A DNA stretch of 64,000 nt from Cellulomonas fengjieae. Its GTDB lineage: Bacteria > Actinomycetota > Actinomycetes > Actinomycetales > Cellulomonadaceae. Positions 1 to 64,000 of this stretch are shown here, one piece after another. Under the pieces are notes generated by a model that made no database searches, was not told the DNA's origin, and worked only from the letters and a program-made list of their open reading frames with translations. Location of the stretch: the NCBI RefSeq assembly GCF_018388465.1, contig NZ_CP074404.1, positions 2,852,001 to 2,916,000 on the forward strand. Reading direction: 5' to 3'. Positions within the stretch are counted from its first letter, which is position 1. Every line of letters starts with the position of its first letter. The translations under genes and the position numbers were made by a program.

Positions 1-68
1 CGCACGACGAGCTGGTGGCAGCCGGTGGCGACTACGCCGCGCTGTGGCACTCCTGGCAGCACGAGTGA
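1..68 (+). CDS. C-terminal end of an unidentified gene, possibly an ABC transporter ATPase
   Basis: The frame that opens at base 3 is read through to a TGA at 66-68 and gives only 21 residues, ending in AALWHSWQHE. The pattern of His-Asp-Glu-Leu, a Gly-Gly-Asp-Tyr and a Leu-Trp pair resembles the last residues of exporter-type ABC ATPases, but this is too short to prove it. Only one base separates its stop from the next start, so it is probably cotranscribed with arfB. Confidence 0.5.
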   Translation, partial: HDELVAAGGDYAALWHSWQHE

Positions 69-69
69 C

Positions 70-498
70 ATGACCGACGCCCTGGTGCTGCGCGGAGGTG
101 TCGTCGTCCCCGACGACGCCCTCGCGTGGCGCTTCTCCCGGTCCGGCGGCCCCGGCGGCCAGTCCGTGAACACCACCGACTCCAAGGTGGAGCTCTCGGT
201 GGACCTGAGCCGGGTGACCTGGACCAGCGACACCCAGCAGGACCGGGTGCTGTCCCGGCTCGCAGGCCGGCTGCGCGGCGGGGTGCTGACCGTGAGCGCG
301 TCGGAGTACCGCTCGCAGCTGCGCAACCGCGAGGCCGCGCTCACGCGCGTCCGCGCGCTGCTCGACGACGCCCTCGCTCCCCCGGGTCCGGTCCGCCGCG
401 CCACGCGACCGAGCCGGGGCTCGCAGGTGCGCCGAGTGCAGGGCGAGCAGAAGCGCCGCGCGGTCAAGCAGCTGCGCCGCCGCCCACCGCCGGCCTGA
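70..498 (+). CDS. arfB: ArfB/YaeJ-type peptidyl-tRNA hydrolase (ribosome rescue)
   Basis: This 142-residue protein carries the GGQ tripeptide inside SRSGGPGGQSVNT, the catalytic motif of class I release factors, and has no codon-recognition domain. A basic C-terminal tail rich in Arg and Lys (last ~30 residues) follows, as in ArfB, which inserts its tail into the empty mRNA channel of a stalled ribosome and hydrolyses the peptidyl-tRNA. The ATG at 70 is preferred because it follows the upstream stop by one base; an earlier in-frame ATG at 25 would overlap that gene. Assignment rests on the motif, size and tail. Confidence 0.88.
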   Translation: MTDALVLRGGVVVPDDALAWRFSRSGGPGGQSVNTTDSKVELSVDLSRVTWTSDTQQDRVLSRLAGRLRGGVLTVSASEYRSQLRNREAALTRVRALLDDALAPPGPVRRATRPSRGSQVRRVQGEQKRRAVKQLRRRPPPA

Positions 499-518
499 CC
501 GCGGACGTGGTCGCGCCC

Positions 519-549
519 GCCGCCTGCTCAGGCTGCCGCCTGCTCAGGC
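519..549. repeat. Tandem 15-nt duplication across the SURF1 stop codon
   Basis: GCCGCCTGCTCAGGC occurs at 519-533 and again at 535-549. The second copy contains the TGA stop of the minus-strand SURF1 gene, so a duplicate TGA lies 16 nt further downstream on that strand. It looks like simple replication slippage. Confidence 0.75.
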
Positions 550-1413
550 CGCCGGCTGCTCCTCCGCGGCGACCTCCGGCTCGGGTCCCGCGCCGCGCGC
601 CTCGTCGCGGACCATCCGCAGCCACAGCAGCACCGCGAATCCGCCGAAGATCCACCACTGCGCGGCGTAGGCGAGGTTCTGGATGTTCAGCCCCGTCCCG
701 GGCTTGGTCGGCGGGTCGAGCAGCGCCGGCCCTCCCGGCGCCGGCTCCGGTGTCGAGAGCACCAGGTAGCCCGTGTAGATGGGGCCGCCCCAGGAGTTGA
801 GCAGCTCGGCGGAGCTGATGGCGTCGGTCTGCCCGTCCCGCACACCCGCACCCGCCTGCTCGGACGCCTGCAGGTACCCGGTGACGTCGACCGACCCGGC
901 CGGCGGCGCGTCCGCGTCGGCCGGTGTGGCCACCCAGCCCCGCACGACCGGGAGCACCGCCCCGTCAGGGGTCCGCAGCGGCGTGAGCACGAGCAGGCCG
1001 GTCGTGCCGTCGTGCGCGCGACCGGTCACCAGCAGCTGCCCGGTGGCGTCGTAGCTGCCCGAGACCGCGACCTTGCGGCCGACGAGGTCGCCGACGAAGG
1101 TCGTCTGCGGTTCCAGCACGTCGTCGATCGGCACGGCGGGCGCGGCGGCGAGCTCCGCGGCGTGGCGCTCCGCGGTCGCGGCACCGTGCACCTGCGCACG
1201 GTCCAGCTGCCACGCTCCGAGACGCGCGCACAGGGCCGCTGCGGTCAGCAGGACGACGAGCAGGAGCAGCATGCGCGGCCGGACGGCCGCCCGCAGGAGC
1301 GTGGTGGGCGGCCTGCGCTCGGCCTGCTCCCACACGGGAGGCGGGGCGTCGTCGGCCGTCCCGGAGCCCGCGGCGCGCTCGTGCGCGACGGCGGCGGGGC
1401 TCTGCTCGGTCAC
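544..1413 (-). CDS. SURF1 family cytochrome oxidase assembly protein
   Basis: The 289-residue product has a hydrophilic N-terminus, a first membrane helix at about residues 47-68 followed by LGAWQLDRAQVHG, a long extracytoplasmic domain, and a second helix near residues 250-268 (QWWIFGGFAVLLWLRM). Two helices flanking a periplasmic-side domain, with the GxWQLxR motif after helix 1, are the hallmark of SURF1 proteins, which help insert haem a into cytochrome c oxidase subunit I. The start is a GTG. No oxidase genes are nearby. Confidence 0.88.
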   Translation of the reverse strand: MTEQSPAAVAHERAAGSGTADDAPPPVWEQAERRPPTTLLRAAVRPRMLLLLVVLLTAAALCARLGAWQLDRAQVHGAATAERHAAELAAAPAVPIDDVLEPQTTFVGDLVGRKVAVSGSYDATGQLLVTGRAHDGTTGLLVLTPLRTPDGAVLPVVRGWVATPADADAPPAGSVDVTGYLQASEQAGAGVRDGQTDAISSAELLNSWGGPIYTGYLVLSTPEPAPGGPALLDPPTKPGTGLNIQNLAYAAQWWIFGGFAVLLWLRMVRDEARGAGPEPEVAAEEQPAA

Positions 1414-1702
1414 GCTTCACGGTACCTCGAAGGACCGGTGGAACCGGCACCGCCGACACCGGTACGGAGGCCGGTGCGCGGGCCGGCACACGCCTCTGAC
1501 CTGCGCACCGACCCGACGTCCGCGCCACCGGCCGTTTGCCGTGCGTTGGGCCACACCTCCTGCGCGCGCGCACGGAGTGCGGTTGTATGGCATCAGGCCC
1601 GCGCAGTGGCAGAGGACCAAGGTCCCCCGCCTGCGGTGGCGCCCGGCGCCAGGCTGACACCCGGCCGGCGCCTTCGCTGGAACGACGACTGGGGAGCGCG
1701 GG
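1414..1702. other. Divergent intergenic region SURF1 / xfp
   Basis: These 289 bases separate the two divergent starts. A purine-rich GGGGAGCGCGGG directly before the xfp ATG is a plausible ribosome binding site. TACCGT lies five bases before the SURF1 GTG and could be its -10. I see several GGCGCC-type short palindromes near 1650-1680 but no convincing -35/-10 pair for xfp. Confidence 0.4.
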
Positions 1703-4180
1703 ATGAGCACCACGACGCCGGCACGCAGCACGTGGCAGACCGGGAGCGGGGTCACGATCGACGACGCGACCCTGGCGCGTCTCGACCAGTGGTGGCGGGC
1801 CGCGAACTACCTGTCGGTCGGGCAGATCTACCTGCTGGCCAACCCGCTGCTGCGCGAACCCCTCACGCGCGACGACGTCAAGCCGCGGCTGCTCGGGCAC
1901 TGGGGCACCACCCCGGGCCTCAACTTCCTGTACGCCCACTTGAACCGCGCGATCGCGGAGCGCCAGCAGTCGACGATCTACATCACCGGACCCGGGCACG
2001 GCGGCCCCGGCCTCGTCGCCAGCGCGTACCTGGACGGGACGTACTCGGAGTACTACTCGGACATCACCGAGGACACCGAGGGCATCCGGCGCCTGTTCCG
2101 GCAGTTCTCGTTCCCCGGTGGCATCCCCAGCCACGTGGCCCCCGAGACCCCGGGGTCCATCCACGAGGGCGGCGAGCTCGGCTACGCGCTGAGCCACGCC
2201 TACGGCGCCGCGTTCGACAACCCGGACCTGCTGGTGGCGGCCGTCATCGGCGACGGCGAGGCCGAGACGGGCCCGCTGGCCACGAGCTGGCACTCGAACA
2301 AGTTCGTGAACGTGGAGAACGACGGGGTGGTGCTGCCGATCCTGCACCTCAACGGGTACAAGATCGCGAACCCGACCGTGCTCGCGCGGATCCCCGACGA
2401 GGAGCTCGAGTCCCTCATGGTCGGGTACGGCCACAAGCCGCACATGTTCGTGGCCGGGTTCGACGACGAGTCGCACGTGGACATCCACCGCCGGTTCGCG
2501 ATCCTGCTGGACGAGGTGCTCGACGAGATCGCGGAGATCAAGCGCAGCGCCCACGCCGGCAACGAGCAGCGCCCGCAGTGGCCGATGATCGTGTTCCGGA
2601 CGCCGAAGGGCTGGACCGGGCCCGACTACATCGACGGCAAGAAGACCACGGGGTCGTGGCGTGCGCACCAGGTGCCGCTGGCCAACGCGCGGGACACCCC
2701 GGAGCACCTCGACGTCCTGCGGCAGTGGCTCGAGTCGTACCGTGTGAACGAGCTGTTCGACGAGACGGGCCGGCTGCACGACGACATCCGGTCGCTCGCG
2801 CCGAAGGGCGCGCTGCGGATGAGCGACAACCCGCACGCCAACGGCGGCCTCCTGCTGCGGGACCTGCGCCTGCCGGACTTCCGGGAGTACGCGGTCGACG
2901 TGCCGGTGCCCGGCGGCTCGATCAGCGAGGCGCCCCGCGTGCTGGGCGACTGGCTGACGGACGTCATCCGGCTGAACCCCGACAACTTCCGCATCTTCGG
3001 ACCGGACGAGACGGCGTCGAACCGCCTGCAGTCGGTGTTCCAGGCCACCGACAAGCAGTGGAACGCCGAGTTCTTCGGCGACGACGTGGACGACCACCTG
3101 GCTCGTGCGGGACGCGTGCTGGAGATGCTCAGCGAGCACCAGTGCCAGGGCTGGCTCGAGGGCTACCTGCTGACCGGCCGGCACGGGATGTTCAACTGCT
3201 ACGAGGCGTTCATCCACATCATCGACTCGATGTTCAACCAGCACGCCAAGTGGTTGAAGGTCACCGACGACATCCCGTGGCGCCGCCCGATCGCGAGCCT
3301 GAACTACCTGCTGTCCAGCCACGTGTGGCGCCAGGACCACAACGGCTTCAGCCACCAGGACCCCGGGTTCATCGACCACGTGGTGAACAAGAAGGCTTCC
3401 GTCGTGCGGGTCTACCTGCCGCCGGACGCCAACACGCTGCTCTCGACCTACGACCACTGCCTGCGCAGCCGTCAGTACGTCAACGTCGTGGTCGCGGGCA
3501 AGCAGCCGGCACCGAACTTCCTGACGATGGACCAGGCGGTCGCGCACTGCACGCGCGGCCTGGGCATCTGGGACTGGGCGGGCTCGGAGGTGCCCGGCGA
3601 GAAGCCGGACGTGGTCCTCGGCGCGGCCGGTGACGTGCCGACGCTCGAGGTGCTCGCCGCGGCGGACATCCTGCGCCGGGAGCTGCCGGACCTGAAGGTC
3701 CGCGTCATCAACGTCGTCGACCTCATGCGCCTGCAGGACTCGCGCGAGCACCCGCACGGTCTGTCCGACGCCCAGTTCGACGGGCTCTTCACGTCGGACC
3801 GGCCGGTGATCTTCGCGTACCACGGGTACCCGTGGCTCATCCACCGGCTCACCTACCGCCGGAACGGCCACAGCAACATCCACGTGCGCGGGTACAAGGA
3901 GGAGGGCACCACCACCACACCGTTCGACATGGTCATGCTCAACGACCTGGACCGGTTCCACCTGGTGATCGACGTCATCGACAACGTGCCGTCGCTCGGG
4001 AGCACGCAGGCCGGCCTGCGCCAGAAGATGGTCGACGAGCGCCTGCGCGCCCGCGAGTACACCCGGGCGTTCGGCGACGACCTGCCCGAGGTCCGAGACT
4101 GGGTGTGGCCCGACGCCGCGGATGCCGCGGACGAGAGCCAGGTGGCCGCCACCCTGTCGACCGGCGGCGACAACGAGTAG
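1703..4180 (+). CDS. xfp: Xylulose-5-phosphate/fructose-6-phosphate phosphoketolase
   Basis: The enzyme uses thiamine diphosphate and phosphate to split xylulose-5-P into acetyl-P and glyceraldehyde-3-P (and often fructose-6-P into acetyl-P and erythrose-4-P). The 825-residue length matches the family. Visible hallmarks are [10 protein letters not shown] near residue 93, the cofactor-binding [14 protein letters not shown] near residue 182, and HLNGYKI shortly after. Directly downstream are pta and ackA, which consume acetyl-P, so the three genes form a phosphoketolase bypass that saves carbon and makes ATP. Whether it acts on xylulose-5-P only or on both substrates cannot be read from the sequence. 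Confidence 0.97.
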
Positions 4181-4253
4181 CACCCCGTCCCCCGTGGGGC
4201 TGACACCGACGTCGGCCCCGCGGTTCCGTACCACCGTTCAGGAGACGCCCACA

Positions 4254-6326
4254 GTGGCCCGCAGCATCTATGTCACCTCCCCCGAGGGAGATTCCGGTAA
4301 GTCCATGGTCGCGTTGGGGCTGGTGGACCTGCTGGCCCGCACCGTCCAGCGCGTGGGGGTGTTCCGTCCGGTCGCGCGGTCCACGGAGGTGCGCGACTAC
4401 GTCCTCGAGCTGCTGCTCGGCCACGACGGCGTCGACCTGACGTACGAGGAGTGCGTGGGGGTCACCTACCAGCAGGTGCTCGACGACCCGGAGGCCGCTC
4501 TCTCCCAGATCGTGACCCGCTACCACGACGTCGAGCGGCGCTGCGACGCCGTCGTGGTCGTCGGCACCGACTACACCGACGTCGCAGGACCCACCGAGCT
4601 GGCGTACAACGCGCGGATCGCGGCGAACCTCGGGGCCCCGGTCGTGCTCGTCATCAACGGCGGCCAGCGCAAGCCGGGCGTCGTCGCCCAGGTGGCCGAC
4701 GTCGTGGTCACCGAGATGCACGCCAACCACGCCCAGGTGGTGTCGATCGTCGCCAACCGCTGCGCACCGGGCACGGTGAGCAGCGTCCGCGACGCCCTGC
4801 GCTCCAGCACCGGCCTGCCGTCGTGGGCCGTGCCGGAGAACCCGCTGCTCACGGCCCCGACGGTCCGCCAGCTCTCGGAGGCGGTGCGCGGCACGCTGCT
4901 GTCCGGCGACGAGAGCCTGCTGGCGCGCGAGGTGCTCGACGTGATCGTGGGCGCGATGTCCGTGGAGCACCTGCTGGGCAAGCTGACCGACGGTGCGGTG
5001 GTGATCACGCCGGGCGACCGGTCCGACGTGCTGCTCGGCCTGCTCATGGCCCACCAGGCGGAGGGCTTCCCCTCGCTCGCGGGCATCATCCTCAACGGCG
5101 GGTTCCGCCCGGCGCCGTTGATCGCCAGGCTGGTCAACGGGCTGGGGAGCAGGCTGCCCATCCTGACGACCGAGCTGGGCACGTTCCGCTCGGCGAGCGC
5201 CGTCGCGGACACGCACGGCCACCTGAACGCGGACTCGCAGCGCAAGGTGGACACCGCGCTGTCGCTGTTCGAGCAGCACGTCGACGGGGCCGCGCTGCTG
5301 GCCGCCCTGGACGTCGAGCGGCCCGAGGTCATCACGCCGCTGATGTTCGAGTTCACCCTGCTGGACCGGGCCCGCGCGGACCGCAAGCACGTCGTGCTGC
5401 CCGAGGGCAGCGACGACCGGATCCTGCGGGCCGCGTCCACGCTCCTGCAGCGCGGGGTCGCCGACATCACGATCCTCGGCGAGGAGCCTGCCATCCGCGC
5501 CCGCGCGACCGAGCTCGGCCTCGACCTCGACGCGGCGGCCATCATCGACCCCCACGACCCCGAGATGCTCGAGCGGTTCGCCGTCGAGTACACCGAGATG
5601 CGCAAGCACAAGGGCATGACGGTCGAGCGCGCGCGCGAGATCGTCTCGTCGGTCTCCTACTTCGGCACGATGATGGTCCAGCTGGGCCTTGCCGACGGCA
5701 TGGTCTCCGGCGCGGCGCACACCACCGCGCACACCATCAAGCCGTCGTTCGAGATCATCAAGACCACGCCCGGGGTCTCCAGCGTGTCGAGCGCGTTCCT
5801 CATGTGCCTGGAGGACCGGGTGCTGGTCTACGCCGACTGCGCGGTCATCCCCGACCCGACGGCCGAGCAGCTGGCCGACATCGCGATCTCGTCGGCCGGC
5901 ACCGCGGCGCAGTTCGGCATCGAGCCCCGCATCGCGATGCTCTCCTACTCGACCGGCGCCTCCGGCACGGGTGCGGACGTGGAGAAGGTCCGTGCCGCGA
6001 CCGCCCTGGTCCGCGAGCGCCGGCCCGACCTGTCCGTGGAGGGCCCCATCCAGTACGACGCGGCCGTGGACGCCTCGGTCGCCCAGACCAAGATGCCCGA
6101 CTCGGCGGTCGCCGGCCGCGCGACGGTGTTCGTCTTCCCGGACCTGAACACCGGCAACAACACCTACAAGGCGGTCCAGCGCTCCGCCGGCGCCGTCGCC
6201 ATCGGCCCCGTCCTGCAGGGTCTGCGCAAGCCGGTCAACGACCTGTCGCGCGGCGCCTCGGTGCAGGACATCGTCAACACCGTCGCGATCACCGCGATCC
6301 AGGCCCAGACAGAGGACCCCGCATGA
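4254..6326 (+). CDS. pta: Phosphate acetyltransferase
   Basis: This cytoplasmic enzyme interconverts acetyl-P plus CoA with acetyl-CoA plus phosphate. The 690-residue product is the long, three-part form: an N-terminal P-loop/BioD-like domain starting [14 protein letters not shown], a central DRTGG-type domain (about residues 225-340) and a C-terminal PTA catalytic domain (about 360-690) with [10 protein letters not shown] and [11 protein letters not shown]. The GTG at 4254 is chosen because GGAG lies 9 nt upstream and the domain begins at once; an upstream extension overlapping xfp has no family-like sequence. The stop overlaps the ackA start by 4 nt. Confidence 0.96.
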
Positions 6327-7618
6327 CCCCGCTCAGCCAGCCCAGTCCCAGCTCCGCGTTCGGAGCGCACGGCAGCGTGCTCGTCGTGAACTCGGGCTCG
6401 TCGTCCATCAAGTACCAGCTGGTCAACCCCGTGGGGGGCGAGGCGATCGCGTCCGGCATCGTCGAGCGGATCGGCGAGGAGCAGGGTTCCCTGCGGCACA
6501 CGTTCGGCGGCCTGACCACGCGTCGCACCAACCCGATCGCCGACCACTCCGAGGGGCTGCGGGCGGTGCTCGCGATGTTCGAGGAGATCGGCCCGGACCT
6601 CGCGCAGGCGCACGTCGTCGCGGTCGGCCACCGCGTGGTGCACGGGGGGGCCGTGTTCGGCTCCCCCGTGATCGTCGACGACGAGGTCATCAAGCAGATC
6701 GACCAGATCTCGCCCCTCGCGCCGCTGCACAACCCACCCAACCTCGTCGGCATCCAGGTCGCGCGCGAGCTGCTGCCGGACGTGCCGCACGTCGTCGTGT
6801 TCGACACGGCGTTCTTCCGCACCCTGCCCGAGGCCGCCGCCACGTACGCGATCGACCGCGAGGTCGCCGCGGAGCACGGCGTGCGGCGGTACGGGTTCCA
6901 CGGGACGTCGCACCACTACGTGTCCGGCAAGGTGGCGCGCGTGCTGGGCCGGCGCGTCGAGGAGCTCAACCAGATCGTGCTGCACCTGGGCAACGGCGCG
7001 TCGGCGTCGGCGGTCCGCGGCGGGGTCGCCGTGGAGACGTCGATGGGCATGACGCCGCTGGAAGGGCTCGTCATGGGCACCCGGTCGGGTGACATCGACC
7101 CGGCCGTGCTCATCCACCTGCAGCGCAACGCCGGCCTGTCGGTCGACGAGGTCGACGACCTGCTGAACCGCCGCTCGGGGCTCAAAGGGCTGTCCGGCGA
7201 GAACGACTTCCGCGAGCTGCACGAGCTGGTCGCGGCGGGCGACGAGGACGCGACCCTCGCGCTCGACGTCTACCTGCACCGGCTGCGCAAGTACATCGGC
7301 GCGTACCACGCGGTGCTCGGGCGGGTCGACGTGATCACGTTCACGGCGGGCGTCGGCGAGAACGACGACATCGTCCGCGCCCGCGCGCTCGAAGGGCTGG
7401 AGTCCCTCGGCATCGCGGTGGACCCCGCGCGCAACGAGGGCCGCAAGAAGGAGCCGACGATCATCTCGCCTGACTGGTGCAGCACGCTGGTCATGGTGGT
7501 GCCGACGAACGAGGAGCTCGCCATCGCGCGGCAGGCGGTCGCCACGATCGAGGCCGCCGGCTTCGAGGGCAGCAGCGACGAGTCCGACCCGGCACCGGCC
7601 GCCGCGGGCCACGCCTGA
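6323..7618 (+). CDS. ackA: Acetate kinase
   Basis: It transfers phosphate between acetyl-P and ADP, yielding acetate and ATP. The 431-residue protein shows the ASKHA-fold family motifs in order: [13 protein letters not shown] near the N-terminus, [25 protein letters not shown], and GVGENDD near the C-terminus. The start overlaps the pta stop (ATGA), indicating translational coupling. The C-terminal ~20 residues are rich in Ala, Pro and Asp and extend past the usual end. Confidence 0.97.
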
Positions 7619-7637
7619 GCCCTGCGCTGGGTCCGAT

Positions 7638-7673
7638 GAGCCGGCCCCGAGGGTGCTCCCTCGCGGCCGGCTC
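7638..7673. terminator. Hairpin between convergent ackA and gabD2
   Basis: GAGCCGGCC pairs with GGCCGGCTC, and GAGGG pairs with CCCTC inside it, closed by a TGCT loop. It sits 20 bases after the ackA stop and 9 bases after the gabD2 stop on the other strand, so it can serve both. No U-tract follows. Confidence 0.75.
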
Positions 7674-7681
7674 GCGGCGTC

Positions 7682-9313
7682 CTACGGCAGCCGAAGGGTC
7701 TTCATGGCACGCAGCACCTCGGTGTAGACGCGCGGCCACGTCTCGGTGCCCAGGTCGAACAGGCGGTGCAGGCCGACGCCCGGGCCGCCGAGCACCCCGT
7801 GCGCGCCACGCTGCACCGCGACCGTCTGCGTGCGGGTGGTGGCCCACAGACCCTCGCGGCCGTGCCGGTGGCCGATCCCGGACGCACCGATGCCTCCCTG
7901 CGGTGCGGCGACCGAGCCCCAGGTGGCCACGTACCCCTCGTTGACGTTGACGGTGCCGGCGCGGACGCGTTGTGCCAGGGCCGCGCCGCGTCGTGTGTCG
8001 GCGGTCCAGATGCTCGCGTTGAGCCCGCGGTCGCTGTCGTTCATGGCTGCGACGGCCTCGTCGTCGGACGCCACCCGGTAGACCGCGACGACCGGGCCGA
8101 ACGTCTCCTCGCGGGCCAGCCGCGCCTCGTTCGGCACGTCGGCCAGGATCGTCGGCTCGTAGAACCACGGTCCGAGGTCCGAGCGGTGCTCCCCGCCCGC
8201 CAGCACCGTCGCCCCGTGCCCGACGGCATCCTCGACGTGCTCCACGACGGTGGCCAGCTGCGCCGCCGACGTCAGCGACCCGATGTCCGAGCGGTAGTCC
8301 AGGCCCGAGCCCAGCCGCAGCGCGCGGGTGCGGCGGACGAACGCGGCGGTGAACGCGTCGGCCACGTCCTCGTGCACGTAGATCCGCTCGATGCTCACGC
8401 AGACCTGCCCGGCGCCGACGAAGCAGGCCCGCACGGCGCCCTCGGCCGCGACCTCGACGTCCACGTCCTCGGCCACGTACATCGGGTTCTTGCCGCCGAG
8501 CTCGAGGGTCGCCGGCACCAGCCGCTCCCCCGCCCGGGCGGCGACGACACGGCCGGTCTGCGTGGACCCGGTGAAGCTGACGTGGTCGACGTGCTCGACG
8601 ACCGCGGCCCCGACCGTCGACCCGTCCCCCACCACCACCTGCAGGAGCCCGGCCGGCAGACCCGCCTCCTCGAGCAGCTCAGCGGCCCACAGCGACGTCA
8701 GGGACGTCTGCAGGTCCGGACGCAGCACGACGGCGTTCCCGGCGACCAGGGCGGGCAGCACGTCCCCCAGCGTGAGCGTCAGCGGGAAGTTCCAGGGGGC
8801 GATGACGCCGACCACGCCGACGGGGTGCCGGAGCACCCGCGTCGAGGTCAGGACCGGGAGGAGACCGGGCACGCGGCGCGGCGCCAGGTAGCGGCCGGCG
8901 CGGGCGGCGTAGTGCCGGGCGACCAGCGCGATGTCGCACACCTCCTCGAACGCCGAGACCCGGGCCTTGCCGGACTCCAGCTGGATGAGGTCGAGCACCT
9001 CGGTCTGCCGCTCGAGCACCAGGTCGTGCACGCGGGAGAGCACCGCGGTCCGGTCCCGCATCGGGCGCGCGGCCCACAGCCGGTGCGCCGCCCGTGCGTC
9101 CTTCGCCGCGCGCGCCACGTCGTCCGGTGTGGACAGCGGGATCGCGGCGATCGGGCTCCCGGTGAACGGCGCGTGCGAGGTGAAGGTCCCGGCGCCGGGG
9201 GACGTGACCACACGCCGCAGGAGCGGGCGTAGGTCGTCCGGCTCGAGCACGTACGTGGCGAGCGGATCGGTCTCGGGGTCGTGGAGCTCGATGTGTCCGG
9301 GGTCGTGCGCCAT
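7682..9313 (-). CDS. gabD2: Succinate-semialdehyde dehydrogenase (NADP+), GabD2 type
   Basis: This 543-residue aldehyde dehydrogenase oxidises an aldehyde, most likely succinate semialdehyde, to the acid. Motifs in order are GVIAPWNFPLTL, SFTGSTQTGR, the general base Glu in ATLELGGKNP, and the catalytic Cys in GAGQVCVSIER. The long N-terminal part and ELGGKNPMYV context match the actinobacterial GabD2 group, but substrate is inferred. The ATG at 9313 lies 6 nt after a TAGGGT hexamer, compatible with a leaderless mRNA. Confidence 0.88.
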   Translation of the reverse strand: MAHDPGHIELHDPETDPLATYVLEPDDLRPLLRRVVTSPGAGTFTSHAPFTGSPIAAIPLSTPDDVARAAKDARAAHRLWAARPMRDRTAVLSRVHDLVLERQTEVLDLIQLESGKARVSAFEEVCDIALVARHYAARAGRYLAPRRVPGLLPVLTSTRVLRHPVGVVGVIAPWNFPLTLTLGDVLPALVAGNAVVLRPDLQTSLTSLWAAELLEEAGLPAGLLQVVVGDGSTVGAAVVEHVDHVSFTGSTQTGRVVAARAGERLVPATLELGGKNPMYVAEDVDVEVAAEGAVRACFVGAGQVCVSIERIYVHEDVADAFTAAFVRRTRALRLGSGLDYRSDIGSLTSAAQLATVVEHVEDAVGHGATVLAGGEHRSDLGPWFYEPTILADVPNEARLAREETFGPVVAVYRVASDDEAVAAMNDSDRGLNASIWTADTRRGAALAQRVRAGTVNVNEGYVATWGSVAAPQGGIGASGIGHRHGREGLWATTRTQTVAVQRGAHGVLGGPGVGLHRLFDLGTETWPRVYTEVLRAMKTLRLP

Positions 9314-9319
9314 ACGGCG

Positions 9320-9325
9320 ACCCTA
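9320..9325 (-). promoter_or_regulatory. -10 hexamer TAGGGT, leaderless gabD2 start
   Basis: TAGGGT is followed by six bases and then the ATG, so transcription would begin at or next to the start codon. No good -35 is visible. Confidence 0.5.
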
Positions 9326-9393
9326 CGCGCGGGCGCGGTCGAATCGCCCACACGCACGTCGCCGTGGTGGGGCGCGTGTCGCACGCGGGACGA

Positions 9394-9432
9394 CAGCCGC
9401 CCGGCACTCCCTGGGGAGCGTCCGGGCGGCTG
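9394..9432. terminator. Hairpin downstream of guaB3
   Basis: CAGCCGCCCGG (9394-9404) pairs perfectly with CCGGGCGGCTG (9422-9432) around a 17-base loop that can itself pair CTCC with GGAG. It begins 32 bases after the guaB3 stop. Confidence 0.7.
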
Positions 9433-9464
9433 GGTCGCGCTGCTACGTCGGGCGGCCGGCTGGG

Positions 9465-10589
9465 TCAGTGCGGCTGGTACGGGCTGACGACGACCTCGAC
9501 GCGCTGGAACTCCTTGAGGTCGGAGTAGCCCGTGGTGGCCATCGCGCGGCGCAGCGCCCCGACGAGGTTGAGCGTGCCGTCGGCGGTGTGGCCCGGGCCG
9601 AACAGGATCTGCTCGAGCGAACCGGCGGTACCGACCTCCACGCGCTCACCGCGCGGCAGCTCCGGGTGGTGCGCCTCGGGCCCCCAGTGCCACCCGCGGC
9701 CCGGCGCCTCGGTCGCCCGGGCCAGGGCGGCGCCGAGCATGACGGCATCCGCGCCGCACGCGACGGCCTTGACCAGGTCGCCGGAGCGACCCACCCCGCC
9801 GTCGGCGATCACGTGCACGTACCGGCCGCCGGACTCGTCGAGGTAGTCCCGTCGCGCGGCGGCGACGTCGGCGACCGCCGATGCCATCGGCGCGTGGATG
9901 CCCAGGGACACCCGGGTGGTGTGGGCGGCGCCGCCGCCGAAGCCGACGAGCACCCCCGCCGCGCCGGTGCGCATCAGGTGCAGCGCGGCCGTGTAGGTCG
10001 ACGCGCCGCCGACGATGACGGGCACGTCCAGCTCGTAGATGAACCGCTTGAGGTTCAGCGGCTCGGCGCGACCGGAGACGTGCTCGGCCGACACGGTGGT
10101 GCCGCGGATGACGAAGAGGTCGACACCCGCGTCCACCACGGTCCGCCAGAACTCGTTGGTGCGCTGCGGCGACAGGGCGCCGGCCACGGTGACCCCCGCC
10201 GCACGGATCTCCTTGAGGCGGGCGGTGATGAGCTCGGGCTGGATCGGCGCGGCGTAGATCTCCTGCATGCGTGCCGTGGCGCGCGCGCTGTCGAACGTGG
10301 CGACCTCGTCGAGCAGCGGTGCCGGGTCCTCGTAGCGCGTCCACAGCCCTTCGAGGTCGAGGACACCCAGGCCGCCTGCCCGCCCCAGGGCGACCGCCGT
10401 GTCCGGGCTCATCACCGAGTCCATGGGCGCCGCGATGATCGGCAGGTCGAAGTGGTAGGCGTCGATCTGCCATCCGACCGAGACCTCCTTGGGATCCCGC
10501 GTCCGCCGCGACGGGACGACGGCGATGTCGTCGAAGGAATATGCCCGGCGTCCGCGCTTGCCACGGCCGATCTCGATCTCGTTGCTCAC
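9465..10589 (-). CDS. guaB3: GuaB3 family IMP dehydrogenase-related protein
   Basis: The 374-residue protein aligns by eye with IMP dehydrogenase (DDIAVVPSRRT, IAAPMDSVM, VIADGGVGRSGDLVKA) but has no CBS domains. Where true IMPDH has GPGSICTTR with the catalytic Cys, this has GFGGGAAHTTR, so that Cys is absent. This is the actinobacterial GuaB3 form, whose in vivo reaction I do not assign. The GTG start at 10589 follows TAGCCT by six bases. In Mycobacterium and Streptomyces guaB3 sits beside guaB; here three genes intervene. Confidence 0.9.
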   Translation of the reverse strand: MSNEIEIGRGKRGRRAYSFDDIAVVPSRRTRDPKEVSVGWQIDAYHFDLPIIAAPMDSVMSPDTAVALGRAGGLGVLDLEGLWTRYEDPAPLLDEVATFDSARATARMQEIYAAPIQPELITARLKEIRAAGVTVAGALSPQRTNEFWRTVVDAGVDLFVIRGTTVSAEHVSGRAEPLNLKRFIYELDVPVIVGGASTYTAALHLMRTGAAGVLVGFGGGAAHTTRVSLGIHAPMASAVADVAAARRDYLDESGGRYVHVIADGGVGRSGDLVKAVACGADAVMLGAALARATEAPGRGWHWGPEAHHPELPRGERVEVGTAGSLEQILFGPGHTADGTLNLVGALRRAMATTGYSDLKEFQRVEVVVSPYQPH

Positions 10590-10595
10590 CCCGCA

Positions 10596-10601
10596 AGGCT
10601 A
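10596..10601 (-). promoter_or_regulatory. -10 hexamer TAGCCT, leaderless guaB3 start
   Basis: TAGCCT, then six bases, then GTG. The same hexamer and spacing occur before the PadR gene at 20791. Confidence 0.55.
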
Positions 10602-10717
10602 CCGGGGGTGGGGGCCGGACCGGATACGGCGGCACGCTGGCCGTCCTCCCCGTTCGTGTCGGTGGCCGGTGCGATCCTGGCGACGAACGGAACCATGCAG
10701 GACGAGAGCGGGACACG

Positions 10718-11437
10718 ATGAGCTGGACGGACGGGCCACTGCTCGGCTTCGACACCGAGACCACGGGTGTGGACGTGGCCAACGACCGCATCGTCACCGC
10801 CGCGCTGGTGCGTCGCGACGCCTCCGGAACGCACGTGCGCAGCTGGCTCATCAACTCGGGCATCGAGATCCCGCAGGCCGCCGCCGCGATCCACGGTGTC
10901 AGCACGGAGCACGCCCGCGACCACGGTCGCCCGCCGCGCGAGGCGCTCGAGGAGATCGCATCCGACCTGGCGGAGGCCTTCCGCGGGGGCGTCCCGGTCG
11001 TGGCGTACAACGCCGCCTTCGACCTGTGCCTGCTCGATGCAGAGCTGCGGCGGCACGGCCTCAAGACCCTGCCGGACCGGCTCTGCGGCGACGCCCGACC
11101 GGTCATCGACCCGCTCGTGCTGGACCGCGCCGAGGACCGGCTCCGGCACGGGAAGCGCAAGCTCGTCGACCTGTGCGGCTACTACGAGGTGGTGGAGTCG
11201 GGCGCGCTGCACACCGCCGACGTCGACGTGGTCGCCACGCTCGACGTGCTGGAGCGCATCGTCGGACGCTTCCCCCACCTGGCCACGCTCGACCTCGACA
11301 CGCTGCACGAGTACCAGTCCACCGCCCACCAGGCATGGGCGGAGGGCTTCAACGCGTGGCGCGCCGAGCAGGGTTTCGACGGGCCCGGCGCCTCCGATGT
11401 CTGGCCCGCGCCGGAGCCGGTGGGCACCCTCTGGTGA
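10718..11437 (+). CDS. DEDDh-type 3'-5' exonuclease
   Basis: The 239-residue protein is an RNase H-fold exonuclease of the DnaQ superfamily. The acidic residues are visible: Asp and Glu in GFDTETTG near residue 12, Asp in VAYNAAFDLCLLD near residue 95, and the His-x4-Asp of HTADVDVVATLDVL near residue 165. It lacks any polymerase or helicase fusion, so it may be a stand-alone proofreading or oligonucleotide-degrading enzyme. The ATG at 10718 is preceded by a GAGAGCGGG purine stretch. Confidence 0.88.
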   Translation: MSWTDGPLLGFDTETTGVDVANDRIVTAALVRRDASGTHVRSWLINSGIEIPQAAAAIHGVSTEHARDHGRPPREALEEIASDLAEAFRGGVPVVAYNAAFDLCLLDAELRRHGLKTLPDRLCGDARPVIDPLVLDRAEDRLRHGKRKLVDLCGYYEVVESGALHTADVDVVATLDVLERIVGRFPHLATLDLDTLHEYQSTAHQAWAEGFNAWRAEQGFDGPGASDVWPAPEPVGTLW

Positions 11438-11531
11438 GATGCTCGTCATATCGCGGCTGAGTTCGCGCACCCGTGCCGAGCCGACTCTGACGCCGATCTG
11501 ACCGATTCGATTCCAACAAGACCCCTGGCGT

Positions 11532-11549
11532 TATCTCATATATGAGATA
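11532..11549. promoter_or_regulatory. Perfect 18-bp palindrome, candidate operator
   Basis: TATCTCATATATGAGATA equals its own reverse complement. It is strikingly AT-rich for this genome, ends 11 bases before the ATG of the HTH-MurA gene, and touches the first two bases of its likely -10 (TACCGT, 11548-11553). The size and symmetry suit a dimeric Cro/C1-type HTH, the type encoded by the N-terminus of the adjacent gene. Confidence 0.75.
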
Positions 11550-11553
11550 CCGT
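11548..11553 (+). promoter_or_regulatory. -10 hexamer TACCGT, leaderless HTH-MurA start
   Basis: TACCGT lies seven bases before the ATG at 11561. No ribosome binding site is present, which supports a leaderless transcript. The palindrome fills the space where the -35/-10 spacer would be. Confidence 0.5.
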
Positions 11554-11560
11554 CATCGGC

Positions 11561-13135
11561 ATGACCACGACGATTCCCCTGGTTCCGACCTCCACCGGAG
11601 CCGTGCCGACCATCGCGGACCCGCTCGCGCACGTCGGCTCACTCGTCCGTTCCGCACGGCAGCACCGCGGAATGACCCAGGCGCAGCTCGCAGAGCGCCT
11701 CGCCACCAGCCAGTCGGCGATCCACCGCATCGAGCAGGGCGCCCAGAACGTCAGCCTGGAGATGCTCACCCGCATCGGCGCCGCCCTCGACTCCCCCATC
11801 GTCACGCTCGGCGGTCCGCAGCGCACCCACCTCCGGGTGCAGGGCGGTCAGACCCTGAGCGGACGCATCGACGTCAACACCAGCAAGAACGGCGCCGTCG
11901 CACTCCTGTGCGCGTCGCTGCTCAACCGGGGCACCACCCGGCTGCGCAACGTCGCCCGCATCGTCGAGGTGGACCGGATCGTCGAGGTGCTGCGCTCCGT
12001 CGGGGTGCGCGCCACCTGGTCGACGGACGGCCGTGACGTCGAGATCGTCGTCCCCGAGCACCTCGAGCTGGACGCCATCGACGTCGACGCCGCACGCCGC
12101 ACGCGGTCGATCATCATGTTCCTGGGTCCTCTCCTGGGGCTCGAGGACGAGTTCCGGCTGCCCTACGCCGGCGGCTGCGACCTCGGCACGCGCACGGTCG
12201 AGCCCCACCTCATCGGCCTGCGCCCCTTCGGCCTGGACGTGACGGCGACGGCCGGCGACTACCACGGTCTCGTGACCCGCGGCGGTGCGGAGAACCTGAC
12301 GATCGTCCTGACCGAGCGCGGCGACACCGTGACCGAGAACGTCATCATGGCCGCGGCTCGCCGCGACGGCGTGACCACCATCCGCAACGCGAGCCCGAAC
12401 TACATGGTCCAGGACCTGTGCTTCTACCTCGAGCTGCTGGGCGTGCGCATCGACGGCATCGGCACCACGACCCTGCGCGTGCACGGCCTCGCGGAGATCG
12501 ACGCCGACGTGGAGTACGCGGTCTCGGAGGACCCGGTGGAGGCGATGAGCCTGCTCACCGCCGGCATCGTCACCGGCTCGCAGATCACGGTCGGCCGCGT
12601 GCCGATCGAGTTCATGGAGATCGAGCTGGCGACCCTGGCCGAGATGGGGCTGCGTTACACGCTCTCCGAGGAGTACGCCGCCGCCAACGGCCGCAGCCGG
12701 CTCGTGGACGTCACCGTCCACCCCAGCGAGCTGCGCGCGCCGATCGACAAGATCCACCCGATGCCGTTCCCCGGGCTGAACATCGACAACCTGCCGTTCT
12801 TCGTCGCGATCGCCGCGTGCGCCGAGGGTTCGACGCTGGTGCACGACTGGGTCTACGAGGGCCGCGCGATCCACCTGACCGACCTCACGCGGCTCGGTGC
12901 CGACGTCCGGCTCCTCGACGCGCACCGGTTGCAGGTCAGCGGCCCGACGCGCTGGTCCGGTGCCGAGGTGTCGTGCCCTCCGGCGCTGCGCCCCGCCGTC
13001 GTCATCCTGCTCGGGATGCTCGCCGCCAAGGGCACCTCGGTGCTGCGCGACGTCGACATCATCGCGCGCGGGTACGAGCAGCTGCAGGAGCGGCTGGTCG
13101 AGCTGGGCGCTCGCATCGAGACCTTCCGCGACTGA
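11561..13135 (+). CDS. HTH (Cro/C1-type)-MurA fusion: UDP-GlcNAc 1-carboxyvinyltransferase family protein
   Basis: This 524-residue protein joins two domains. Residues ~23-80 form an XRE/Cro-type helix-turn-helix (MTQAQLAERLATSQSAIHRIEQG). Residues ~88-524 form a complete MurA/EPSP-synthase-type domain. Residues matching the E. coli MurA active site are kept: Lys109-Asn110 (K22-N23), Cys206 in AGGCDLGTR (C115), Arg211 (R120), Asp409 (D305) and Arg503 (R397), so catalysis looks possible. MurA adds enolpyruvate from PEP to UDP-GlcNAc, the first step of peptidoglycan synthesis. The gene stands alone with a palindromic operator candidate upstream. Autoregulation, and sensing of UDP-GlcNAc or PEP, are inferences. 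It could also be only an accessory MurA. Confidence 0.9.
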   Translation: MTTTIPLVPTSTGAVPTIADPLAHVGSLVRSARQHRGMTQAQLAERLATSQSAIHRIEQGAQNVSLEMLTRIGAALDSPIVTLGGPQRTHLRVQGGQTLSGRIDVNTSKNGAVALLCASLLNRGTTRLRNVARIVEVDRIVEVLRSVGVRATWSTDGRDVEIVVPEHLELDAIDVDAARRTRSIIMFLGPLLGLEDEFRLPYAGGCDLGTRTVEPHLIGLRPFGLDVTATAGDYHGLVTRGGAENLTIVLTERGDTVTENVIMAAARRDGVTTIRNASPNYMVQDLCFYLELLGVRIDGIGTTTLRVHGLAEIDADVEYAVSEDPVEAMSLLTAGIVTGSQITVGRVPIEFMEIELATLAEMGLRYTLSEEYAAANGRSRLVDVTVHPSELRAPIDKIHPMPFPGLNIDNLPFFVAIAACAEGSTLVHDWVYEGRAIHLTDLTRLGADVRLLDAHRLQVSGPTRWSGAEVSCPPALRPAVVILLGMLAAKGTSVLRDVDIIARGYEQLQERLVELGARIETFRD

Positions 13136-13148
13136 CCGCTCCTTCGAT

Positions 13149-13199
13149 CAGCAACCCGGAATCCCCCTGACCCTCGGTCAGGGGGATTCCGGGTTGCTG
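13149..13199. terminator. Perfect 24-bp stem hairpin between convergent genes
   Basis: Bases 13149-13172 are exactly complementary to 13176-13199 with a 3-base loop. It serves the HTH-MurA gene and also contains the last six codons and the stop of the MazG-like gene on the opposite strand. Both strands read Ser-Asn-Pro-Glu-Ser-Pro in one frame as a result of the symmetry. Confidence 0.9.
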
Positions 13200-13525
13200 G
13201 GCGCTGCGCCGTCGCGGGCCAGGTGGGCGCCGAGCTCTGCCATGGTCCGGTCGAAAGCCGCCTCCAGGTCGACGCCGTAGGTGTCGGCCAGCGACATCAC
13301 CGACCAGAGGCAATCGGCCAGCTCGTGCGCGAGAGCCTGATCGAGGTCCTCGCGTGGTCGCACGCCCGCCTTCCCCTGCACGAGCTTCGCCAGGTCCCCG
13401 ACGTCGCCGAGGAAGCCGAGCATGAGCTCCTCGTCGTTCCAGCGGCGCCCGTACCGCGCGGTCTCCCGCGCCGCGTAGGCGCCTCGGACCGCACGCGCCT
13501 TCTCCTGCATCTCCCGGAACTCCAC
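13178..13525 (-). CDS. MazG-like nucleotide pyrophosphohydrolase family protein
   Basis: The 115-residue product is all-helical in character and contains HELADCLWSVMSLADTYGVDLEAAF, the second half of the MazG/dUTPase-like Mg-binding signature. The first acidic pair is Asp in GDVGDLAKLV rather than the usual Glu. Such proteins hydrolyse (d)NTPs to monophosphates; the substrate here is unknown. The GTG at 13525 is chosen because homologous-looking sequence begins there and GATACT lies six bases before it. The C-terminus is encoded inside a terminator hairpin. Confidence 0.75.
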   Translation of the reverse strand: MEFREMQEKARAVRGAYAARETARYGRRWNDEELMLGFLGDVGDLAKLVQGKAGVRPREDLDQALAHELADCLWSVMSLADTYGVDLEAAFDRTMAELGAHLARDGAAPSNPESP

Positions 13526-13860
13526 GCGCCCAGTATCGAGGTGCCGATGCGTCGAAGGGCGCGAAAGCGCGAGTCCCGGCAGCGCGTGCACGCACCATCC
13601 GCCCGCACGGGCAGCACCGCCCACGCCTCACCGGAGCCATCGTCCGCCGGGCTTCGCGACGCGGGTTGACCGGCCTGGTCCGCCGACCGGCCGCCCAGCG
13701 CGTGCAACGCCGCGGCCAGGGCGTGCCCGTGCTCGCTGGTCAAGAACCCAGCCAGGTGACACCCCTCGGTGCTCTGGGACAGCGTGAGGAACTCCCGCTC
13801 GCTCGCCTCGCAGCGGCCCAGCTCCGCGACCAGGCTGGTCTGGTCGCCCGGTGCGCCCGC
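13526..13860. other. 335-base gap between mazG-like gene and guaB, no gene called
   Basis: On the minus strand, the frame following the guaB stop reads through LVAELGRCEASEREFLTLS and on to TSEHGHALAAALHALGG without a stop. It looks protein-like, but it lacks a convincing start and runs into the mazG-like gene in another frame. It may be a decayed gene. No hairpin terminator for guaB was found. Confidence 0.4.
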
Positions 13861-15408
<1,548 letters not shown>

Positions 15409-16134
15409 CTACTGGATGAGTCCGCGCCGAAGGCCGATGGCCACCGCCTGGGCGCGGTCGCTGGCGCCGAGCTTGCGGAACAGCCGGCGCGCGTGGGTCT
15501 TGACGGTGTCCTCGGACAGGTACAGCTCGGCACCGATCTGGGCGTTCGACCGCCCGTGGCTCATGCCGGTCAGCACCTCGATCTCGCGCTTGGTCAGCGG
15601 CACGCCGGGGATCGCCCCCGAGGTCGGCACACCGACGGGAGCACCGTTGGCGTCCGGGGCGCCGACAGGCACGCCCGCGGCAGGGGTCCGGAGGTCACCG
15701 GCGCGGAAGCTGCCCTGGCTGGGCACGTCGACGGGCTGCGTCCGCGACGCGGTCTGGGCCGGGAGAACCGGGCTGGCCAGCACGTGCGCGGCCACCGCCG
15801 ACAGCTCGGCGCGGCCGACGTCGGGCGCGAGGAAGCCGCGCGCCCCGAGCGCGAGCGCCCGGTCGAGCGCCACGGTGTCGTCGGGGAGGGCGAGCAGGAC
15901 GATGGCGGCACCGGGCGCGACGGCGCGCAGCCGACGGATCGCCTCGATGGCGCCGGGTGCGGCCAGGTGCGCGTCGAGCAGGACCACCGTCGGCGGCATG
16001 CGCCGGGCCAGGCTCAACAGCTCGTCCACCGACGAGGCTGCGCGGACCGGACCGAGCGCGGGCACTCCGATGGAGGTCACGACCAGCCGTTCGCGAACGA
16101 CCGCCGAGCCGTGACAGATCACGACTCCCGCCAT
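15409..16134 (-). CDS. bldM: BldM-type atypical response regulator (LuxR/NarL HTH)
   Basis: The 241-residue protein has a receiver-like domain (~1-115) and a C-terminal LuxR HTH (~175-241) with LTKREIEVLTGMSHGRSN and LSEDTVKTHARRLFRKLGASDRAQAVA, very close to Streptomyces BldM as I recall it. The neighbourhood (whiD and guaB flanking) agrees. The receiver keeps Asp54 but lacks the N-terminal acidic pair (CHGS instead), the Thr/Ser and the Lys, so phosphorylation is unlikely. A long Pro/Ala/Gly linker (~125-172) separates the domains. The ATG at 16134 has GGGGA eight bases upstream. No sensor kinase gene is adjacent. Confidence 0.85.
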   Translation of the reverse strand: MAGVVICHGSAVVRERLVVTSIGVPALGPVRAASSVDELLSLARRMPPTVVLLDAHLAAPGAIEAIRRLRAVAPGAAIVLLALPDDTVALDRALALGARGFLAPDVGRAELSAVAAHVLASPVLPAQTASRTQPVDVPSQGSFRAGDLRTPAAGVPVGAPDANGAPVGVPTSGAIPGVPLTKREIEVLTGMSHGRSNAQIGAELYLSEDTVKTHARRLFRKLGASDRAQAVAIGLRRGLIQ

Positions 16135-16174
16135 GTTGCTTCCCCTCTCGGCCCCGTGCGGGGCACCGTGAGTC

Positions 16175-16202
16175 CTATCGGCCTGCGACCTGCCAGAAGT
16201 TA
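16175..16202 (-). promoter_or_regulatory. FliA/WhiG-like promoter candidate for the bldM-like gene
   Basis: On the minus strand TAAC (16202-16199), a 16-base spacer and GCCGATAG (16182-16175) resemble the TAAA-N15-GCCGATAA consensus of sigma-28/WhiG-type factors. The leader would be about 33 nt to the ATG at 16134. Confidence 0.4.
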
Positions 16203-16294
16203 GTCCCGACGAGGAACCCGACGCGGTGCGGCCGGGACTTCGTCCACCTGTGGGCACCGTGCGCGGAAATGTCTCCCCCGCTGCGGGGCCGGTC

Positions 16295-17212
16295 TCACAC
16301 TTCTTCACCCGCCGACGCGACCGAGAGCACCTCGTGCAGGAGCCCGGTGAACGTCCGGGCCCGGTGCACCGACCGGCCGAGCGGGACGGCCCCCGCGGCG
16401 GCGTCCGGCACCATCACGAACTGAGGCAGGTCGGGCTGGTCGCGCGCGAGCCTCTCCACCAGCTCGAGCTCCGGGTCGACCCGCTCGCCCAGCGTGATCA
16501 CCGCGCGCGGGCGGGTCATGGCAACGAGCTCGGCCGCGTGGTGCACGCTCATGGGCCCGCCGACGATGCGGGCATCCACCCCCTGCGCCGCGAGCGCGCC
16601 GGCGATGGCGTGCGCCACCAGGGGGCGGGCCTCCTGCGGGGCGACGAGCACGAGCACGACGGGGCGACGCGCCCCGGCGAGCGGGAAGGTCCGGGCGCGC
16701 AGCGCGGCGAGCACGCCCGCGTGCACGGCCGCGACCGCGTCCACACCGGGCGGGTCCACGACCGTGCGCCGAGCCAGCGCGGCCAGCACGGGCTCCACCA
16801 GCCCGGTCCACCACAGCGCGACGTCCGGCTGGCCCTCGAACCCCAGCAACCGGGCGCACCTCGCGAGGTCCCCCGCGAGCGCCGCGTCCACCACGGCGCT
16901 CGGCGTCGAAGGTGCGACCGGGTGGGCGTCCGCTCGGGGGCCACCCGCGGCGTCGGTCGCGAGTGCGATCCGCGCGGACTCCGCGGGCGCCACGCCGTCG
17001 AGGGTGAGACGCCGCATGACCAGCAGCCGGTCGACGTCGGTGGCCGAGTACCGCCGGTGCGCGCCGGCTGAGTGCTCGGACGGGCCCAGACCGTACCGAC
17101 GGTCCCAGGTACGCAGCGTCGCCGGGGCCACGCCGAGCCGGCGGGCGACCGCGGCGACAGTGAGGGCGGGCGCCTGCGACAACGCCGCTTCATCGTCCTC
17201 ACTCGTCACCAT
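16295..17212 (-). CDS. MerR-type regulator with a degenerate B12-binding-like domain
   Basis: Residues ~16-85 are a MerR winged helix (VAAVARRLGVAPATLRTWDRRYGLGPSE). Residues ~120-300 resemble the helical and Rossmann cobalamin-binding part of CarH/LitR-type regulators. The usual cobalamin-binding residues look lost: the E-x-H signature reads PQEARPLVAHAI with Arg in the His place, and no W-x9-EH motif is visible. It may bind another ligand or none. It is divergent from whiD across 250 bases and precedes the bldM-like gene on the same strand. Target genes are unknown. Confidence 0.8.
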   Translation of the reverse strand: MVTSEDDEAALSQAPALTVAAVARRLGVAPATLRTWDRRYGLGPSEHSAGAHRRYSATDVDRLLVMRRLTLDGVAPAESARIALATDAAGGPRADAHPVAPSTPSAVVDAALAGDLARCARLLGFEGQPDVALWWTGLVEPVLAALARRTVVDPPGVDAVAAVHAGVLAALRARTFPLAGARRPVVLVLVAPQEARPLVAHAIAGALAAQGVDARIVGGPMSVHHAAELVAMTRPRAVITLGERVDPELELVERLARDQPDLPQFVMVPDAAAGAVPLGRSVHRARTFTGLLHEVLSVASAGEEV

Positions 17213-17292
17213 GGCGCGATTCTGCCAGGCCGGAGCGCTTCGGCTCGCGATGGTCGCCCGCGAGCCACCGCGTCTACCTGCGATGACGTGCT

Positions 17293-17349
17293 CAACCGCG
17301 CCACCAAGAAAATGTGTGACACGGTCTTGAACAACTTGTGGCGCGGTTG
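17293..17349. promoter_or_regulatory. 12-bp inverted repeat around the whiD promoter
   Basis: CAACCGCGCCAC (17293-17304) is exactly complementary to GTGGCGCGGTTG (17338-17349). The second arm fills the spacer between the -35 and -10 of whiD and the first lies upstream of the -35, so a bound dimer or a looped pair could control whiD and perhaps the divergent merR gene. Confidence 0.65.
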
Positions 17350-17355
17350 TAACGT
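17327..17355 (+). promoter_or_regulatory. Promoter of whiD
   Basis: TTGAAC (17327-17332), a 17-base spacer and TAACGT (17350-17355) make a good housekeeping-type promoter. It implies a leader of about 100 nt before the whiD ATG. Confidence 0.65.
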
Positions 17356-17462
17356 CCTCTCCAACGCGTCATCACCGGTGGACATCGCCGGGGTTCCGTG
17401 TTCACGACTTCCCGTCGCATCCGCCACCGCGGTCCTGCGCCGGATCGACTGAGGAGGAATTG

Positions 17463-17759
17463 ATGGCCGAGATCTCGCGCCTTCCCGGACCGGTGATGGA
17501 TCTGTGGGAGTGGCAGTACGAGGGGGCCTGCCGCGACGCGGACCAGGATCTGTTCTTCCACCCCGAGGGTGAGCGCGGGAGCGCACGGCGACGCCGCGCG
17601 GAGGCCGCCAAGGCCATCTGCGCCACCTGCCCGGTGCTCAAGGAGTGCCGCGAGCAGTCGCTCACCGTGCGCGAGCCGTACGGCGTGTGGGGCGGCCTGT
17701 CCGAGGACGAGCGGGCCGCGATCCTCACGCAGCGGACGCGCACCAGCAACGTCGGCTGA
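17463..17759 (+). CDS. whiD: WhiB-family iron-sulfur regulator, WhiD/WhiB3 type
   Basis: The 98-residue protein has the four cluster ligands Cys23, Cys53, Cys56 and Cys62 and the GVWGG turn (74-78) of WhiB-like proteins, small [4Fe-4S] partners of sigma factors that act in redox and developmental control. The N-terminus RLPGPVMDLWEWQ and FFHPEGERG are typical of WhiD/WhiB3, and the position beside bldM matches Streptomyces. GAGGAGG lies just upstream of the ATG at 17463. Fewer than 25 residues follow GVWGG, and they carry only two or three basic residues. Confidence 0.93.
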   Translation: MAEISRLPGPVMDLWEWQYEGACRDADQDLFFHPEGERGSARRRRAEAAKAICATCPVLKECREQSLTVREPYGVWGGLSEDERAAILTQRTRTSNVG

Positions 17760-17772
17760 CGATCGCACCACC

Positions 17773-17815
17773 AGAGCCCCCCGCCGGCGACGACACCGTC
17801 ACGGCGGGGGGCTCT
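17773..17815. terminator. Terminator hairpin of whiD
   Basis: AGAGCCCCCCGCCG (17773-17786) pairs with CGGCGGGGGGCTCT (17802-17815), 13 bases after the whiD stop. Confidence 0.8.
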
Positions 17816-17850
17816 CGTGTGTGCGCGCCCGGTCGGCCGGGCCGGACGAC

Positions 17851-17888
17851 GGGAAGGCCCCCGCGGCAGCTGCCGTGGGGGCCTTCCC
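17851..17888. terminator. Terminator hairpin of groES
   Basis: A 19-bp stem (17851-17869 with 17870-17888) containing one G-U type mismatch lies 30 bases downstream of the groES stop on the minus strand. Confidence 0.8.
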
Positions 17889-17918
17889 GAGCGATCGGGG
17901 CGCGTGGCGCCCCTCAGA

Positions 17919-18215
17919 TCACTTGACGACGATCGCGAGGATGTCGCGGGCGGAGAGGATGAGGTACTCCTCGCCGTCGTACTTCACCTCGGTGCCGCCG
18001 TACTTGGAGTAGATGACCTTGTCGCCGACGGCGACGTCGAGCGGGATCCGGTTGCCGTTGTCGTCGACACGGCCGGGTCCGACGGCCTGGACCTCGCCCT
18101 CCTGGGGCTTCTCCTTGGCACTGTCCGGGATGACGAGACCGAAAGAGGTCGTCGCCTCTGCCTCGAGCGTCTTGACGACGATCCGGTCCTCGAGGGGCTT
18201 GATGGAGACCGACAC
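17919..18215 (-). CDS. groES: Co-chaperonin GroES
   Basis: The 98-residue protein is a full-length GroES (KPLEDRIVV at the start, the mobile-loop region [36 protein letters not shown]). It caps the GroEL ring during protein folding. The GTG at 18215 is preceded by GGGGAGG. No groEL follows: the next gene is the convergent whiD, and a terminator closes the transcript. Two CIRCE operators upstream indicate HrcA control. Confidence 0.97.
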
Positions 18216-18305
18216 AGCGGACCTCCCCTTCGCATGTGAGTAGTTCTCTGAGGTTCTTGCGTGCTGTCGACCACGTCGTCGCGGGTGCCGTGGCCTGGAG
18301 CGCAG

Positions 18306-18332
18306 CTGGCACACTCACCGGGAGAGTGCCAG
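18306..18332. promoter_or_regulatory. Second, imperfect CIRCE element (HrcA operator)
   Basis: CTGGCACAC-N9-GAGTGCCAG matches the CIRCE consensus at 13 of 18 arm positions and is itself an 11+11 inverted repeat with one mismatch. It overlaps the expected groES transcription start. Confidence 0.7.
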
Positions 18333-18338
18333 CCACTC

Positions 18339-18367
18339 ACTCTAGGAAGCGGTTAGCACTCGGTCAA
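18339..18367 (-). promoter_or_regulatory. groES promoter
   Basis: On the minus strand TTGACC (18367-18362), a 17-base spacer and TAGAGT (18344-18339). The -35 lies inside the central spacer of the first CIRCE element. Confidence 0.8.
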
Positions 18368-18379
18368 GGCGAGTGCCAA
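18353..18379. promoter_or_regulatory. CIRCE element (HrcA operator)
   Basis: TTAGCACTC-N9-GAGTGCCAA differs from the consensus TTAGCACTC-N9-GAGTGCTAA at one position. It overlaps the groES -35, so HrcA binding would exclude RNA polymerase. Confidence 0.93.
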
Positions 18380-18419
18380 CGGGCGGTCGCTTCCCTCACC
18401 TGCGTGCGAGGATCGCCGG

Positions 18420-19601
18420 ATGGATAGTGACGGCATCGCGCAGCTGCTCAGCCCCGCCGGCTGGGCCCTGCTCTCGGCGCTGCCCCCGTACGACGAGACC
18501 CGCACCCTGGCCCTGTCCGAGCGGATGCGCGACGAGGGCATCGACCCCGCACTCATCGCGGCCGCCCTCACGCAGTCGCGCCTGCGGGCGAAGGCGGTCG
18601 GCAAGTTCGGCACGTTCGCCAACGGCATGCTGTTCACGGCGGCCGGGCTCGAGCAGGCCACCCGACTGACGGTCGCGGCGCACCACGCGCGCAGGTACCG
18701 CGACGCCGGCAGCACCCGGGTCGCGGACCTCACCTGCGGGATCGGAGCGGACGCCATGGCCTTCGCCGGCATCGGCCTGCACGTCCTGGCGACCGACGTC
18801 GACGAGGCCACGGCGGCGATCGCGACCGTGAACCTGCGGCACTTCCCCGACGCGCAGGTGCGTCACGGCGACGGGCTCGCGCTGGACCTCGAGGCGGAGG
18901 GGATCGATGGCGTGTACGCCGACCCCGCCCGTCGCACCTCGTCGGGTAGCCGCGTGTTCGACCCGGCCGCCTACGAGCCGTCGCTCGACGCGGTGCTCGC
19001 CGTGCGCGACCGGGTGCCGGCCCTCGGGCTCAAGCTCGGCCCCGGCATCCCGCACTCGGCCCTGCCCGCCGACGCGCTGGCCCAGTGGGTCTCGGTGGAC
19101 GGCGACGTCGTCGAGGTGGGCCTGTGGTTCGGTCCGCTGGCTCCCGAGGGCCCCGGCCGGTCGGCGCTCGTGCTGCGGGACGGCGAGGCGCACGTGGTGC
19201 AGCAGACCTCCGAGGAGCGCCCCCCGACCGGGCCCATCGGTGGCTACCTGTACGAGCCCGACGGCGCGGTGATCCGCGCGGGGCTGGTGGGCGAGACGGC
19301 GGCGCAGGTGCGCGGGCGGCTGCTGGACTCCACGATCGCGTACGTGACGTCGGACGTGTTGACCCCCGTGCCCACCGCGACCTCCTACCGGGTGCTCGAC
19401 ACCATGCCGTTCGGACTCAAGCGGCTCCGCACCTACCTGCGAGGACGTGACGTGGGGAAGCTGACCATCAAGAAGCGCGGCACGGCGGTCGTGCCGGAGC
19501 AGCTGCGCCGACAGCTCGACCTGCGGGGCAGCGCCACGGCGACGATCATCCTGACGCGCGTGGCGGGCAGCCAGCAGATCCTCGTGGTGGAGCCGGTCTG
19601 A
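18420..19601 (+). CDS. Class I SAM-dependent methyltransferase (THUMP-like)
   Basis: The 393-residue protein has a Rossmann methyltransferase core with motif I VADLTCGIGADAMAFA near residue 101, an acidic motif II (LATDVDEATAA) and a DPARR motif IV-like sequence near residue 161. The C-terminal part with VGKLTIKKRGTAV resembles the THUMP-like domain often annotated after these enzymes in actinobacteria. Substrate is unknown, probably RNA. The start has GAGGAT six bases upstream, and the stop overlaps the next start (TGATG). Confidence 0.8.
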   Translation: MDSDGIAQLLSPAGWALLSALPPYDETRTLALSERMRDEGIDPALIAAALTQSRLRAKAVGKFGTFANGMLFTAAGLEQATRLTVAAHHARRYRDAGSTRVADLTCGIGADAMAFAGIGLHVLATDVDEATAAIATVNLRHFPDAQVRHGDGLALDLEAEGIDGVYADPARRTSSGSRVFDPAAYEPSLDAVLAVRDRVPALGLKLGPGIPHSALPADALAQWVSVDGDVVEVGLWFGPLAPEGPGRSALVLRDGEAHVVQQTSEERPPTGPIGGYLYEPDGAVIRAGLVGETAAQVRGRLLDSTIAYVTSDVLTPVPTATSYRVLDTMPFGLKRLRTYLRGRDVGKLTIKKRGTAVVPEQLRRQLDLRGSATATIILTRVAGSQQILVVEPV

Positions 19602-20749
19602 TGGCATCGCCCGTGACCCTCCCGTTCGGGCAGTCCGAGCGGTCGACCGTCGGCATCGAGTGGGAGATCGCCCTGGTGGACGCCGACTCCGGCGACCTGC
19701 GACAGGCCGCCGAGGCGATCCTTGCCGCCGTCCGGCCGGCCGACGGCGGCGAGCACCCGCTGATCACCCAGGAGCTGCTGCTCAACACCGTGGAGATCCG
19801 CTCGGGCAAGTGCCGCACCATCGCGCAGGCGACGGCCGACCTCCAGCGTGCGCTGGACGAGGTGCGGGCGGTCGCGGCCCCGCTGCGGATCGACCTGATG
19901 GGCGGCGCCACCCACCCCTTCGCCCACTGGGCCAGGCAGAAGGTCACCGACAAGCAGCGGTACGCCACGCTGATCGACCGCACCCAGTGGTGGGGCCGCC
20001 AGATGCTCATCTACGGCGTGCACGTGCACGTCGGCATCGAGGACCGGGACAAGGTCCTCCCGCTCTCGCGCGCGATGCTCACCGTCTTCGGCCACATACA
20101 GTCGCTGTCGGCGTCCTCCCCGTTCTGGGCGGGCAAGGACACCGGGTACGCGTCCAACCGTGCGCTGCTCTTCCAGCAGCTGCCGACGGCCGGGCTCCCG
20201 TTCGCGTTCGAGGAGTGGTCGCAGCTCGAGCAGTACGTGGGCGACATGCTGCACACCGGGGTCATCGACCAGTTCGACGAGGTGCGCTGGGACATCCGCC
20301 CGTCCCCCCGGTTCGGCACGCTGGAGATGCGGATCGCGGACGGTGCGTCCAACCTGCTCGAGGTCGCGGCCATCTCCGCCCTGACGCACTGCTTCGTCGA
20401 GCACTTCTCGACGATGCTGGACCGGGGCGAGACGCTGCCGACCCTGCCGCCGTGGTTCGCGCAGGAGAACAAGTGGCGCTCCGCGCGGTACGGCATGGAC
20501 GCGATCATCATCACGAACGCGGCGGGCGACGAGGAGCTGGTGACGGACGCCATCGGTCGGTGGCTCGTCGAGCTCGCACCCGTCGCCGAGCGCCTGGGTT
20601 GCGCGGCCGAGCTGGACCAGGTGCGCCAGATCCTTCGCCGGGGTGCCTCGTACCAGCGCCAGCACGCCGTCGCGCGACGCCATGCGGGCGACCTGGACGC
20701 CGTGGTCCGCTCGCTCGTCGCCGAGCTGTCGGCGGGCCGACCTCTCTAG
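19601..20749 (+). CDS. ybdK: YbdK-type carboxylate-amine ligase (glutamate-cysteine ligase GCS2 family)
   Basis: The 382-residue protein starts with STVGIEWEIALVD, carries QELLLNTVEIRSG, HVHVGIEDRD and GTLEMRIAD, and ends like YbdK, a GCS2-family ATP-dependent ligase with weak gamma-glutamylcysteine synthesis in E. coli. Its natural product in actinobacteria is not settled. It overlaps the upstream methyltransferase stop by one base and is likely cotranscribed. Confidence 0.85.
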   Translation: MASPVTLPFGQSERSTVGIEWEIALVDADSGDLRQAAEAILAAVRPADGGEHPLITQELLLNTVEIRSGKCRTIAQATADLQRALDEVRAVAAPLRIDLMGGATHPFAHWARQKVTDKQRYATLIDRTQWWGRQMLIYGVHVHVGIEDRDKVLPLSRAMLTVFGHIQSLSASSPFWAGKDTGYASNRALLFQQLPTAGLPFAFEEWSQLEQYVGDMLHTGVIDQFDEVRWDIRPSPRFGTLEMRIADGASNLLEVAAISALTHCFVEHFSTMLDRGETLPTLPPWFAQENKWRSARYGMDAIIITNAAGDEELVTDAIGRWLVELAPVAERLGCAAELDQVRQILRRGASYQRQHAVARRHAGDLDAVVRSLVAELSAGRPL

Positions 20750-20755
20750 CGGTAC

Positions 20756-20784
20756 TTGTCTATACCCACTACCTGGCATAGCCT
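20756..20784 (+). promoter_or_regulatory. Promoter of the padR-like gene (leaderless)
   Basis: TTGTCT (20756-20761), a 17-base spacer and TAGCCT (20779-20784), then six bases to the GTG start. This is one of the few leaderless candidates with a recognisable -35. Confidence 0.6.
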
Positions 20785-20790
20785 CAGGCC

Positions 20791-21135
20791 GTGCCCGAGT
20801 CCCGCGACCCCCAGCTCCTCAAGGGCGTGCTGCCGATGCTGGTGCTCGCCCTGCTGACCGAACGCGAGTCCTACGGCTACGAGCTGGTCACGCGCCTGCA
20901 CGACAGCGGGCTCGACGACCTCGGCGCCGGGACCCTGTACCCGGTCCTCAACCGCCTCGAGCGCGACGGGCAGATCTCGTCGCGTCTCGTCGCCTCCACC
21001 GCGGGGCCGGCCCGCAAGTACTACGTCCCGACGGCGGCCGGCGCCCACCAGCTCGATCGCACCGTCCGCGCCTGGCGGCACCTGGCCGTGACGGTCGACC
21101 GCGTGCTCGACCGCATCACCCCGAAGGAGTCCTGA
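20791..21135 (+). CDS. PadR-family transcriptional regulator
   Basis: The 114-residue protein is a short PadR-type winged helix: LLKGVLPMLVLALLTERESYGYEL, then GAGTLYPVLNRLERDGQI and the wing with YYVPTAAGAHQL, followed by one dimerisation helix. PadR-s1 proteins of this size usually repress a neighbouring membrane protein or transporter operon. The stop overlaps the start of the downstream membrane protein (TGATG), so the two are coupled. GTG start. Confidence 0.93.
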   Translation: MPESRDPQLLKGVLPMLVLALLTERESYGYELVTRLHDSGLDDLGAGTLYPVLNRLERDGQISSRLVASTAGPARKYYVPTAAGAHQLDRTVRAWRHLAVTVDRVLDRITPKES

Positions 21136-21650
21136 TGAGCACCTCGTTGCGCGACACCCTGGTCCGCGAGCGCTACCTCCTGCGGTTCAGCTGGGCGCTG
21201 CAGGACTTCCCCGGGTACCGGACCGTCGTGCGCGACCTGCGCACGGAGCTGACGGCGACCGCGGCCGAGACCGGCATGCGGCGAGCGGTCGCCGACCTCG
21301 GCCACCCGCGCGTCCTCGCCGACGGCTACCTGGCCGAGCTCGACCGGCCCGTGCCGCGCTGGACCACCGGGGCGGTCTGGGGCGCCCTGGCGCTCGGCGC
21401 CCTGCTCTACCTCGCGATGGCGTACGGCTTCGGCACCCTCGACACGCTCGAGGAGCTCGGCGGCGGCACCGTCCAGCGTGCGTTCCTCGGCGTGACGACG
21501 ACGTTCACGAACGACGGCAGCTCGATCTCGATGGGGTCCACGGTGACGTGGCAGGCCCTCGCGGTCTACGCCGCCGTGTTCGCGGTGCCGTTCCTGCTGG
21601 GCGCCCGCGTCTGGCGCGCCTGGCGGACGACGCCGGCCACCCGCGCCTGA
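21135..21650 (+). CDS. PadR-linked two-helix membrane protein (HAAS-like signalling domain)
   Basis: The 171-residue product has a soluble helical N-terminal part (~1-75; FSWALQDFPGYRTVVRDLRTEL, DLGHPRVLADGYLAEL) like the HAAS/DUF1700 domains found next to PadR genes, then membrane helices near residues 78-98 (GAVWGALALGALLYLAMAYG) and 137-157 (LAVYAAVFAVPFLLGARVW). The ~40-residue stretch between the helices is probably extracytoplasmic. It may sense membrane state and modulate the PadR protein; this is inferred from the pairing. Confidence 0.7.
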   Translation: MSTSLRDTLVRERYLLRFSWALQDFPGYRTVVRDLRTELTATAAETGMRRAVADLGHPRVLADGYLAELDRPVPRWTTGAVWGALALGALLYLAMAYGFGTLDTLEELGGGTVQRAFLGVTTTFTNDGSSISMGSTVTWQALAVYAAVFAVPFLLGARVWRAWRTTPATRA

Positions 21651-21654
21651 GCCG

Positions 21655-22695
21655 TCAGACCAGCACCTGCGTGAGCGGCATCGACGAGTCCACGGGCAGG
21701 TCGAGCGAGGACGGCGGAAGCCCTCGACGGACGACCGCCGAGCCGAGCGCCGCGATCATCGCCCCGTTGTCCGTGCAGTAGCGGATGGGCGGGATGCGCA
21801 GCGTGATGCCCGCCTCCGCGCACCGCTTCGCCGCCATGTCCCGCAGCTGGGAGTTGGCGGAGAAGCCGCCACCGACCACGAGCGTGTCGACGCCGTGCGC
21901 GCGGCACGCGGCGATCGTCTTGGCCGTGAGGACGTCGGCCACGGCCTCCGCGAACGACGCGGCGACGTCCGGCAGCGGGACCTCGAGACCGGCGTCCTGC
22001 CGCGCCTCGACCCAGCGCGCCACGGCCGTCTTCAAGCCCGAGAACGAGAAGTCGGCGGCGTGTGCCGCCTGGTCCTTGGCGGCCGTGAGGCCCCGGGGGA
22101 ATCGGATCGCGGTCGGGTCGCCCTCGCGGGCCAGCCGGTCGATGTGCGGGCCGCCCGGGTAGGGCAGGCCGAGCAGACGACCGACCTTGTCGAACGCCTC
22201 CCCCGCCGCATCGTCCAGCGTGGAGCCCAGCTCGGTGACCCGCACCGTGTCGTCGAGGAGCAGCAGCGACGAGTGCCCACCGGAGACCACGAGCGCCATC
22301 ACGCGCTCGGGGAACGCGCCGTCGACGAGCTCGTCGACCACGGCGTGCCCGATCACGTGGTTCACGCCGTACAGCGGCTTGTCCAGGGCCAGCGCCAGCG
22401 CCTTGGCGGCCGACGCGCCCACGGTCAGCGGTCCGACGAGCCCGGGACCGGCCGTGACGGCGATCGCGTCGACGGCGCCGAGGGACACGTCGGCCGTGGC
22501 CAGCGCCCGTTCGATCGTCGGCACCATGGCCTCGAGGTGGGCGCGCGACGCGATCTCGGGGATGATCCCGCCGAACCGCGCGTGCTCGTCGACCGAGCTG
22601 GCGACGGCGTCGACGAGCAGGTCGTAGCCACGCACCAGCGCGACGCCGGTCTCGTCGCACGAGGTCTCGATCCCGAGGACGAGGGGGGCTGCCAT
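21655..22695 (-). CDS. tsaD: tRNA N6-adenosine threonylcarbamoyltransferase TsaD
   Basis: TsaD transfers threonylcarbamoyl to A37 of ANN-decoding tRNAs, with TsaB and TsaE. The 346-residue protein starts [15 protein letters not shown], carries the metal-site region [14 protein letters not shown] with [21 protein letters not shown], and [10 protein letters not shown]. The ATG at 22695 follows TATCCT by seven bases. tsaB and tsaE lie 2-3 kb upstream on the same strand in a separate operon. Confidence 0.96.
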
Positions 22696-22702
22696 GGGCA
22701 CC

Positions 22703-22708
22703 AGGATA
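22703..22708 (-). promoter_or_regulatory. -10 hexamer TATCCT, leaderless tsaD start
   Basis: TATCCT, seven bases, then ATG at 22695; no ribosome binding site is evident. Confidence 0.45.
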
Positions 22709-22751
22709 GGCGGCCGGCCACCTGTGACGAGCGCCACCTCGTTGCTCGGAA

Positions 22752-22776
22752 CAACTATGGTTAGTTGATCGTTCAA
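22752..22776. promoter_or_regulatory. Two overlapping small palindromes, candidate MarR-type operator
   Basis: CAACTA-TGGT-TAGTTG (22752-22767) overlaps TTGA-TCGT-TCAA (22765-22776). The AT-rich island stands out and lies 7-31 bases before the nitroreductase start, where a MarR- or TetR-type repressor might bind. No such regulator gene is adjacent. Confidence 0.45.
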
Positions 22777-22782
22777 TCAGCC

Positions 22783-23424
22783 ATGACGACTGACACGCCC
22801 GTCCGCGACGGCCTCGACTTCCCCCTCCCCGGTCTGGCCATCGGAGACGACGTCGCCGACCTGCTGTTCCGGGAGGCGCGCTCCGCCGCCGCCTTCACGT
22901 CCGCCGACGTGAGCGACGAGCAGCTCGCAGCCGTCTACGACCTCGTCAAGTGGGGCCCCACGGCCCTGAACACCGTCCCGCTGCGCCTGCTCGTGGTGCG
23001 GACGCCCGAGGCCCGTCAGCGCCTCGCGGCGCACATGTCCGACGGCAACCGCGACCGCGTCCTGGCCGCCCCGGTGACGCTCGTCGTGGCCGCCGACACC
23101 GGCTTCCACCGGCACCTCCCGACGCTGGCACCGCACATGACCGCGTTCGCCGACGTGCTCGAGGGTCAGCCCGAGCAGCGCGACTCGATGGCGCGGACCA
23201 ACGCGCTCATCCAGGTGGGCTACCTGGTCATCGGCCTGCGCGCGGCCGGGCTGGCCGCCGGTCCGATGGGCGGCATGGAGGCCCAGGCGATCGACGACGA
23301 GTTCTTCGCCGAGAACGGCTGGAAGTCGCTCATGGTCATCAACGTCGGGCACGTCGAGGGCGAGGGCACGCACCGTCCCCGCGGCGAGCGGCTCAGCTAC
23401 GCCCAGGCGTCCCTGACCGTCTGA
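22783..23424 (+). CDS. Nitroreductase-family protein (RutE/malonic semialdehyde reductase-like)
   Basis: The 213-residue FMN-type nitroreductase fold protein shows RSAAAFTSADVSDEQLAAVYDLVKWGPTALNT, PVTLVVAADT, and GPMGGMEAQAIDDEFF, which resemble RutE/HadB proteins that reduce 3-oxopropanoate or act as putative nitroreductases. No pyrimidine-degradation genes are near, so the substrate is open. The ATG at 22783 is preferred to an upstream frame extension because it starts after the palindromic region. Confidence 0.85.
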   Translation: MTTDTPVRDGLDFPLPGLAIGDDVADLLFREARSAAAFTSADVSDEQLAAVYDLVKWGPTALNTVPLRLLVVRTPEARQRLAAHMSDGNRDRVLAAPVTLVVAADTGFHRHLPTLAPHMTAFADVLEGQPEQRDSMARTNALIQVGYLVIGLRAAGLAAGPMGGMEAQAIDDEFFAENGWKSLMVINVGHVEGEGTHRPRGERLSYAQASLTV

Positions 23425-23449
23425 CGCGCCACCCCGAGGCCGCGGTCCC

Positions 23450-24289
23450 CTACCCGGGGGTCGCGGCCCGCGTCGTCCCGGTCGCCACCGGGCGCTCGGG
23501 GTCGTTCGACCACTGGGACCACGATCCCGGGTACAGCGCCGCCTCGACGCCGATCGAGGCCAGCGCGGCGATCTCGTGCGCCGCCGTCACGCCGGACCCG
23601 CAGTACACGGCCACCGGACCGGCCACGTCGAACCGCGCGCGCAGCGCCTCGTCCGTGAGGAAGCGACCGTCCGCGGTCAGGTTCCCCGCGGTGGGCACCG
23701 ACAGCGCCCCGGGGATGTGCCCGGCACGCGGGTCGATCGGCTCGACCTCCCCCGCGTACCGCTCGGCCGCCCGGGCGTCGAGCAGCGCACCGCGCCACGC
23801 CGCCGCCTCGTCCGCGTCGATCGTCGGCAGGTGTCCCGCCACCAGGACGACGTCGCCGCCCTCCGCGGTCACGCCGCCCGCCTCGACCGGCAGGCCCGCG
23901 GCGGTCCAGGCGGCGATCCCGCCGTCGAGCAGCCGCACGTCCCGCACCCCCGCCCAGCGCAGCAGCCACCACGCCCGGGCGGCCGACATGCCCCCGACGG
24001 CGTCGTAGGCCACGACGGGGCGGTCGTCCCGCACGCCCCACCGGCGGGCCGACGCCTCGAGCGCGGCGAGGTCCGGGAGCGGGTGCCGCCCGTCCTGAGG
24101 CGTCGGGGGCGCCGCGAGCTCCGTCTCGAGGTCCACGTAGACCGCACCGGGCAGATGGGCCGCGAGGTAGTCGTCGTGGCCGTCGCTCCGGCCGAGCGCC
24201 CAGCGCACGTCGAGGAGCACCGGCCGCTCGTCGCCCGCGAGGGCGGCGGCGAGCTCGTCGACGGTCACGAGCACCTGCGTCCGCGTCAT
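23450..24289 (-). CDS. Two-domain rhodanese sulfurtransferase
   Basis: The 279-residue protein has two rhodanese domains: an inactive N-terminal one (~8-130) with VLLDVRWALG and DGGIAAWTAAG, and a catalytic C-terminal one (~155-279) with the active-site Cys in VYCGSGVTAAHE. It moves sulfane sulfur from thiosulfate or 3-mercaptopyruvate to an acceptor such as cyanide or a thiol. The CGSGVT loop is of the SseA/mercaptopyruvate type. Its start overlaps the rimI stop by 4 nt; it is the last gene of the nnr-alr-tsa operon. Confidence 0.9.
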   Translation of the reverse strand: MTRTQVLVTVDELAAALAGDERPVLLDVRWALGRSDGHDDYLAAHLPGAVYVDLETELAAPPTPQDGRHPLPDLAALEASARRWGVRDDRPVVAYDAVGGMSAARAWWLLRWAGVRDVRLLDGGIAAWTAAGLPVEAGGVTAEGGDVVLVAGHLPTIDADEAAAWRGALLDARAAERYAGEVEPIDPRAGHIPGALSVPTAGNLTADGRFLTDEALRARFDVAGPVAVYCGSGVTAAHEIAALASIGVEAALYPGSWSQWSNDPERPVATGTTRAATPG

Positions 24290-24762
24290 GCCGCTCCGTC
24301 CCCTCGCAGGTCCAGCCGCATCGTCCACGCGTCGATGTTGCCGGGCTGGTAGTACGCCCGGCGCTTGCCGAGCCGCTCGAAGCCCAGGCTCTCGTACAGG
24401 TGGATCGCGGCATCGTTGTCCACCCTGACCTCGAGCAGCACCACGGCCGCCCCGACGGACCTGGCGTGCGCCAGCAGGTTCTCCAGCATCCGCCGGCCGA
24501 GCCCGCGGCCCTGGAACCGCTCGTCGGTCCCGACGGTCATCACCTGGGCGTCGTACCCGTCGAACCACAGCCCCGCGTAGCCGACGAGCTCGCCCTGCAC
24601 GGTCGCACCGACGTACCAGCGCCCGGGGCCGACGATCTCGGCGGCGAGCGACTCCGGCGACCAGGCGGCAGCACCGAAGAGCGCGACCTCCATGCGCTCG
24701 AGGTCGGGCAGGTCGTCGGCCGTGAGGGCACGGACGACGACGTCGTCGACCGCCGCGCTCAT
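24286..24762 (-). CDS. rimI: Ribosomal protein S18-alanine N-acetyltransferase RimI
   Basis: The 158-residue GNAT acetyltransferase has the acetyl-CoA loop ERFQGRGLGRRML near residue 85, LEVRVDNDAAIHLYESLGF and the C-terminal RRAYYQPGNIDAWTM typical of RimI. It acetylates the N-terminal Ala of S18 in E. coli. Overlaps of 4 nt with tsaB and the sulfurtransferase show tight coupling. Clustering with tsaB/tsaE is the usual bacterial arrangement. Confidence 0.93.
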   Translation of the reverse strand: MSAAVDDVVVRALTADDLPDLERMEVALFGAAAWSPESLAAEIVGPGRWYVGATVQGELVGYAGLWFDGYDAQVMTVGTDERFQGRGLGRRMLENLLAHARSVGAAVVLLEVRVDNDAAIHLYESLGFERLGKRRAYYQPGNIDAWTMRLDLRGDGAA

Positions 24763-25463
24763 CCGAGCACGCGCTTGCGGGCGGGCTGCGGCACGGCGTC
24801 GGGACGGCGCAGGTAGAGCGGCTCGGTGCCGAGCGCCTGACCGGCCGCCCGCCGCGTCAGGGCAAGGCGGGCGAGCTCGGCCGGGTCGGGGTCGAGGAGG
24901 CCGAGCGCCTCCAGGTCCACGTCGGCCGAGCCGGTGCCTCCCCGCAGCACGTCGGCGTACAGGAGCGCCCCGCGCCCGGTGGCGACGGCCCCCGCCGCGC
25001 GCGGGTCGGCGGCGACCTCGGCCGCGGCGGCGACCTCGGGGCCCGCAAGCACCTCGATCCCGTGCTCGGAGGTCCGGTACAGCGACCAGTAGACCTCTCG
25101 CCGCCGGGCGTCGGTGGCGACCAGCACGTCGGTGCCCGTCTGCAGCACGCGTCCGGCCCGGGCGGCGACGGCGTCCAGGCTCGGGACGCCGAGGACGGGG
25201 ACGGCGAGCGCCAGCGCGAGCGTGCGCGCGGTGACGAGCCCGACGCGCAGCCCGGTGAACGGCGCGGGCCCGGTGCCGACGACGACCGACGTGAGCTCGC
25301 GGCGGTCCACCCCCGCCTCGGCGAGGACGGCGGCGACCATCGGCGTCAGGAGCTCGGCGTGCCGGCGCTGCTGCGCGTCCGACCGCTCGGCGAGCAGCGC
25401 CCCGGTGTCGTCGGTGAGCGCCACGGCGACGGCGGCGGAGGTGTCGAGAGCGAGAACGGGCAC
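24759..25463 (-). CDS. tsaB: tRNA threonylcarbamoyladenosine biosynthesis protein TsaB
   Basis: This 234-residue inactive TsaD paralogue starts PVLALDTSAAVAVAL and has RRHAELLTPMV and GTGPAPFTGLRVGLVTA, the family's signature. It scaffolds the TsaD-TsaE complex for t6A synthesis. The GTG at 25463 leaves a five-base gap after tsaE. The C-terminal tail YLRRPDAVPQPARKR matches the family ending. Confidence 0.95.
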   Translation of the reverse strand: MPVLALDTSAAVAVALTDDTGALLAERSDAQQRRHAELLTPMVAAVLAEAGVDRRELTSVVVGTGPAPFTGLRVGLVTARTLALALAVPVLGVPSLDAVAARAGRVLQTGTDVLVATDARRREVYWSLYRTSEHGIEVLAGPEVAAAAEVAADPRAAGAVATGRGALLYADVLRGGTGSADVDLEALGLLDPDPAELARLALTRRAAGQALGTEPLYLRRPDAVPQPARKRVLG

Positions 25464-25468
25464 GGGGG

Positions 25469-25996
25469 TCAGCCTGCCACCGGGTCGGCGTCGGGCAGGT
25501 CGACGTCCGCCCAGCGTGCGCCGACGGCCCGCACGGTGACCACCCGCTCGCCCGTCGCGGCGTCCTCCAGGGAGTCCTCGGACACCGCCCCGCGCGGGCG
25601 CTCCAGGGTGATCTCGAGACGGTCCTGCGCGAGCCCTTCGACCCACCCCTCGCCCCATTCGACGACGGTGACGGCCTCGTCCAGGCTCGCGTCGAGGTCG
25701 AGGGCGTCCACCTCCTCGAGGGAGCCGAGCCGGTAGGCGTCCACGTGCACCAGCGTCGGCCCGCGCGACCCGTCCGGTCGCGCGACCGGCGGGTGCTCCC
25801 GCGCGATGATGAACGTCGGCGAGGCCACCTGGCCGCGCACGTGCAGGCCCGCGCCGATGCCCTGCGTGAGCGTCGTCTTGCCCGCGCCCAGGTCCCCGGT
25901 GAGCACCACGAGGTCGCCCGCGCGCAGGACCCGGGCGAGCACGCGGCCGTAGGCCCGGGTGGCGTCGGCATCCGGGAGCCGGACGGTGACGGTCAC
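25469..25996 (-). CDS. tsaE: tRNA threonylcarbamoyladenosine biosynthesis ATPase TsaE
   Basis: The 175-residue P-loop ATPase has LTGDLGAGKTTLTQGIGAGL (Walker A), SPTFIIAREH and VHVDAYRLGSLEEVDALDL with the acidic switch, then VVEWGEGW. TsaE drives the t6A catalytic cycle with TsaB and TsaD. It overlaps the alr stop by 4 nt. A ~25-residue Pro/Asp-containing tail is slightly longer than usual. Confidence 0.95.
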   Translation of the reverse strand: MTVTVRLPDADATRAYGRVLARVLRAGDLVVLTGDLGAGKTTLTQGIGAGLHVRGQVASPTFIIAREHPPVARPDGSRGPTLVHVDAYRLGSLEEVDALDLDASLDEAVTVVEWGEGWVEGLAQDRLEITLERPRGAVSEDSLEDAATGERVVTVRAVGARWADVDLPDADPVAG

Positions 25997-27186
25997 GGGG
26001 CGACCACCTCGCTGTCGACGTGCACCCGGGGCACCCGTGCACCGATCCGCGTGACGATCTCGTAGGAGATGGTGCCTGCGGACTCCGCCCAGTCCTGGGC
26101 GGTCGGTCCCCCGTCACGCCCGGTCCCGAACAGCTCGACCCGGTCACCCTCGCGCTCCGTGGCGCCCGGGCCCAGGTCCAGCACCACCTGGTCCATGCAG
26201 ACCCGCCCCGCCACGCCGACCGTCCGGTCGCCCACCCGCACCGGCCCACCCGGCCGCTCGACGGTGCCGGACGCGTGCCGCGGGATGCCGTCCGCGTACC
26301 CGAGCGGTACGAGCCCGAGCACGGTGTCCCGCGACGTGACGTACTGGTGGGCGTAGGACACACCCGAGCCGCCCGGGACGGCCTTGACGTTGGCCAGCTC
26401 GGCCTCGAGCGTCATCGCGGGCACCAGCCCGAAGTCCTCGCTGGCGCCCAGCTGGGGCACCGGCGACAGCCCGTAGACCGCCACCCCCGGGCGCACCAGG
26501 TCGTAGTGCGCCGACGGGGTGGTCAGCGTGGCCGCGGAGTTGGCCAGGTGCCGGACCTCGAGGACGACGCCGGCGCCCTCCACCGTGCGCAGCGCCTCGG
26601 CGAACACCTCGCCCTGGCGGACGACCGTCGGGTGCTCGGGCTCGTCGGCGAAGGCGAAGTGGCTCCACAGCCCGACGACCTCCACCGCGCCCTCCGCGCG
26701 CAGGCGCAGGACCTCCGGCAGGATCGCCGCCAGGTCCGCCGGGGTCAGTCCGTTGCGGCTCAGGCCCGTGTCGACCTTCAGGTGGGCGCGGGCCGGACGG
26801 CCCGCCGCACGGGCGGCCGCGGCGAGCTCGTCGAGCGCCCACCGGGCGGACACGGAGACGTCCACGTCCGCCTCGACGGCGTCGCGCAGCGGCGCGCCCG
26901 GGGCGTACAGCCACGTGAGGACCCGGGGCCCGACGACGCCGCCGCGGCGCAGCGCGAGGGCCTCCTCGACCTGTGCGGCGCCCAGCCAAGTGGCGCCCCC
27001 GGCGACCGCGGCGGCGGCCGTCGGCAGCAGGCCGTGGCCGTAGCCGTCCGCCTTGACGACCGCCATCACCTGCGCGGTCGGTGCGTGGGCGGCCAGTGAC
27101 CGGACGTTGGCGCGGATGGCCGCGAGGTCCACGACGGCGCGTGCGGGGAACGAGCTCACGGCGACCATTCTCCCACCGCGGGTCAT
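25993..27186 (-). CDS. alr: Alanine racemase
   Basis: The PLP enzyme makes D-alanine for peptidoglycan. The 397-residue protein has the cofactor Lys45 in AVVKADGYGHG, HLKVDTGLSRNG, and a C-terminal beta domain with GVSYAHQYVTSRDTVLGLVPLGYADGI carrying the catalytic Tyr, and GRVCMDQVVLDLG. The ATG at 27186 overlaps the upstream kinase stop by 4 nt, the pattern seen at most junctions in this operon; a second ATG at 27168 is an alternative. Confidence 0.96.
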   Translation of the reverse strand: MTRGGRMVAVSSFPARAVVDLAAIRANVRSLAAHAPTAQVMAVVKADGYGHGLLPTAAAAVAGGATWLGAAQVEEALALRRGGVVGPRVLTWLYAPGAPLRDAVEADVDVSVSARWALDELAAAARAAGRPARAHLKVDTGLSRNGLTPADLAAILPEVLRLRAEGAVEVVGLWSHFAFADEPEHPTVVRQGEVFAEALRTVEGAGVVLEVRHLANSAATLTTPSAHYDLVRPGVAVYGLSPVPQLGASEDFGLVPAMTLEAELANVKAVPGGSGVSYAHQYVTSRDTVLGLVPLGYADGIPRHASGTVERPGGPVRVGDRTVGVAGRVCMDQVVLDLGPGATEREGDRVELFGTGRDGGPTAQDWAESAGTISYEIVTRIGARVPRVHVDSEVVAP

Positions 27187-27794
27187 CCGATCGGCACGAC
27201 GACGTCCGCACGCCCGGCGGTCGCCGCGACCAGCCGGGCGTTGGCCTCGTCGGGACCGTAGGACCAGGCGCGCGCCGCGTCAGGCGTCTTGCCGAACGCC
27301 TCGTGCCGGGCCACCAGCCGGGCCAGCCGCACGTCGTCGTCGGGCGCCAGGAACCACGACTCGTCCAGCAGCCCCGCCACCGGGCCGAACCCGTGGTCGT
27401 CGAGCAGCAGGTAGTTCCCCTCGACGACCACCAGCCGGACGTCCGGTCCCACCGCGATGGCCCCGGCCACGGCGTTCCGCAGGTCGCGGCGGTACTCGGG
27501 TGCGTAGACGGTCCGTACCGGGCTGCGCAGCCGGGTCAGGAGCGCGACGAAGCCGTCGGCGTCGAACGTGTCCGGCGCCCCCTTGCGACCGGCCCGCCCG
27601 AGGCGTTCGAGCTGCGACTGCGCCAGGTGGAAGCCGTCCATCGGGACGACGACCGCTCCGGGCCCCACGGCGCCCACCACCCGCTCGGCCAGGGTCGACT
27701 TGCCGGCTCCCGGCGCACCGGTGATCCCGAGGATCCGCCGCGGTCCGCACGCCAGGGCCTGCACGCGAGCGGCGAGGTCAGGGGTCAGCGTCAT
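27183..27794 (-). CDS. P-loop nucleoside/nucleotide kinase-family protein
   Basis: The 203-residue protein has Walker A GITGAPGAGKSTLAERVV, PMDGFHLAQSQLERLGR, LTRLRSPVRTVYAPEYRRDLR and a VVVEGNYLLLDD Walker-B-like strand. This is the uridine kinase/pantothenate kinase/fructose-kinase-like family; the substrate cannot be named. A genuine CoaA is encoded at 32709-33659, so this is not the main pantothenate kinase. It overlaps both neighbours by 4 nt and sits between nnr and alr, where it is not a usual member. Confidence 0.82.
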   Translation of the reverse strand: MTLTPDLAARVQALACGPRRILGITGAPGAGKSTLAERVVGAVGPGAVVVPMDGFHLAQSQLERLGRAGRKGAPDTFDADGFVALLTRLRSPVRTVYAPEYRRDLRNAVAGAIAVGPDVRLVVVEGNYLLLDDHGFGPVAGLLDESWFLAPDDDVRLARLVARHEAFGKTPDAARAWSYGPDEANARLVAATAGRADVVVPIG

Positions 27795-29281
27795 GCGCCC
27801 AGCAGCTCGGCGATCGTGCCCGGCAGCGCGTCCGCGACCGCTTGCGCCGCGACGGGACCGCCGGGGTTGGCCCGGTGCGCCGCGCGTCCGTGCACGAGCG
27901 CGGCGGCCGCCGCGAGCGCCGCGGCGAGCGACGGGTCCTCCTGCACCGCCTGGGCACGGCCGGCCAGGAGAGCCCCGAGCAGCCCGGCGAGGACGTCCCC
28001 GGCGCCCGCGGTCGCCAGCCACGGGGGCGCATCGGCCTGGGCGTACACCGCTCCCCGGGCACCGACGACGACCGTCACGGACCCCTTGAGCAGCACCGTC
28101 GCTCCCGTGAGCTCGTGGGCCCGGCGCGCCCAGCGCAGCGGTTCGGCCTCGACGTCGGCCCGGTCCACCGCCTCGCCCCGCTGGCCGAGCAAGCGCGCCA
28201 GCTCACCCGCGTGCGGCGTGATCACCGCGTGCGGACCGACGTGCGGGGGGAGCAGGTCGAGCGCGCCGGCATCGACCACCGCCGGCTCGCCACGCTCCCG
28301 GACGTGCTGGACGGCGTACTCGATGCGGCGCCGTTGCCCCGCGTCGTCCGGTGACACCCCGGGACCGAAGACCCAGGCCTGCACGCGTCCGTGGCCCACG
28401 ACGACCTCGGGGTGCGCGGCGACGACCAGGTCCGCGACGTCACCCAGGTAGCGGACCATCCCGACGCCCGCCCGGACCGCACCGCTCGTCGTGAGCACGG
28501 CCGCACCGGCGTACGCCCGCGAACCGGCCACCACCCCCACCACGCCGCGCGTGTACTTGTGCGCGTCGGGCGCGGGCACGGGCCACAGGTCCGCGACGTC
28601 GGCCGCCTCGAGCCGCACCACGGCCGGCGCGCCGGCAGGCTCCAGTCCGAGGTCCACGTGCTCGACACGCCCGGCCGCGCGCGCGCCGGGCGGGAGCACG
28701 AGGCCTGGCTTGAGCGTGCCGAAGGACACGGTGAGGTCCGCGTCGAGCACCACGCCCTCGCGGCGCCCGTCGTCCACCCCCAGGCCGGACGGCACGTCGA
28801 CGGCCACGACGTAGGGTCGCCCGCGCTGCACGATGGCCTCGACCAGGGCGCCCGCCGCCCCCCGCAGCCCGGACCCGTCGGACCCGATGCCGAGCACGCC
28901 GTCCAGCACCAGGTCGGCGCCGACCGCGAGCGCGGCGGCGTCCTCGAGGCGCTCCAGGCGCAGCACCCGCCCGCCGGCCGCCCGCAACGCCGTCAGGCCG
29001 CCCTGGTGCACGCGGTCCGCGGTCAGCACGGCGTGCACCTCGACGCCCCTCCTGGCCAGCAGGGCGCCCGCGTGCAGCGCGTCGCCACCGTTGTTGCCGG
29101 GCCCCACGAGCACGACGACCCGCGCACCGGTCAGCGTGCCGCGCCGGTCGCGCAGGGCGTCGGCCACCCAGACGTGCAGGGCGAACGCGGCGCGTCCCAT
29201 CAGCGGGACGCCGGCCGCGAGGAGCGGCTCCTCGGCGGCTCGCACCTGCGCGGAGGTCCAGGTCTGCAGCACGTTCCTCAT
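27791..29281 (-). CDS. nnr: Bifunctional NAD(P)HX epimerase / ADP-dependent NAD(P)HX dehydratase
   Basis: The enzyme repairs hydrated NAD(P)H. The 496-residue protein has a YjeF-type epimerase domain (~1-215) with VLVGPGNNGGDALHAGALLARRG and VVAVDVPSGLGVDDG, and a ribokinase-like dehydratase domain (~230-496) with HKYTRGVVGVVAGS, ITPHAGELARLLG, VLLKGSVTVV and TAGAGDVLAGLLGALLA. It is the first gene of the minus-strand operon nnr-kinase-alr-tsaE-tsaB-rimI-sulfurtransferase. The ATG at 29281 follows AAGG closely; a GTG at 29272 is possible. Confidence 0.94.
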   Translation of the reverse strand: MRNVLQTWTSAQVRAAEEPLLAAGVPLMGRAAFALHVWVADALRDRRGTLTGARVVVLVGPGNNGGDALHAGALLARRGVEVHAVLTADRVHQGGLTALRAAGGRVLRLERLEDAAALAVGADLVLDGVLGIGSDGSGLRGAAGALVEAIVQRGRPYVVAVDVPSGLGVDDGRREGVVLDADLTVSFGTLKPGLVLPPGARAAGRVEHVDLGLEPAGAPAVVRLEAADVADLWPVPAPDAHKYTRGVVGVVAGSRAYAGAAVLTTSGAVRAGVGMVRYLGDVADLVVAAHPEVVVGHGRVQAWVFGPGVSPDDAGQRRRIEYAVQHVRERGEPAVVDAGALDLLPPHVGPHAVITPHAGELARLLGQRGEAVDRADVEAEPLRWARRAHELTGATVLLKGSVTVVVGARGAVYAQADAPPWLATAGAGDVLAGLLGALLAGRAQAVQEDPSLAAALAAAAALVHGRAAHRANPGGPVAAQAVADALPGTIAELLGA

Positions 29282-29377
29282 CCTTGCCGGTGGACCGCCT
29301 TCGCGCCCGGGTTCGCCGTGCGCCCGGACGGTTGTATCGATTCGACCGCTGCGGCGGCGATCACACCCGGGCGCAGG

Positions 29378-29383
29378 TAGCGT
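29378..29383 (+). promoter_or_regulatory. -10 hexamer TAGCGT, leaderless LLM-oxidoreductase start
   Basis: TAGCGT, six bases, ATG at 29390. The same hexamer and spacing precede the ROK gene at 43428. Confidence 0.5.
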
Positions 29384-29389
29384 GCCCTC

Positions 29390-30376
29390 ATGCGCTTCGG
29401 ACTCTTCATCCCCCAGGGCTGGCGGCAGGATCTCACCGGCATCGCCCCCCGCGACCACTGGCAGACCATGAGCGGCCTTGCCACCCACGCCGACCAGGGC
29501 GACTCGTTCGAGTCGATCTGGGTCTACGACCACTTCCACGCGGTGCCTGAGCCCAACGGCGAGGCGACCCACGAGGCGTGGAGCCTCATCAACGCGTTCG
29601 CCGCGACGACCAGCCGCGTCCGGCTGGGGCAGATGTGCACCTGCATGGCGTACCGCAACCCGGCCTACCTGGCCAAGGTCGCCACGACGGCCGACATCAT
29701 CTCGGGCGGCCGTGTCGAGATGGGCATCGGCGCCGGCTGGTACGAGCACGAGTGGCGGGCGTACGGCTACGGGTTCCCGTCCGCCGGCCAGCGGATCGCC
29801 ATGCTCGACGAGGGCGTGCAGATCTTCAAGCAGATGTGGACCAACGGCACCGCGACCCTGGACGGCGCGCACTACCAGGTCGACGGCGCCCAGCTGTCCC
29901 CGCTGCCGCTGCAGGTCGACGGGCCGCCGCTGTGGATCGCGGGCGGCGGTGAGAAGAAGACGCTGCGCATCGCCGCCGAGCACGCGGCGTACACCAACTT
30001 CGACGGCTCGCCGGAGGGCTTCGCCCACAAGTCGCAGGTCCTGCGCGGGCACTGCGAGGCCATCGGACGACCGTTCGAGGAGATCACCCGGTCTGCCAAC
30101 TACAACGTGGTCATCGGCGCCACCGAGGCCGAGGTCGACGACCGCATCGCCTGGGTCGAGGAGCACCTGAGCAACACGGTCCCCGAGAAGGCGGCCGAGG
30201 TGGCCGAGGACTTCCGCAACGGGCCGCTGGTCGGCACGCCCGAGCAGATCGTGGACAAGCTCCGCGAGCTCGAGAAGCTGGGCATGACGTACGCCATCAC
30301 GTACTTCGCCGAGGCCGCCTACGACCGCTCGGGCATCGAGCTGTTCGAGAACGAGGTCGTCCCCGCGCTGCGCTGA
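29390..30376 (+). CDS. LLM-class (F420-type) flavin-dependent oxidoreductase
   Basis: The 328-residue TIM-barrel protein shows MRFGLFIPQGWR, FESIWVYDHFHAV, LGQMCTCMAYRNPAYLAKVATTADIISGGR, GIGAGWYEHEWRAYG and PPLWIAGGGEKKTLRIAAEHA, the pattern of luciferase-like monooxygenases. F420-dependent subgroups commonly show this G-A-G-W-Y-E-x-E pattern, so F420 rather than FMN is likely. The substrate is unknown. It stands alone between two minus-strand groups. Confidence 0.9.
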   Translation: MRFGLFIPQGWRQDLTGIAPRDHWQTMSGLATHADQGDSFESIWVYDHFHAVPEPNGEATHEAWSLINAFAATTSRVRLGQMCTCMAYRNPAYLAKVATTADIISGGRVEMGIGAGWYEHEWRAYGYGFPSAGQRIAMLDEGVQIFKQMWTNGTATLDGAHYQVDGAQLSPLPLQVDGPPLWIAGGGEKKTLRIAAEHAAYTNFDGSPEGFAHKSQVLRGHCEAIGRPFEEITRSANYNVVIGATEAEVDDRIAWVEEHLSNTVPEKAAEVAEDFRNGPLVGTPEQIVDKLRELEKLGMTYAITYFAEAAYDRSGIELFENEVVPALR

Positions 30377-30379
30377 GGC

Positions 30380-30733
30380 TCAGTCGCGCTCGGCGACCAC
30401 CATGGCGGACGCGATTCCGGCGTCGTGGGAGATGGACAGGTGGAACCGGTCCACGCCGAGCGCGGCCGCCGCGGCGGCGACCGTGCCGACGACCTCGACC
30501 ACCGGCTGCGCGCCCGCCACGCGGCGCACGGTCGCGTCCTGCCAGCTCATGCCCGCCGGCGCGCCCAGCGCCTTGGCGATCGCCTCCTTGGCCGCGAACC
30601 GCGCGGCGAGCGACGTCTCGGGCATCTCCCGCTCCTCGGGCGTGAAGAGCCGAGCACGCAGCGCGGGTACCCGGTGCAGCGTGTCGACGAACCGGGCGAC
30701 GTCGACGACGTCGATCCCGACGCCGACGATCAC
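30380..30733 (-). CDS. acpS: Holo-[acyl-carrier-protein] synthase
   Basis: AcpS moves 4'-phosphopantetheine from CoA to acyl carrier protein. The 117-residue protein has the metal-binding Asp8 in [12 protein letters not shown] and Glu50 in [14 protein letters not shown], with the closing [17 protein letters not shown]. Length and motifs are typical. It follows glmS on the same strand with a 44-base gap. Confidence 0.95.
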
Positions 30734-30777
30734 GCTGCGCTCATCCGGCGCTCACCCGGCGCTCGGGCGGGTAGCCG

Positions 30778-32634
30778 TCACTCGACGGTGACGGACTTGG
30801 CGAGGTTGCGCGGCTGGTCCACGTCGAGCCCCTTGGCCGTGGCCAGCTCGCATGCGAAGACCTGCAGCGGCACCACGGTGAGCAGCGGGGCCAGCAGCGT
30901 CGGAGCGCGCGGCACGAAGAAGACCTCGTCGGCGTAGGCCAGCACCTCCGTGTCGCCGTCCTCCGCGATCACCAGGGTGCGGGCACCGCGGGCGCGGATC
31001 TCCTGGATGTTGGAGACGACCTTCGAGTGCAGCGAGTCGCGCCCCTGCGGGGACGGCACGACGACGAAGACCGCCTGCCCCTCCTCGATGAGCGCGATCG
31101 GCCCGTGCTTGAGCTCACCGGCGGCGAAGCCCTCGGCGTGGATGTACGCGAGCTCCTTGAGCTTGAGCGCGCCCTCCATCGCGACCGGGTAGCCGACGTG
31201 CCGACCGAGGAAGAGGACCGACTGCGTGTCCACCATCGACCGGGCGGTCGCGCGCACCCGGTCGGCGCGGTCGAGCACCTGCTGGATCTTGTCCGGCATG
31301 TCGCGCAGCTCGGACAGGATCGTGCCGACCTCGTCCGCGAACTTGTTGCCCCGCAGCTGCGCCAGGTACAGGCCGAGCAGGTAGGCGGCGGTGATCTGCG
31401 CGAGGAACGCCTTGGTGGACGCCACCGCGATCTCCGGCCCGGCGTGCGTGTACAGGACGGCGTCGGACTCGCGCGGGATCGTCGACCCGTGCGCGTTGAC
31501 CAGCGCCAGCACCTTGGAACCCTGCTCGCGCGCGTGCCGGGCGGCCATGAGCGTGTCCATCGTCTCGCCCGACTGCGAGATCGCGACCACGAGCGTGCGC
31601 TCGTTGACCACCGGGTCGCGGTACCGGAACTCGTGGGACAGCTCGACCTCCACCGGGATGCGGCACCAGTGCTCGATCGCGTACTTCGCCACGTGGCCGG
31701 CGTAGGCGGACGTGCCGCAGGCGATGACGACGATCTTGTCCACCGACCGCAGCACGGACTCGTCGATCCGGATCTCGTCCAGCACCAGCCGACCGCGCGC
31801 GTCGGTGCGCCCGAGCAGCGTGTCCGCGACGGCCTGCGGCTGGTCGTGGATCTCCTTGTCCATGAAGGACGCGAAGCCACCCTTCTCGGCGGCGGCGGCG
31901 TCCCAGTCGACGGTGTACCGGCGCGGCTCGGCCGGGCGGCCGTCGAAGTCGGTGACCGACACCGAGTCCGGCGTGATGGTCACCACCTGGTCCTGCCCCA
32001 GCTCGAGCGCGTCGCGTGTGTGGGAGATGAACGCCGCGACGTCGGAGCCGAGGAAGTTCTCCCCCTCGCCGAGCCCGACCACCAGCGGCGAGTCGTGCCG
32101 GGCACCCACGACGACGTCCGGGGCGTCCTGGTGCACCGCGAGCAGCGTGAACGTGCCCTGCAGCGTCCGCGCGACCGCGGTCATCGCGGCCGTGAGGTCC
32201 CCCGTGCTCTCGTAGGCCCGCGCGATGAGCTGCGCGGCGACCTCGGTATCGGTCTCGGAGGTGAACCGGACCCCGTCGGCCTCGAGGTCGGCCTTCAGCC
32301 CGGCGAAGTTCTCGACGATCCCGTTGTGGATCACGGCGAGCTTGCCGGCCACGTGCGGGTGCGCGTTGACGTCGGTCGGACCGCCGTGGGTTGCCCAGCG
32401 CGTGTGCCCGATCGCCGCGGTCGACGGCGGCAACGGGTGCAGGTCCAGCTCCTCGACGAGGTTGGCCAGCTTCCCGGCCTTCTTCGCGACGGCCAGGGGG
32501 CCCTGCGGACCGACGAGCGCGACGCCTGCGGAGTCGTACCCCCGGTACTCCAGCCGGCGCAGACCTTCGAGCACCACGTCCAGGGGGCGGTCACTGGCCG
32601 ACTGGCTACCCACGTATCCGACGATTCCACACAT
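30778..32634 (-). CDS. glmS: Glutamine-fructose-6-phosphate aminotransferase (isomerizing)
   Basis: GlmS makes glucosamine-6-P, the entry to UDP-GlcNAc. The 618-residue protein begins MCGIVGYVG with the glutaminase nucleophile Cys2, has [19 protein letters not shown] in the N-terminal domain, and two SIS sugar-binding domains with [24 protein letters not shown] and [20 protein letters not shown]. The ATG at 32634 is fixed by Cys2. No glmS ribozyme is seen; TAGACT lies seven bases before the ATG. Confidence 0.98.
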
Positions 32635-32641
32635 GGTCGCG

Positions 32642-32647
32642 AGTCTA
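32642..32647 (-). promoter_or_regulatory. -10 hexamer TAGACT, leaderless glmS start
   Basis: TAGACT, seven bases, ATG. The divergent coaA promoter must share the same 74-base interval. Confidence 0.45.
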
Positions 32648-32695
32648 CCGGGGCATCCGGCAGGCCCCGATGGGCGGTCCGGGCCCTCCCTCGTG

Positions 32696-32701
32696 CACAA
32701 T
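32696..32701 (+). promoter_or_regulatory. -10 hexamer CACAAT, leaderless coaA start
   Basis: CACAAT, seven bases, GTG at 32709. The first base departs from TANNNT. Confidence 0.4.
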
Positions 32702-32708
32702 CGACCCC

Positions 32709-33659
32709 GTGCCAACGTCGCTCACCCCGGCCACGCCCTACGTCGACCTGGACCGCGACGCCTGGACCCGCCTGTCCGCCTCCACCCCCCTGCCGCTGAC
32801 CGACGCCGACGTCGAGCGGCTGGCGGGCCTCGGCGACCCCATCGACCTCGCCGAGGTCGACGCCATCTACCGCCCGATCTCGCGGCTGCTCGACCTCCAC
32901 ATCGAGGCCACCCGGACCCTGCACGCGGCGTCCAGCACGTTCCTGCGCGAGGACGTCGGCGGCACGCCCTTCGTCATCGGCGTCGCGGGGTCGGTCGCCG
33001 TCGGCAAGTCCACGACCGCCCGCCTGCTGCGCGAGCTCCTGGCGCGCTGGCCTGCGACGCCGCGCGTCCAGCTGGTGACCACCGACGGCTTCCTCTACCC
33101 GAACGCCGAGCTCGAGCGCCGCGGCCTGATGGACCGCAAGGGCTTCCCCGAGTCCTACGACCGTCGTGCGCTGCTGCGCTTCGTGTCCAAGGTCAAGGCA
33201 GGCCGACCCGAGGTCCGCGCCCCGGTCTACGACCACCTCACCTACGACATCCTGCCGGGCCGGGAGATCGTGGTGAACCGCCCCGACGTGCTCATCGTCG
33301 AGGGCCTCAACGTGCTCCAGCCCGCCCGGCCGACCGCCGAGGGGACGTCGAACCTGGCGGTGAGCGACTTCTTCGACTTCTCCATCTACGTCGATGCCCG
33401 GACCGCCGACGTCCGCCGGTGGTACGTCGACCGGTTCCTGGCCCTGCGCAAGACGGCGTTCGCCCGGCCCGAGTCGTACTTCCACCGGTACGCGGCGCTC
33501 ACCGACGACGAGGCCGTCGAGCTCGCGGAGCAGATCTGGGACTCGATCAACGAGCCCAACCTGGTGCAGAACATCCTGCCCACCCGCAGCCGGGCGACCC
33601 TCGTGCTGACCAAGGGCAGCGACCACGCCGTCGAGCGGGTGCGTCTCCGCAAGCTGTAG
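32709..33659 (+). CDS. coaA: Type I pantothenate kinase
   Basis: CoaA phosphorylates pantothenate, the first step of CoA synthesis. The 316-residue protein has Walker [13 protein letters not shown] at residues 91-102, [29 protein letters not shown], and [11 protein letters not shown], all diagnostic for type I PanK. The GTG at 32709 is used because the family N-terminus begins there. Clustering with glmS, acpS and alr is the common actinobacterial arrangement. Confidence 0.97.
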
Positions 33660-33668
33660 GAGCCCTGC

Positions 33669-34262
33669 TCAGCCGGCCGGGGTCGCGGCCGTGGGCACCA
33701 CCAGCCGCACCGGGTACTGCTCCCGGCCGGTCTCCTCGAGCGCGTCGAGCGCCCGGGTGACCGCCGGGTCCGGGGTCCCGCAGCTGTCCGTCGGCCACGC
33801 CGGCCGGATCGCCCGGCCGAGCGCGTCGACGAGCCACAACGACGGTGCGGTCACCGCCGCGCTGCTGCACGTCCCACCCCGGGGCGCGGACGGCCGACGC
33901 AGCGCCGCGACGAGCGGGTCCAGGTCGCCCTCGAGCCGGCTCGCGGTCAACGCGACCCAGGTCCCGGACGAGTCGTGCAGCGTGCCCCCCGGCGCACACA
34001 CGACGACGCTGACCGGCAGGAAGTCGTCGGGGACGCGCCCGGTCTCGGGGGCGTCGGGGTGGGGCGTGCCCGTGCCGGGGGTGGCGCCGTCCGCGACGAG
34101 CCCGAGGTCCGCGAGCACCTGCGCCGACATGCAGTCCGCGGACCCCACCACCACGGCCGCCGGCGCGTCCGCCGCGGGCTCGCCGGTCGTGCACCCTGCG
34201 AGCCCGAGAAGGACGGCGGCGGGCAGCACGAGACGAACGGTCCACGGCGCACGCACGCCCAT
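33669..34262 (-). CDS. Lipoprotein of unknown function
   Basis: The 197-residue product has a signal peptide with a lipobox LLGLAGC near residues 18-24, so it should be lipid-anchored outside the membrane. Three further Cys pairs of residues (ADCMSAQ, VVCAPGG, GTCSSAA/DSCGTP) suggest disulfides. I recognise no domain. The ATG at 34262 has an AGGGGGGCGAG ribosome-binding region; an upstream ATG at 34280 lacks one. Its stop lies 9 bases from the convergent coaA stop. Confidence 0.75.
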   Translation of the reverse strand: MGVRAPWTVRLVLPAAVLLGLAGCTTGEPAADAPAAVVVGSADCMSAQVLADLGLVADGATPGTGTPHPDAPETGRVPDDFLPVSVVVCAPGGTLHDSSGTWVALTASRLEGDLDPLVAALRRPSAPRGGTCSSAAVTAPSLWLVDALGRAIRPAWPTDSCGTPDPAVTRALDALEETGREQYPVRLVVPTAATPAG

Positions 34263-34399
34263 CTCGCCCCCCTGTCGCACTACCCGTCGCTGCGCGCACC
34301 ACGGGGGTGTCGGCAGAGCACGGGAGCGACGACCGCGACGTCGACGCAGTCAGAGCGTAGGCACAGTCACGGGCCCGATGACCGGGTGATACCGGATCG

Positions 34400-35098
34400 T
34401 TAGCCGACGGGGTCGGATCGTGAGCGTCCTGTGACCGGCTCGCCCGGGAGCGGGGTCGCGGCCGGCGTGTCGGCGACCTCCGGAGCCGCGGCGGCCTCCA
34501 CCCGCCCGTGCCCGGTGAGCTTGCGCAGGGCCCAGTCGACGATCACACCGATCGCCAGCCCGCCGATCACGCCGACGGCCACCGCGATGAGGGTGTGGTC
34601 GTGCAGCCAGGCGCCGGCGCCGATCCCGATCAGCGACGAGTACGCACCCCAGGTGATCGCTGCGATGCCGGTGAGCCCCATGAACCGGCGACGGCTGTAG
34701 TGCACCGCACCGGCGGTCATGTTCACGGCCACCCGCCCGATCGGGATGTAGCGGGCAGCGATGATGAAGGCAGCGCCACGATGGCTCAGGGCGTTCTCCG
34801 CCCAGTCGACCGCGGCCTGCCCCCGCGGCGAGCGCAGCAGGCGCAGCTCGCGCACCTTGACCTTGGTGCCGATCTGGTAGGCGATCTGGTCGCCGCTCCA
34901 CGCACCGGCTGCCGCCACGAGCACGAGGATTGCCAGGTTGGGGCTGCCCTCGGCCATGGACACGGCGGCCAGCGCGATGACGATGGACTCGCTGGGGACG
35001 GGAGGGAAGAACCCGTCGATCGTCGCGAACAGGTAGAGCACGACGAAGATCCACGGGGACCCTACGAGGGCGAGCGCCCACGCCTCCAGCACGATCAT
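34400..35098 (-). CDS. DedA family membrane protein
   Basis: The 232-residue protein shows the DedA/VTT features: FATIDGFFPPVPSE in a re-entrant loop near the N-terminus, then GAWSGDQIAYQIG, RYIPIGRVAVNMTAG and about five hydrophobic segments. DedA proteins are linked to flipping of undecaprenyl phosphate and other lipids, though the role of this member is unknown. The ATG at 35098 is chosen because AGGAG lies five bases upstream; an upstream GTG at 35149 has none. The tail is Pro/Ala/Glu-rich. Confidence 0.88.
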   Translation of the reverse strand: MIVLEAWALALVGSPWIFVVLYLFATIDGFFPPVPSESIVIALAAVSMAEGSPNLAILVLVAAAGAWSGDQIAYQIGTKVKVRELRLLRSPRGQAAVDWAENALSHRGAAFIIAARYIPIGRVAVNMTAGAVHYSRRRFMGLTGIAAITWGAYSSLIGIGAGAWLHDHTLIAVAVGVIGGLAIGVIVDWALRKLTGHGRVEAAAAPEVADTPAATPLPGEPVTGRSRSDPVG

Positions 35099-35181
35099 CA
35101 GCTCCTGTGATGTGGGTCCGGCGGCGATCCGCCCGGTGTCGTGTTCCACGGTAAGTCGCGCCGGGACCCGGACGACATAGG

Positions 35182-35225
35182 GGTGACCCCCGGTTCATCC
35201 CTGGAACAGGCCCACGTCATCCCAG
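35182..35225. repeat. 11-nt periodic repeats upstream of dedA, PHO-box-like
   Basis: Four consecutive 11-base units read GGTGACCCCCG, GTTCATCCCTG, GAACAGGCCCA and CGTCATCCCAG. Three share a GT(C/G)A(T/C)CC core like the GTTCACC direct repeats bound by actinobacterial PhoP. They lie 84-127 bases upstream of the dedA ATG. Confidence 0.4.
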
Positions 35226-35258
35226 GGTCGGACCCGGGATCCGCCCGGGGGTCCTTGC

Positions 35259-35924
35259 TCAGTCGAGCGGGAAGCCGAGCGCCGTGGCCGCGGACGTGGG
35301 CCTCGGCTCCGTCGCCCAGCGTGCACCGAACTCGTCCGTCACCGCGAGGGAGCGCAGCTCGGCGCGGTCCAGGTACAGCGTCCCGTTCAGGTGGTCCGTC
35401 TCGTGCTGGACGATGCGTGCCGACCAGCCGCTCACGACCTCGTCGACCGGCGTCCCGTGCTCGTCCGACCCGGTCAGCCGCACACGACGCGCGCGGGCGA
35501 CCACGGCCTGGTACCCGACGACACTCAAACAGCCCTCGTAGAACCCGACACGCTCGTCGCCGACGGGCGTGTAACGCGGGTTGACCAGGACCCGGTACGG
35601 CAAGCGCTCCCGCTCGCGGACCTCCGCGTGCTCCGGCGAGACCGAGCCCGGGTCCTCCAGCACCGCGAGGGCCACGGGCAGACCGAGCTGCGGAGCCGCG
35701 AGCCCGACGCCGGGGGCGGCCCGCATCGTCCGGTGCATCACGTCCAGCAGCGCCGTCAGCTCGCTCGCCGACAGCTGCCCGTCGTACGGCGTGGCCACCG
35801 CACGCAACGCCGGGTGCCCAGCCTGGACGATGGGCGCGACGCCGTCGTCGGACCGCGCGCCGGCCTCGATGATCCAGAGCGCCACGTCGCGCAGCGCCTG
35901 GTCCCACTGGGCCCCGGACGGCAC
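35259..35924 (-). CDS. def: Peptide deformylase
   Basis: The 221-residue metalloenzyme removes the N-formyl group from new proteins. All three motifs are present: GVGLAAPQLG, EGCLSVVGY with the metal Cys, and QHETDHLNG with the two His ligands and catalytic Glu. It is longer than E. coli Def, with extra residues at both ends. The GTG start overlaps the glmM stop (TAGTG), so it is coupled to glmM. Confidence 0.95.
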   Translation of the reverse strand: MPSGAQWDQALRDVALWIIEAGARSDDGVAPIVQAGHPALRAVATPYDGQLSASELTALLDVMHRTMRAAPGVGLAAPQLGLPVALAVLEDPGSVSPEHAEVRERERLPYRVLVNPRYTPVGDERVGFYEGCLSVVGYQAVVARARRVRLTGSDEHGTPVDEVVSGWSARIVQHETDHLNGTLYLDRAELRSLAVTDEFGARWATEPRPTSAATALGFPLD

Positions 35925-37273
35925 TACAGCGCCAGCCTCGTCAGGACGACGTCCGCGAGCTCGTGCGCGACGCGATCGGCCTCGGCCTGGCTGCCCGCCT
36001 CGACCATCACCCGGACGAGGTCCTCGGTGCCCGACGAGCGCAGCAGCACCCGGCCGGTGTCTCCCAGCCCGGCCTCCGCGGACCGCACGGCGTCGAGCAG
36101 CGGCCCGTCGGTGTCGGCCCGTCGCTTGTCGACACCCGGCACGTTGACCAGGGTCTGCGGCAGCCGGCGCACGACGCCGGCGAGGTCGGCGAGGGTCGAG
36201 CCCGTCGCGGCCACACGCGCGGCCAGCTGGAGGGCGGTCAGGACGCCGTCGCCGGTGGTCGCGTGCGCGGCCATGATGATGTGCCCGGACTGCTCGCCGC
36301 CGAGCGAGAAGCCGCCGGCGCGCATCGCCTCCAGCACGTACCGGTCTCCGACCGCGGTGTCGACCGTCGCGATGCCGGCCTCGCTCATCGCGATCTTCAG
36401 CCCGAGGTTGCTCATCACCGTGGTGACCAGGGTGTCGTCCACGAGCTCGCCGCGGTCCCGCATCGCGATCGCCAGGATCCCCATGATCTGGTCCCCGTCG
36501 ACCAGGTTGCCCTGCGCGTCGACCGCGAGGCACCGGTCGGCGTCCCCGTCGAACGCGACGCCGAGGTCCGCCCCGGACGCGACGACCGCGGCCTGGAGCT
36601 GCTCGGGGTGCGTCGAGCCGCACTTCTCGTTGATGTTCCGGCCGTCCGGCGAGGCGTTGATGACCACGACGTCGGCGCCCGCCGCACGCAGCGTCGCGGG
36701 GCCCACCTCGCTCGCGGCGCCGTTCGCGCAGTCCACCGCGATCCGCAGCCCGGTCAGCGGCACGTCGATGGTGCTGACCAGGTGCTCGGTGTACTGCTCG
36801 CCCGCCCGCCCGGTGTCCACGCGGATCCGGCCGACGGCCCCGCCGAGGGGGCGCTCCCAGTGCTCGCCCATGCGCGCCTCGATGGCGGCCTCGAGCTCGT
36901 CGTCGAGCTTGTGCCCGCCGCGCGCCAGGAACTTGATGCCGTTGTCGGGCATCGGGTTGTGCGACGCGGAGAGCACCACCCCGATGTCCATGCCGAGCTC
37001 GGCGGTCAGGTAGGCGACCGCCGGCGTGGGGAGCACGCCGACGTTGTTCACGTCGACGCCGGCCGAGGCCAGCCCGGCGGCCACGGCGGCGGCGAGGAAC
37101 TCCCCCGACGCCCGCGAGTCACGCCCGACGATCGCGCGCGGGCGGTGTCCCTCGAACTGGCCCAGCGAGCCCAGCACGTGGGCGGCCGCGACGGACAGGT
37201 CGAGCGCGAGCTCGGCCGTCACGTCCCGGTTGGCGAGCCCACGCACGCCGTCGGTGCCGAACAGTCGGCCCAT
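35924..37273 (-). CDS. glmM: Phosphoglucosamine mutase
   Basis: GlmM converts glucosamine-6-P to glucosamine-1-P between GlmS and GlmU. The 449-residue protein begins [14 protein letters not shown], has the phosphoserine loop [16 protein letters not shown], the metal loop [13 protein letters not shown], the sugar loop LGGEQSGHI, and the phosphate loop [10 protein letters not shown]. It follows rplM-rpsI after a terminator, as in many actinobacteria. Confidence 0.97.
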
Positions 37274-37346
37274 GGTCAGACTCCTTCGTCGTGGGGCACG
37301 GTCGGTGACCCCTGGCGCACGTTGCCGCCGATGGTTGCAGACATGC

Positions 37347-37384
37347 CGATGGCCCCGCCGGTCGTGAGACCGGCAGGGCCATCG
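37347..37384. terminator. Terminator of the rplM-rpsI operon
   Basis: A 17-bp stem (37347-37363 with 37368-37384) with one mismatch and a GTGA loop begins 17 bases after the rpsI stop. Confidence 0.8.
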
Positions 37385-37400
37385 GGCCGTGAAGCGACGA

Positions 37401-37889
37401 TCAGCGCTTCGAGTACTGCGGAGCCTTGCGGGCCTTCTTGAGGCCGGCCTTCTTGCGCTCCACGACGCGGGCGTCGCGGGTCAGGAAGCCGGCCTTCTTC
37501 AGCGCCGGTCGGTTGTTCTCCTCGTCGATGCTGTTCAGCGCACGGGCGATGCCCAGGCGCAGCGCGCCGGCCTGGCCGCTCACGCCACCGCCGGTGATGC
37601 GGGCGACGACGTCGAAGCGGTCCTCGACGTCGACCAGCTTGAACGGGGAGTTCACGAGCTGCTGGTGCACCTTGTTGGGGAAGTAGTCCTCGAGCGTGCG
37701 CCCGTTGATCTTCCACTGGCCGGTGCCGGGGACGATGCGCACGCGTGCGATCGCCTCCTTGCGACGACCCAGCGCGTTGGCCGGTGCCGTGATGCTCTGA
37801 CCGCGACCCGTGGGTGCGGCCGTCTCGGAGGTGTAGCTGGTGGGGGTGTCATCGCCCTCGAGGTCGATGTCGACCGTGGTCTCTGCCAC
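37401..37889 (-). CDS. rpsI: 30S ribosomal protein S9
   Basis: The 162-residue protein has the S9 core ([38 protein letters not shown]) and ends in the invariant SKR that contacts P-site tRNA. An acidic/Thr-rich N-terminal stretch of about 35 residues precedes the core. The GTG at 37889 follows a GAGGAC site. It is cotranscribed with rplM. Confidence 0.97.
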
Positions 37890-37927
37890 TGGTGTCCTCG
37901 CGTCCTTGTTCTCTGCGCTCAGCCGGC

Positions 37928-38377
37928 TCACGCCTGCTGAGAGACCTGGGTGATCTCGAAGGGCTTCGGCTGCTGCGCCGCGTGCGGGTGCTCTGCACCG
38001 GCGTAGACCTTGAGTTTGGTGAGCTGCTGGCGCGCGAGCGAGCTCTTGGGGAGCATGCCGCGGACAGCCTTCTCGATCGCGCGCTCGGGGTGCTTCTCCA
38101 GAAGGTCGGAGTAGGCCACGGCCCGCAGACCACCCGGGTATCCGGAGTGGCGGTACGCGAGCTTGTTCTCGCGCTTGTTGCCGGTCAGTGCCACCTTGGC
38201 CGCGTTGATGACGATGACGAAGTCACCGCCGTCGACGTGAGGGGCAAAGGTTGCCTTGTGCTTGCCGCGCAGCAACGTGGCCACATGTGTGGCCAGGCGG
38301 CCCAGGACGACATCGTTCGCGTCGATGATGTGCCAGGTCCGCTCGACGTCGCCGGGCTTCGGGGTGTACGTGCGCAC
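37928..38377 (-). CDS. rplM: 50S ribosomal protein L13
   Basis: The 149-residue protein starts [28 protein letters not shown] and has the L13 signature [19 protein letters not shown] and [14 protein letters not shown]13 is an early assembly protein of the large subunit. GTG start at 38377; rpsI follows after 38 bases. Confidence 0.97.
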
Positions 38378-38566
38378 GGTCGTCAGCCTTCGTTTCGTTG
38401 CGAATCTTGTCGCGGCGGGACTCCGCAGGGTGCGGGTCCGCCGATGAATGCTCTCGTCGGCATCCAGGCGGCGAGCGGGAACGCACCGGCCCTGCCGTTC
38501 TGGCTCGATGCTGAGTGCTGAGAGTGCACTAGCAACCGCTCGAACGGGGACGCACAACGAATCGTA

Positions 38567-38596
38567 AGAATACCCGCCGCTGCGCCGGAGGGTCAA
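38567..38596 (-). promoter_or_regulatory. Promoter of rplM-rpsI
   Basis: On the minus strand TTGACC (38596-38591), an 18-base spacer and TATTCT (38572-38567). The leader to the rplM start would be about 180 nt, long enough for autogenous control. Confidence 0.65.
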
Positions 38597-38622
38597 AACG
38601 CGGCGGCCCCGGCACCGCCGGG

Positions 38623-39555
38623 TCACCCCGAACCGGGCGGTCCGTGCCTGCGGACCGGACGCAGAGCCGCCGTCGCAGCACGCACCACCCGCTCGGTGAG
38701 GTCGTCCAGCGTGGGTGTGCGCAGTGCCCAGTGCTGCCAGTACAACGGTACGTCGAGGTGTCGACCGGCCCGGACCTCGACCAGCGCGCCCGCCGCGATC
38801 CGCTCCGTGGCCACCGCCTCCGGCACCATCCCCCAGCCGAGGCCCGCCTCGACGAGCCCCACGAACGCGGACTGGGACGGCACGTAGTGCACCAGCGGCG
38901 TGACCGTGCGCCGCCCCACCACGGCCGCCACGAAGCGCTCCTGCAGGCCGTCCTCGCGGTTGAACGCCAGCAGGGGGGCGCCCGCGAACGCCTCCGCGCC
39001 CAGCCCGTCGCCGAACCAGCGGTCGCGCCGGTCCGGCGCGGCGACGGCCAGGTACCGCATGGCACCGAGCCGTCGGACGCGGCAACCCTGCACCGCGCGC
39101 GGGTCGGCCGTCACCGCGGCCATCACGGTGCCGTCCCGCAGCAGGTCGGCCGACAGCTCCTGGTCCTCGCGCCGCAGGTCGAGCAGGACGTCCGCCGGCA
39201 GGTCGGCGACCGCGGCCGGGAACCAGGTGGACATCGAGTCGTCGTTCACGGCGACGGGCAGGCGGCGGGTGGAGGGGTTCGCGCGCGTCCCGCCGGGCGC
39301 GGGCACTAGCTGGGCCATGGCGTCGCGACCGAGCAGCTCCACCTGACCGGCCAGCCGGACCAGCACCTCGCCGTCCTCGGTGGGCCTGCAGGGGCGCGTG
39401 CGCAGCACCAGGACGCGGCCGACCTGCTGCTCGAGGGCCTTGATCCGCTGGCTGACAGCGGAGGGCGTGACGTGCAGCCGCTGCGCCGCGGCGTCGAAGC
39501 TGCCCTCGTGCACCACGGCCGCGAGCGCGCTGAGCTGGTCGGCGTCGAAGGACAT
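38623..39555 (-). CDS. lysG: LysR-family regulator, ArgP/LysG type
   Basis: The 310-residue protein has a LysR HTH ([39 protein letters not shown]) and an effector domain. The [13 protein letters not shown] and the divergent LysE exporter identify it as the LysG/ArgP group, which activates amino-acid export when lysine or arginine accumulates. The ATG at 39555 lies seven bases after TAGGAT, suggesting a leaderless mRNA. A 16-bp palindrome covers that -10. Confidence 0.92.
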
Positions 39556-39560
39556 ATGAA

Positions 39561-39576
39561 TGATCCTAATGGATCA
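39561..39576. promoter_or_regulatory. Palindrome TGATCC-TAAT-GGATCA between lysG and lysE
   Basis: Perfect 6-bp arms around TAAT in the 71-base divergent intergenic region. It overlaps the lysG -10 (39563-39568), a location suited to autorepression, with activation of lysE from upstream. Confidence 0.65.
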
Positions 39577-39614
39577 AAAGGAACCTGAACTGGTCTTCAT
39601 CGGTGGTGCCGTCC

Positions 39615-39620
39615 TACGGT
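39615..39620 (+). promoter_or_regulatory. -10 hexamer TACGGT, leaderless lysE start
   Basis: TACGGT, six bases, GTG at 39627. No -35 of quality, as expected for an activator-dependent promoter. Confidence 0.45.
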
Positions 39621-39626
39621 CAAGGG

Positions 39627-40223
39627 GTGCCCACCATCGCCCTGTCCGGCTTCCTGACGAGTCTCGCCCTGATCGTCGCCATCGGTGCCCAGAACGCCTT
39701 CGTGCTGCGCCAGGGGATCCGCGGCGAGCACGTGCTGCCGGTCGTCGCCGTGTGCGCCGCCGCCGACGCCCTCCTGATCGGCGCGGGCATCGCCGGCCTC
39801 GGGGCACTCGTCACCGACCACCCCACCGTGCTCACCGTGACGCGCTACGCGGGCGCTGCCTTCCTGCTCGTGCTGGCCGTCGGTGCGGCCGCGCGGGCCC
39901 GGCGCCCGGACCGGCTCGATCCGGCGGCCGACGGCCCCGCCGCCCTCGGCGCGGTGCTCACCACCTGCCTCGCGCTGACGTTCCTCAACCCGCACGTCTA
40001 CCTGGACACCGTCGTCCTGCTCGGGTCGCTCGCGCACCAGCACGGCGCCGGGGCCTGGGTCTTCGGCGCGGGTGCGGCCGCCGCGAGCATCGCCTGGTTC
40101 ACCGCGCTGGGATTCGGTGCCGCCTACCTGCGGCCGGTGTTCGCCCGCCCGCGCGCCTGGCAGGTGCTCGACCTCGTGATCGCCGGGGTGATGGCCACCC
40201 TCGCCGTCACGCTCGTGGTCTGA
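39627..40223 (+). CDS. lysE: LysE/ArgO-type amino-acid exporter
   Basis: The 198-residue integral membrane protein has about six hydrophobic helices and the LysE signature GAQNAFVLRQGI near residue 20, plus ALTFLNPHVYLDTVVLLGS. It should export basic amino acids. The GTG at 39627 is preferred to a start at 39603 because of the -10 position. The divergent lysG gene is its likely activator. Confidence 0.93.
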   Translation: MPTIALSGFLTSLALIVAIGAQNAFVLRQGIRGEHVLPVVAVCAAADALLIGAGIAGLGALVTDHPTVLTVTRYAGAAFLLVLAVGAAARARRPDRLDPAADGPAALGAVLTTCLALTFLNPHVYLDTVVLLGSLAHQHGAGAWVFGAGAAAASIAWFTALGFGAAYLRPVFARPRAWQVLDLVIAGVMATLAVTLVV

Positions 40224-40225
40224 GG

Positions 40226-41908
40226 TCAGCGCACGCGGTCCACGCGTCCGGCGTCCCACACGGGCTCGGGCGTCTCGATGACCTCGCCGTCGGCGCCGAA
40301 CACGAGGAACCGGTCGAAGGTCCGGGTGAACCACCGGTCGTGCGTGACCGCCAGGACGGTGCCCTCGAACGCGGCCAGCCCGGTCTCGAGCGCCTCCGCC
40401 GAGTGCAGGTCCAGGTTGTCGGTCGGCTCGTCGAGCAGCAGGAGGGTCGCCCCACCGAGCTCCAGCAGCAGGATCTGCAGGCGCGCCTGCTGACCGCCGG
40501 AGAGCGTCTCGTAGCGCTGCTCCGCCGCGGACACGAGCTCGTACCGGTCGAGCGCCTTGCTGGCCTGCTCTCGGCCGAGACCTGCGCGGTGTCCCTCACC
40601 GCGGTGCAGGATCTCGAGCAGCGTGCGTCCGACGAGCTCGGGGTGCCCGTGGTTCTGCGCGAACCACCCCGGCCGCACGCGCGGGCCCAGGACGACCGTG
40701 CCGGTGTGCGCCACGGGGACGACCGGGATGTCGTCGGCGGGCGCGTGCTCGGGGTTCGGGTCACTGCCGCCGGCCGCGAGCAGCCGCAGGAAGTGCGACT
40801 TGCCCGACCCGTTGGACCCGAGCACGGCCACGCGCTCGCCGAACCAGACCTCGAGGTCGAACGGCTTCATCAGCCCGGTGAGCTCCAGGTCGGTGGCCAC
40901 GACGGCGCGCTTGGCGGTCCGCCCGCCGCGCAACCGGACGCGGACGTTCTGCTCGCGTGCCAGCAGGGTGGGCGGCCCGCCCTCCTCGAACTTGCGCAGC
41001 CGTGTCTGGGCGGCGGAGTACCGGGACGCGAGCCCGTCGTTGAACGCGGCCTTGGTCTTGAGGGTCAGCACGAGCTCCTTGAGCTTCACGTGCTCCTCCT
41101 CCCAGCGGCGCAGGAGCTCCTCCAGCCGCGAGCGCCGGTCCTCGCGCGCCTCGTGGTAGGACGCGAAGCCGCCACCGTGCACCCAGACGGCCGCACCGTT
41201 CACGCCCGGCTCGAGGGTGGCCACCTGGGTGGCCACGCGGGCGAGCATCTCCCGGTCGTGGCTGACGAACAGCACGGTCTTGCTCGACGCCCGCAGCCTG
41301 TCCTCGAGCCAGCGCTTGGTCGGCACGTCGAGGGCGTTGTCGGGCTCGTCGAGCAGGAGGACCTCGTCGGGACCGCGCAGCAGCGCCTCCAGGACGAGTC
41401 GCTTCTGCTCACCGCCGGACAGCGTGCGCACCTCGCGGTGCTGCGCCGCGTCGAACGGGATGGACAGCACGGCGTCGGTGACGCGGTCCCAGCCCGCCTC
41501 CGCCTCGTAACCGCCCACGTCGGCCCAGTCCACGAGGGCCTGGGCGTACCGCATCTGGGCGGGCTCGTCGTCGACCTCCATGATCGCCAGCTCCGCGGCC
41601 GCGAGCTCGACGGCCGCGTCCCGGACGGCCGGCGACGCGAGCGACGCCAGCAGGTCGCGGATCGACCGGTCGTCGTGGATGCGGCCGATGTCCTGCCGCA
41701 TGACCCCCAGACCGCCGCTGCGCCCGATGGTCCCGGCATGCGGCGCCTCGTCCCCGGCGACGATCCTCAGCAGCGTCGTCTTGCCCGCGCCGTTGGGCCC
41801 GACGAGCGCGACGCGCGCACCGTCACCGACGCGGAACGAGATGTCGTCGAGCAGAGGGCGCCCGTCGGGCAGGAAGTAGCCGATGCCGCTGATGTCGAGG
41901 TGGCCCAT
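40226..41908 (-). CDS. ABC-F family ATPase
   Basis: The 560-residue soluble protein has two ABC domains joined by a charged linker. Domain 1 carries GPNGAGKTTLL, LSGGEQKRLVLEALL and VLLLDEPDNALD; domain 2 carries GSNGSGKSHFL, LSGGQQARLQILLLE and LLLLDEPTDNLD. No membrane helices are present. ABC-F proteins bind the ribosomal E site and either regulate translation or protect from antibiotics; the subtype cannot be fixed here. The linker (~255-305) is rich in Glu and Arg and probably forms the coiled-coil antenna. Confidence 0.93.
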   Translation of the reverse strand: MGHLDISGIGYFLPDGRPLLDDISFRVGDGARVALVGPNGAGKTTLLRIVAGDEAPHAGTIGRSGGLGVMRQDIGRIHDDRSIRDLLASLASPAVRDAAVELAAAELAIMEVDDEPAQMRYAQALVDWADVGGYEAEAGWDRVTDAVLSIPFDAAQHREVRTLSGGEQKRLVLEALLRGPDEVLLLDEPDNALDVPTKRWLEDRLRASSKTVLFVSHDREMLARVATQVATLEPGVNGAAVWVHGGGFASYHEAREDRRSRLEELLRRWEEEHVKLKELVLTLKTKAAFNDGLASRYSAAQTRLRKFEEGGPPTLLAREQNVRVRLRGGRTAKRAVVATDLELTGLMKPFDLEVWFGERVAVLGSNGSGKSHFLRLLAAGGSDPNPEHAPADDIPVVPVAHTGTVVLGPRVRPGWFAQNHGHPELVGRTLLEILHRGEGHRAGLGREQASKALDRYELVSAAEQRYETLSGGQQARLQILLLELGGATLLLLDEPTDNLDLHSAEALETGLAAFEGTVLAVTHDRWFTRTFDRFLVFGADGEVIETPEPVWDAGRVDRVR

Positions 41909-42011
41909 GCGCCCAGTGTCCCCGGCGGTCGGCGGTCGGGGACACCGGATTGACCGTGGCGTCACCCACTTCCCCTGGCGCGGCGGCGCGCACGGTGTCA
42001 GGGTCGTAGAC

Positions 42012-42446
42012 ATGAGTGACACACCCGCGACCAGCACCGACCCCGAGCTCGGCAGCGAGGGCGACACCGACCAGCTCACGAGCGACGACACCCTGCTCGA
42101 CCGTGGTCTGGACGACGCGCTCGACGAGGGCTACACCGTGCCCGAGCGGCCCCGCCCCACCCACTACGGCGAGACGCCGTGGGAGGAGGCGCACCGGGAG
42201 ACGATCGACCAGCGGATCGTCCAGGAGGAGCCCGAGGTCTGGGAGGCCACGCCCCGCCCGGAGCGCGACGAGTCCCGCGCCGGGCGCCTGGTCGAGGACG
42301 ACGCCGCCGTCGAGGCCGGTGGCACCGACGAGTTCGCGATCGACGCGGGCATCTCCGGAGGTGCGGCGAGCGCTGAGGAGGCCGCCGTGCACCTCATCGA
42401 GGAGGAGTACGTCGACGACCGGCGGTACCGGGACGACGAGGTCTGA
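42012..42446 (+). CDS. DUF5709-like acidic protein
   Basis: The 144-residue protein is strongly acidic and probably largely disordered. DTLLDRGLDDALDEGYTVPERP, THYGETPWEEAHRETIDQRI and AVHLIEEEYVDDRRYRDDE are the conserved blocks of the actinobacterial DUF5709 family as I recall them. Function is unknown. The ATG at 42012 fits the start of the conserved region. Its stop lies 4 bases from the convergent truA stop. Confidence 0.8.
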   Translation: MSDTPATSTDPELGSEGDTDQLTSDDTLLDRGLDDALDEGYTVPERPRPTHYGETPWEEAHRETIDQRIVQEEPEVWEATPRPERDESRAGRLVEDDAAVEAGGTDEFAIDAGISGGAASAEEAAVHLIEEEYVDDRRYRDDEV

Positions 42447-42450
42447 GCAC

Positions 42451-43359
42451 TCAGCCGCAGCAGCCGGCGGCCTCCTGCAGGTCCTCGGCTGCGCGGCGCG
42501 CCCGCGTCAGCACGGCCCGGGCGGCGAGGTCCGCGTCCGCGGGATAGCCGACCTCCTCGAGCGTGAGGCCGTGCGCGGCCACCACGTGCACTCCGTCGCC
42601 GCGGCGACGCGCGGCCAGGAGCTCGGCCGGCCAGCCGGCCCCCCGGCGCCCCTCCCCCACGGCCAGGCTCGCGCCGACCAGCGACCGGACCATCGAGTGG
42701 CAGAACGCGTCGGCCTGCACCGTGGCGACGACCAGCCCCGCGTCCGGCCCGTCGACCGGGCGCGACCACCCGAAGGCCTCGAGCGTGCGGATGGTCGTCG
42801 CCCCCGGGCGCGGCTTGCAGTACGAGGCGAAGTCGTGGCGGCCGACGAGCGGTCGCGCCGCCGACGCCATGGCCTCGACGTCCAGCGCCCGGCGGTGCCA
42901 GACGACGTGCGTGCGCGACAGCGGGTCCCGCCGGGCGGCGTCGTCGCAGATCCGGTACGTGTAGCGACGACGCAGCGCGGAGAACCGGGCGTCGAAGCCC
43001 TCGGGCGCCCGCGCGACGGCGCGCACGACCAGGTCCGCCGGCAGGATGCCCCCGAGCCGGGTGAGCAGCACCTCGTCCACCGGCCGCGACGAGCGGCCGC
43101 GGGACGCCTCGAGGAAGCCGGCCGGGATGTCGACGTGCGCCACCTGCCCGCGTGCGTGCACCCCCGAGTCGGTGCGCCCGGCCACCGTCACCCGCGGGGG
43201 GCCGTCCGTGCGCAGCACCGTCCCGAGCGCGGCCTCCAGGATCCCCTGGACGGTACGCAGGCCCGGCTGGACCGCCCAGCCGGCGAACCGGGTGCCGTCG
43301 TAGGCCAGGTCCAGGCGCAGCCGCACGGCGGGTTCCGGGGCGTCGACAGTCTCGCTCAC
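42451..43359 (-). CDS. truA: tRNA pseudouridine synthase A
   Basis: TruA converts U38-40 in tRNA anticodon arms to pseudouridine. The 302-residue protein has [17 protein letters not shown], the catalytic Asp in [25 protein letters not shown] and [17 protein letters not shown] start at 43359. truA usually abuts rplQ in actinobacteria; here a ROK gene and a hydrolase gene lie between them. The tail includes a CC pair. Confidence 0.95.
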
Positions 43360-43415
43360 GGGTCCACACGGTAGTCGGCCCACGCCCGTCGCCTGCACCC
43401 GCACGCCGGGTCGCC

Positions 43416-43421
43416 TAGCGT
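43416..43421 (+). promoter_or_regulatory. -10 hexamer TAGCGT, leaderless ROK-gene start
   Basis: TAGCGT, six bases, GTG at 43428; no ribosome binding site. Confidence 0.5.
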
Positions 43422-43427
43422 GGCCCC

Positions 43428-44222
43428 GTGCCCGCTGCCGGCCCCGATCCGTTCACGCTCGCCGTCGACTGCGGCGGCGGGGGCATCAAGGCGTCCGTGC
43501 TGGACGCCGCCGGCACCCTGCACGCCCCGGCGGTGCGGGTGCCGACCCCGTACCCCCTGCCCCCGGAGCGCCTCGTCGAAACCATCGCGACGATCGCCGC
43601 CGGGTTGCCGCAGGCCGACCGGGTCACGGTCGGGATGCCCGGCATGATCCGGCACGGGGTCGTCGTCGCGACTCCGCACTACGTCACGCGCGCCGGCCCC
43701 CGCACGACGATCGATCCCGACCTCGTGGCCGCCTGGGCCGGCCACGACATGCAGGTTGCCGTCGCGGACCGCCTGGGGCTGCCGACCCTCGTGCTCAACG
43801 ACGCCGAGGTGCACGGTGCCGGCGTCATCTCCGGAACGGGCATCGAGCTCGTCCTGACGCTCGGCACCGGGCTCGGCACGGCCCTGTTCGACGGTGGCGT
43901 GCTCGCGCCCCACCTGGAGCTGTCCCACGCGCCCGTGCGCTGGGGCACCACCTACGACGCCTACGTCGGCGAGGTCGAGCGCGCGAGGCTCGGCGCCGGG
44001 CTCTGGTCGCGGCGCGTCCGACGGGTCGTCGAGGGGTTCCGGCCGGTGTTCGTCTGGGACCGGCTCTACCTCGGCGGTGGGAATGCCCGCCAGGTGACGG
44101 CCACCACGCTTTCGCGGCTCGGCGACGACGTCGTCGTGGTGCCCAACCAGGCCGGGATCGTGGGCGGCGTCCGGGCCTGGTCGTTGGCCGTTCGCGGCTC
44201 AGCTCCTCGATCCGCCGGCTGA
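43428..44222 (+). CDS. ROK-family kinase, polyphosphate glucokinase-like
   Basis: The 264-residue ASKHA-fold protein has a phosphate-1 loop [16 protein letters not shown], a catalytic region [13 protein letters not shown], and phosphate-2 loop [11 protein letters not shown]. The zinc-binding ROK motif is absent, and the short length and gene order of motifs resemble actinobacterial polyphosphate/ATP glucokinases. The third Gly-rich loop differs from PPGK, so sugar and phosphoryl donor are uncertain. It overlaps the convergent hydrolase gene by 24 bp at its 3' end. Confidence 0.82.
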
Positions 44223-44951
44223 GCCCGCCACCCGTGCGCGTTCCCGCTGCTCGACCTCGTCGAGCGCCTCGAGCATCACCCGGCCGAACCGCGCCGGCTG
44301 CACCAGGCTGACCAGGTGCGTGGCGCGGGGCACGACGACGAGCCGCCCGTCGCGGCAGGCGGCGAGGAAACGTCGCTCCTCCCCGCGGAAGTGGTCGAAC
44401 GCTCCGTTGACGAGCCAGACCGGCGCCTCGACGCGTGCGAGGTCGGCCACCGGTGTCGCCACCGTCATCTCCCGCAGGACCTGGCTCGTGGCGTCGAGCG
44501 CGAACCCACCCGCACCGACGTCCGCGGCCCCCTCCGCCGGCAGCACCCGGTCGACCAGGAACTGGTTCAGGCCCGCGCCCCGGTCCGGCAGGCGCGCGAT
44601 GCCGTGGGCGCCGACCGACCACCCCGACAGGAGCAGCCGATGCGGCCGCGTGGAGCAGGAGGCCGCGAGCAGCCCGGCCACCTGGTCCGGGTGCCGCGCC
44701 GCGTGGCGGATCGCCACGTAACCGCCCAGGGACAGGCCGACCACGAAGGCACGCCCGCCGACCTCGTCGATCGCCGCGGTGATCGTGTCCACGGCCGCGT
44801 CCAGCGTGAACGGCTCGTCGATCCGGCTGCCGTGGCCCGGCAGGTCCACCGCGACGGCGCGACGACCCACGCGCTCGAGCGTCTCCACCTGCGCGCGCCA
44901 CATGGTCCGCGACGTCCGCAGGCCGTGCACCAGGACGACCGGCAGGCTCAT
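44199..44951 (-). CDS. Alpha/beta-fold hydrolase
   Basis: The 250-residue protein starts LPVVLVHGLRTSRTMWRAQ (oxyanion loop), has VDLPGHGSR, the nucleophile elbow VVGLSLGGYVAIRHA with Ser, and late acid and base candidates NGAFDHFRGEE and PRATHLVSL. The substrate is unknown. TAGAGT lies seven bases before the ATG at 44951, though a CGGGG stretch could act as ribosome binding site. It follows the rplQ terminator on the same strand. Confidence 0.88.
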   Translation of the reverse strand: MSLPVVLVHGLRTSRTMWRAQVETLERVGRRAVAVDLPGHGSRIDEPFTLDAAVDTITAAIDEVGGRAFVVGLSLGGYVAIRHAARHPDQVAGLLAASCSTRPHRLLLSGWSVGAHGIARLPDRGAGLNQFLVDRVLPAEGAADVGAGGFALDATSQVLREMTVATPVADLARVEAPVWLVNGAFDHFRGEERRFLAACRDGRLVVVPRATHLVSLVQPARFGRVMLEALDEVEQRERARVAGSAGGSRS

Positions 44952-44992
44952 GTCCCCGACTCTAGGCGTGCCTCGGGCGCTCGCGCCGGACG

Positions 44993-45030
44993 CGACAGAG
45001 CCCGGGACCACGAGGTCCCGGGCTCTGTCG
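44993..45030. terminator. Terminator of the rpoA-rplQ operon
   Basis: A perfect 17-bp stem (44993-45009 with 45014-45030) and an ACGA loop lie 16 bases after the rplQ stop. Confidence 0.9.
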
Positions 45031-45045
45031 CTACTGCGGGTCAGG

Positions 45046-45633
45046 TCACGCCTTGTCGGCGTCGTCCTTGGTCTTGACCGCGTCCTCGACGGGCGCGTCC
45101 TCGACGACCTCGTCCTGGACCGGGGCGTCCTCGACGACCTTGTCCTCGACGGGGGCGTCCTCGACGGGAGCGTCCTCGACGGGCTTGTCCTCGACCGTGT
45201 CGGCCGGCTTCGCCTTCGGCGCGGACTTCGCGGTGGCCTTGGTGGCCTCCTTGACGACCGACTGCTTCGGCGAGAGCGGCTCGAGCACGAGCTCGATGAC
45301 GGCCATGGGGGCGTTGTCGCCCTTGCGGGGGCCGATCTTGGTGATGCGCGTGTAGCCACCCTGACGCTCGGCGACGGCCGGGGCGATCTCCGTGAACAGG
45401 GTGTGGACGACGGACTTGTCCCGGACGACGGTCATCACGCGACGGCGGGCGTGCAGGTCACCGCGCTTGGCGAACGTGATGAGGCGCTCGGCGAGCGGAC
45501 GCAGGCGCTTGGCCTTCGTCTCGGTCGTCGTGATCCGCTTGTGCTCGAACAGCGACGTCGCGAGGTTCGCGAGGATCAGCCGCTCGTGCGCCGGTCCGCC
45601 ACCGAGCCGGGGACCCTTGGTGGGCGTAGGCAT
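45046..45633 (-). CDS. rplQ: 50S ribosomal protein L17 with acidic repeat tail
   Basis: Residues 1-121 are a standard L17 ([66 protein letters not shown]). Residues ~122-195 are an extension: a Lys/Ala part, then imperfect Val-Glu-Asp repeats at about 147-185, giving a strongly acidic end unusual for a ribosomal protein. It follows rpoA after 74 bases, with a terminator behind it. Confidence 0.97.
45079..45195. repeat. Imperfect VED-coding repeats in rplQ
   Basis: About eight short units coding for Val-Glu-Asp followed by one to three residues (often AP, K or E). GTCCTCGAC recurs on the plus strand. Such arrays can change length by slippage. Confidence 0.8.
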
Positions 45634-45707
45634 GGTTTTTGCTCCTTGAGTTCCAGTGATGGGCTACCGACGGACCAGCCGGGGCGGGTCCGTCGGTGTC
45701 CCCGGCG

Positions 45708-46718
45708 TCAGTACTGCTCGTCCTCGACGAAGTCGCCCTCGTCGTCGCCGTAGTAGGCGGTGGCGGACGGGTCGAAGTCGAGCGGGCTGTCCTTGAGCGT
45801 CAGACCGAGCTCGGCCAGCTTCTCCTTGACCTCCGTGATGGACTTCGCACCGAAGTTGCGGATGTCCAGGAGGTCCGCCTCGGACCGGGCGACGAGCTCA
45901 CCCACGGAGTGGATGCCCTCGCGCTTGAGGCAGTTGTAGGAGCGGATCGTGAGCTGCAGGTCCTCGATCGGCAGAGCGAGGTCCGCGGCGAGCGCGGCGT
46001 CGGTCGGCGACGGGCCGATCTCGATGCCCTCGGCCTCGACGTTCAGCTCACGGGCCAGGCCGAACAGCTCGACCAGCGTCTTGCCGGCGGAGGCCAGCGC
46101 GTCGCGGGGCGTGATCGCCGACTTGGTCTCGACGTCGACGACGAGCTTGTCGAAGTCGGTGCGCTGCTCGACACGCGTGGCCTCGACCTTGTAGGTCACC
46201 TTGAGGACCGGCGAGTAGATCGAGTCGACCGGGATGCGGCCGATCTCGGTGTCGAACGACTTGTTCTGGTTCGCCGACACGTAGCCGCGCCCGCGCTCGA
46301 CGGTGAGCTCGATCTCGAGCTTGCCCTTGTCGTTGAGCGTGGCCAGGTGCAGACCGGGGTTGTGCACCTCGACACCGGCCGGGGGCACGATGTCGGCGGC
46401 GCTGACCTCACCGGCGCCCTGCTTGCGCAGGTACATCACGACGGGCTCGTCGTTCTCCGAGGAGACGACCAGCTGCTTGATGTTCAGGATGATCTCGGTG
46501 ACGTCTTCCTTCACGCCCGGCACGGTGGAGAACTCGTGCAGCACGCCGTCGATCCGGATGGACGTGACAGCGGCACCGGGGATGGAGGACAGCAGCGTCC
46601 GGCGGAGCGAGTTGCCGAGCGTGTAGCCGAAACCCGGCTCCAGCGGCTCGATGGAGAACCGCGAACGGTTCTCCGAGATGACCTCTTCGGTCAGGGTGGG
46701 GCGCTGTGCAATCAGCAC
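45708..46718 (-). CDS. rpoA: DNA-directed RNA polymerase subunit alpha
   Basis: The 336-residue protein has the N-terminal assembly domain ([38 protein letters not shown]) and a C-terminal domain (~250-315, [39 protein letters not shown]) that contacts DNA and activators. An acidic tail follows. rpsD, often between rpsK and rpoA, is not here. Confidence 0.98.
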
Positions 46719-46813
46719 GGTGTGTTTTCCTCTCAGCGGGCGTCCGCCATATGACGCTGCGCAGTACTACGGGCCGGCCTGGTCTCGGTCCACCTGGTCG
46801 GCGTAAGGATGTC

Positions 46814-46851
46814 CAGGTCGGTGCGCCGCCTCTCAGCAGCGCACCGACCTG
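46814..46851. terminator. Hairpin in the rpsK-rpoA gap
   Basis: CAGGTCGGTGCGC (46814-46826) pairs with GCGCACCGACCTG (46839-46851), a 13-bp stem with a 12-base loop, 13 bases after the rpsK stop. It may terminate or attenuate, setting rpoA expression apart from upstream ribosomal genes. Confidence 0.6.
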
Positions 46852-46864
46852 AGCGAGCCGACGG

Positions 46865-47266
46865 TCAGACCCGGCGGCGCTTCGGCGGACGGCAGCCGTT
46901 GTGCGCCTGGGGGGTCACGTCCTGGATCGAGCCGACCTCGAGGCCGGTCGCCTGGAGCGAGCGGATCGCGGTCTCACGGCCAGAGCCGGGGCCCTTGACG
47001 AAGACGTCGACCTTCTTCATGCCGTGCTCCTGGGCGCGACGAGCGGCCGCCTCTGCGGCGAGCTGCGCCGCGAAGGGGGTCGACTTGCGCGAGCCCTTGA
47101 AGCCCACCTGGCCGGACGAGGCGGACGCGATGACGGCGCCCGTCGGGTCGGTGATGGAGATGATCGTGTTGTTGAACGTGCTCTTGATGTGCGCCTGGCC
47201 GTGGGAGACGTTCTTCTTCTCCTTGCGGCGCGGCTTGCGCACGGCGGAACGGGTCTTGGGAGGCAT
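46865..47266 (-). CDS. rpsK: 30S ribosomal protein S11
   Basis: The 133-residue protein has [47 protein letters not shown] and the invariant end [18 protein letters not shown]11 sits on the platform near the decoding centre. It lies 68 bases after rpsM. Confidence 0.98.
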
Positions 47267-47334
47267 GCTCTTCTTCTCTCGAGATCAGCTGTGGATGACC
47301 GGGCGGCGCACCGGGGTGCAGCCAGCCGGGAGGG

Positions 47335-47715
47335 CTACTTGCGCCCGGCCTTCTTCTTGCCGGCGACGGTGCGCTTCGGGCCCTTGCGGGTACGCGCGTT
47401 GGTCTTGGTGCGCTGGCCGCGGACGGGAAGACCACGGCGGTGACGCAGGCCCTCGTAGCAGCCGATCTCGACCTTGCGGCGGATGTCCGCAGCGACCTCG
47501 CGGCGAAGGTCACCCTCGAGCTTGTAGTTGCCCTCGAGGTAGTCGCGCAGCGCGACGAGCTCGGCGTCGCCGAGATCCTTCACGCGCAGGTCCGGGCTGA
47601 TGCCGGTCGCGGCCAGAGTTGCCTGGGCGCGGGTACGGCCGACCCCGTAGATGTAGGTGAGCGCGATCTCGAGCCGCTTCTCGCGGGGGAGGTCGACTCC
47701 AACAAGACGTGCCAT
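47335..47715 (-). CDS. rpsM: 30S ribosomal protein S13
   Basis: The 126-residue protein starts [30 protein letters not shown], with [25 protein letters not shown] near the end and a basic GKKKAGRK tail contacting P-site tRNA. The ATG at 47715 is set by the family start. A 203-base gap with small hairpins separates it from rpmJ. Confidence 0.98.
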
Positions 47716-47918
47716 GTGCCTGGTGGCTCCTGAACTGCAACGGAGGTCTGCCGCACTGCCCTCCCGCGTGCTGCGGGCCCCGGCCTCCGACCGAGGGTGC
47801 ACCGGTGCGGTCCGGGCCTGAGCCCGGCACCCCACCGGAGTGGCTGTGCGCTTGCTGGTCCTCCGGGGAGGACCGTGGTGCTGTCGAGCTGCTGGTCCGA
47901 CGGACCGGCGTCAGGGCA

Positions 47919-48032
47919 TCAGCCCTGGCGCTGCTTGTGGCGCAGGTTCTCGCAGATCACCTGGACGCGACCGTGCCGGCGGATCACCTTGCACTTGTCG
48001 CAGATCTTCTTGACGCTGGGCTTGACCTTCAT
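47919..48032 (-). CDS. rpmJ: 50S ribosomal protein L36 (zinc-binding form)
   Basis: A 37-residue protein, [20 protein letters not shown] at the start, with zinc ligands Cys11, Cys14, Cys27 and His32. It is the C+ type, needing zinc; a zinc-free paralogue would be elsewhere if present. It lies between infA and rpsM as usual. Confidence 0.97.
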
Positions 48033-48098
48033 CGCGTGTTCCTCCGCCGCCGCTCGTGCTCGGGTGCCCCCGAGGATGACGGCGTGTTCGAGTGGCTG

Positions 48099-48320
48099 TT
48101 ACTTGTAGCGGTAGACGATCCGGCCACGGGACAGGTCGTACGGGCTCAGCTCCACCACGACGCGGTCCTCGGGAAGGATCCGGATGTAGTGCTGACGCAT
48201 CTTGCCCGAGATGTGGGCGAGCACCTTGTGGCCGTTGGTGAGCTCCACGCGGAACATCGCGTTCGGCAGAGCCTCCACGACGCTGCCCTCGATCTCGATG
48301 ACACCGTCCTTCTTCGCCAT
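48099..48320 (-). CDS. infA: Translation initiation factor IF-1
   Basis: The 73-residue OB-fold protein reads [20 protein letters not shown] and ends [16 protein letters not shown], the universal IF-1 sequence. IF-1 binds the A site during initiation. GGAGG lies just upstream. It heads the infA-rpmJ-rpsM-rpsK-rpoA-rplQ run. Confidence 0.98.
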
Positions 48321-48409
48321 ATCCTCCGCTAACTGTCGGTTCTGATAGATCAGCCCACGTCGGCCGATCCCGCCCGGGACGGGTGGGTCAGCCTGGTGGG
48401 ATCGTGCAG

Positions 48410-48440
48410 GGAACAATCGTGCTGGAACAACCGTGGGAAC
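48410..48440. repeat. Direct repeats in the infA leader
   Basis: GGAACAATCGTG (48410-48421) and GGAACAACCGTG (48424-48435) differ at one base, and GGAAC follows at 48436-48440. On the mRNA strand they read CACG(A/G)TTGTTCC. They lie about 90-120 nt before the infA start. Confidence 0.55.
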
Positions 48441-48477
48441 AGCGCGCCACGAGAACCGGGCGCACACCCAACGGACA

Positions 48478-48483
48478 ATCTTA
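48478..48483 (-). promoter_or_regulatory. -10 TAAGAT of the infA operon
   Basis: TAAGAT on the minus strand with a weak TTCGCC 17 bases upstream. It implies a leader of about 150 nt before infA. Confidence 0.5.
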
Positions 48484-48561
48484 CGGCATCAGGCCCGGTG
48501 GGCGAAACCGTGCACGGCTCAGCCTACGTGCGCTCCACCACACGCCCTGTGCGACGAGACG

Positions 48562-48599
48562 CGGAAGGGCCGCCGTCGCGTGCGACGGCGGCCCTTCCG
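48562..48599. terminator. Terminator of the LAxTG cell-wall protein gene
   Basis: A perfect 18-bp stem (48562-48579 with 48582-48599) 19 bases after the stop at 48619. It isolates infA transcription from the upstream gene. Confidence 0.9.
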
Positions 48600-48618
48600 G
48601 TCGTTCAGCTCGCCTCGA

Positions 48619-49629
48619 TCAGCTCGTGGTCGACGAGCCCGTACGGCGTCGCCGCACCAGCAGCAGGGCCGCACCCGACAGCATCAGGATCGCGGCGGCG
48701 AGCACGCCCGGCGTCGCCGACGACCCGGTGGCCGCGAGCACCGCACCGTCACCGTCGTCGGCCAGGACCTCGGAGTAGAACGTCGCCGTGGGGGTCGGGC
48801 CGGCGGCCAGGACCTCCTCGGTCGGCGCGGGAGTCGTCGGCGTCACGTCGTCCACCTCGCCCGCCGGCGGCGCCGTGGGCGCCGGCGTCGCCGTGGGCGG
48901 CTGGCTCGGCGCCGGAAGGACCACGGGCACGGACTGGGTCGGGGTCGGCGTCGGCGTCACGCTCGGCGCCGGAGGCAGGCTCGGAGAGGGCGTCGTGGTC
49001 GGCGTGGGGGTCGTCGCGGGGGGCGGTGTCGCCGACGGCGTCGCGGTCGGGGTGGCCGTCGGTGTCGGCTCGCACGCGGGCACGGTCACCATGTCGGAGA
49101 GCTCGAAGTGCTGCGCGTGGTGGATCGGCGGCCAGCCGATGTAGGACTTCGGGTAGGACGGCGCCGGGCTGTCCGTGAAGAGGCTGGCATCGCCGTAGGC
49201 CTGGTCCTCCTGGACGGCCCAGCCCGGCCCGCAGAGCACCACACCGGCGGGGAGCGCCTTCGTGATCTCGGCGAGCGTGAGCTTCCGGTAGGACGCACCG
49301 GGCCAGGTGGCCACCAGGTACTGCTGGGTCGAGTTCTCCCACGAGACGGGCGCGGCCACGTCCCGCTTCAGGTAGACGTACGCGGCGGTCGTCGACGGCC
49401 GCTCGGCGGTCTGGGCAGCCGGCGCCGGCTGCGCGACCTGCTTGGGGTCGGTGCGCTTCTGTTCGTTGCGCTTCTGCTCCTTGTGCTGCCCCTGGCCGTC
49501 GGACCGGCCGCGGTCGTGCGCCTGCACGCCGCCGGCACCGAGCGTGAGCATGAGGGCCGAGACGATCAGGACCGCGCCGGCACGGCGGGTCCGGGAAGTG
49601 GGCGGGGAGGGAAAGATGCTGCGCTGCAT
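48619..49629 (-). CDS. LAxTG-anchored cell-wall protein with Pro/Thr-rich stalk
   Basis: The 336-residue product has a signal peptide (~15-37, ending GVQA), a ~125-residue domain I do not recognise (SYRKLTLAEITKALPAGVVLCGP, SYIGWPPIHHAQHFELSDMVTVPACE; two Cys), a Pro/Thr/Ala stalk (~190-285), and a sorting signal LAATG at 298-302 followed by a hydrophobic helix and RRRR. LAxTG is the motif used by class E sortases. No sortase gene is in the window. Its place between map and infA interrupts a conserved gene order. Confidence 0.85.
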   Translation of the reverse strand: MQRSIFPSPPTSRTRRAGAVLIVSALMLTLGAGGVQAHDRGRSDGQGQHKEQKRNEQKRTDPKQVAQPAPAAQTAERPSTTAAYVYLKRDVAAPVSWENSTQQYLVATWPGASYRKLTLAEITKALPAGVVLCGPGWAVQEDQAYGDASLFTDSPAPSYPKSYIGWPPIHHAQHFELSDMVTVPACEPTPTATPTATPSATPPPATTPTPTTTPSPSLPPAPSVTPTPTPTQSVPVVLPAPSQPPTATPAPTAPPAGEVDDVTPTTPAPTEEVLAAGPTPTATFYSEVLADDGDGAVLAATGSSATPGVLAAAILMLSGAALLLVRRRRTGSSTTS

Positions 49630-49891
49630 GAGTCACCCATCACGTCGGTCGCAGGCGCGCGCTGACCACGTGCCTGCATGGCTCGGGCGCCCTCCCCCTC
49701 ACCGCGCGAGATGCGCGGGCCCCAGGTCGACCCGTGGCGATTCGTTCACCGCCGGCAGGACCGTATCCGACAAACCGGGCAACGCGCGCGTTTTTCGCCC
49801 GATCCGGGGCGATTTGTGGACGATAGCGACAAGTTCACCTGGTCGGCCTACCGGGACACGGGCCGATTGCTCGGCCGAGCGGTGCGATGGC
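49630..49891. other. Gap upstream of the LAxTG gene
   Basis: These 262 bases between map and the cell-wall protein gene hold no gene. GCGCG-type short palindromes occur near 49700-49715 and the region could hold a promoter and leader for the minus-strand gene. I compared it with the actinobacterial ydaO c-di-AMP riboswitch and could not find the conserved core. Confidence 0.35.
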
Positions 49892-50734
49892 TCAGCCGAG
49901 CGGCGCGATGGTCACGCCGCGCGAGCCCAGCTCGAGCGCGCCGCCGTCCACCGCCGTCAGCACCCAGATACCGTCCTCCAGCACCGCGACGGAGTGCTCC
50001 CAGTGCGACGCGCGCGAGCCGTCCGACGTGACGACGGTCCAGTCGTCGTCGAGCGTGCGGCTGAACCGCTGACCGCGCACGAGCATGGGCTCGACCGCCA
50101 CGCAGAGGCCCGGGCGGACCCGCGGACCGCGGTCGCGCGTGCGGAAGTTCGGCACGTCGGGCGGCTGGTGCATCGCGGTCCCGATCCCGTGGCCGACGTA
50201 CTCCTCGACGATCCCGTACCGCTGTCCCCCGTTGCGCCCGGCGGCCTGCGCAGCGTCGACCACGTCCTCGACCGCCTCCCCCACCGCCCCGAGCCGCTCG
50301 GCGCCGCTGAGCGCCGCGATCCCCGCCCACATGGCCTGCTCCGTGGTGGCCGCGAGGTCGATGTCTGCGGGGTCGGCTCCGTCGAGCACGACGGTGATGG
50401 CGGAGTCGCCGTGCCAGCCCTCGACGACCGCGCCGCAGTCGATCGAGACCACGTCACCGGCCTCGAGGACGCGGTCGCCCGGGATCCCGTGGACGACCTC
50501 GTCGTTCACGGAGACGCACAGCGTCGCCGGGTACCCGTGGTAGCCGAGGAACGAGGGCGTCGCGTGGTGGTCGGCGATGACCTCGGCGGCGACGGCGTCG
50601 AGCTGTGCCGTTGTCGCGCCGGCGACGGCTCGCTCACGCACGGCCGCCAGCGCCTCGGCGACCACCAGTCCCGCACGCCGCATGAGCAGCACCTGCTCGG
50701 GACTCTTGTACTCGATCCGCTCGCGACCGAACAC
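49892..50734 (-). CDS. map: Methionine aminopeptidase type I
   Basis: The 280-residue enzyme removes N-terminal Met from new proteins. Metal ligands are visible: Asp in VSIDCGAVVEGWHGDSAITV (two Asp), His in EYVGHGIGTAMHQPP, Glu in CVAVEPMLV and Glu in WEHSVAVLEDG. It has no N-terminal SH3 zinc extension. It follows adk after 2 bases; secY-adk-map is the conserved order. Confidence 0.97.
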   Translation of the reverse strand: MFGRERIEYKSPEQVLLMRRAGLVVAEALAAVRERAVAGATTAQLDAVAAEVIADHHATPSFLGYHGYPATLCVSVNDEVVHGIPGDRVLEAGDVVSIDCGAVVEGWHGDSAITVVLDGADPADIDLAATTEQAMWAGIAALSGAERLGAVGEAVEDVVDAAQAAGRNGGQRYGIVEEYVGHGIGTAMHQPPDVPNFRTRDRGPRVRPGLCVAVEPMLVRGQRFSRTLDDDWTVVTSDGSRASHWEHSVAVLEDGIWVLTAVDGGALELGSRGVTIAPLG

Positions 50735-50736
50735 GC

Positions 50737-51318
50737 TCAGCCCTCGCCCGGGGCGCCGATCGCCGCGACCAGCCGCTCGGTGACCGCGTCGACCTCGCCG
50801 ATGCCGTCCACCTGGACGAGCAGGCCGCGCTCGGCGTACACGCGGGCGATCGGGGCGGTCTCCTGCGCGTACACGTCGAGGCGGTGGCGCACCACGTCCT
50901 CCGTGTCGTCCTCGCGTCCCTCGATCTCGGCGCGCTTGAGCAGTCGCTCGACCACGACGTCCGCGTCCGCGGTGATCTCGACGGCACGGTCGAGGGCCAG
51001 GCCCGCGTCGGCGAGGATCGCGTCGAGCTCGGCGACCTGCGCCACGTTGCGGGGGTACCCGTCGAGCAGGAAGCCGTCGGCGACGTCGTCCTGCCCCAGC
51101 CGGTCCCGCACCATCTCGTTGGTGACCGAGTCCGGCACGAGCGCCCCGCGCGAGGTGTACTCCTGCACCGTGCGACCGAGCGGTGTCCCGCCCTTGATGT
51201 TGGCGCGGAAGATGTCACCGGTGGAGATGGCGGGAACCCCGAGCCGCTCGGCGAGCCGTGCGGCCTGGGTCCCCTTGCCCGCTCCCGGAGGACCGAGCAG
51301 GACGAGGCGGGAGGTCAA
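50737..51318 (-). CDS. adk: Adenylate kinase
   Basis: The 193-residue enzyme interconverts 2 ADP with ATP and AMP. It has LVLLGPPGAGKGTQAARLAE, AISTGDIFRANI, FLLDGYPRNVAQ and a short lid (~10 residues), the short form seen in actinobacteria. The start is a TTG overlapping the secY stop (TTGA), with GAAGGG about 9 nt upstream, because no ATG or GTG precedes the P-loop at a useful distance. Confidence 0.96.
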   Translation of the reverse strand: MTSRLVLLGPPGAGKGTQAARLAERLGVPAISTGDIFRANIKGGTPLGRTVQEYTSRGALVPDSVTNEMVRDRLGQDDVADGFLLDGYPRNVAQVAELDAILADAGLALDRAVEITADADVVVERLLKRAEIEGREDDTEDVVRHRLDVYAQETAPIARVYAERGLLVQVDGIGEVDAVTERLVAAIGAPGEG

Positions 51319-52610
51319 CGCAAGAACCCTTCGTAGTGCCGCTGCTGGAGCTGGGACTCGATCTGCTTCACCGTCTCCAGGCCGACGCCGACGACGATGA
51401 GGATCGACGCCCCGCCGAACGGGATGTTGGCACCGACGCCCAGCACGATGAACGCGATGGTCGGGATGAGCGCCACGATGGCCAGGTACACCGAGCCCGG
51501 TGCGGTGATGCGCGAGATGACGTAGTCGAGGTACTCGGCGGTGGGCCGCCCGGCACGGATGCCGGGGATGAAGCCGCCGTACTTCTTCATGTTGTCGGCG
51601 ACCTCGTCCGGGTTGAACGTGATCGCGGTGTAGAAGTAGCAGAAGAAGATGATCAGCACGACGTAGATCGCCAGGTGCAGCGGCGCGCTCGGCGACGCCA
51701 GGTAGCGGGTGATCCACTGGACCCAGCCCGCCGCCGGGTCGCCGAACTGCGCGAGCAGCCCGGGCACCGCCAGCAGGGACGACGCGAAGATCACGGGGAT
51801 CACGCCGGCCATGTTGATCTTGATCGGGATGTAGGTGCTCGAGCCGCCGTACATGCGCCGGCCGACCATCCGCTTGGCGTACTGCACGGGGATCCGTCGC
51901 TGGGACTGCTCGACGAACACCACGAGCGCGATGACCAGGACCACGATCGCCATGACGACGATGAACTTCGAGATGCCGTTGTCGCCACCGGCGATCGACC
52001 ACATGGCGCCCGGGAAGCTGGCGGCGATCGACGTGAAGATGAGCAGCGACATGCCGTTGCCGACGCCGCGCTCCGTGATCAGCTCACCGAGCCACATGAT
52101 CAGGCCGGTACCGGCGGTCATGGTGATGACCATGAGCAGCAGCGTCTGCCACGACGGGTCCGGGATGACGTCGACCGTGCAGCCGGCGAACAGCTGACCG
52201 CTGCGCGCGACCGTGATGATCGTCGTCGACTGGAGGATCGCGAGCCCGATCGTCAGGTACCGCGTGTACTGCGTGAGCTTCGCGGTGCCGGACTGGCCCT
52301 CCTTGTGGAGCTCCTCGAAGCGAGGGATGACCACCCGGAGCAGCTGCACGATGATGCTCGCCGTGATGTACGGCATGATCCCGAGCGCGAACACCGAGAG
52401 CTGGAGCAGGGCTCCGCCGCTGAACAGGTTCACCAGGCCGAGCAGGTCATTGCCCTGCGACTGCTCGATACACGTCTGCACGTTCGGGTAGGAGACCCCC
52501 GGGGTCGGCAGGAACGAACCCACCCGGAAGAGCACCATGATCCCGATGGTGAAGAGCAGCTTGCGCCGCAGGTCGGGCGTTCGGAACGCCCGCACGAATG
52601 CGCTGAGCAC
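51315..52610 (-). CDS. secY: Preprotein translocase subunit SecY
   Basis: SecY is the protein-conducting channel of the Sec system. The 431-residue protein starts MLSAFVRAFRTPDLRRKLLFTIGIM and shows ten hydrophobic segments, TFNPDEVADNMKKYGGFIPGIRAGRPTAEYL near the C-terminal half and GIGLAI-type lateral gate helices. GTG start with AGGAGGACAG upstream. It overlaps adk by 4 nt. Confidence 0.98.
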   Translation of the reverse strand: MLSAFVRAFRTPDLRRKLLFTIGIMVLFRVGSFLPTPGVSYPNVQTCIEQSQGNDLLGLVNLFSGGALLQLSVFALGIMPYITASIIVQLLRVVIPRFEELHKEGQSGTAKLTQYTRYLTIGLAILQSTTIITVARSGQLFAGCTVDVIPDPSWQTLLLMVITMTAGTGLIMWLGELITERGVGNGMSLLIFTSIAASFPGAMWSIAGGDNGISKFIVVMAIVVLVIALVVFVEQSQRRIPVQYAKRMVGRRMYGGSSTYIPIKINMAGVIPVIFASSLLAVPGLLAQFGDPAAGWVQWITRYLASPSAPLHLAIYVVLIIFFCYFYTAITFNPDEVADNMKKYGGFIPGIRAGRPTAEYLDYVISRITAPGSVYLAIVALIPTIAFIVLGVGANIPFGGASILIVVGVGLETVKQIESQLQQRHYEGFLR

Positions 52611-52725
52611 CTGTCCTCCTGGGCCGCCGAAGCGGCATCGCGTACGACCGGTCCGTCCCGGTCGTGCAGCCCACGACGAGTCGCGAGCACCGGGGCACCC
52701 TAACTGATGCCCGCCGACATACGGA

Positions 52726-52763
52726 ACGGGACCGGTGGGTAACTACGTCCCCACCGGTCCCGT
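52726..52763. terminator. Terminator hairpin of the spc-type operon after rplO
   Basis: ACGGGACCGGTGGG (52726-52739) pairs with CCCACCGGTCCCGT (52750-52763), 8 bases after the rplO stop. secY may therefore have its own promoter; TAGGGT near 52697-52692 on the minus strand is a candidate -10. Confidence 0.8.
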
Positions 52764-52770
52764 CCTTCGA

Positions 52771-53526
52771 TCAGTCCTGCGCGACGCTTCCGCCGGCAGC
52801 CACGATCGCGTCCTTCGCGGACGCCGAGTAGGCGTCGACCGCGACGGAGACCTTGACCGTGAGCTCGCCGGTGCCGAGCACCTTGACGGGCTTGCCCTTG
52901 CGGACAGCGCCCTTCGCCACGAGGTCGGCGACCGTCACGTCGCCACCGTCCGGGTACAGCGCGGAGAGCTTGTCCAGGTTGACCACCTGGTACTCCACGC
53001 GGAACGGGTTCTTGAAGCCACGCAGCTTCGGGAGGCGCATGTGCAGAGGCATCTGCCCACCCTCGAAGCGCACGGGCACCTGGTAGCGGGCCTTGGTGCC
53101 CTTGGTGCCACGCCCGGCCGTCTTGCCCTTGGACGCCTCGCCACGACCCACGCGGGTCTTGGCGGTCTTGGCGCCGGGGGCCGGACGGAGGTGGTGCACC
53201 TTGAGCGTGCCGCCGTTGCCGGGCTGAGCAGCCGCCTCGGCCGCCTTCGCCGCAGCAGCGGAGACCGACTTCTTCGGCGCCTTGGGCTCGGCCTTGGCGG
53301 CCTTCGCCTTCGGTGCAGCCTCGGTCGTCGACTCGGCCTTGTCGGCCTTGTCCGCCTTCGCGGCTGCCTTCGGCTTGTCCGCAGCAGCGGCCTTCGCCTT
53401 GGTCGCCTTCGGAGCGGACTCCGTGTCGGCGGCCTTCTCTGCAGCCTTCTTGGGAGCTGCCTTGGCTGTGGCCTTCTTGGGGGCCGTCACCTCGGCCTCC
53501 GCCTTGTCGTTCTTCTCGTCAGCCAT
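52771..53526 (-). CDS. rplO: 50S ribosomal protein L15 with long Ala/Lys-rich N-terminal extension
   Basis: The last ~144 residues are a normal L15 ([53 protein letters not shown]). Before them lie ~107 residues rich in Ala and Lys with Pro and Glu, like histone H1 tails. It could be an rRNA- or DNA-binding tail. The ATG at 53526 is chosen because GGAG lies upstream; a GTG six bases earlier is possible. It directly follows rpmD. Confidence 0.96.
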
Positions 53527-53528
53527 GG

Positions 53529-53711
53529 TCACTCCACCTCTTCGACCGCGACAAGGTGCGTCACCGTCTTGACCATGCCGCGGATCTCAGGGCGGTCCTC
53601 CTTGACGACGACGTCGCCGATCCGCTTGAGGCCGAGGGTGCGCAGGGTGTCGCGCTGGTTCTGCTTACCGCCGATGCCAGAACGCGTCTGGGTCACCTTG
53701 AGTCGAGCCAT
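53529..53711 (-). CDS. rpmD: 50S ribosomal protein L30
   Basis: The 60-residue protein reads [32 protein letters not shown], typical L30, and ends in an acidic VEEVE. Its ATG overlaps the rpsE stop by one base. Confidence 0.97.
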
Positions 53712-54370
53712 CAGGCACCTGCCTTCGAGCCGGCCGCTGCGGCCAGGCCTGCGGCCTGGGCGCGCAGGAGCCATGCCGGAACGACGTGCTCCACCGGGAG
53801 CCCGCGGCGGGCGGCCACGGCCTCGGGACGCTCGAGGCCCTGGAGGGCCGCGACCGTGGCGTGCACGATGTTGATCGCGTTGGACGAGCCGAGCGACTTG
53901 CTCAGGACGTCGTGGATACCGGCGCACTCGAGAACGGCGCGCACCGGACCGCCGGCGATCACACCGGTACCCGGCGAGGCCGGACGCAGGAAGACGACGC
54001 CGGCAGCGGCCTCACCCTGGATGGGGTGCGGGATGGTGCCCTGGATGCGAGGAACCTTGAAGAAGTTCTTCTTGGCCTCCTCGACGCCCTTGGCGATCGC
54101 CGCGGGCACCTCCTTGGCCTTCCCGTAGCCGACGCCCACGGTGCCGTCGCCGTCGCCGACCACGACCAGCGCGGTGAAGCTGAAGCGGCGGCCGCCCTTG
54201 ACGACCTTGGCCACGCGGTTGATCGACACGACGCGCTCGAGGAACGCGCTCTTCTCTGCGGTGTCGCGGCCGCGGCCGCCACCGTCCCGGCCACGACCGC
54301 CGTCACGACGGTCGCCGCCCCCGGTGCCGCCCGCAGGCGCCCCGGTGTTGCTGCGCTGAGGAGCAGCCAT
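53711..54370 (-). CDS. rpsE: 30S ribosomal protein S5
   Basis: The 219-residue protein has an S5 core with [32 protein letters not shown] and [14 protein letters not shown], and the C-terminal [17 protein letters not shown] ~38-residue Gly/Arg-rich N-terminal stretch, [15 protein letters not shown] and beyond, precedes it. S5 supports decoding fidelity. Confidence 0.97.
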
Positions 54371-54404
54371 CAGTGAGTCCTCTTCTTTCGGAAGGTCGTC
54401 GTGG

Positions 54405-54776
54405 TCACAGCTTCAGCCCACCCTCACGGGCGCCGTCAGCCACCGCGGCGACACGGCCGTGGTACTTGTTGCCGCCGCGGTCGAAGACCACAGCGTCGAG
54501 GCCGGCAGCCTTCGCACGCTCGGCGATCAGCTCGCCGACCTTGCGGGCCTTGGCGGTCTTGTCGTCGTTCGAGCCACGCAGGTCGGCCTCGAGGGTCGAC
54601 GCGGACACGATGGTGCGGCCGATGCCGTCGTCCACGACCTGCGCCGAGATGTGCCGGGCGGACCGGGTCACGACGAGACGGGGACGTGCGGCGGAGCCGG
54701 AGACCTTCTTGCGAAGGCGCACGTGACGACGCTGGCGGGCAATGCGCTTGCCCTTGCCGATGATCTTGAGAGCCAT
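54405..54776 (-). CDS. rplR: 50S ribosomal protein L18
   Basis: The 123-residue protein begins with a basic tail ([21 protein letters not shown]) and has [20 protein letters not shown] and [27 protein letters not shown]18 binds 5S rRNA. It follows rplF after 2 bases. Confidence 0.97.
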
Positions 54777-54778
54777 GG

Positions 54779-55318
54779 CTACTTACCAGCCTTTCCGACC
54801 TTGCGGCGCACGTTCTCGCCCGCATACCGGACGCCCTTGCCCTTGTACGGCTCGGGCTTACGGATCTTGCGGATGTTCGCGGCGACCTCGCCCACCTGCT
54901 GCTTGTCGATGCCCTGCACCGAGAAGCGCGTCGGGGCCTCGACGACGAAGGTGATGCCCTCCGGCGGGTTGACCGTGACGGGGTGGCTGAAACCGAGTGC
55001 GAACTCGAGGTCAGAACCCTTGGCCGTCACGCGGTACCCGGTACCGACGATCTCGAGCTTCTTGACGTATCCCTCGGTCACGCCGATGACGAGGTTCGCC
55101 AGCAGCGTGCGGGTCAGTCCGTGCAGCGAACGCGAGGCGCGCTCGTCGTCGGGGCGGGTGACCACGAGGGCACCTGCCTCGTCGCGCGCAACCTCGATGG
55201 GGGCGGCGACCGTGTGCGTCAGGGTGCCCTTGGGGCCCTTGACCGTCACGACGGCACCGTTGATGTCGACATCCACGCCGGTGGGGACCGGGACGGGGAC
55301 TCTGCCGATTCGGGACAT
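54779..55318 (-). CDS. rplF: 50S ribosomal protein L6
   Basis: The 179-residue protein starts [30 protein letters not shown] and ends [26 protein letters not shown], the invariant L6 signature. Confidence 0.98.
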
Positions 55319-55342
55319 GGCTAGCTCCTTTCCGTCTCGGAC

Positions 55343-55741
55343 TTACCAGACGTAGGCGAGGACTTCCCCACCCACGCCCTTCTTGGCGGCCTGCTTGTCG
55401 GTGAGGAGACCGGAGGACGTGGACAGGATCGCCACGCCCAGGCCGCCGAGCACCTTGGGCAGGTTGGTCGACTTGGCGTACACGCGCAGGCCCGGCTTGG
55501 ACACGCGCTTCACACCGGCGAGCGCACGCTCGCGGTTGGGGCCGTACTTGAGCTCGATGATGAGGTTCTTGCCGACGACGGCGTCCTCAACCTTCCAGCC
55601 CGCGATGTAGCCCTCCGCCTGGAGGATCTCCGCGATGTGCGACTTCAGCTTGGAGAACGGGATCAGCACGGTGTCGTGATGAGCCGAGTTCGCGTTACGC
55701 AGCCGCGTGAGCAGATCTGCGATGGGGTCGGTCATGGTCAT
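55343..55741 (-). CDS. rpsH: 30S ribosomal protein S8
   Basis: The 132-residue protein reads [20 protein letters not shown] and ends [27 protein letters not shown]8 binds 16S rRNA and is a translational repressor of the spc operon in E. coli. The MTM start is kept because related proteins share it. Confidence 0.98.
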
Positions 55742-55818
55742 GGGGCTTGTGCCCTTCCTCGCCGGGGTATCCCGCCCCCGTGGGGGCTGGACCTACCGAC
55801 GTTCGTGTTGCTCGGGTT

Positions 55819-56004
55819 CTACCAGCTGCTCTTGGTCACGCCGGGAAGCTCGCCGCGGTGGGCCATCTCGCGCACGCAGATCCGGCACAGGCCGAACTTG
55901 CGGTACACCGAGTGGGGCCGGCCGCAACGCTGGCAGCGCGTGTAGCCACGCACCGCGAACTTCGGCTTGGCAGCAGCCTTGTTCTTGAGGGCAGTCTTCG
56001 CCAT
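55819..56004 (-). CDS. rpsN: 30S ribosomal protein S14 type Z (zinc-binding)
   Basis: The 61-residue protein has zinc ligands Cys24, Cys27, Cys40 and Cys43 (CQRCGRP and CRICVRE) and ends [15 protein letters not shown]. This is the short C+ S14, dependent on zinc. Confidence 0.98.
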
Positions 56005-56006
56005 GG

Positions 56007-56579
56007 TCAGATCTCCTTGAACGGGAAGCCGAGGAGCTTGAGGAAAGCGCGACCCTCGTCGTCTGTGTCGGCCGTCGTGACGACCGTGATGTCCATCCCG
56101 CGGACCCGATCGATCTTGTCCTGGTCGATCTCGTGGAACACGGACTGCTCCACGAGGCCGAAGGTGTAGTTGCCGTGCCCGTCGAACTGCTGCGGCGAGA
56201 GGCCACGGAAGTCACGGATGCGCGGCAGCGCGGTGGAGAGCAGGCGGTCCAGGAACTCCCAGGCACGGTCGCCACGCAGGGTGACGTGGGCGCCGATGGG
56301 CATTCCCTCACGCAGCTTGAACTGCGCGATCGACTTGCGAGCCTTGGTGACCTGCGGCTTCTGACCCGTGATCTGGGTCAGGTCGCGGATCGCGCCCTCG
56401 ATAAGCTTGGAGTCCTTCGCGGCCTCGCCGACGCCCATGTTCACGACGACCTTCACCAGGCGCGCGACCTGGTTGATGTTCTCGTGACCGAACTGCTCGA
56501 AGAGCGCGTTCTTGATCTCGTCGTTGTACTTGGACTTCAGACGCGGCAGCGCCGGAGCCGAAAGTGTCGTCTCGGTCAT
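56007..56579 (-). CDS. rplE: 50S ribosomal protein L5
   Basis: The 190-residue protein has [52 protein letters not shown] and [32 protein letters not shown]5 binds 5S rRNA and contacts P-site tRNA. It overlaps rplX by one base. Confidence 0.98.
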
Positions 56580-56920
56580 CAGATGTCCTTACCGGAGCGC
56601 TTGGCGACGCGGACCCGAACGTTGCGGGTACGGCCGTCGCGCTCGACCTGCTCGGTGCGGTAGCCGACCCGGGTGCCCTTCTTGGTCTCCGGGTCCACGA
56701 GCATCACGTTGCTGATGTGGATGGGCGCCTCGACGGTCTCGATGCCGCCGGTGCGCGTGCCGCGCTGCGTCTGGCCGGCCTTGACGTGCTTCTGCACGCG
56801 CTGGACGCCCTCGACGACGAGCCGCTGCGACTCGACCAGGACCTCGAGCACGCGGCCCTGACGGCCCTTGTCGCGCCCGGAGATGACGACGACCAGGTCG
56901 CCCTTCTTGATCTTCGCCAT
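56579..56920 (-). CDS. rplX: 50S ribosomal protein L24
   Basis: The 113-residue protein begins [27 protein letters not shown] (KOW motif) and has [26 protein letters not shown]24 starts large-subunit assembly. The ATG at 56920 lies 2 bases after rplN. Confidence 0.98.
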
Positions 56921-56922
56921 GG

Positions 56923-57291
56923 TCAGAGCACCTCCGGAGCCAGCGAGATGATCTTCATGAACTTCTTGTCGCGCAGCTCGCGGCCCACCGGGCCGAAGAT
57001 GCGCGTGCCACGGGGCTCCCCGTCGCTCTTGAGGATCACGGCGGCGTTCTCGTCGAACTTGATGTAGGAACCGTCCGGACGGCGGCGCTCCTTGCGGGTG
57101 CGCACGATGACAGCCTTGACGACGTCGCCCTTCTTGACGTTGCCGCCGGGGATGGCGTCCTTGACGGTGGCGACGATGACGTCGCCGATGCCTGCGTAGC
57201 GGCGGCCGGAGCCGCCGAGCACGCGGATGCAGAGGATTTCCTTCGCACCCGTGTTGTCGGCGACACGAAGTCGCGACTCCTGCTGGATCAT
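56923..57291 (-). CDS. rplN: 50S ribosomal protein L14
   Basis: The 122-residue protein reads [20 protein letters not shown] and contains [20 protein letters not shown] and [28 protein letters not shown] precedes the start. A 173-base gap with a hairpin separates it from rpsQ, so the spc-type operon probably begins here. Confidence 0.98.
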
Positions 57292-57384
57292 TTATTGCTC
57301 CTGATGTCTGGCGGGTTCTCGTGCTGCTGCCGTGGCATGCGTTCCGAGCCTGGCCGAACGGATAGTTGCCGTGATGCACACGTC

Positions 57385-57419
57385 GCGCCGGGTGTCCTAC
57401 GTCGAGCGACACCCGGCGC
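57385..57419. terminator. Hairpin between rpsQ and rplN
   Basis: GCGCCGGGTGTC (57385-57396) pairs with GACACCCGGCGC (57408-57419), a 12-bp stem and 11-base loop, 46 bases past the rpsQ stop. It likely ends the S10-type operon or reduces read-through into rplN. Confidence 0.7.
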
Positions 57420-57464
57420 CCGTGGGCAACTGGGGATCGTGCTGGGTCGTGCTGTGCTGAAGGC

Positions 57465-57758
57465 CTACTTGGCCTTCTCGAGGACCTCGACCAGGCGCCA
57501 CCGCTTAGTGGCGCTCAGTGGCCGGGTCTCCATGATGAGCACGAGGTCGCCCACGCCCGCCGAGCTCTGCTCGTCGTGCGCCTTGACCTTGCTCGTGCGG
57601 CGGATGACCTTGCCGTAGAGCGGGTGCTTGACCCGGTCCTCGACCTCGACCACGACCGTCTTCTGCATCTTGTCGCTGACCACGTAGCCGCGCCGCGTCT
57701 TGCGGTCGCCACGGTCCTGCGTCACCGCAGTGGTGCTCTCGTTCTTCTCGTCGCTCAT
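57465..57758 (-). CDS. rpsQ: 30S ribosomal protein S17
   Basis: The 97-residue protein has [39 protein letters not shown] and [31 protein letters not shown]. The ATG at 57758 has GAGG six bases upstream. The first ~18 residues are a variable polar tail. Confidence 0.97.
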
Positions 57759-57766
57759 GGTCGACC

Positions 57767-58006
57767 TCACTCGCTCGCGCTCGGGGCGGTACGGATGCCG
57801 AGCTCGCGCTCACGCAGGATCGTGTAGATCCGCGCGATGTCGCGACGAACGGCCTTCAGACGCCCGTGGCTCTCGAGCTGGCCCGTCGCGGACTGGAAGC
57901 GGAGGTTGAACAGCTCCTCCTTGGACTTCTTCAGCTCGGCGACCAGCTTCTCGTCGTCGAAGGTGTCCAGCTCGCTGGGAGCCAGTTCCTTGGTGCCGAT
58001 AGTCAT
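57767..58006 (-). CDS. rpmC: 50S ribosomal protein L29
   Basis: The 79-residue helical protein has [49 protein letters not shown]29 lies at the exit tunnel near the trigger factor site. Its ATG overlaps the rplP stop. Confidence 0.97.
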
Positions 58007-58422
58007 CAGTTACCACCCTCGCGAACCACAAAGCGTGTCTTCATCGGGAGCTTGTGCTGCGCGCGGCGCATGGCCTCGCGAGCCAGGGGCTCCGGGACCC
58101 CGGCGAGCTCGAAGAGAACCCGGCCGGGCTTGACGTTGGCGATCCACCACTCGGGCGAACCCTTACCGGAACCCATGCGGGTCTCGGCAGGCTTCTTGGT
58201 GAGGGGGCGGTCCGGGTAGATGTTGATCCAGACCTTCCCTCCACGCTTGATGTGGCGGGTCATGGCGATACGAGCAGCCTCGATCTGCCGGTTGGTGACG
58301 TAGGCCGGCTCGAGAGCCTGGATGCCGTACTCACCGAAGGAGATCGCCGTACCACCGGTCGCGGCGCCGGAGCGCCCCGGGTGGTGCTGCTTGCGGTGCT
58401 TCAGCCTGCGCGGGATCAGCAT
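58006..58422 (-). CDS. rplP: 50S ribosomal protein L16
   Basis: The 138-residue protein has [67 protein letters not shown], the universal L16 sequence near the peptidyl-transferase centre. It lies 3 bases after rpsC. Confidence 0.98.
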
Positions 58423-58425
58423 GGC

Positions 58426-59259
58426 TCAGGCCCCCGTTCCGCTGTCAGTGGCCGGAGTCTCCGCGGGAGCGGAGGCGGCCTCGGTCGTCTCAGGAGCGTC
58501 GTTGCGCTCGCGACGAGGAGCGCCGGCCCGGGGGCCACGGTCGCTGCGCTCGCCACGGTCCGTCCGCGGGCCACGAGCCGGGCGAGGTGCCTGGGTCGCC
58601 TGCTCGCGAGCAAACTCCTTCTCGGTCATGTCGCCCTTGTAGACCCACACCTTGACGCCGATGCGCCCGAAGGTGGTGCGAGCCTCGAAGAAGCCGTAGT
58701 CGATGTTCGCGCGCAGGGTGTGCAGGGGCACACGACCCTCACGGTAGAACTCCGTGCGGCTCATCTCCGCGCCGCCGAGGCGGCCGGAGACCTGCACGCG
58801 GATGCCCTTGGCACCGGCGCGCTGGGCCGACTGGATGCCCTTGCGCATGGCGCGGCGGAACGAGACGCGGCTCGCCAGCTGCTCGGCGATGCCCTGGGCG
58901 ACGAGCTGAGCCTCGATCTCGGCGTTCTTGACCTCGAGGATGTTCAGCTGCACCTGCTTGCCCGTGAGCTTCTCGAGCTCGCCACGGATGCGGTCGGCCT
59001 CCGCGCCACGACGCCCGATGACGATGCCCGGGCGGGCGGTGTGGATGTCGACGCGGACGCGGTCGCGCGTGCGCTCGATCTCGACCTTCGCGATGCCGGC
59101 ACGCTCGAGGCCCGTGGCCATGAGCTTGCGGATCTTGACGTCCTCGCCCACGTAGTCGCGGTAGCGCTGACCCGGCTTCGTCGAGTCGGCGAACCAACGC
59201 GAGCGGTGATCGGTGGTGATGCCCAGGCGGTACCCGAGCGGGTTGACTTTCTGTCCCAC
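58426..59259 (-). CDS. rpsC: 30S ribosomal protein S3
   Basis: The 277-residue protein starts [20 protein letters not shown], has a type II KH domain (~40-110, [20 protein letters not shown]) and the S3 C-domain. Residues ~221-277 are an Arg/Gly- then Ala/Thr/Glu-rich extension. The ATG overlaps the rplV stop by one base. Confidence 0.98.
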
Positions 59260-59630
59260 TATCGGGCCCGTCCCTTCGTCGTCTCGCGCTCAGCGACGAC
59301 CACGGTGATGTGGCTCGTCCGCTTGAGGATCTGGCTCGCCCGACCCTGCGCCCGCGGACGGAACCGCTTGAGCGTCGGACCCTCGTCGACGAATACCTCG
59401 GAGATGTAGAGGTCCGCCTCGTCCAACCGCTCGTTGGACCGCTTGGCGGCCTCACGAGCGTTGGCGATCGCGCTCTCCACAACCTTGAGTACCGTCTCCC
59501 CCGCGGCCTGCGGTGCGAACTTCAGCACCGCCACAGCCTCGCCGGCCTGCTTGCCACGGATGAGGTCCACGACGCGCCGGGCCTTCTGGGGCGTGACGCG
59601 GACGAACCGCGCCTTCGCCTTGGCTTCCAT
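59259..59630 (-). CDS. rplV: 50S ribosomal protein L22
   Basis: The 123-residue protein has [32 protein letters not shown] and the tunnel-loop region [30 protein letters not shown]22 lines the exit tunnel; loop changes give macrolide resistance, and none is obvious here. Confidence 0.98.
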
Positions 59631-59686
59631 TGCTGTCCTGCCTTCTTGTCTCTGCCGGTGAGGGCGTCGCCTGGCTGACCCGGGGG

Positions 59687-59968
59687 TCAGCGGCGACGAC
59701 CCTTCCGGTCGTCCTTCTCGTGGCCGCGGAACGTCCGCGTCGGGGCGAACTCGCCGAGCTTGTGCCCGACCATCGACTCCGTCACGAACACCGGGGTGTG
59801 CTTGCGTCCGTCGTGCACCGCGAACGTGTGGCCGAGGAAGTCCGGCGTGATGACCGAACGGCGCGACCACGTCTTGATGACGTTCTTCGTGCCGGCGGTG
59901 TTCTGGACGTCGACCTTCTTCTGCAGGTGACCGTCGACGAACGGGCCCTTCTTCAGGCTACGTGGCAT
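59687..59968 (-). CDS. rpsS: 30S ribosomal protein S19
   Basis: The 93-residue protein reads [20 protein letters not shown] and has [30 protein letters not shown], the universal S19. It lies 12 bases after rplB. Confidence 0.98.
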
Positions 59969-59980
59969 CTCAGGCTCCTA

Positions 59981-60820
<840 letters not shown>

Positions 60821-60838
60821 GAGTTCTCAGTCCTTCGC

Positions 60839-61141
60839 TCAGCCGACCGGACCGCCGAAGATGTCGATCGTTCCCTCGCGGAGGGTGACGATCGCACGCT
60901 TCGTGTCCTTGCGGCGGCCGATGCCGAAACGGGTCCGACGGGCCTTGCCCTGACGGTTCGCTGTGTTGACCGAGTCGACCTTGACGCCGAAGACCTGCTC
61001 GACGGCAATCTTGATCTCGGTCTTGTTGGCCCGCGGGTCGACGAGGAAGGTGTACTTCCCCTCGTCCAGCAGGCCGTAGCTCTTCTCGGAGACGACCGGC
61101 GCGAGCAAGATGTCGCGCGGGTTCTTGCCGATGTCGGTCAC
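60839..61141 (-). CDS. rplW: 50S ribosomal protein L23
   Basis: The 100-residue protein has [47 protein letters not shown]23 is the docking site for trigger factor and SRP at the tunnel exit. It overlaps the rplD stop by 4 nt. Confidence 0.98.
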
Positions 61142-61821
61142 TTGGTCTCCTCCTCAGCCTCGGAGGACGCAGCCACGGCGGAACCCTTGACGGGACCGGC
61201 CAGGAACGCGTCGAGCGCGCCCTGCGTGAACACGACATCGTCCGAGATCAGGACGTCGTAGGTGTTGAGCTGGTCAGCGACCAGCAGGTGCACCCGCTCG
61301 ACGTTCCGCAGCGACTTCCACGTGATCTCGTCCTGACGCTCGACGACCACGAGGACGTTCTTGCGCCCCGAGAGGTTGTCCAGCACGGCGAGCGCGGACC
61401 GGGTCGACGGCGCCGTGCCCGGGGCGAAGCCCGAGACGACGTGGACGCGACCCGCACGAGCGCGGTCCGAGAGAGCACCGCGGAGCGCCGCGGCCTTCAT
61501 CTTCTTGGGGGTGCGCTGCGAGTAGTCACGCGGGGTGGGGCCGTGGACGACGCCACCACCGGCGAACTGCGGAGCACGCGTCGAACCCTGACGGGCGCGG
61601 CCGGTGCCCTTCTGCTTGTACGGCTTGCGCCCACCACCACGGACCTCGCCACGGCTCTTCGTGTCGTGGGTGCCCTGGCGAGCCGCCGCGAGCTGCGCGA
61701 CGACGACCTGGTGGATCAGCGGGATGTTGGTCTGCACATCGAAGACCTCCGCGGGCAGGTCGGCCGAGCCGGCCTTCTTGCCCTGGGAGTCGACGACGTC
61801 GACAGTCAGCGTGTCACTCAT
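61138..61821 (-). CDS. rplD: 50S ribosomal protein L4
   Basis: The 227-residue protein has [62 protein letters not shown], the L4 tunnel loop. In E. coli L4 represses its own operon; no E. coli-type leader is recognisable here. The ATG at 61821 is preferred over a GTG at 61827. Confidence 0.97.
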
Positions 61822-61823
61822 GG

Positions 61824-62483
61824 TCACGCCCCCTTCACAGCGGAACGCACGACCACGACGCCACCCTTGGGGCCGGGAACGGCACCCTTGACGAGGAGCA
61901 GGCCCCTCTCGACGTCGACCGCGTGCACGGTCAGGTTCTGGGTGGTCTGGCGGTCCACGCCCATGCGACCGGCCATCTTGATGCCCTTGAACACGCGCGA
62001 CGGCGTCGAGGCGCCACCGATCGAGCCGGGCTTGCGGTGGTTGCGGTGCGCACCGTGCGAGGCGCCGACGCCGTGGAAGCCGTGACGCTTCATGACACCG
62101 GCGGTGCCCTTGCCCTTGGTGGTGCCGATGACGTCGACGCGCGCGCCGGCCTCGAACAGAGCTGCGGTGAGCTCCTGGCCGAGCGTGAACTCGCCGGCGT
62201 TCGGCGTACGGATCTCGGCCACGTGCCGGCGGGGGGTGACCCCAGCCTTCTCGAAGTGGCCCTTCAGCGGCTTGGTGACCTTGCGCGGGTCGATCTGGCC
62301 GTGGGCCAGCTGGACCGCGGCGTAGCCGTCAGCGTCAGCGGAGCGCACCTGGGTCACGACGTTCGTGCCGACGGCGACGACGGTGACCGGGACGAGACGA
62401 CCGTTGTCGTCCCACACCTGGGTCATACCGAGCTTCGTGCCGAGCAGAGCCGTGACTGCGCGCTCGTTCTGCTGGGTAACCAT
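61824..62483 (-). CDS. rplC: 50S ribosomal protein L3
   Basis: The 219-residue protein has [27 protein letters not shown] and [44 protein letters not shown]3 starts assembly of the large subunit. Confidence 0.98.
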
Positions 62484-62505
62484 AGAAATCAGTCCCTTCC
62501 CAGCG

Positions 62506-62814
62506 TCAGAGCTTGATCTCGATGTTCACGTCCGCAGGCAGGTCGAGACGCATGAGCGAGTCGACGGCCTTCGGCGTGGGATCGATGATGTCGATGAGCC
62601 GCTTGTGAGTACGCATCTCGAAGTGCTCGCGGCTGTCCTTGTACTTGTGGGGCGACCGGATGACGCAGAACACGTTCTTCTCCGTCGGCAGCGGCACCGG
62701 ACCCACGACCGACGCACCAGCGCGAGTCACCGTGTCGACGATCTTGCGCGCCGAGCTGTCGATGACTTCGTGGTCGTAGGACTTGAGCCTGATGCGGATC
62801 TTCTGTCCCGCCAT
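62506..62814 (-). CDS. rpsJ: 30S ribosomal protein S10
   Basis: The 102-residue protein reads [20 protein letters not shown] and has [43 protein letters not shown]. It is the first gene of the S10-type operon and doubles as NusE in antitermination. It is preceded by a ~220-nt leader. Confidence 0.98.
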
Positions 62815-63036
62815 GGCGCTTCTACTTCCCTCTGTTGGAACCGGCCCGTCCGACCCCCGCACTCGGGCGTGTCGCTTGGCGCGACACACCGTTGCGCTGC
62901 GTACCGTTTCCGGTACGGGATCGGTGGTTGTTGTCGGGCGCCAACCGCCGGGTACTCCCGGGGTCCAGACGCCGTCCACGTGTGTGAGCCCCGTCGTGTG
63001 CTGCGCGCGCTAACGCGCCGCCCTCGACTAGGCAAC
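62815..63036 (-). other. Long structured leader of the rpsJ operon
   Basis: From the predicted start near 63036 to the rpsJ ATG there is no gene. On the mRNA strand two small hairpins are clear: GTGTCGC/GCGACAC with a 5-base loop (62869-62887) and CGTACCG-GAAA-CGGTACG with a GNRA tetraloop (62900-62917). The GAGGGAAG stretch before the ATG is the ribosome binding site. The rest to 63146 holds the rpsJ promoter and the divergent lipoprotein -10. Confidence 0.55.
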
Positions 63037-63042
63037 CTGAAC

Positions 63043-63072
63043 AGTGTGCCAGACGGCGGCCGGGAACTCCAA
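63043..63072 (-). promoter_or_regulatory. Promoter of the S10-type operon
   Basis: On the minus strand TTGGAG (63072-63067), an 18-base spacer and CACACT (63048-63043). Confidence 0.55.
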
Positions 63073-63134
63073 TCGCGTCCGTCACACCCCGGGGGTGCGG
63101 GCCGTGTGATGTCGCCCACGACCACCCCCTCCAG

Positions 63135-63140
63135 TACCGT
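63135..63140 (+). promoter_or_regulatory. -10 hexamer TACCGT, leaderless lipoprotein start
   Basis: TACCGT, six bases, ATG at 63147; no ribosome binding site. Confidence 0.5.
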
Positions 63141-63146
63141 CCGGCC

Positions 63147-63548
63147 ATGAGCAACCGGACGGCGCAGCTCCTGGTCCCCCTCGCCACCGCAGCCGTCCTC
63201 GCGGGCTGCACGCCAGGCGGCGGGACCCCTCCGTCGCCGACGACGACGTCCCCGACCGCGGCGACCTCCACCCCGTCCGCCGGCTCGTCGACCGCGCCGG
63301 CGCCCTCCCCCACGTCCGACCCGACCACGGACCCGGCGGCGTCACCGTCCGCGACCACGCTGCCCACGCCCGGTGAGCCGTGCGACCCGGCCGCCGGCTC
63401 CCCCGACTGCACCGACGCCACGGTGGACGAGCAGTTCCGCCACATCGAGGGCTACGCGGAGTGCGTGGAGGCTCTGCCCGGCCACGAGTACGGGCTCTGC
63501 ACGGATCTCGACGGCGACGGCCGGGCGGGGTACCCCGAGTCCCGCTGA
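63147..63548 (+). CDS. Small lipoprotein with a calcium-loop-like C-terminus
   Basis: The 133-residue product has a signal peptide and lipobox VLAGC (Cys21), a ~55-residue Pro/Thr/Ser-rich linker, then a compact ~50-residue domain with four Cys (GEPCDPAAGSPDC, YAECVEAL, YGLCTDLDGDGRAGYPE). DLDGDGRAG resembles the Ca2+ loop of EF-hand, dockerin and Excalibur modules. Function is unknown. It lies divergent from rpsJ, between tuf and the S10 operon. Confidence 0.75.
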   Translation: MSNRTAQLLVPLATAAVLAGCTPGGGTPPSPTTTSPTAATSTPSAGSSTAPAPSPTSDPTTDPAASPSATTLPTPGEPCDPAAGSPDCTDATVDEQFRHIEGYAECVEALPGHEYGLCTDLDGDGRAGYPESR

Positions 63549-63566
63549 GCGGGCACAGCACGCACG

Positions 63567-63602
63567 AGAAGGGCCCGGGAGCCGAAGCTCCCGGGCCCTT
63601 CT
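63567..63602. terminator. Hairpin between the lipoprotein gene and tuf
   Basis: A perfect 16-bp stem (63567-63582 with 63587-63602) and CGAA loop between convergent stops; it can terminate both transcripts. Confidence 0.9.
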
Positions 63603-63630
63603 GCGGATCAGCTGCCCCGAGGGGCGAGCA

Positions 63631-64000
63631 TCACTTGATGATCTTGATGACCTTGCCCGAGCCGACGGTGCGGCCACCCTCACGGATGGCGAAGCCGAGG
63701 CCCTCCTCCATCGCGATGGGCTGGATGAGGTTCACGTGGATCTCGGTGTTGTCACCGGGCATGACCATCTCGGTGCCCTCGGGCAGCGTGATGACGCCGG
63801 TGACGTCGGTGGTGCGGAAGTAGAACTGCGGGCGGTAGTTCCCGTAGAACGGGTTGTGACGGCCGCCCTCGTCCTTGGCCAGGATGTAGACCTGACCCTC
63901 GAACTCGGTGTGCGGCGTGATCGAGCCGGGCTTGACGACGACCTGGCCGCGCTCGACCTCCTCGCGCTTGGTGCCACGCAGGAGCAGACCGACGTTCTCG
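63631..64000 (-). CDS. tuf: Elongation factor Tu, C-terminal part
   Basis: The last 122 residues of EF-Tu are present and run off the window edge. They include [61 protein letters not shown] and the ending [19 protein letters not shown]-Tu delivers aminoacyl-tRNA to the ribosome. The order tuf then rpsJ is standard, apart from the inserted lipoprotein. Confidence 0.99.

Follow-up and report, generated by a model that had tools for sequence, protein, structure and literature searches.

A Cro/C1-type DNA-binding domain fused to a divergent MurA: a probable enzyme and repressor of its own gene

The gene at positions 11561..13135 on the + strand of the window (the whole stretch of DNA that was analysed, 64,000 nucleotides from Cellulomonas fengjieae) encodes HTH-MurA, in which a helix-turn-helix (HTH) domain is fused to a MurA-like enzyme. 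Comparison of the protein and its promoter with those of its relatives indicated that HTH-MurA probably has two roles, as a UDP-GlcNAc enolpyruvyl transferase that is divergent yet functional and as a repressor of its own gene. In the proposed mechanism, the HTH “heads” of two subunits would bind the palindrome TATCTCA-N4-TGAGATA, the half-site centres of which are 11 bp apart. The promoter would be leaderless, and the bound HTH-MurA would cover its -10 box and keep RNA polymerase out, so that negative feedback would hold the enzyme level. More speculatively, the protein may grip DNA differently when a substrate, product or inhibitor is in its active site. The initial annotation had suggested that the protein binds DNA and adjusts transcription, and named no target; judged by the conserved operator, it very probably does so, with its own promoter as the target.

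Domain make-up and distribution of the family

The open reading frame encodes 524 amino acids, with an ATG start, and its coordinates include the stop codon. Residues 26-80 (11636..11800, + strand) formed the Cro/C1-type (XRE, HTH_3) domain, which scored 45.8 bits with the Pfam model HTH_31 (PF13560, cut-off 27) and 42.6 bits with HTH_3 (PF01381, cut-off 23). In a PDB sequence search, the HTH alone matched the solved structures of PlcR, C.BclI, ClgR, SinR and the 434 repressor, among others. The recognition-helix region TSQSAIHRIEQG, recognised by the conservation of SQSA or SQGA, was located at residues 49-60 (11705..11740, + strand). The enzyme part at residues 93-512 (11837..13096, + strand) matched the complete EPSP_synthase profile of Pfam (1-417 of 417) with 142.5 bits against a cut-off of 22.8, and it was similar to solved MurA structures, with 5ujs as the top match (E 2.3e-54). 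The coordinates, the strand and the fusion of the two domains, both of which scored over the Pfam cut-offs, were thus correctly described in the initial annotation, which had also warned that close homologues without the HTH would point to a wrong start. The HTH Pfam domains were found in 120/120 of the best homologues out of 8000 scored. This result and the conserved distance between operator and start codon described below ruled out a wrong start or a chance HTH. A homologous protein with 94% identity was present in Cellulomonas sp. Leaf395. Public records call members of the family “helix-turn-helix domain-containing protein” or “UDP-N-acetylglucosamine 1-carboxyvinyltransferase”, so the architecture was already visible in annotation.

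The distribution of the HTH and EPSP_synthase fusion, which the initial annotation had proposed to map, was that of one family. The sample of the window's class comprised 394 genomes, of which 114 had HTH-MurA (E <= 1e-60), and the identity of these matches was 61-79% with the HTH included, the window's own copy excepted. The identity between canonical MurAs and HTH-MurA was about 31-34%. No HTH-MurA was found outside the class among 296 genomes of the phylum, where 12 genomes matched and 12/12 belonged to the window's class. The gene was carried by 5 of 13 genomes of the window's genus and, more widely, by members of 16 or more named families of actinobacteria, Streptomyces among them. In a quick tree of 63 rows, calculated without bootstrap and with E. 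coli MurA flagged as a long branch, all 37 HTH-MurA enzyme domains were on one side of a single branch (SH-aLRT 99, length 1.73), with 23 canonical MurAs (E. coli included) across that branch and three AroA-like rows as the outgroup. The simplest reading is that HTH-MurA is a single old fusion with common descent.

The named loci used in this study were the best 80 of at least 584 confirmed candidates and lean to close relatives; 78 were left after removal of duplicates. The 128 distinct family loci (at least 50% identity) consisted of these 78, which represent 16 named families and one without assignment, and 50 others, and the alignment of 127 rows omits one frame-broken gene (381 codons). 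Frame-broken copies of HTH-MurA were seen in the genomes G097, G224 and G315; the copy in G097, in which the break is perhaps an assembly error, was the only MurA-type gene found there.

A conserved gene context was considered and rejected, with IMPDH-like and exonuclease genes as the neighbours in the window versus aconitase in two Streptomyces loci. The ORFs flanking HTH-MurA in the window at 9465-10589 and 13861-15372 (both on the - strand) were an IMP-dehydrogenase-like ORF (Pfam IMPDH) and, by eye, a guaB-like ORF. A small ORF facing HTH-MurA (13178-13624, - strand) had no Pfam match at 1e-5 and looked MazG-like by eye.

The operator and its link with the recognition helix

The putative operator was the perfect 18-bp palindrome TATCTCATATATGAGATA at 11532..11549 (no strand assigned), with the arms TATCTCA and TGAGATA around 4 bp. 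Within the window, no other site matched it with 3 or fewer mismatches, and 100 shuffles gave 0 matches. The perfect palindrome was found once in the 4-Mb genome, ahead of the HTH-MurA ATG, and the same genome contained three sites with exactly 3 mismatches, compared with one for the reversed control. Other loci were scored out of 14 by their closest match to TATCTCANNNNTGAGATA in a stretch of 200 bp, and a score of 11 or more was counted as an operator. By this measure, 124 of the 128 loci of the family had TATCTCA-N4-TGAGATA ahead of the gene (score 14 in 24 loci, 13 in 71, 12 in 16, 11 in 13, and 7-8 in the remaining four). Because the 128 loci lean to close relatives, the 5' ends of the 65 remaining carriers of the class sample were added, and the operator was present in 65/65 of these loci, which may repeat genomes of named records (14 in 18, 13 in 42, 12 in 4, 11 in 1). 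Counting 6 more Streptomyces genomes in which it was seen by position, the operator was found in 112 of the 114 carriers in the class sample, the two without it being G097 and G287.

The upstream regions of 44 canonical murA genes had no operator, with best scores of 6-9 of 14, and a score of 11 was reached in 14 of 6400 shuffled controls. When up to 2 mismatches were allowed in the window's genus, sites were found in 5/5 carriers versus 0/8 non-carriers. Outside this genus, 14 of 30 non-carriers had at least one chance site, which counts against our reading to the extent that the presence of an operator alone is not diagnostic there. In another genome of the same genus, a second and weaker operator copy with 2 mismatches (G002:C5:36012-36029) was located about 60 bp upstream of the main one.

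The operator appeared to run into the promoter. Its final TA was shared with the predicted -10 box TACCGT (11548..11553, + strand), identified by sequence. This box stood 7 bases before the ATG, from which a leaderless transcript is predicted. The final TA of the palindrome opened a TANNNT box in 119 of 124 loci and in 64 of 65 loci of the further set. The distance between operator and ATG was 11 bp in the window, and an in-frame start codon was located 10-12 bp downstream of the operator in 117/124 and 63/65 loci, respectively. This spacing, kept in the relatives, supported the annotated ATG as the start. A generic sigma-70 promoter scan gave no match, which counts against the promoter as proposed; a terminator scan gave none either. 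The position of the operator also bears on a rival with a nearly even prospect, according to which HTH-MurA either exerts plain feedback by its concentration alone, with no metabolite control, or activates transcription from its own promoter. The overlap of the site with the -10 box, just ahead of the start codon, is the usual place for a repressor and speaks against activation; plain feedback is taken up in the last section.

The recognition helix was conserved together with the operator. SQSA or SQGA was present in the helix in 124/124 loci with the operator and in 0/4 loci without it, and in 65/65 loci of the further set. The four operator-less loci belonged to one genus (g10 of family f8). 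In the three of them that could be aligned, the identity of the HTH to the consensus was 42-44%, which was 6.6-6.7 SD below expectation, whereas the identity of the enzyme domain was still 75-77%. All four loci retained TACGAT 7 bases ahead of an ATG. A fifth member of the genus, L194, retained both the operator (13 of 14) and the helix residues. This genus shows, as far as sequence comparison can tell, that the enzyme half persisted once DNA binding had been abandoned. The linked loss suggests that the operator and the HTH belong together, and it is stronger evidence than the presence of the site. Three of the losers (L195-L197) formed one clade in the tree, so the linked loss was probably one event, which reduces its weight.

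These results can be set against the explanation that HTH-MurA is an enzyme only, in which the HTH is a leftover or serves dimerisation, whereas the palindrome is bound by a different regulator or is an element of the promoter. DNA binding is not a necessary property of XRE domains, and the four loci above live without operator and helix. However, recognition-helix residues 49-53 and 62-63 were kept in 120-124 of 127 sequences, the operator and the helix were lost together, and the non-carriers of the window's genus had no such site, all of which make this explanation highly improbable.

The search for other targets pointed back to the HTH-MurA gene itself. Among 80 genomes, the 50 carriers (275.7 Mb) contained 100 sites with 2 or fewer mismatches and the 30 non-carriers (108.7 Mb) contained 23, the latter giving a background of 0.21 sites per Mb. 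About 46 of the 100 carrier sites should adjoin HTH-MurA, given that all carriers but G097, G287, G106 and G277 score at least 12 there. The remaining sites, about 54, correspond to about 0.20 per Mb, equal to the background. No sign of a wider regulon was thus seen among the sites listed, and the circuit looks self-directed. The reversed control gave fewer matches than the motif in carriers and non-carriers and is therefore an unfair yardstick of chance; in 14 Streptomyces genomes searched with a looser motif, there were 3-21 forward matches each versus 0-5 in this control. Among the matches listed for these Streptomyces genomes, no second recurrent site was found, with one exception near aconitase, TATCTCGATGTCGAGATA, a palindrome distinct from the operator. 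Of the 80 named loci, 22 had the palindrome TATCTCGATGTCGAGAT(A) in the 4 kb upstream of HTH-MurA. In the Streptomyces loci L173 (about 3700) and L191 (about 3566), it was located between aconitase and HTH-MurA, adjoining the aconitase start, and variants of it occurred also in genomes without HTH-MurA.

The enzyme half

Residues K22, C115, D305 and R397 of E. coli MurA were equivalent to K109, C206, D409 and R503 of the window protein, respectively. In a first alignment of 156 family sequences, the equivalents of K22, C115, R120 and R397 were present in 156/156 and that of D305 in 155/156. In a second alignment, the equivalents of K22, N23, R91, C115, R120, H125, D231, D305, R331, R371 and R397 were all present in 127/127. 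Other residues differed. D369 was Asp in 44/44 canonical MurAs and in E. coli and in 0/127 HTH-MurAs. Residues S162, V163, G164, T304 and Q307, each conserved in 44/44 canonical MurAs, were replaced in 127/127 HTH-MurAs, with the exception of S162, which was replaced in 126/127. The initial annotation had described the MurA fold as catalytically intact on the basis of five residues (K22, C115, R120, D305 and R397). These are indeed present, but the description was too strong because D369 and the S162-V163-G164 loop differ from those of canonical MurA. The protein scored 285.9 bits with TIGR01072, the equivalog model of canonical MurA, below the cut-off of 392.7, which counts against its function as a MurA; the looser subfamily model NF006873 was passed (305.6 versus 297 bits). 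HTH-MurA therefore resembled canonical MurA (TIGR01072; E. coli b3189) in its whole EPSP_synthase domain and in the equivalents of K22, N23, C115, R120, D305, R371 and R397, but differed in the N-terminal HTH, the TIGR01072 score, the separate clade and the replacement of D369, S162-V163-G164, T304 and Q307.

The replaced residues, invariant in the 44 canonical MurAs, could mean that HTH-MurA is a regulator only, in which the MurA half is a dead sensor of UDP-GlcNAc and canonical MurA does the chemistry. A canonical MurA was also found in 78 of 121 carriers, where HTH-MurA need not be the main enzyme, and this counts against our reading as well. The source genome is one example: the canonical murA that the initial annotation proposed to look for was found beyond the window, at 2522402-2523667. 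A third EPSP_synthase gene of this genome scored like AroA and was not a TIGR01072 match. In the other carriers, however, no other MurA-type protein was found. HTH-MurA was the only TIGR01072 match in 13 of 50 and 30 of 71 carriers, together 43 of 121, and these 43 genomes were 89-100% complete. A PF00275 search of the first 13 of them revealed HTH-MurA and one AroA-like gene and nothing else. In the non-carriers, a canonical MurA over the cut-off was present in 30/30 genomes. As the only MurA-type protein in 43 carriers, HTH-MurA very probably works as a MurA, as far as can be judged from genome content. The invariant equivalents of Cys115, Lys22, Asp305 and Arg397 and the genus that lost the DNA-binding residues yet kept the enzyme domain also speak against a dead sensor, which we consider improbable. 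For an active HTH-MurA, the absent D369 and the altered S162-V163-G164 loop raise the question of what the MurA reaction strictly needs.

The Cys115 position was occupied by Asp in 15 of 44 canonical MurAs (L229-L241 and others) and by Cys in 127/127 HTH-MurAs, so some genomes pair both types. In the Streptomyces genomes G392, G128 and G214, a third MurA-like gene was seen, with scores of 236-239 bits, below the TIGR01072 cut-off.

Known systems and control of the committed step

BirA, PutA and NadR are autogenous enzyme-repressors, or trigger enzymes, in which an enzyme and a DNA-binding part are combined and act on the promoter of their own pathway. HTH-MurA likewise joins an enzyme and a DNA-binding part in one polypeptide. 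It differs from these proteins in fold and pathway, and its sole recognisable operator is in its own promoter. An operator in the own promoter, by which trigger enzymes are judged, was found by sequence at 124/128 and 65/65 loci. HTH-MurA and lambda Cro both had the letters QSAI in the helix, and TATC was present in the half-sites of both. No BLASTP alignment was obtained between lambda Cro and the HTH of HTH-MurA, and the likeness is a lead rather than a relationship. Metabolite gating, in which UDP-GlcNAc, PEP or the product in the active site would determine how tightly the HTH holds its own promoter, is speculative and is put forward tentatively, as a possibility short of probable. Nothing that we found separates gated from ungated control, which is in favour of plain feedback, and Cro-type proteins often act by concentration alone.

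In Streptomyces, the two loci that were checked (L173 and L191) had HTH-MurA and aconitase in divergent orientation, and an available section of one paper describes SCO5998 as divergent to acnA SCO5999 (PMC12161575). On account of this shared gene arrangement, Streptomyces murA2 (SCO5998; sven5810/vnz_28735) is very probably HTH-MurA. In the parts of the literature available, murA2 is described as a UDP-GlcNAc transferase gene under BldM-WhiI, SigB or DmdR1 (PMC12161575, PMC11005364, PMC8346170, PMC4125116). According to these excerpts, it is a target of BldM-WhiI, for which a footprint is given (PMC4125116), it is SigB-dependent in S. coelicolor (PMC8346170), and its overexpression failed to reproduce the phenotype of whiI overexpression (PMC11005364). 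The available sections of the four papers contain no mention of a DNA-binding domain or self-control of murA2 (PMC12161575, PMC11005364, PMC8346170, PMC4125116). Among the matches listed in a search of open-access full text, preprints aside, no paper dealt with a MurA that binds DNA or regulates itself. BldM-WhiI and SigB, as reported in those excerpts, are other regulators that act on the gene in Streptomyces, which counts against our reading. Several regulators on the gene in some carriers provide other ways to set its level, and this again favours plain feedback over metabolite gating.

The known control of MurA is mostly post-translational. One example is reported for Enterococcus (PMC12077105). 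If the proposed repression is correct, HTH-MurA would be, to our knowledge, the first peptidoglycan-precursor enzyme known as its own repressor. With the repressor built into MurA, the committed step of cell-wall synthesis would be controlled from within the enzyme itself, in a group of bacteria that includes Streptomyces. If metabolite gating were also true, this committed step would measure its own workload and set its own expression.
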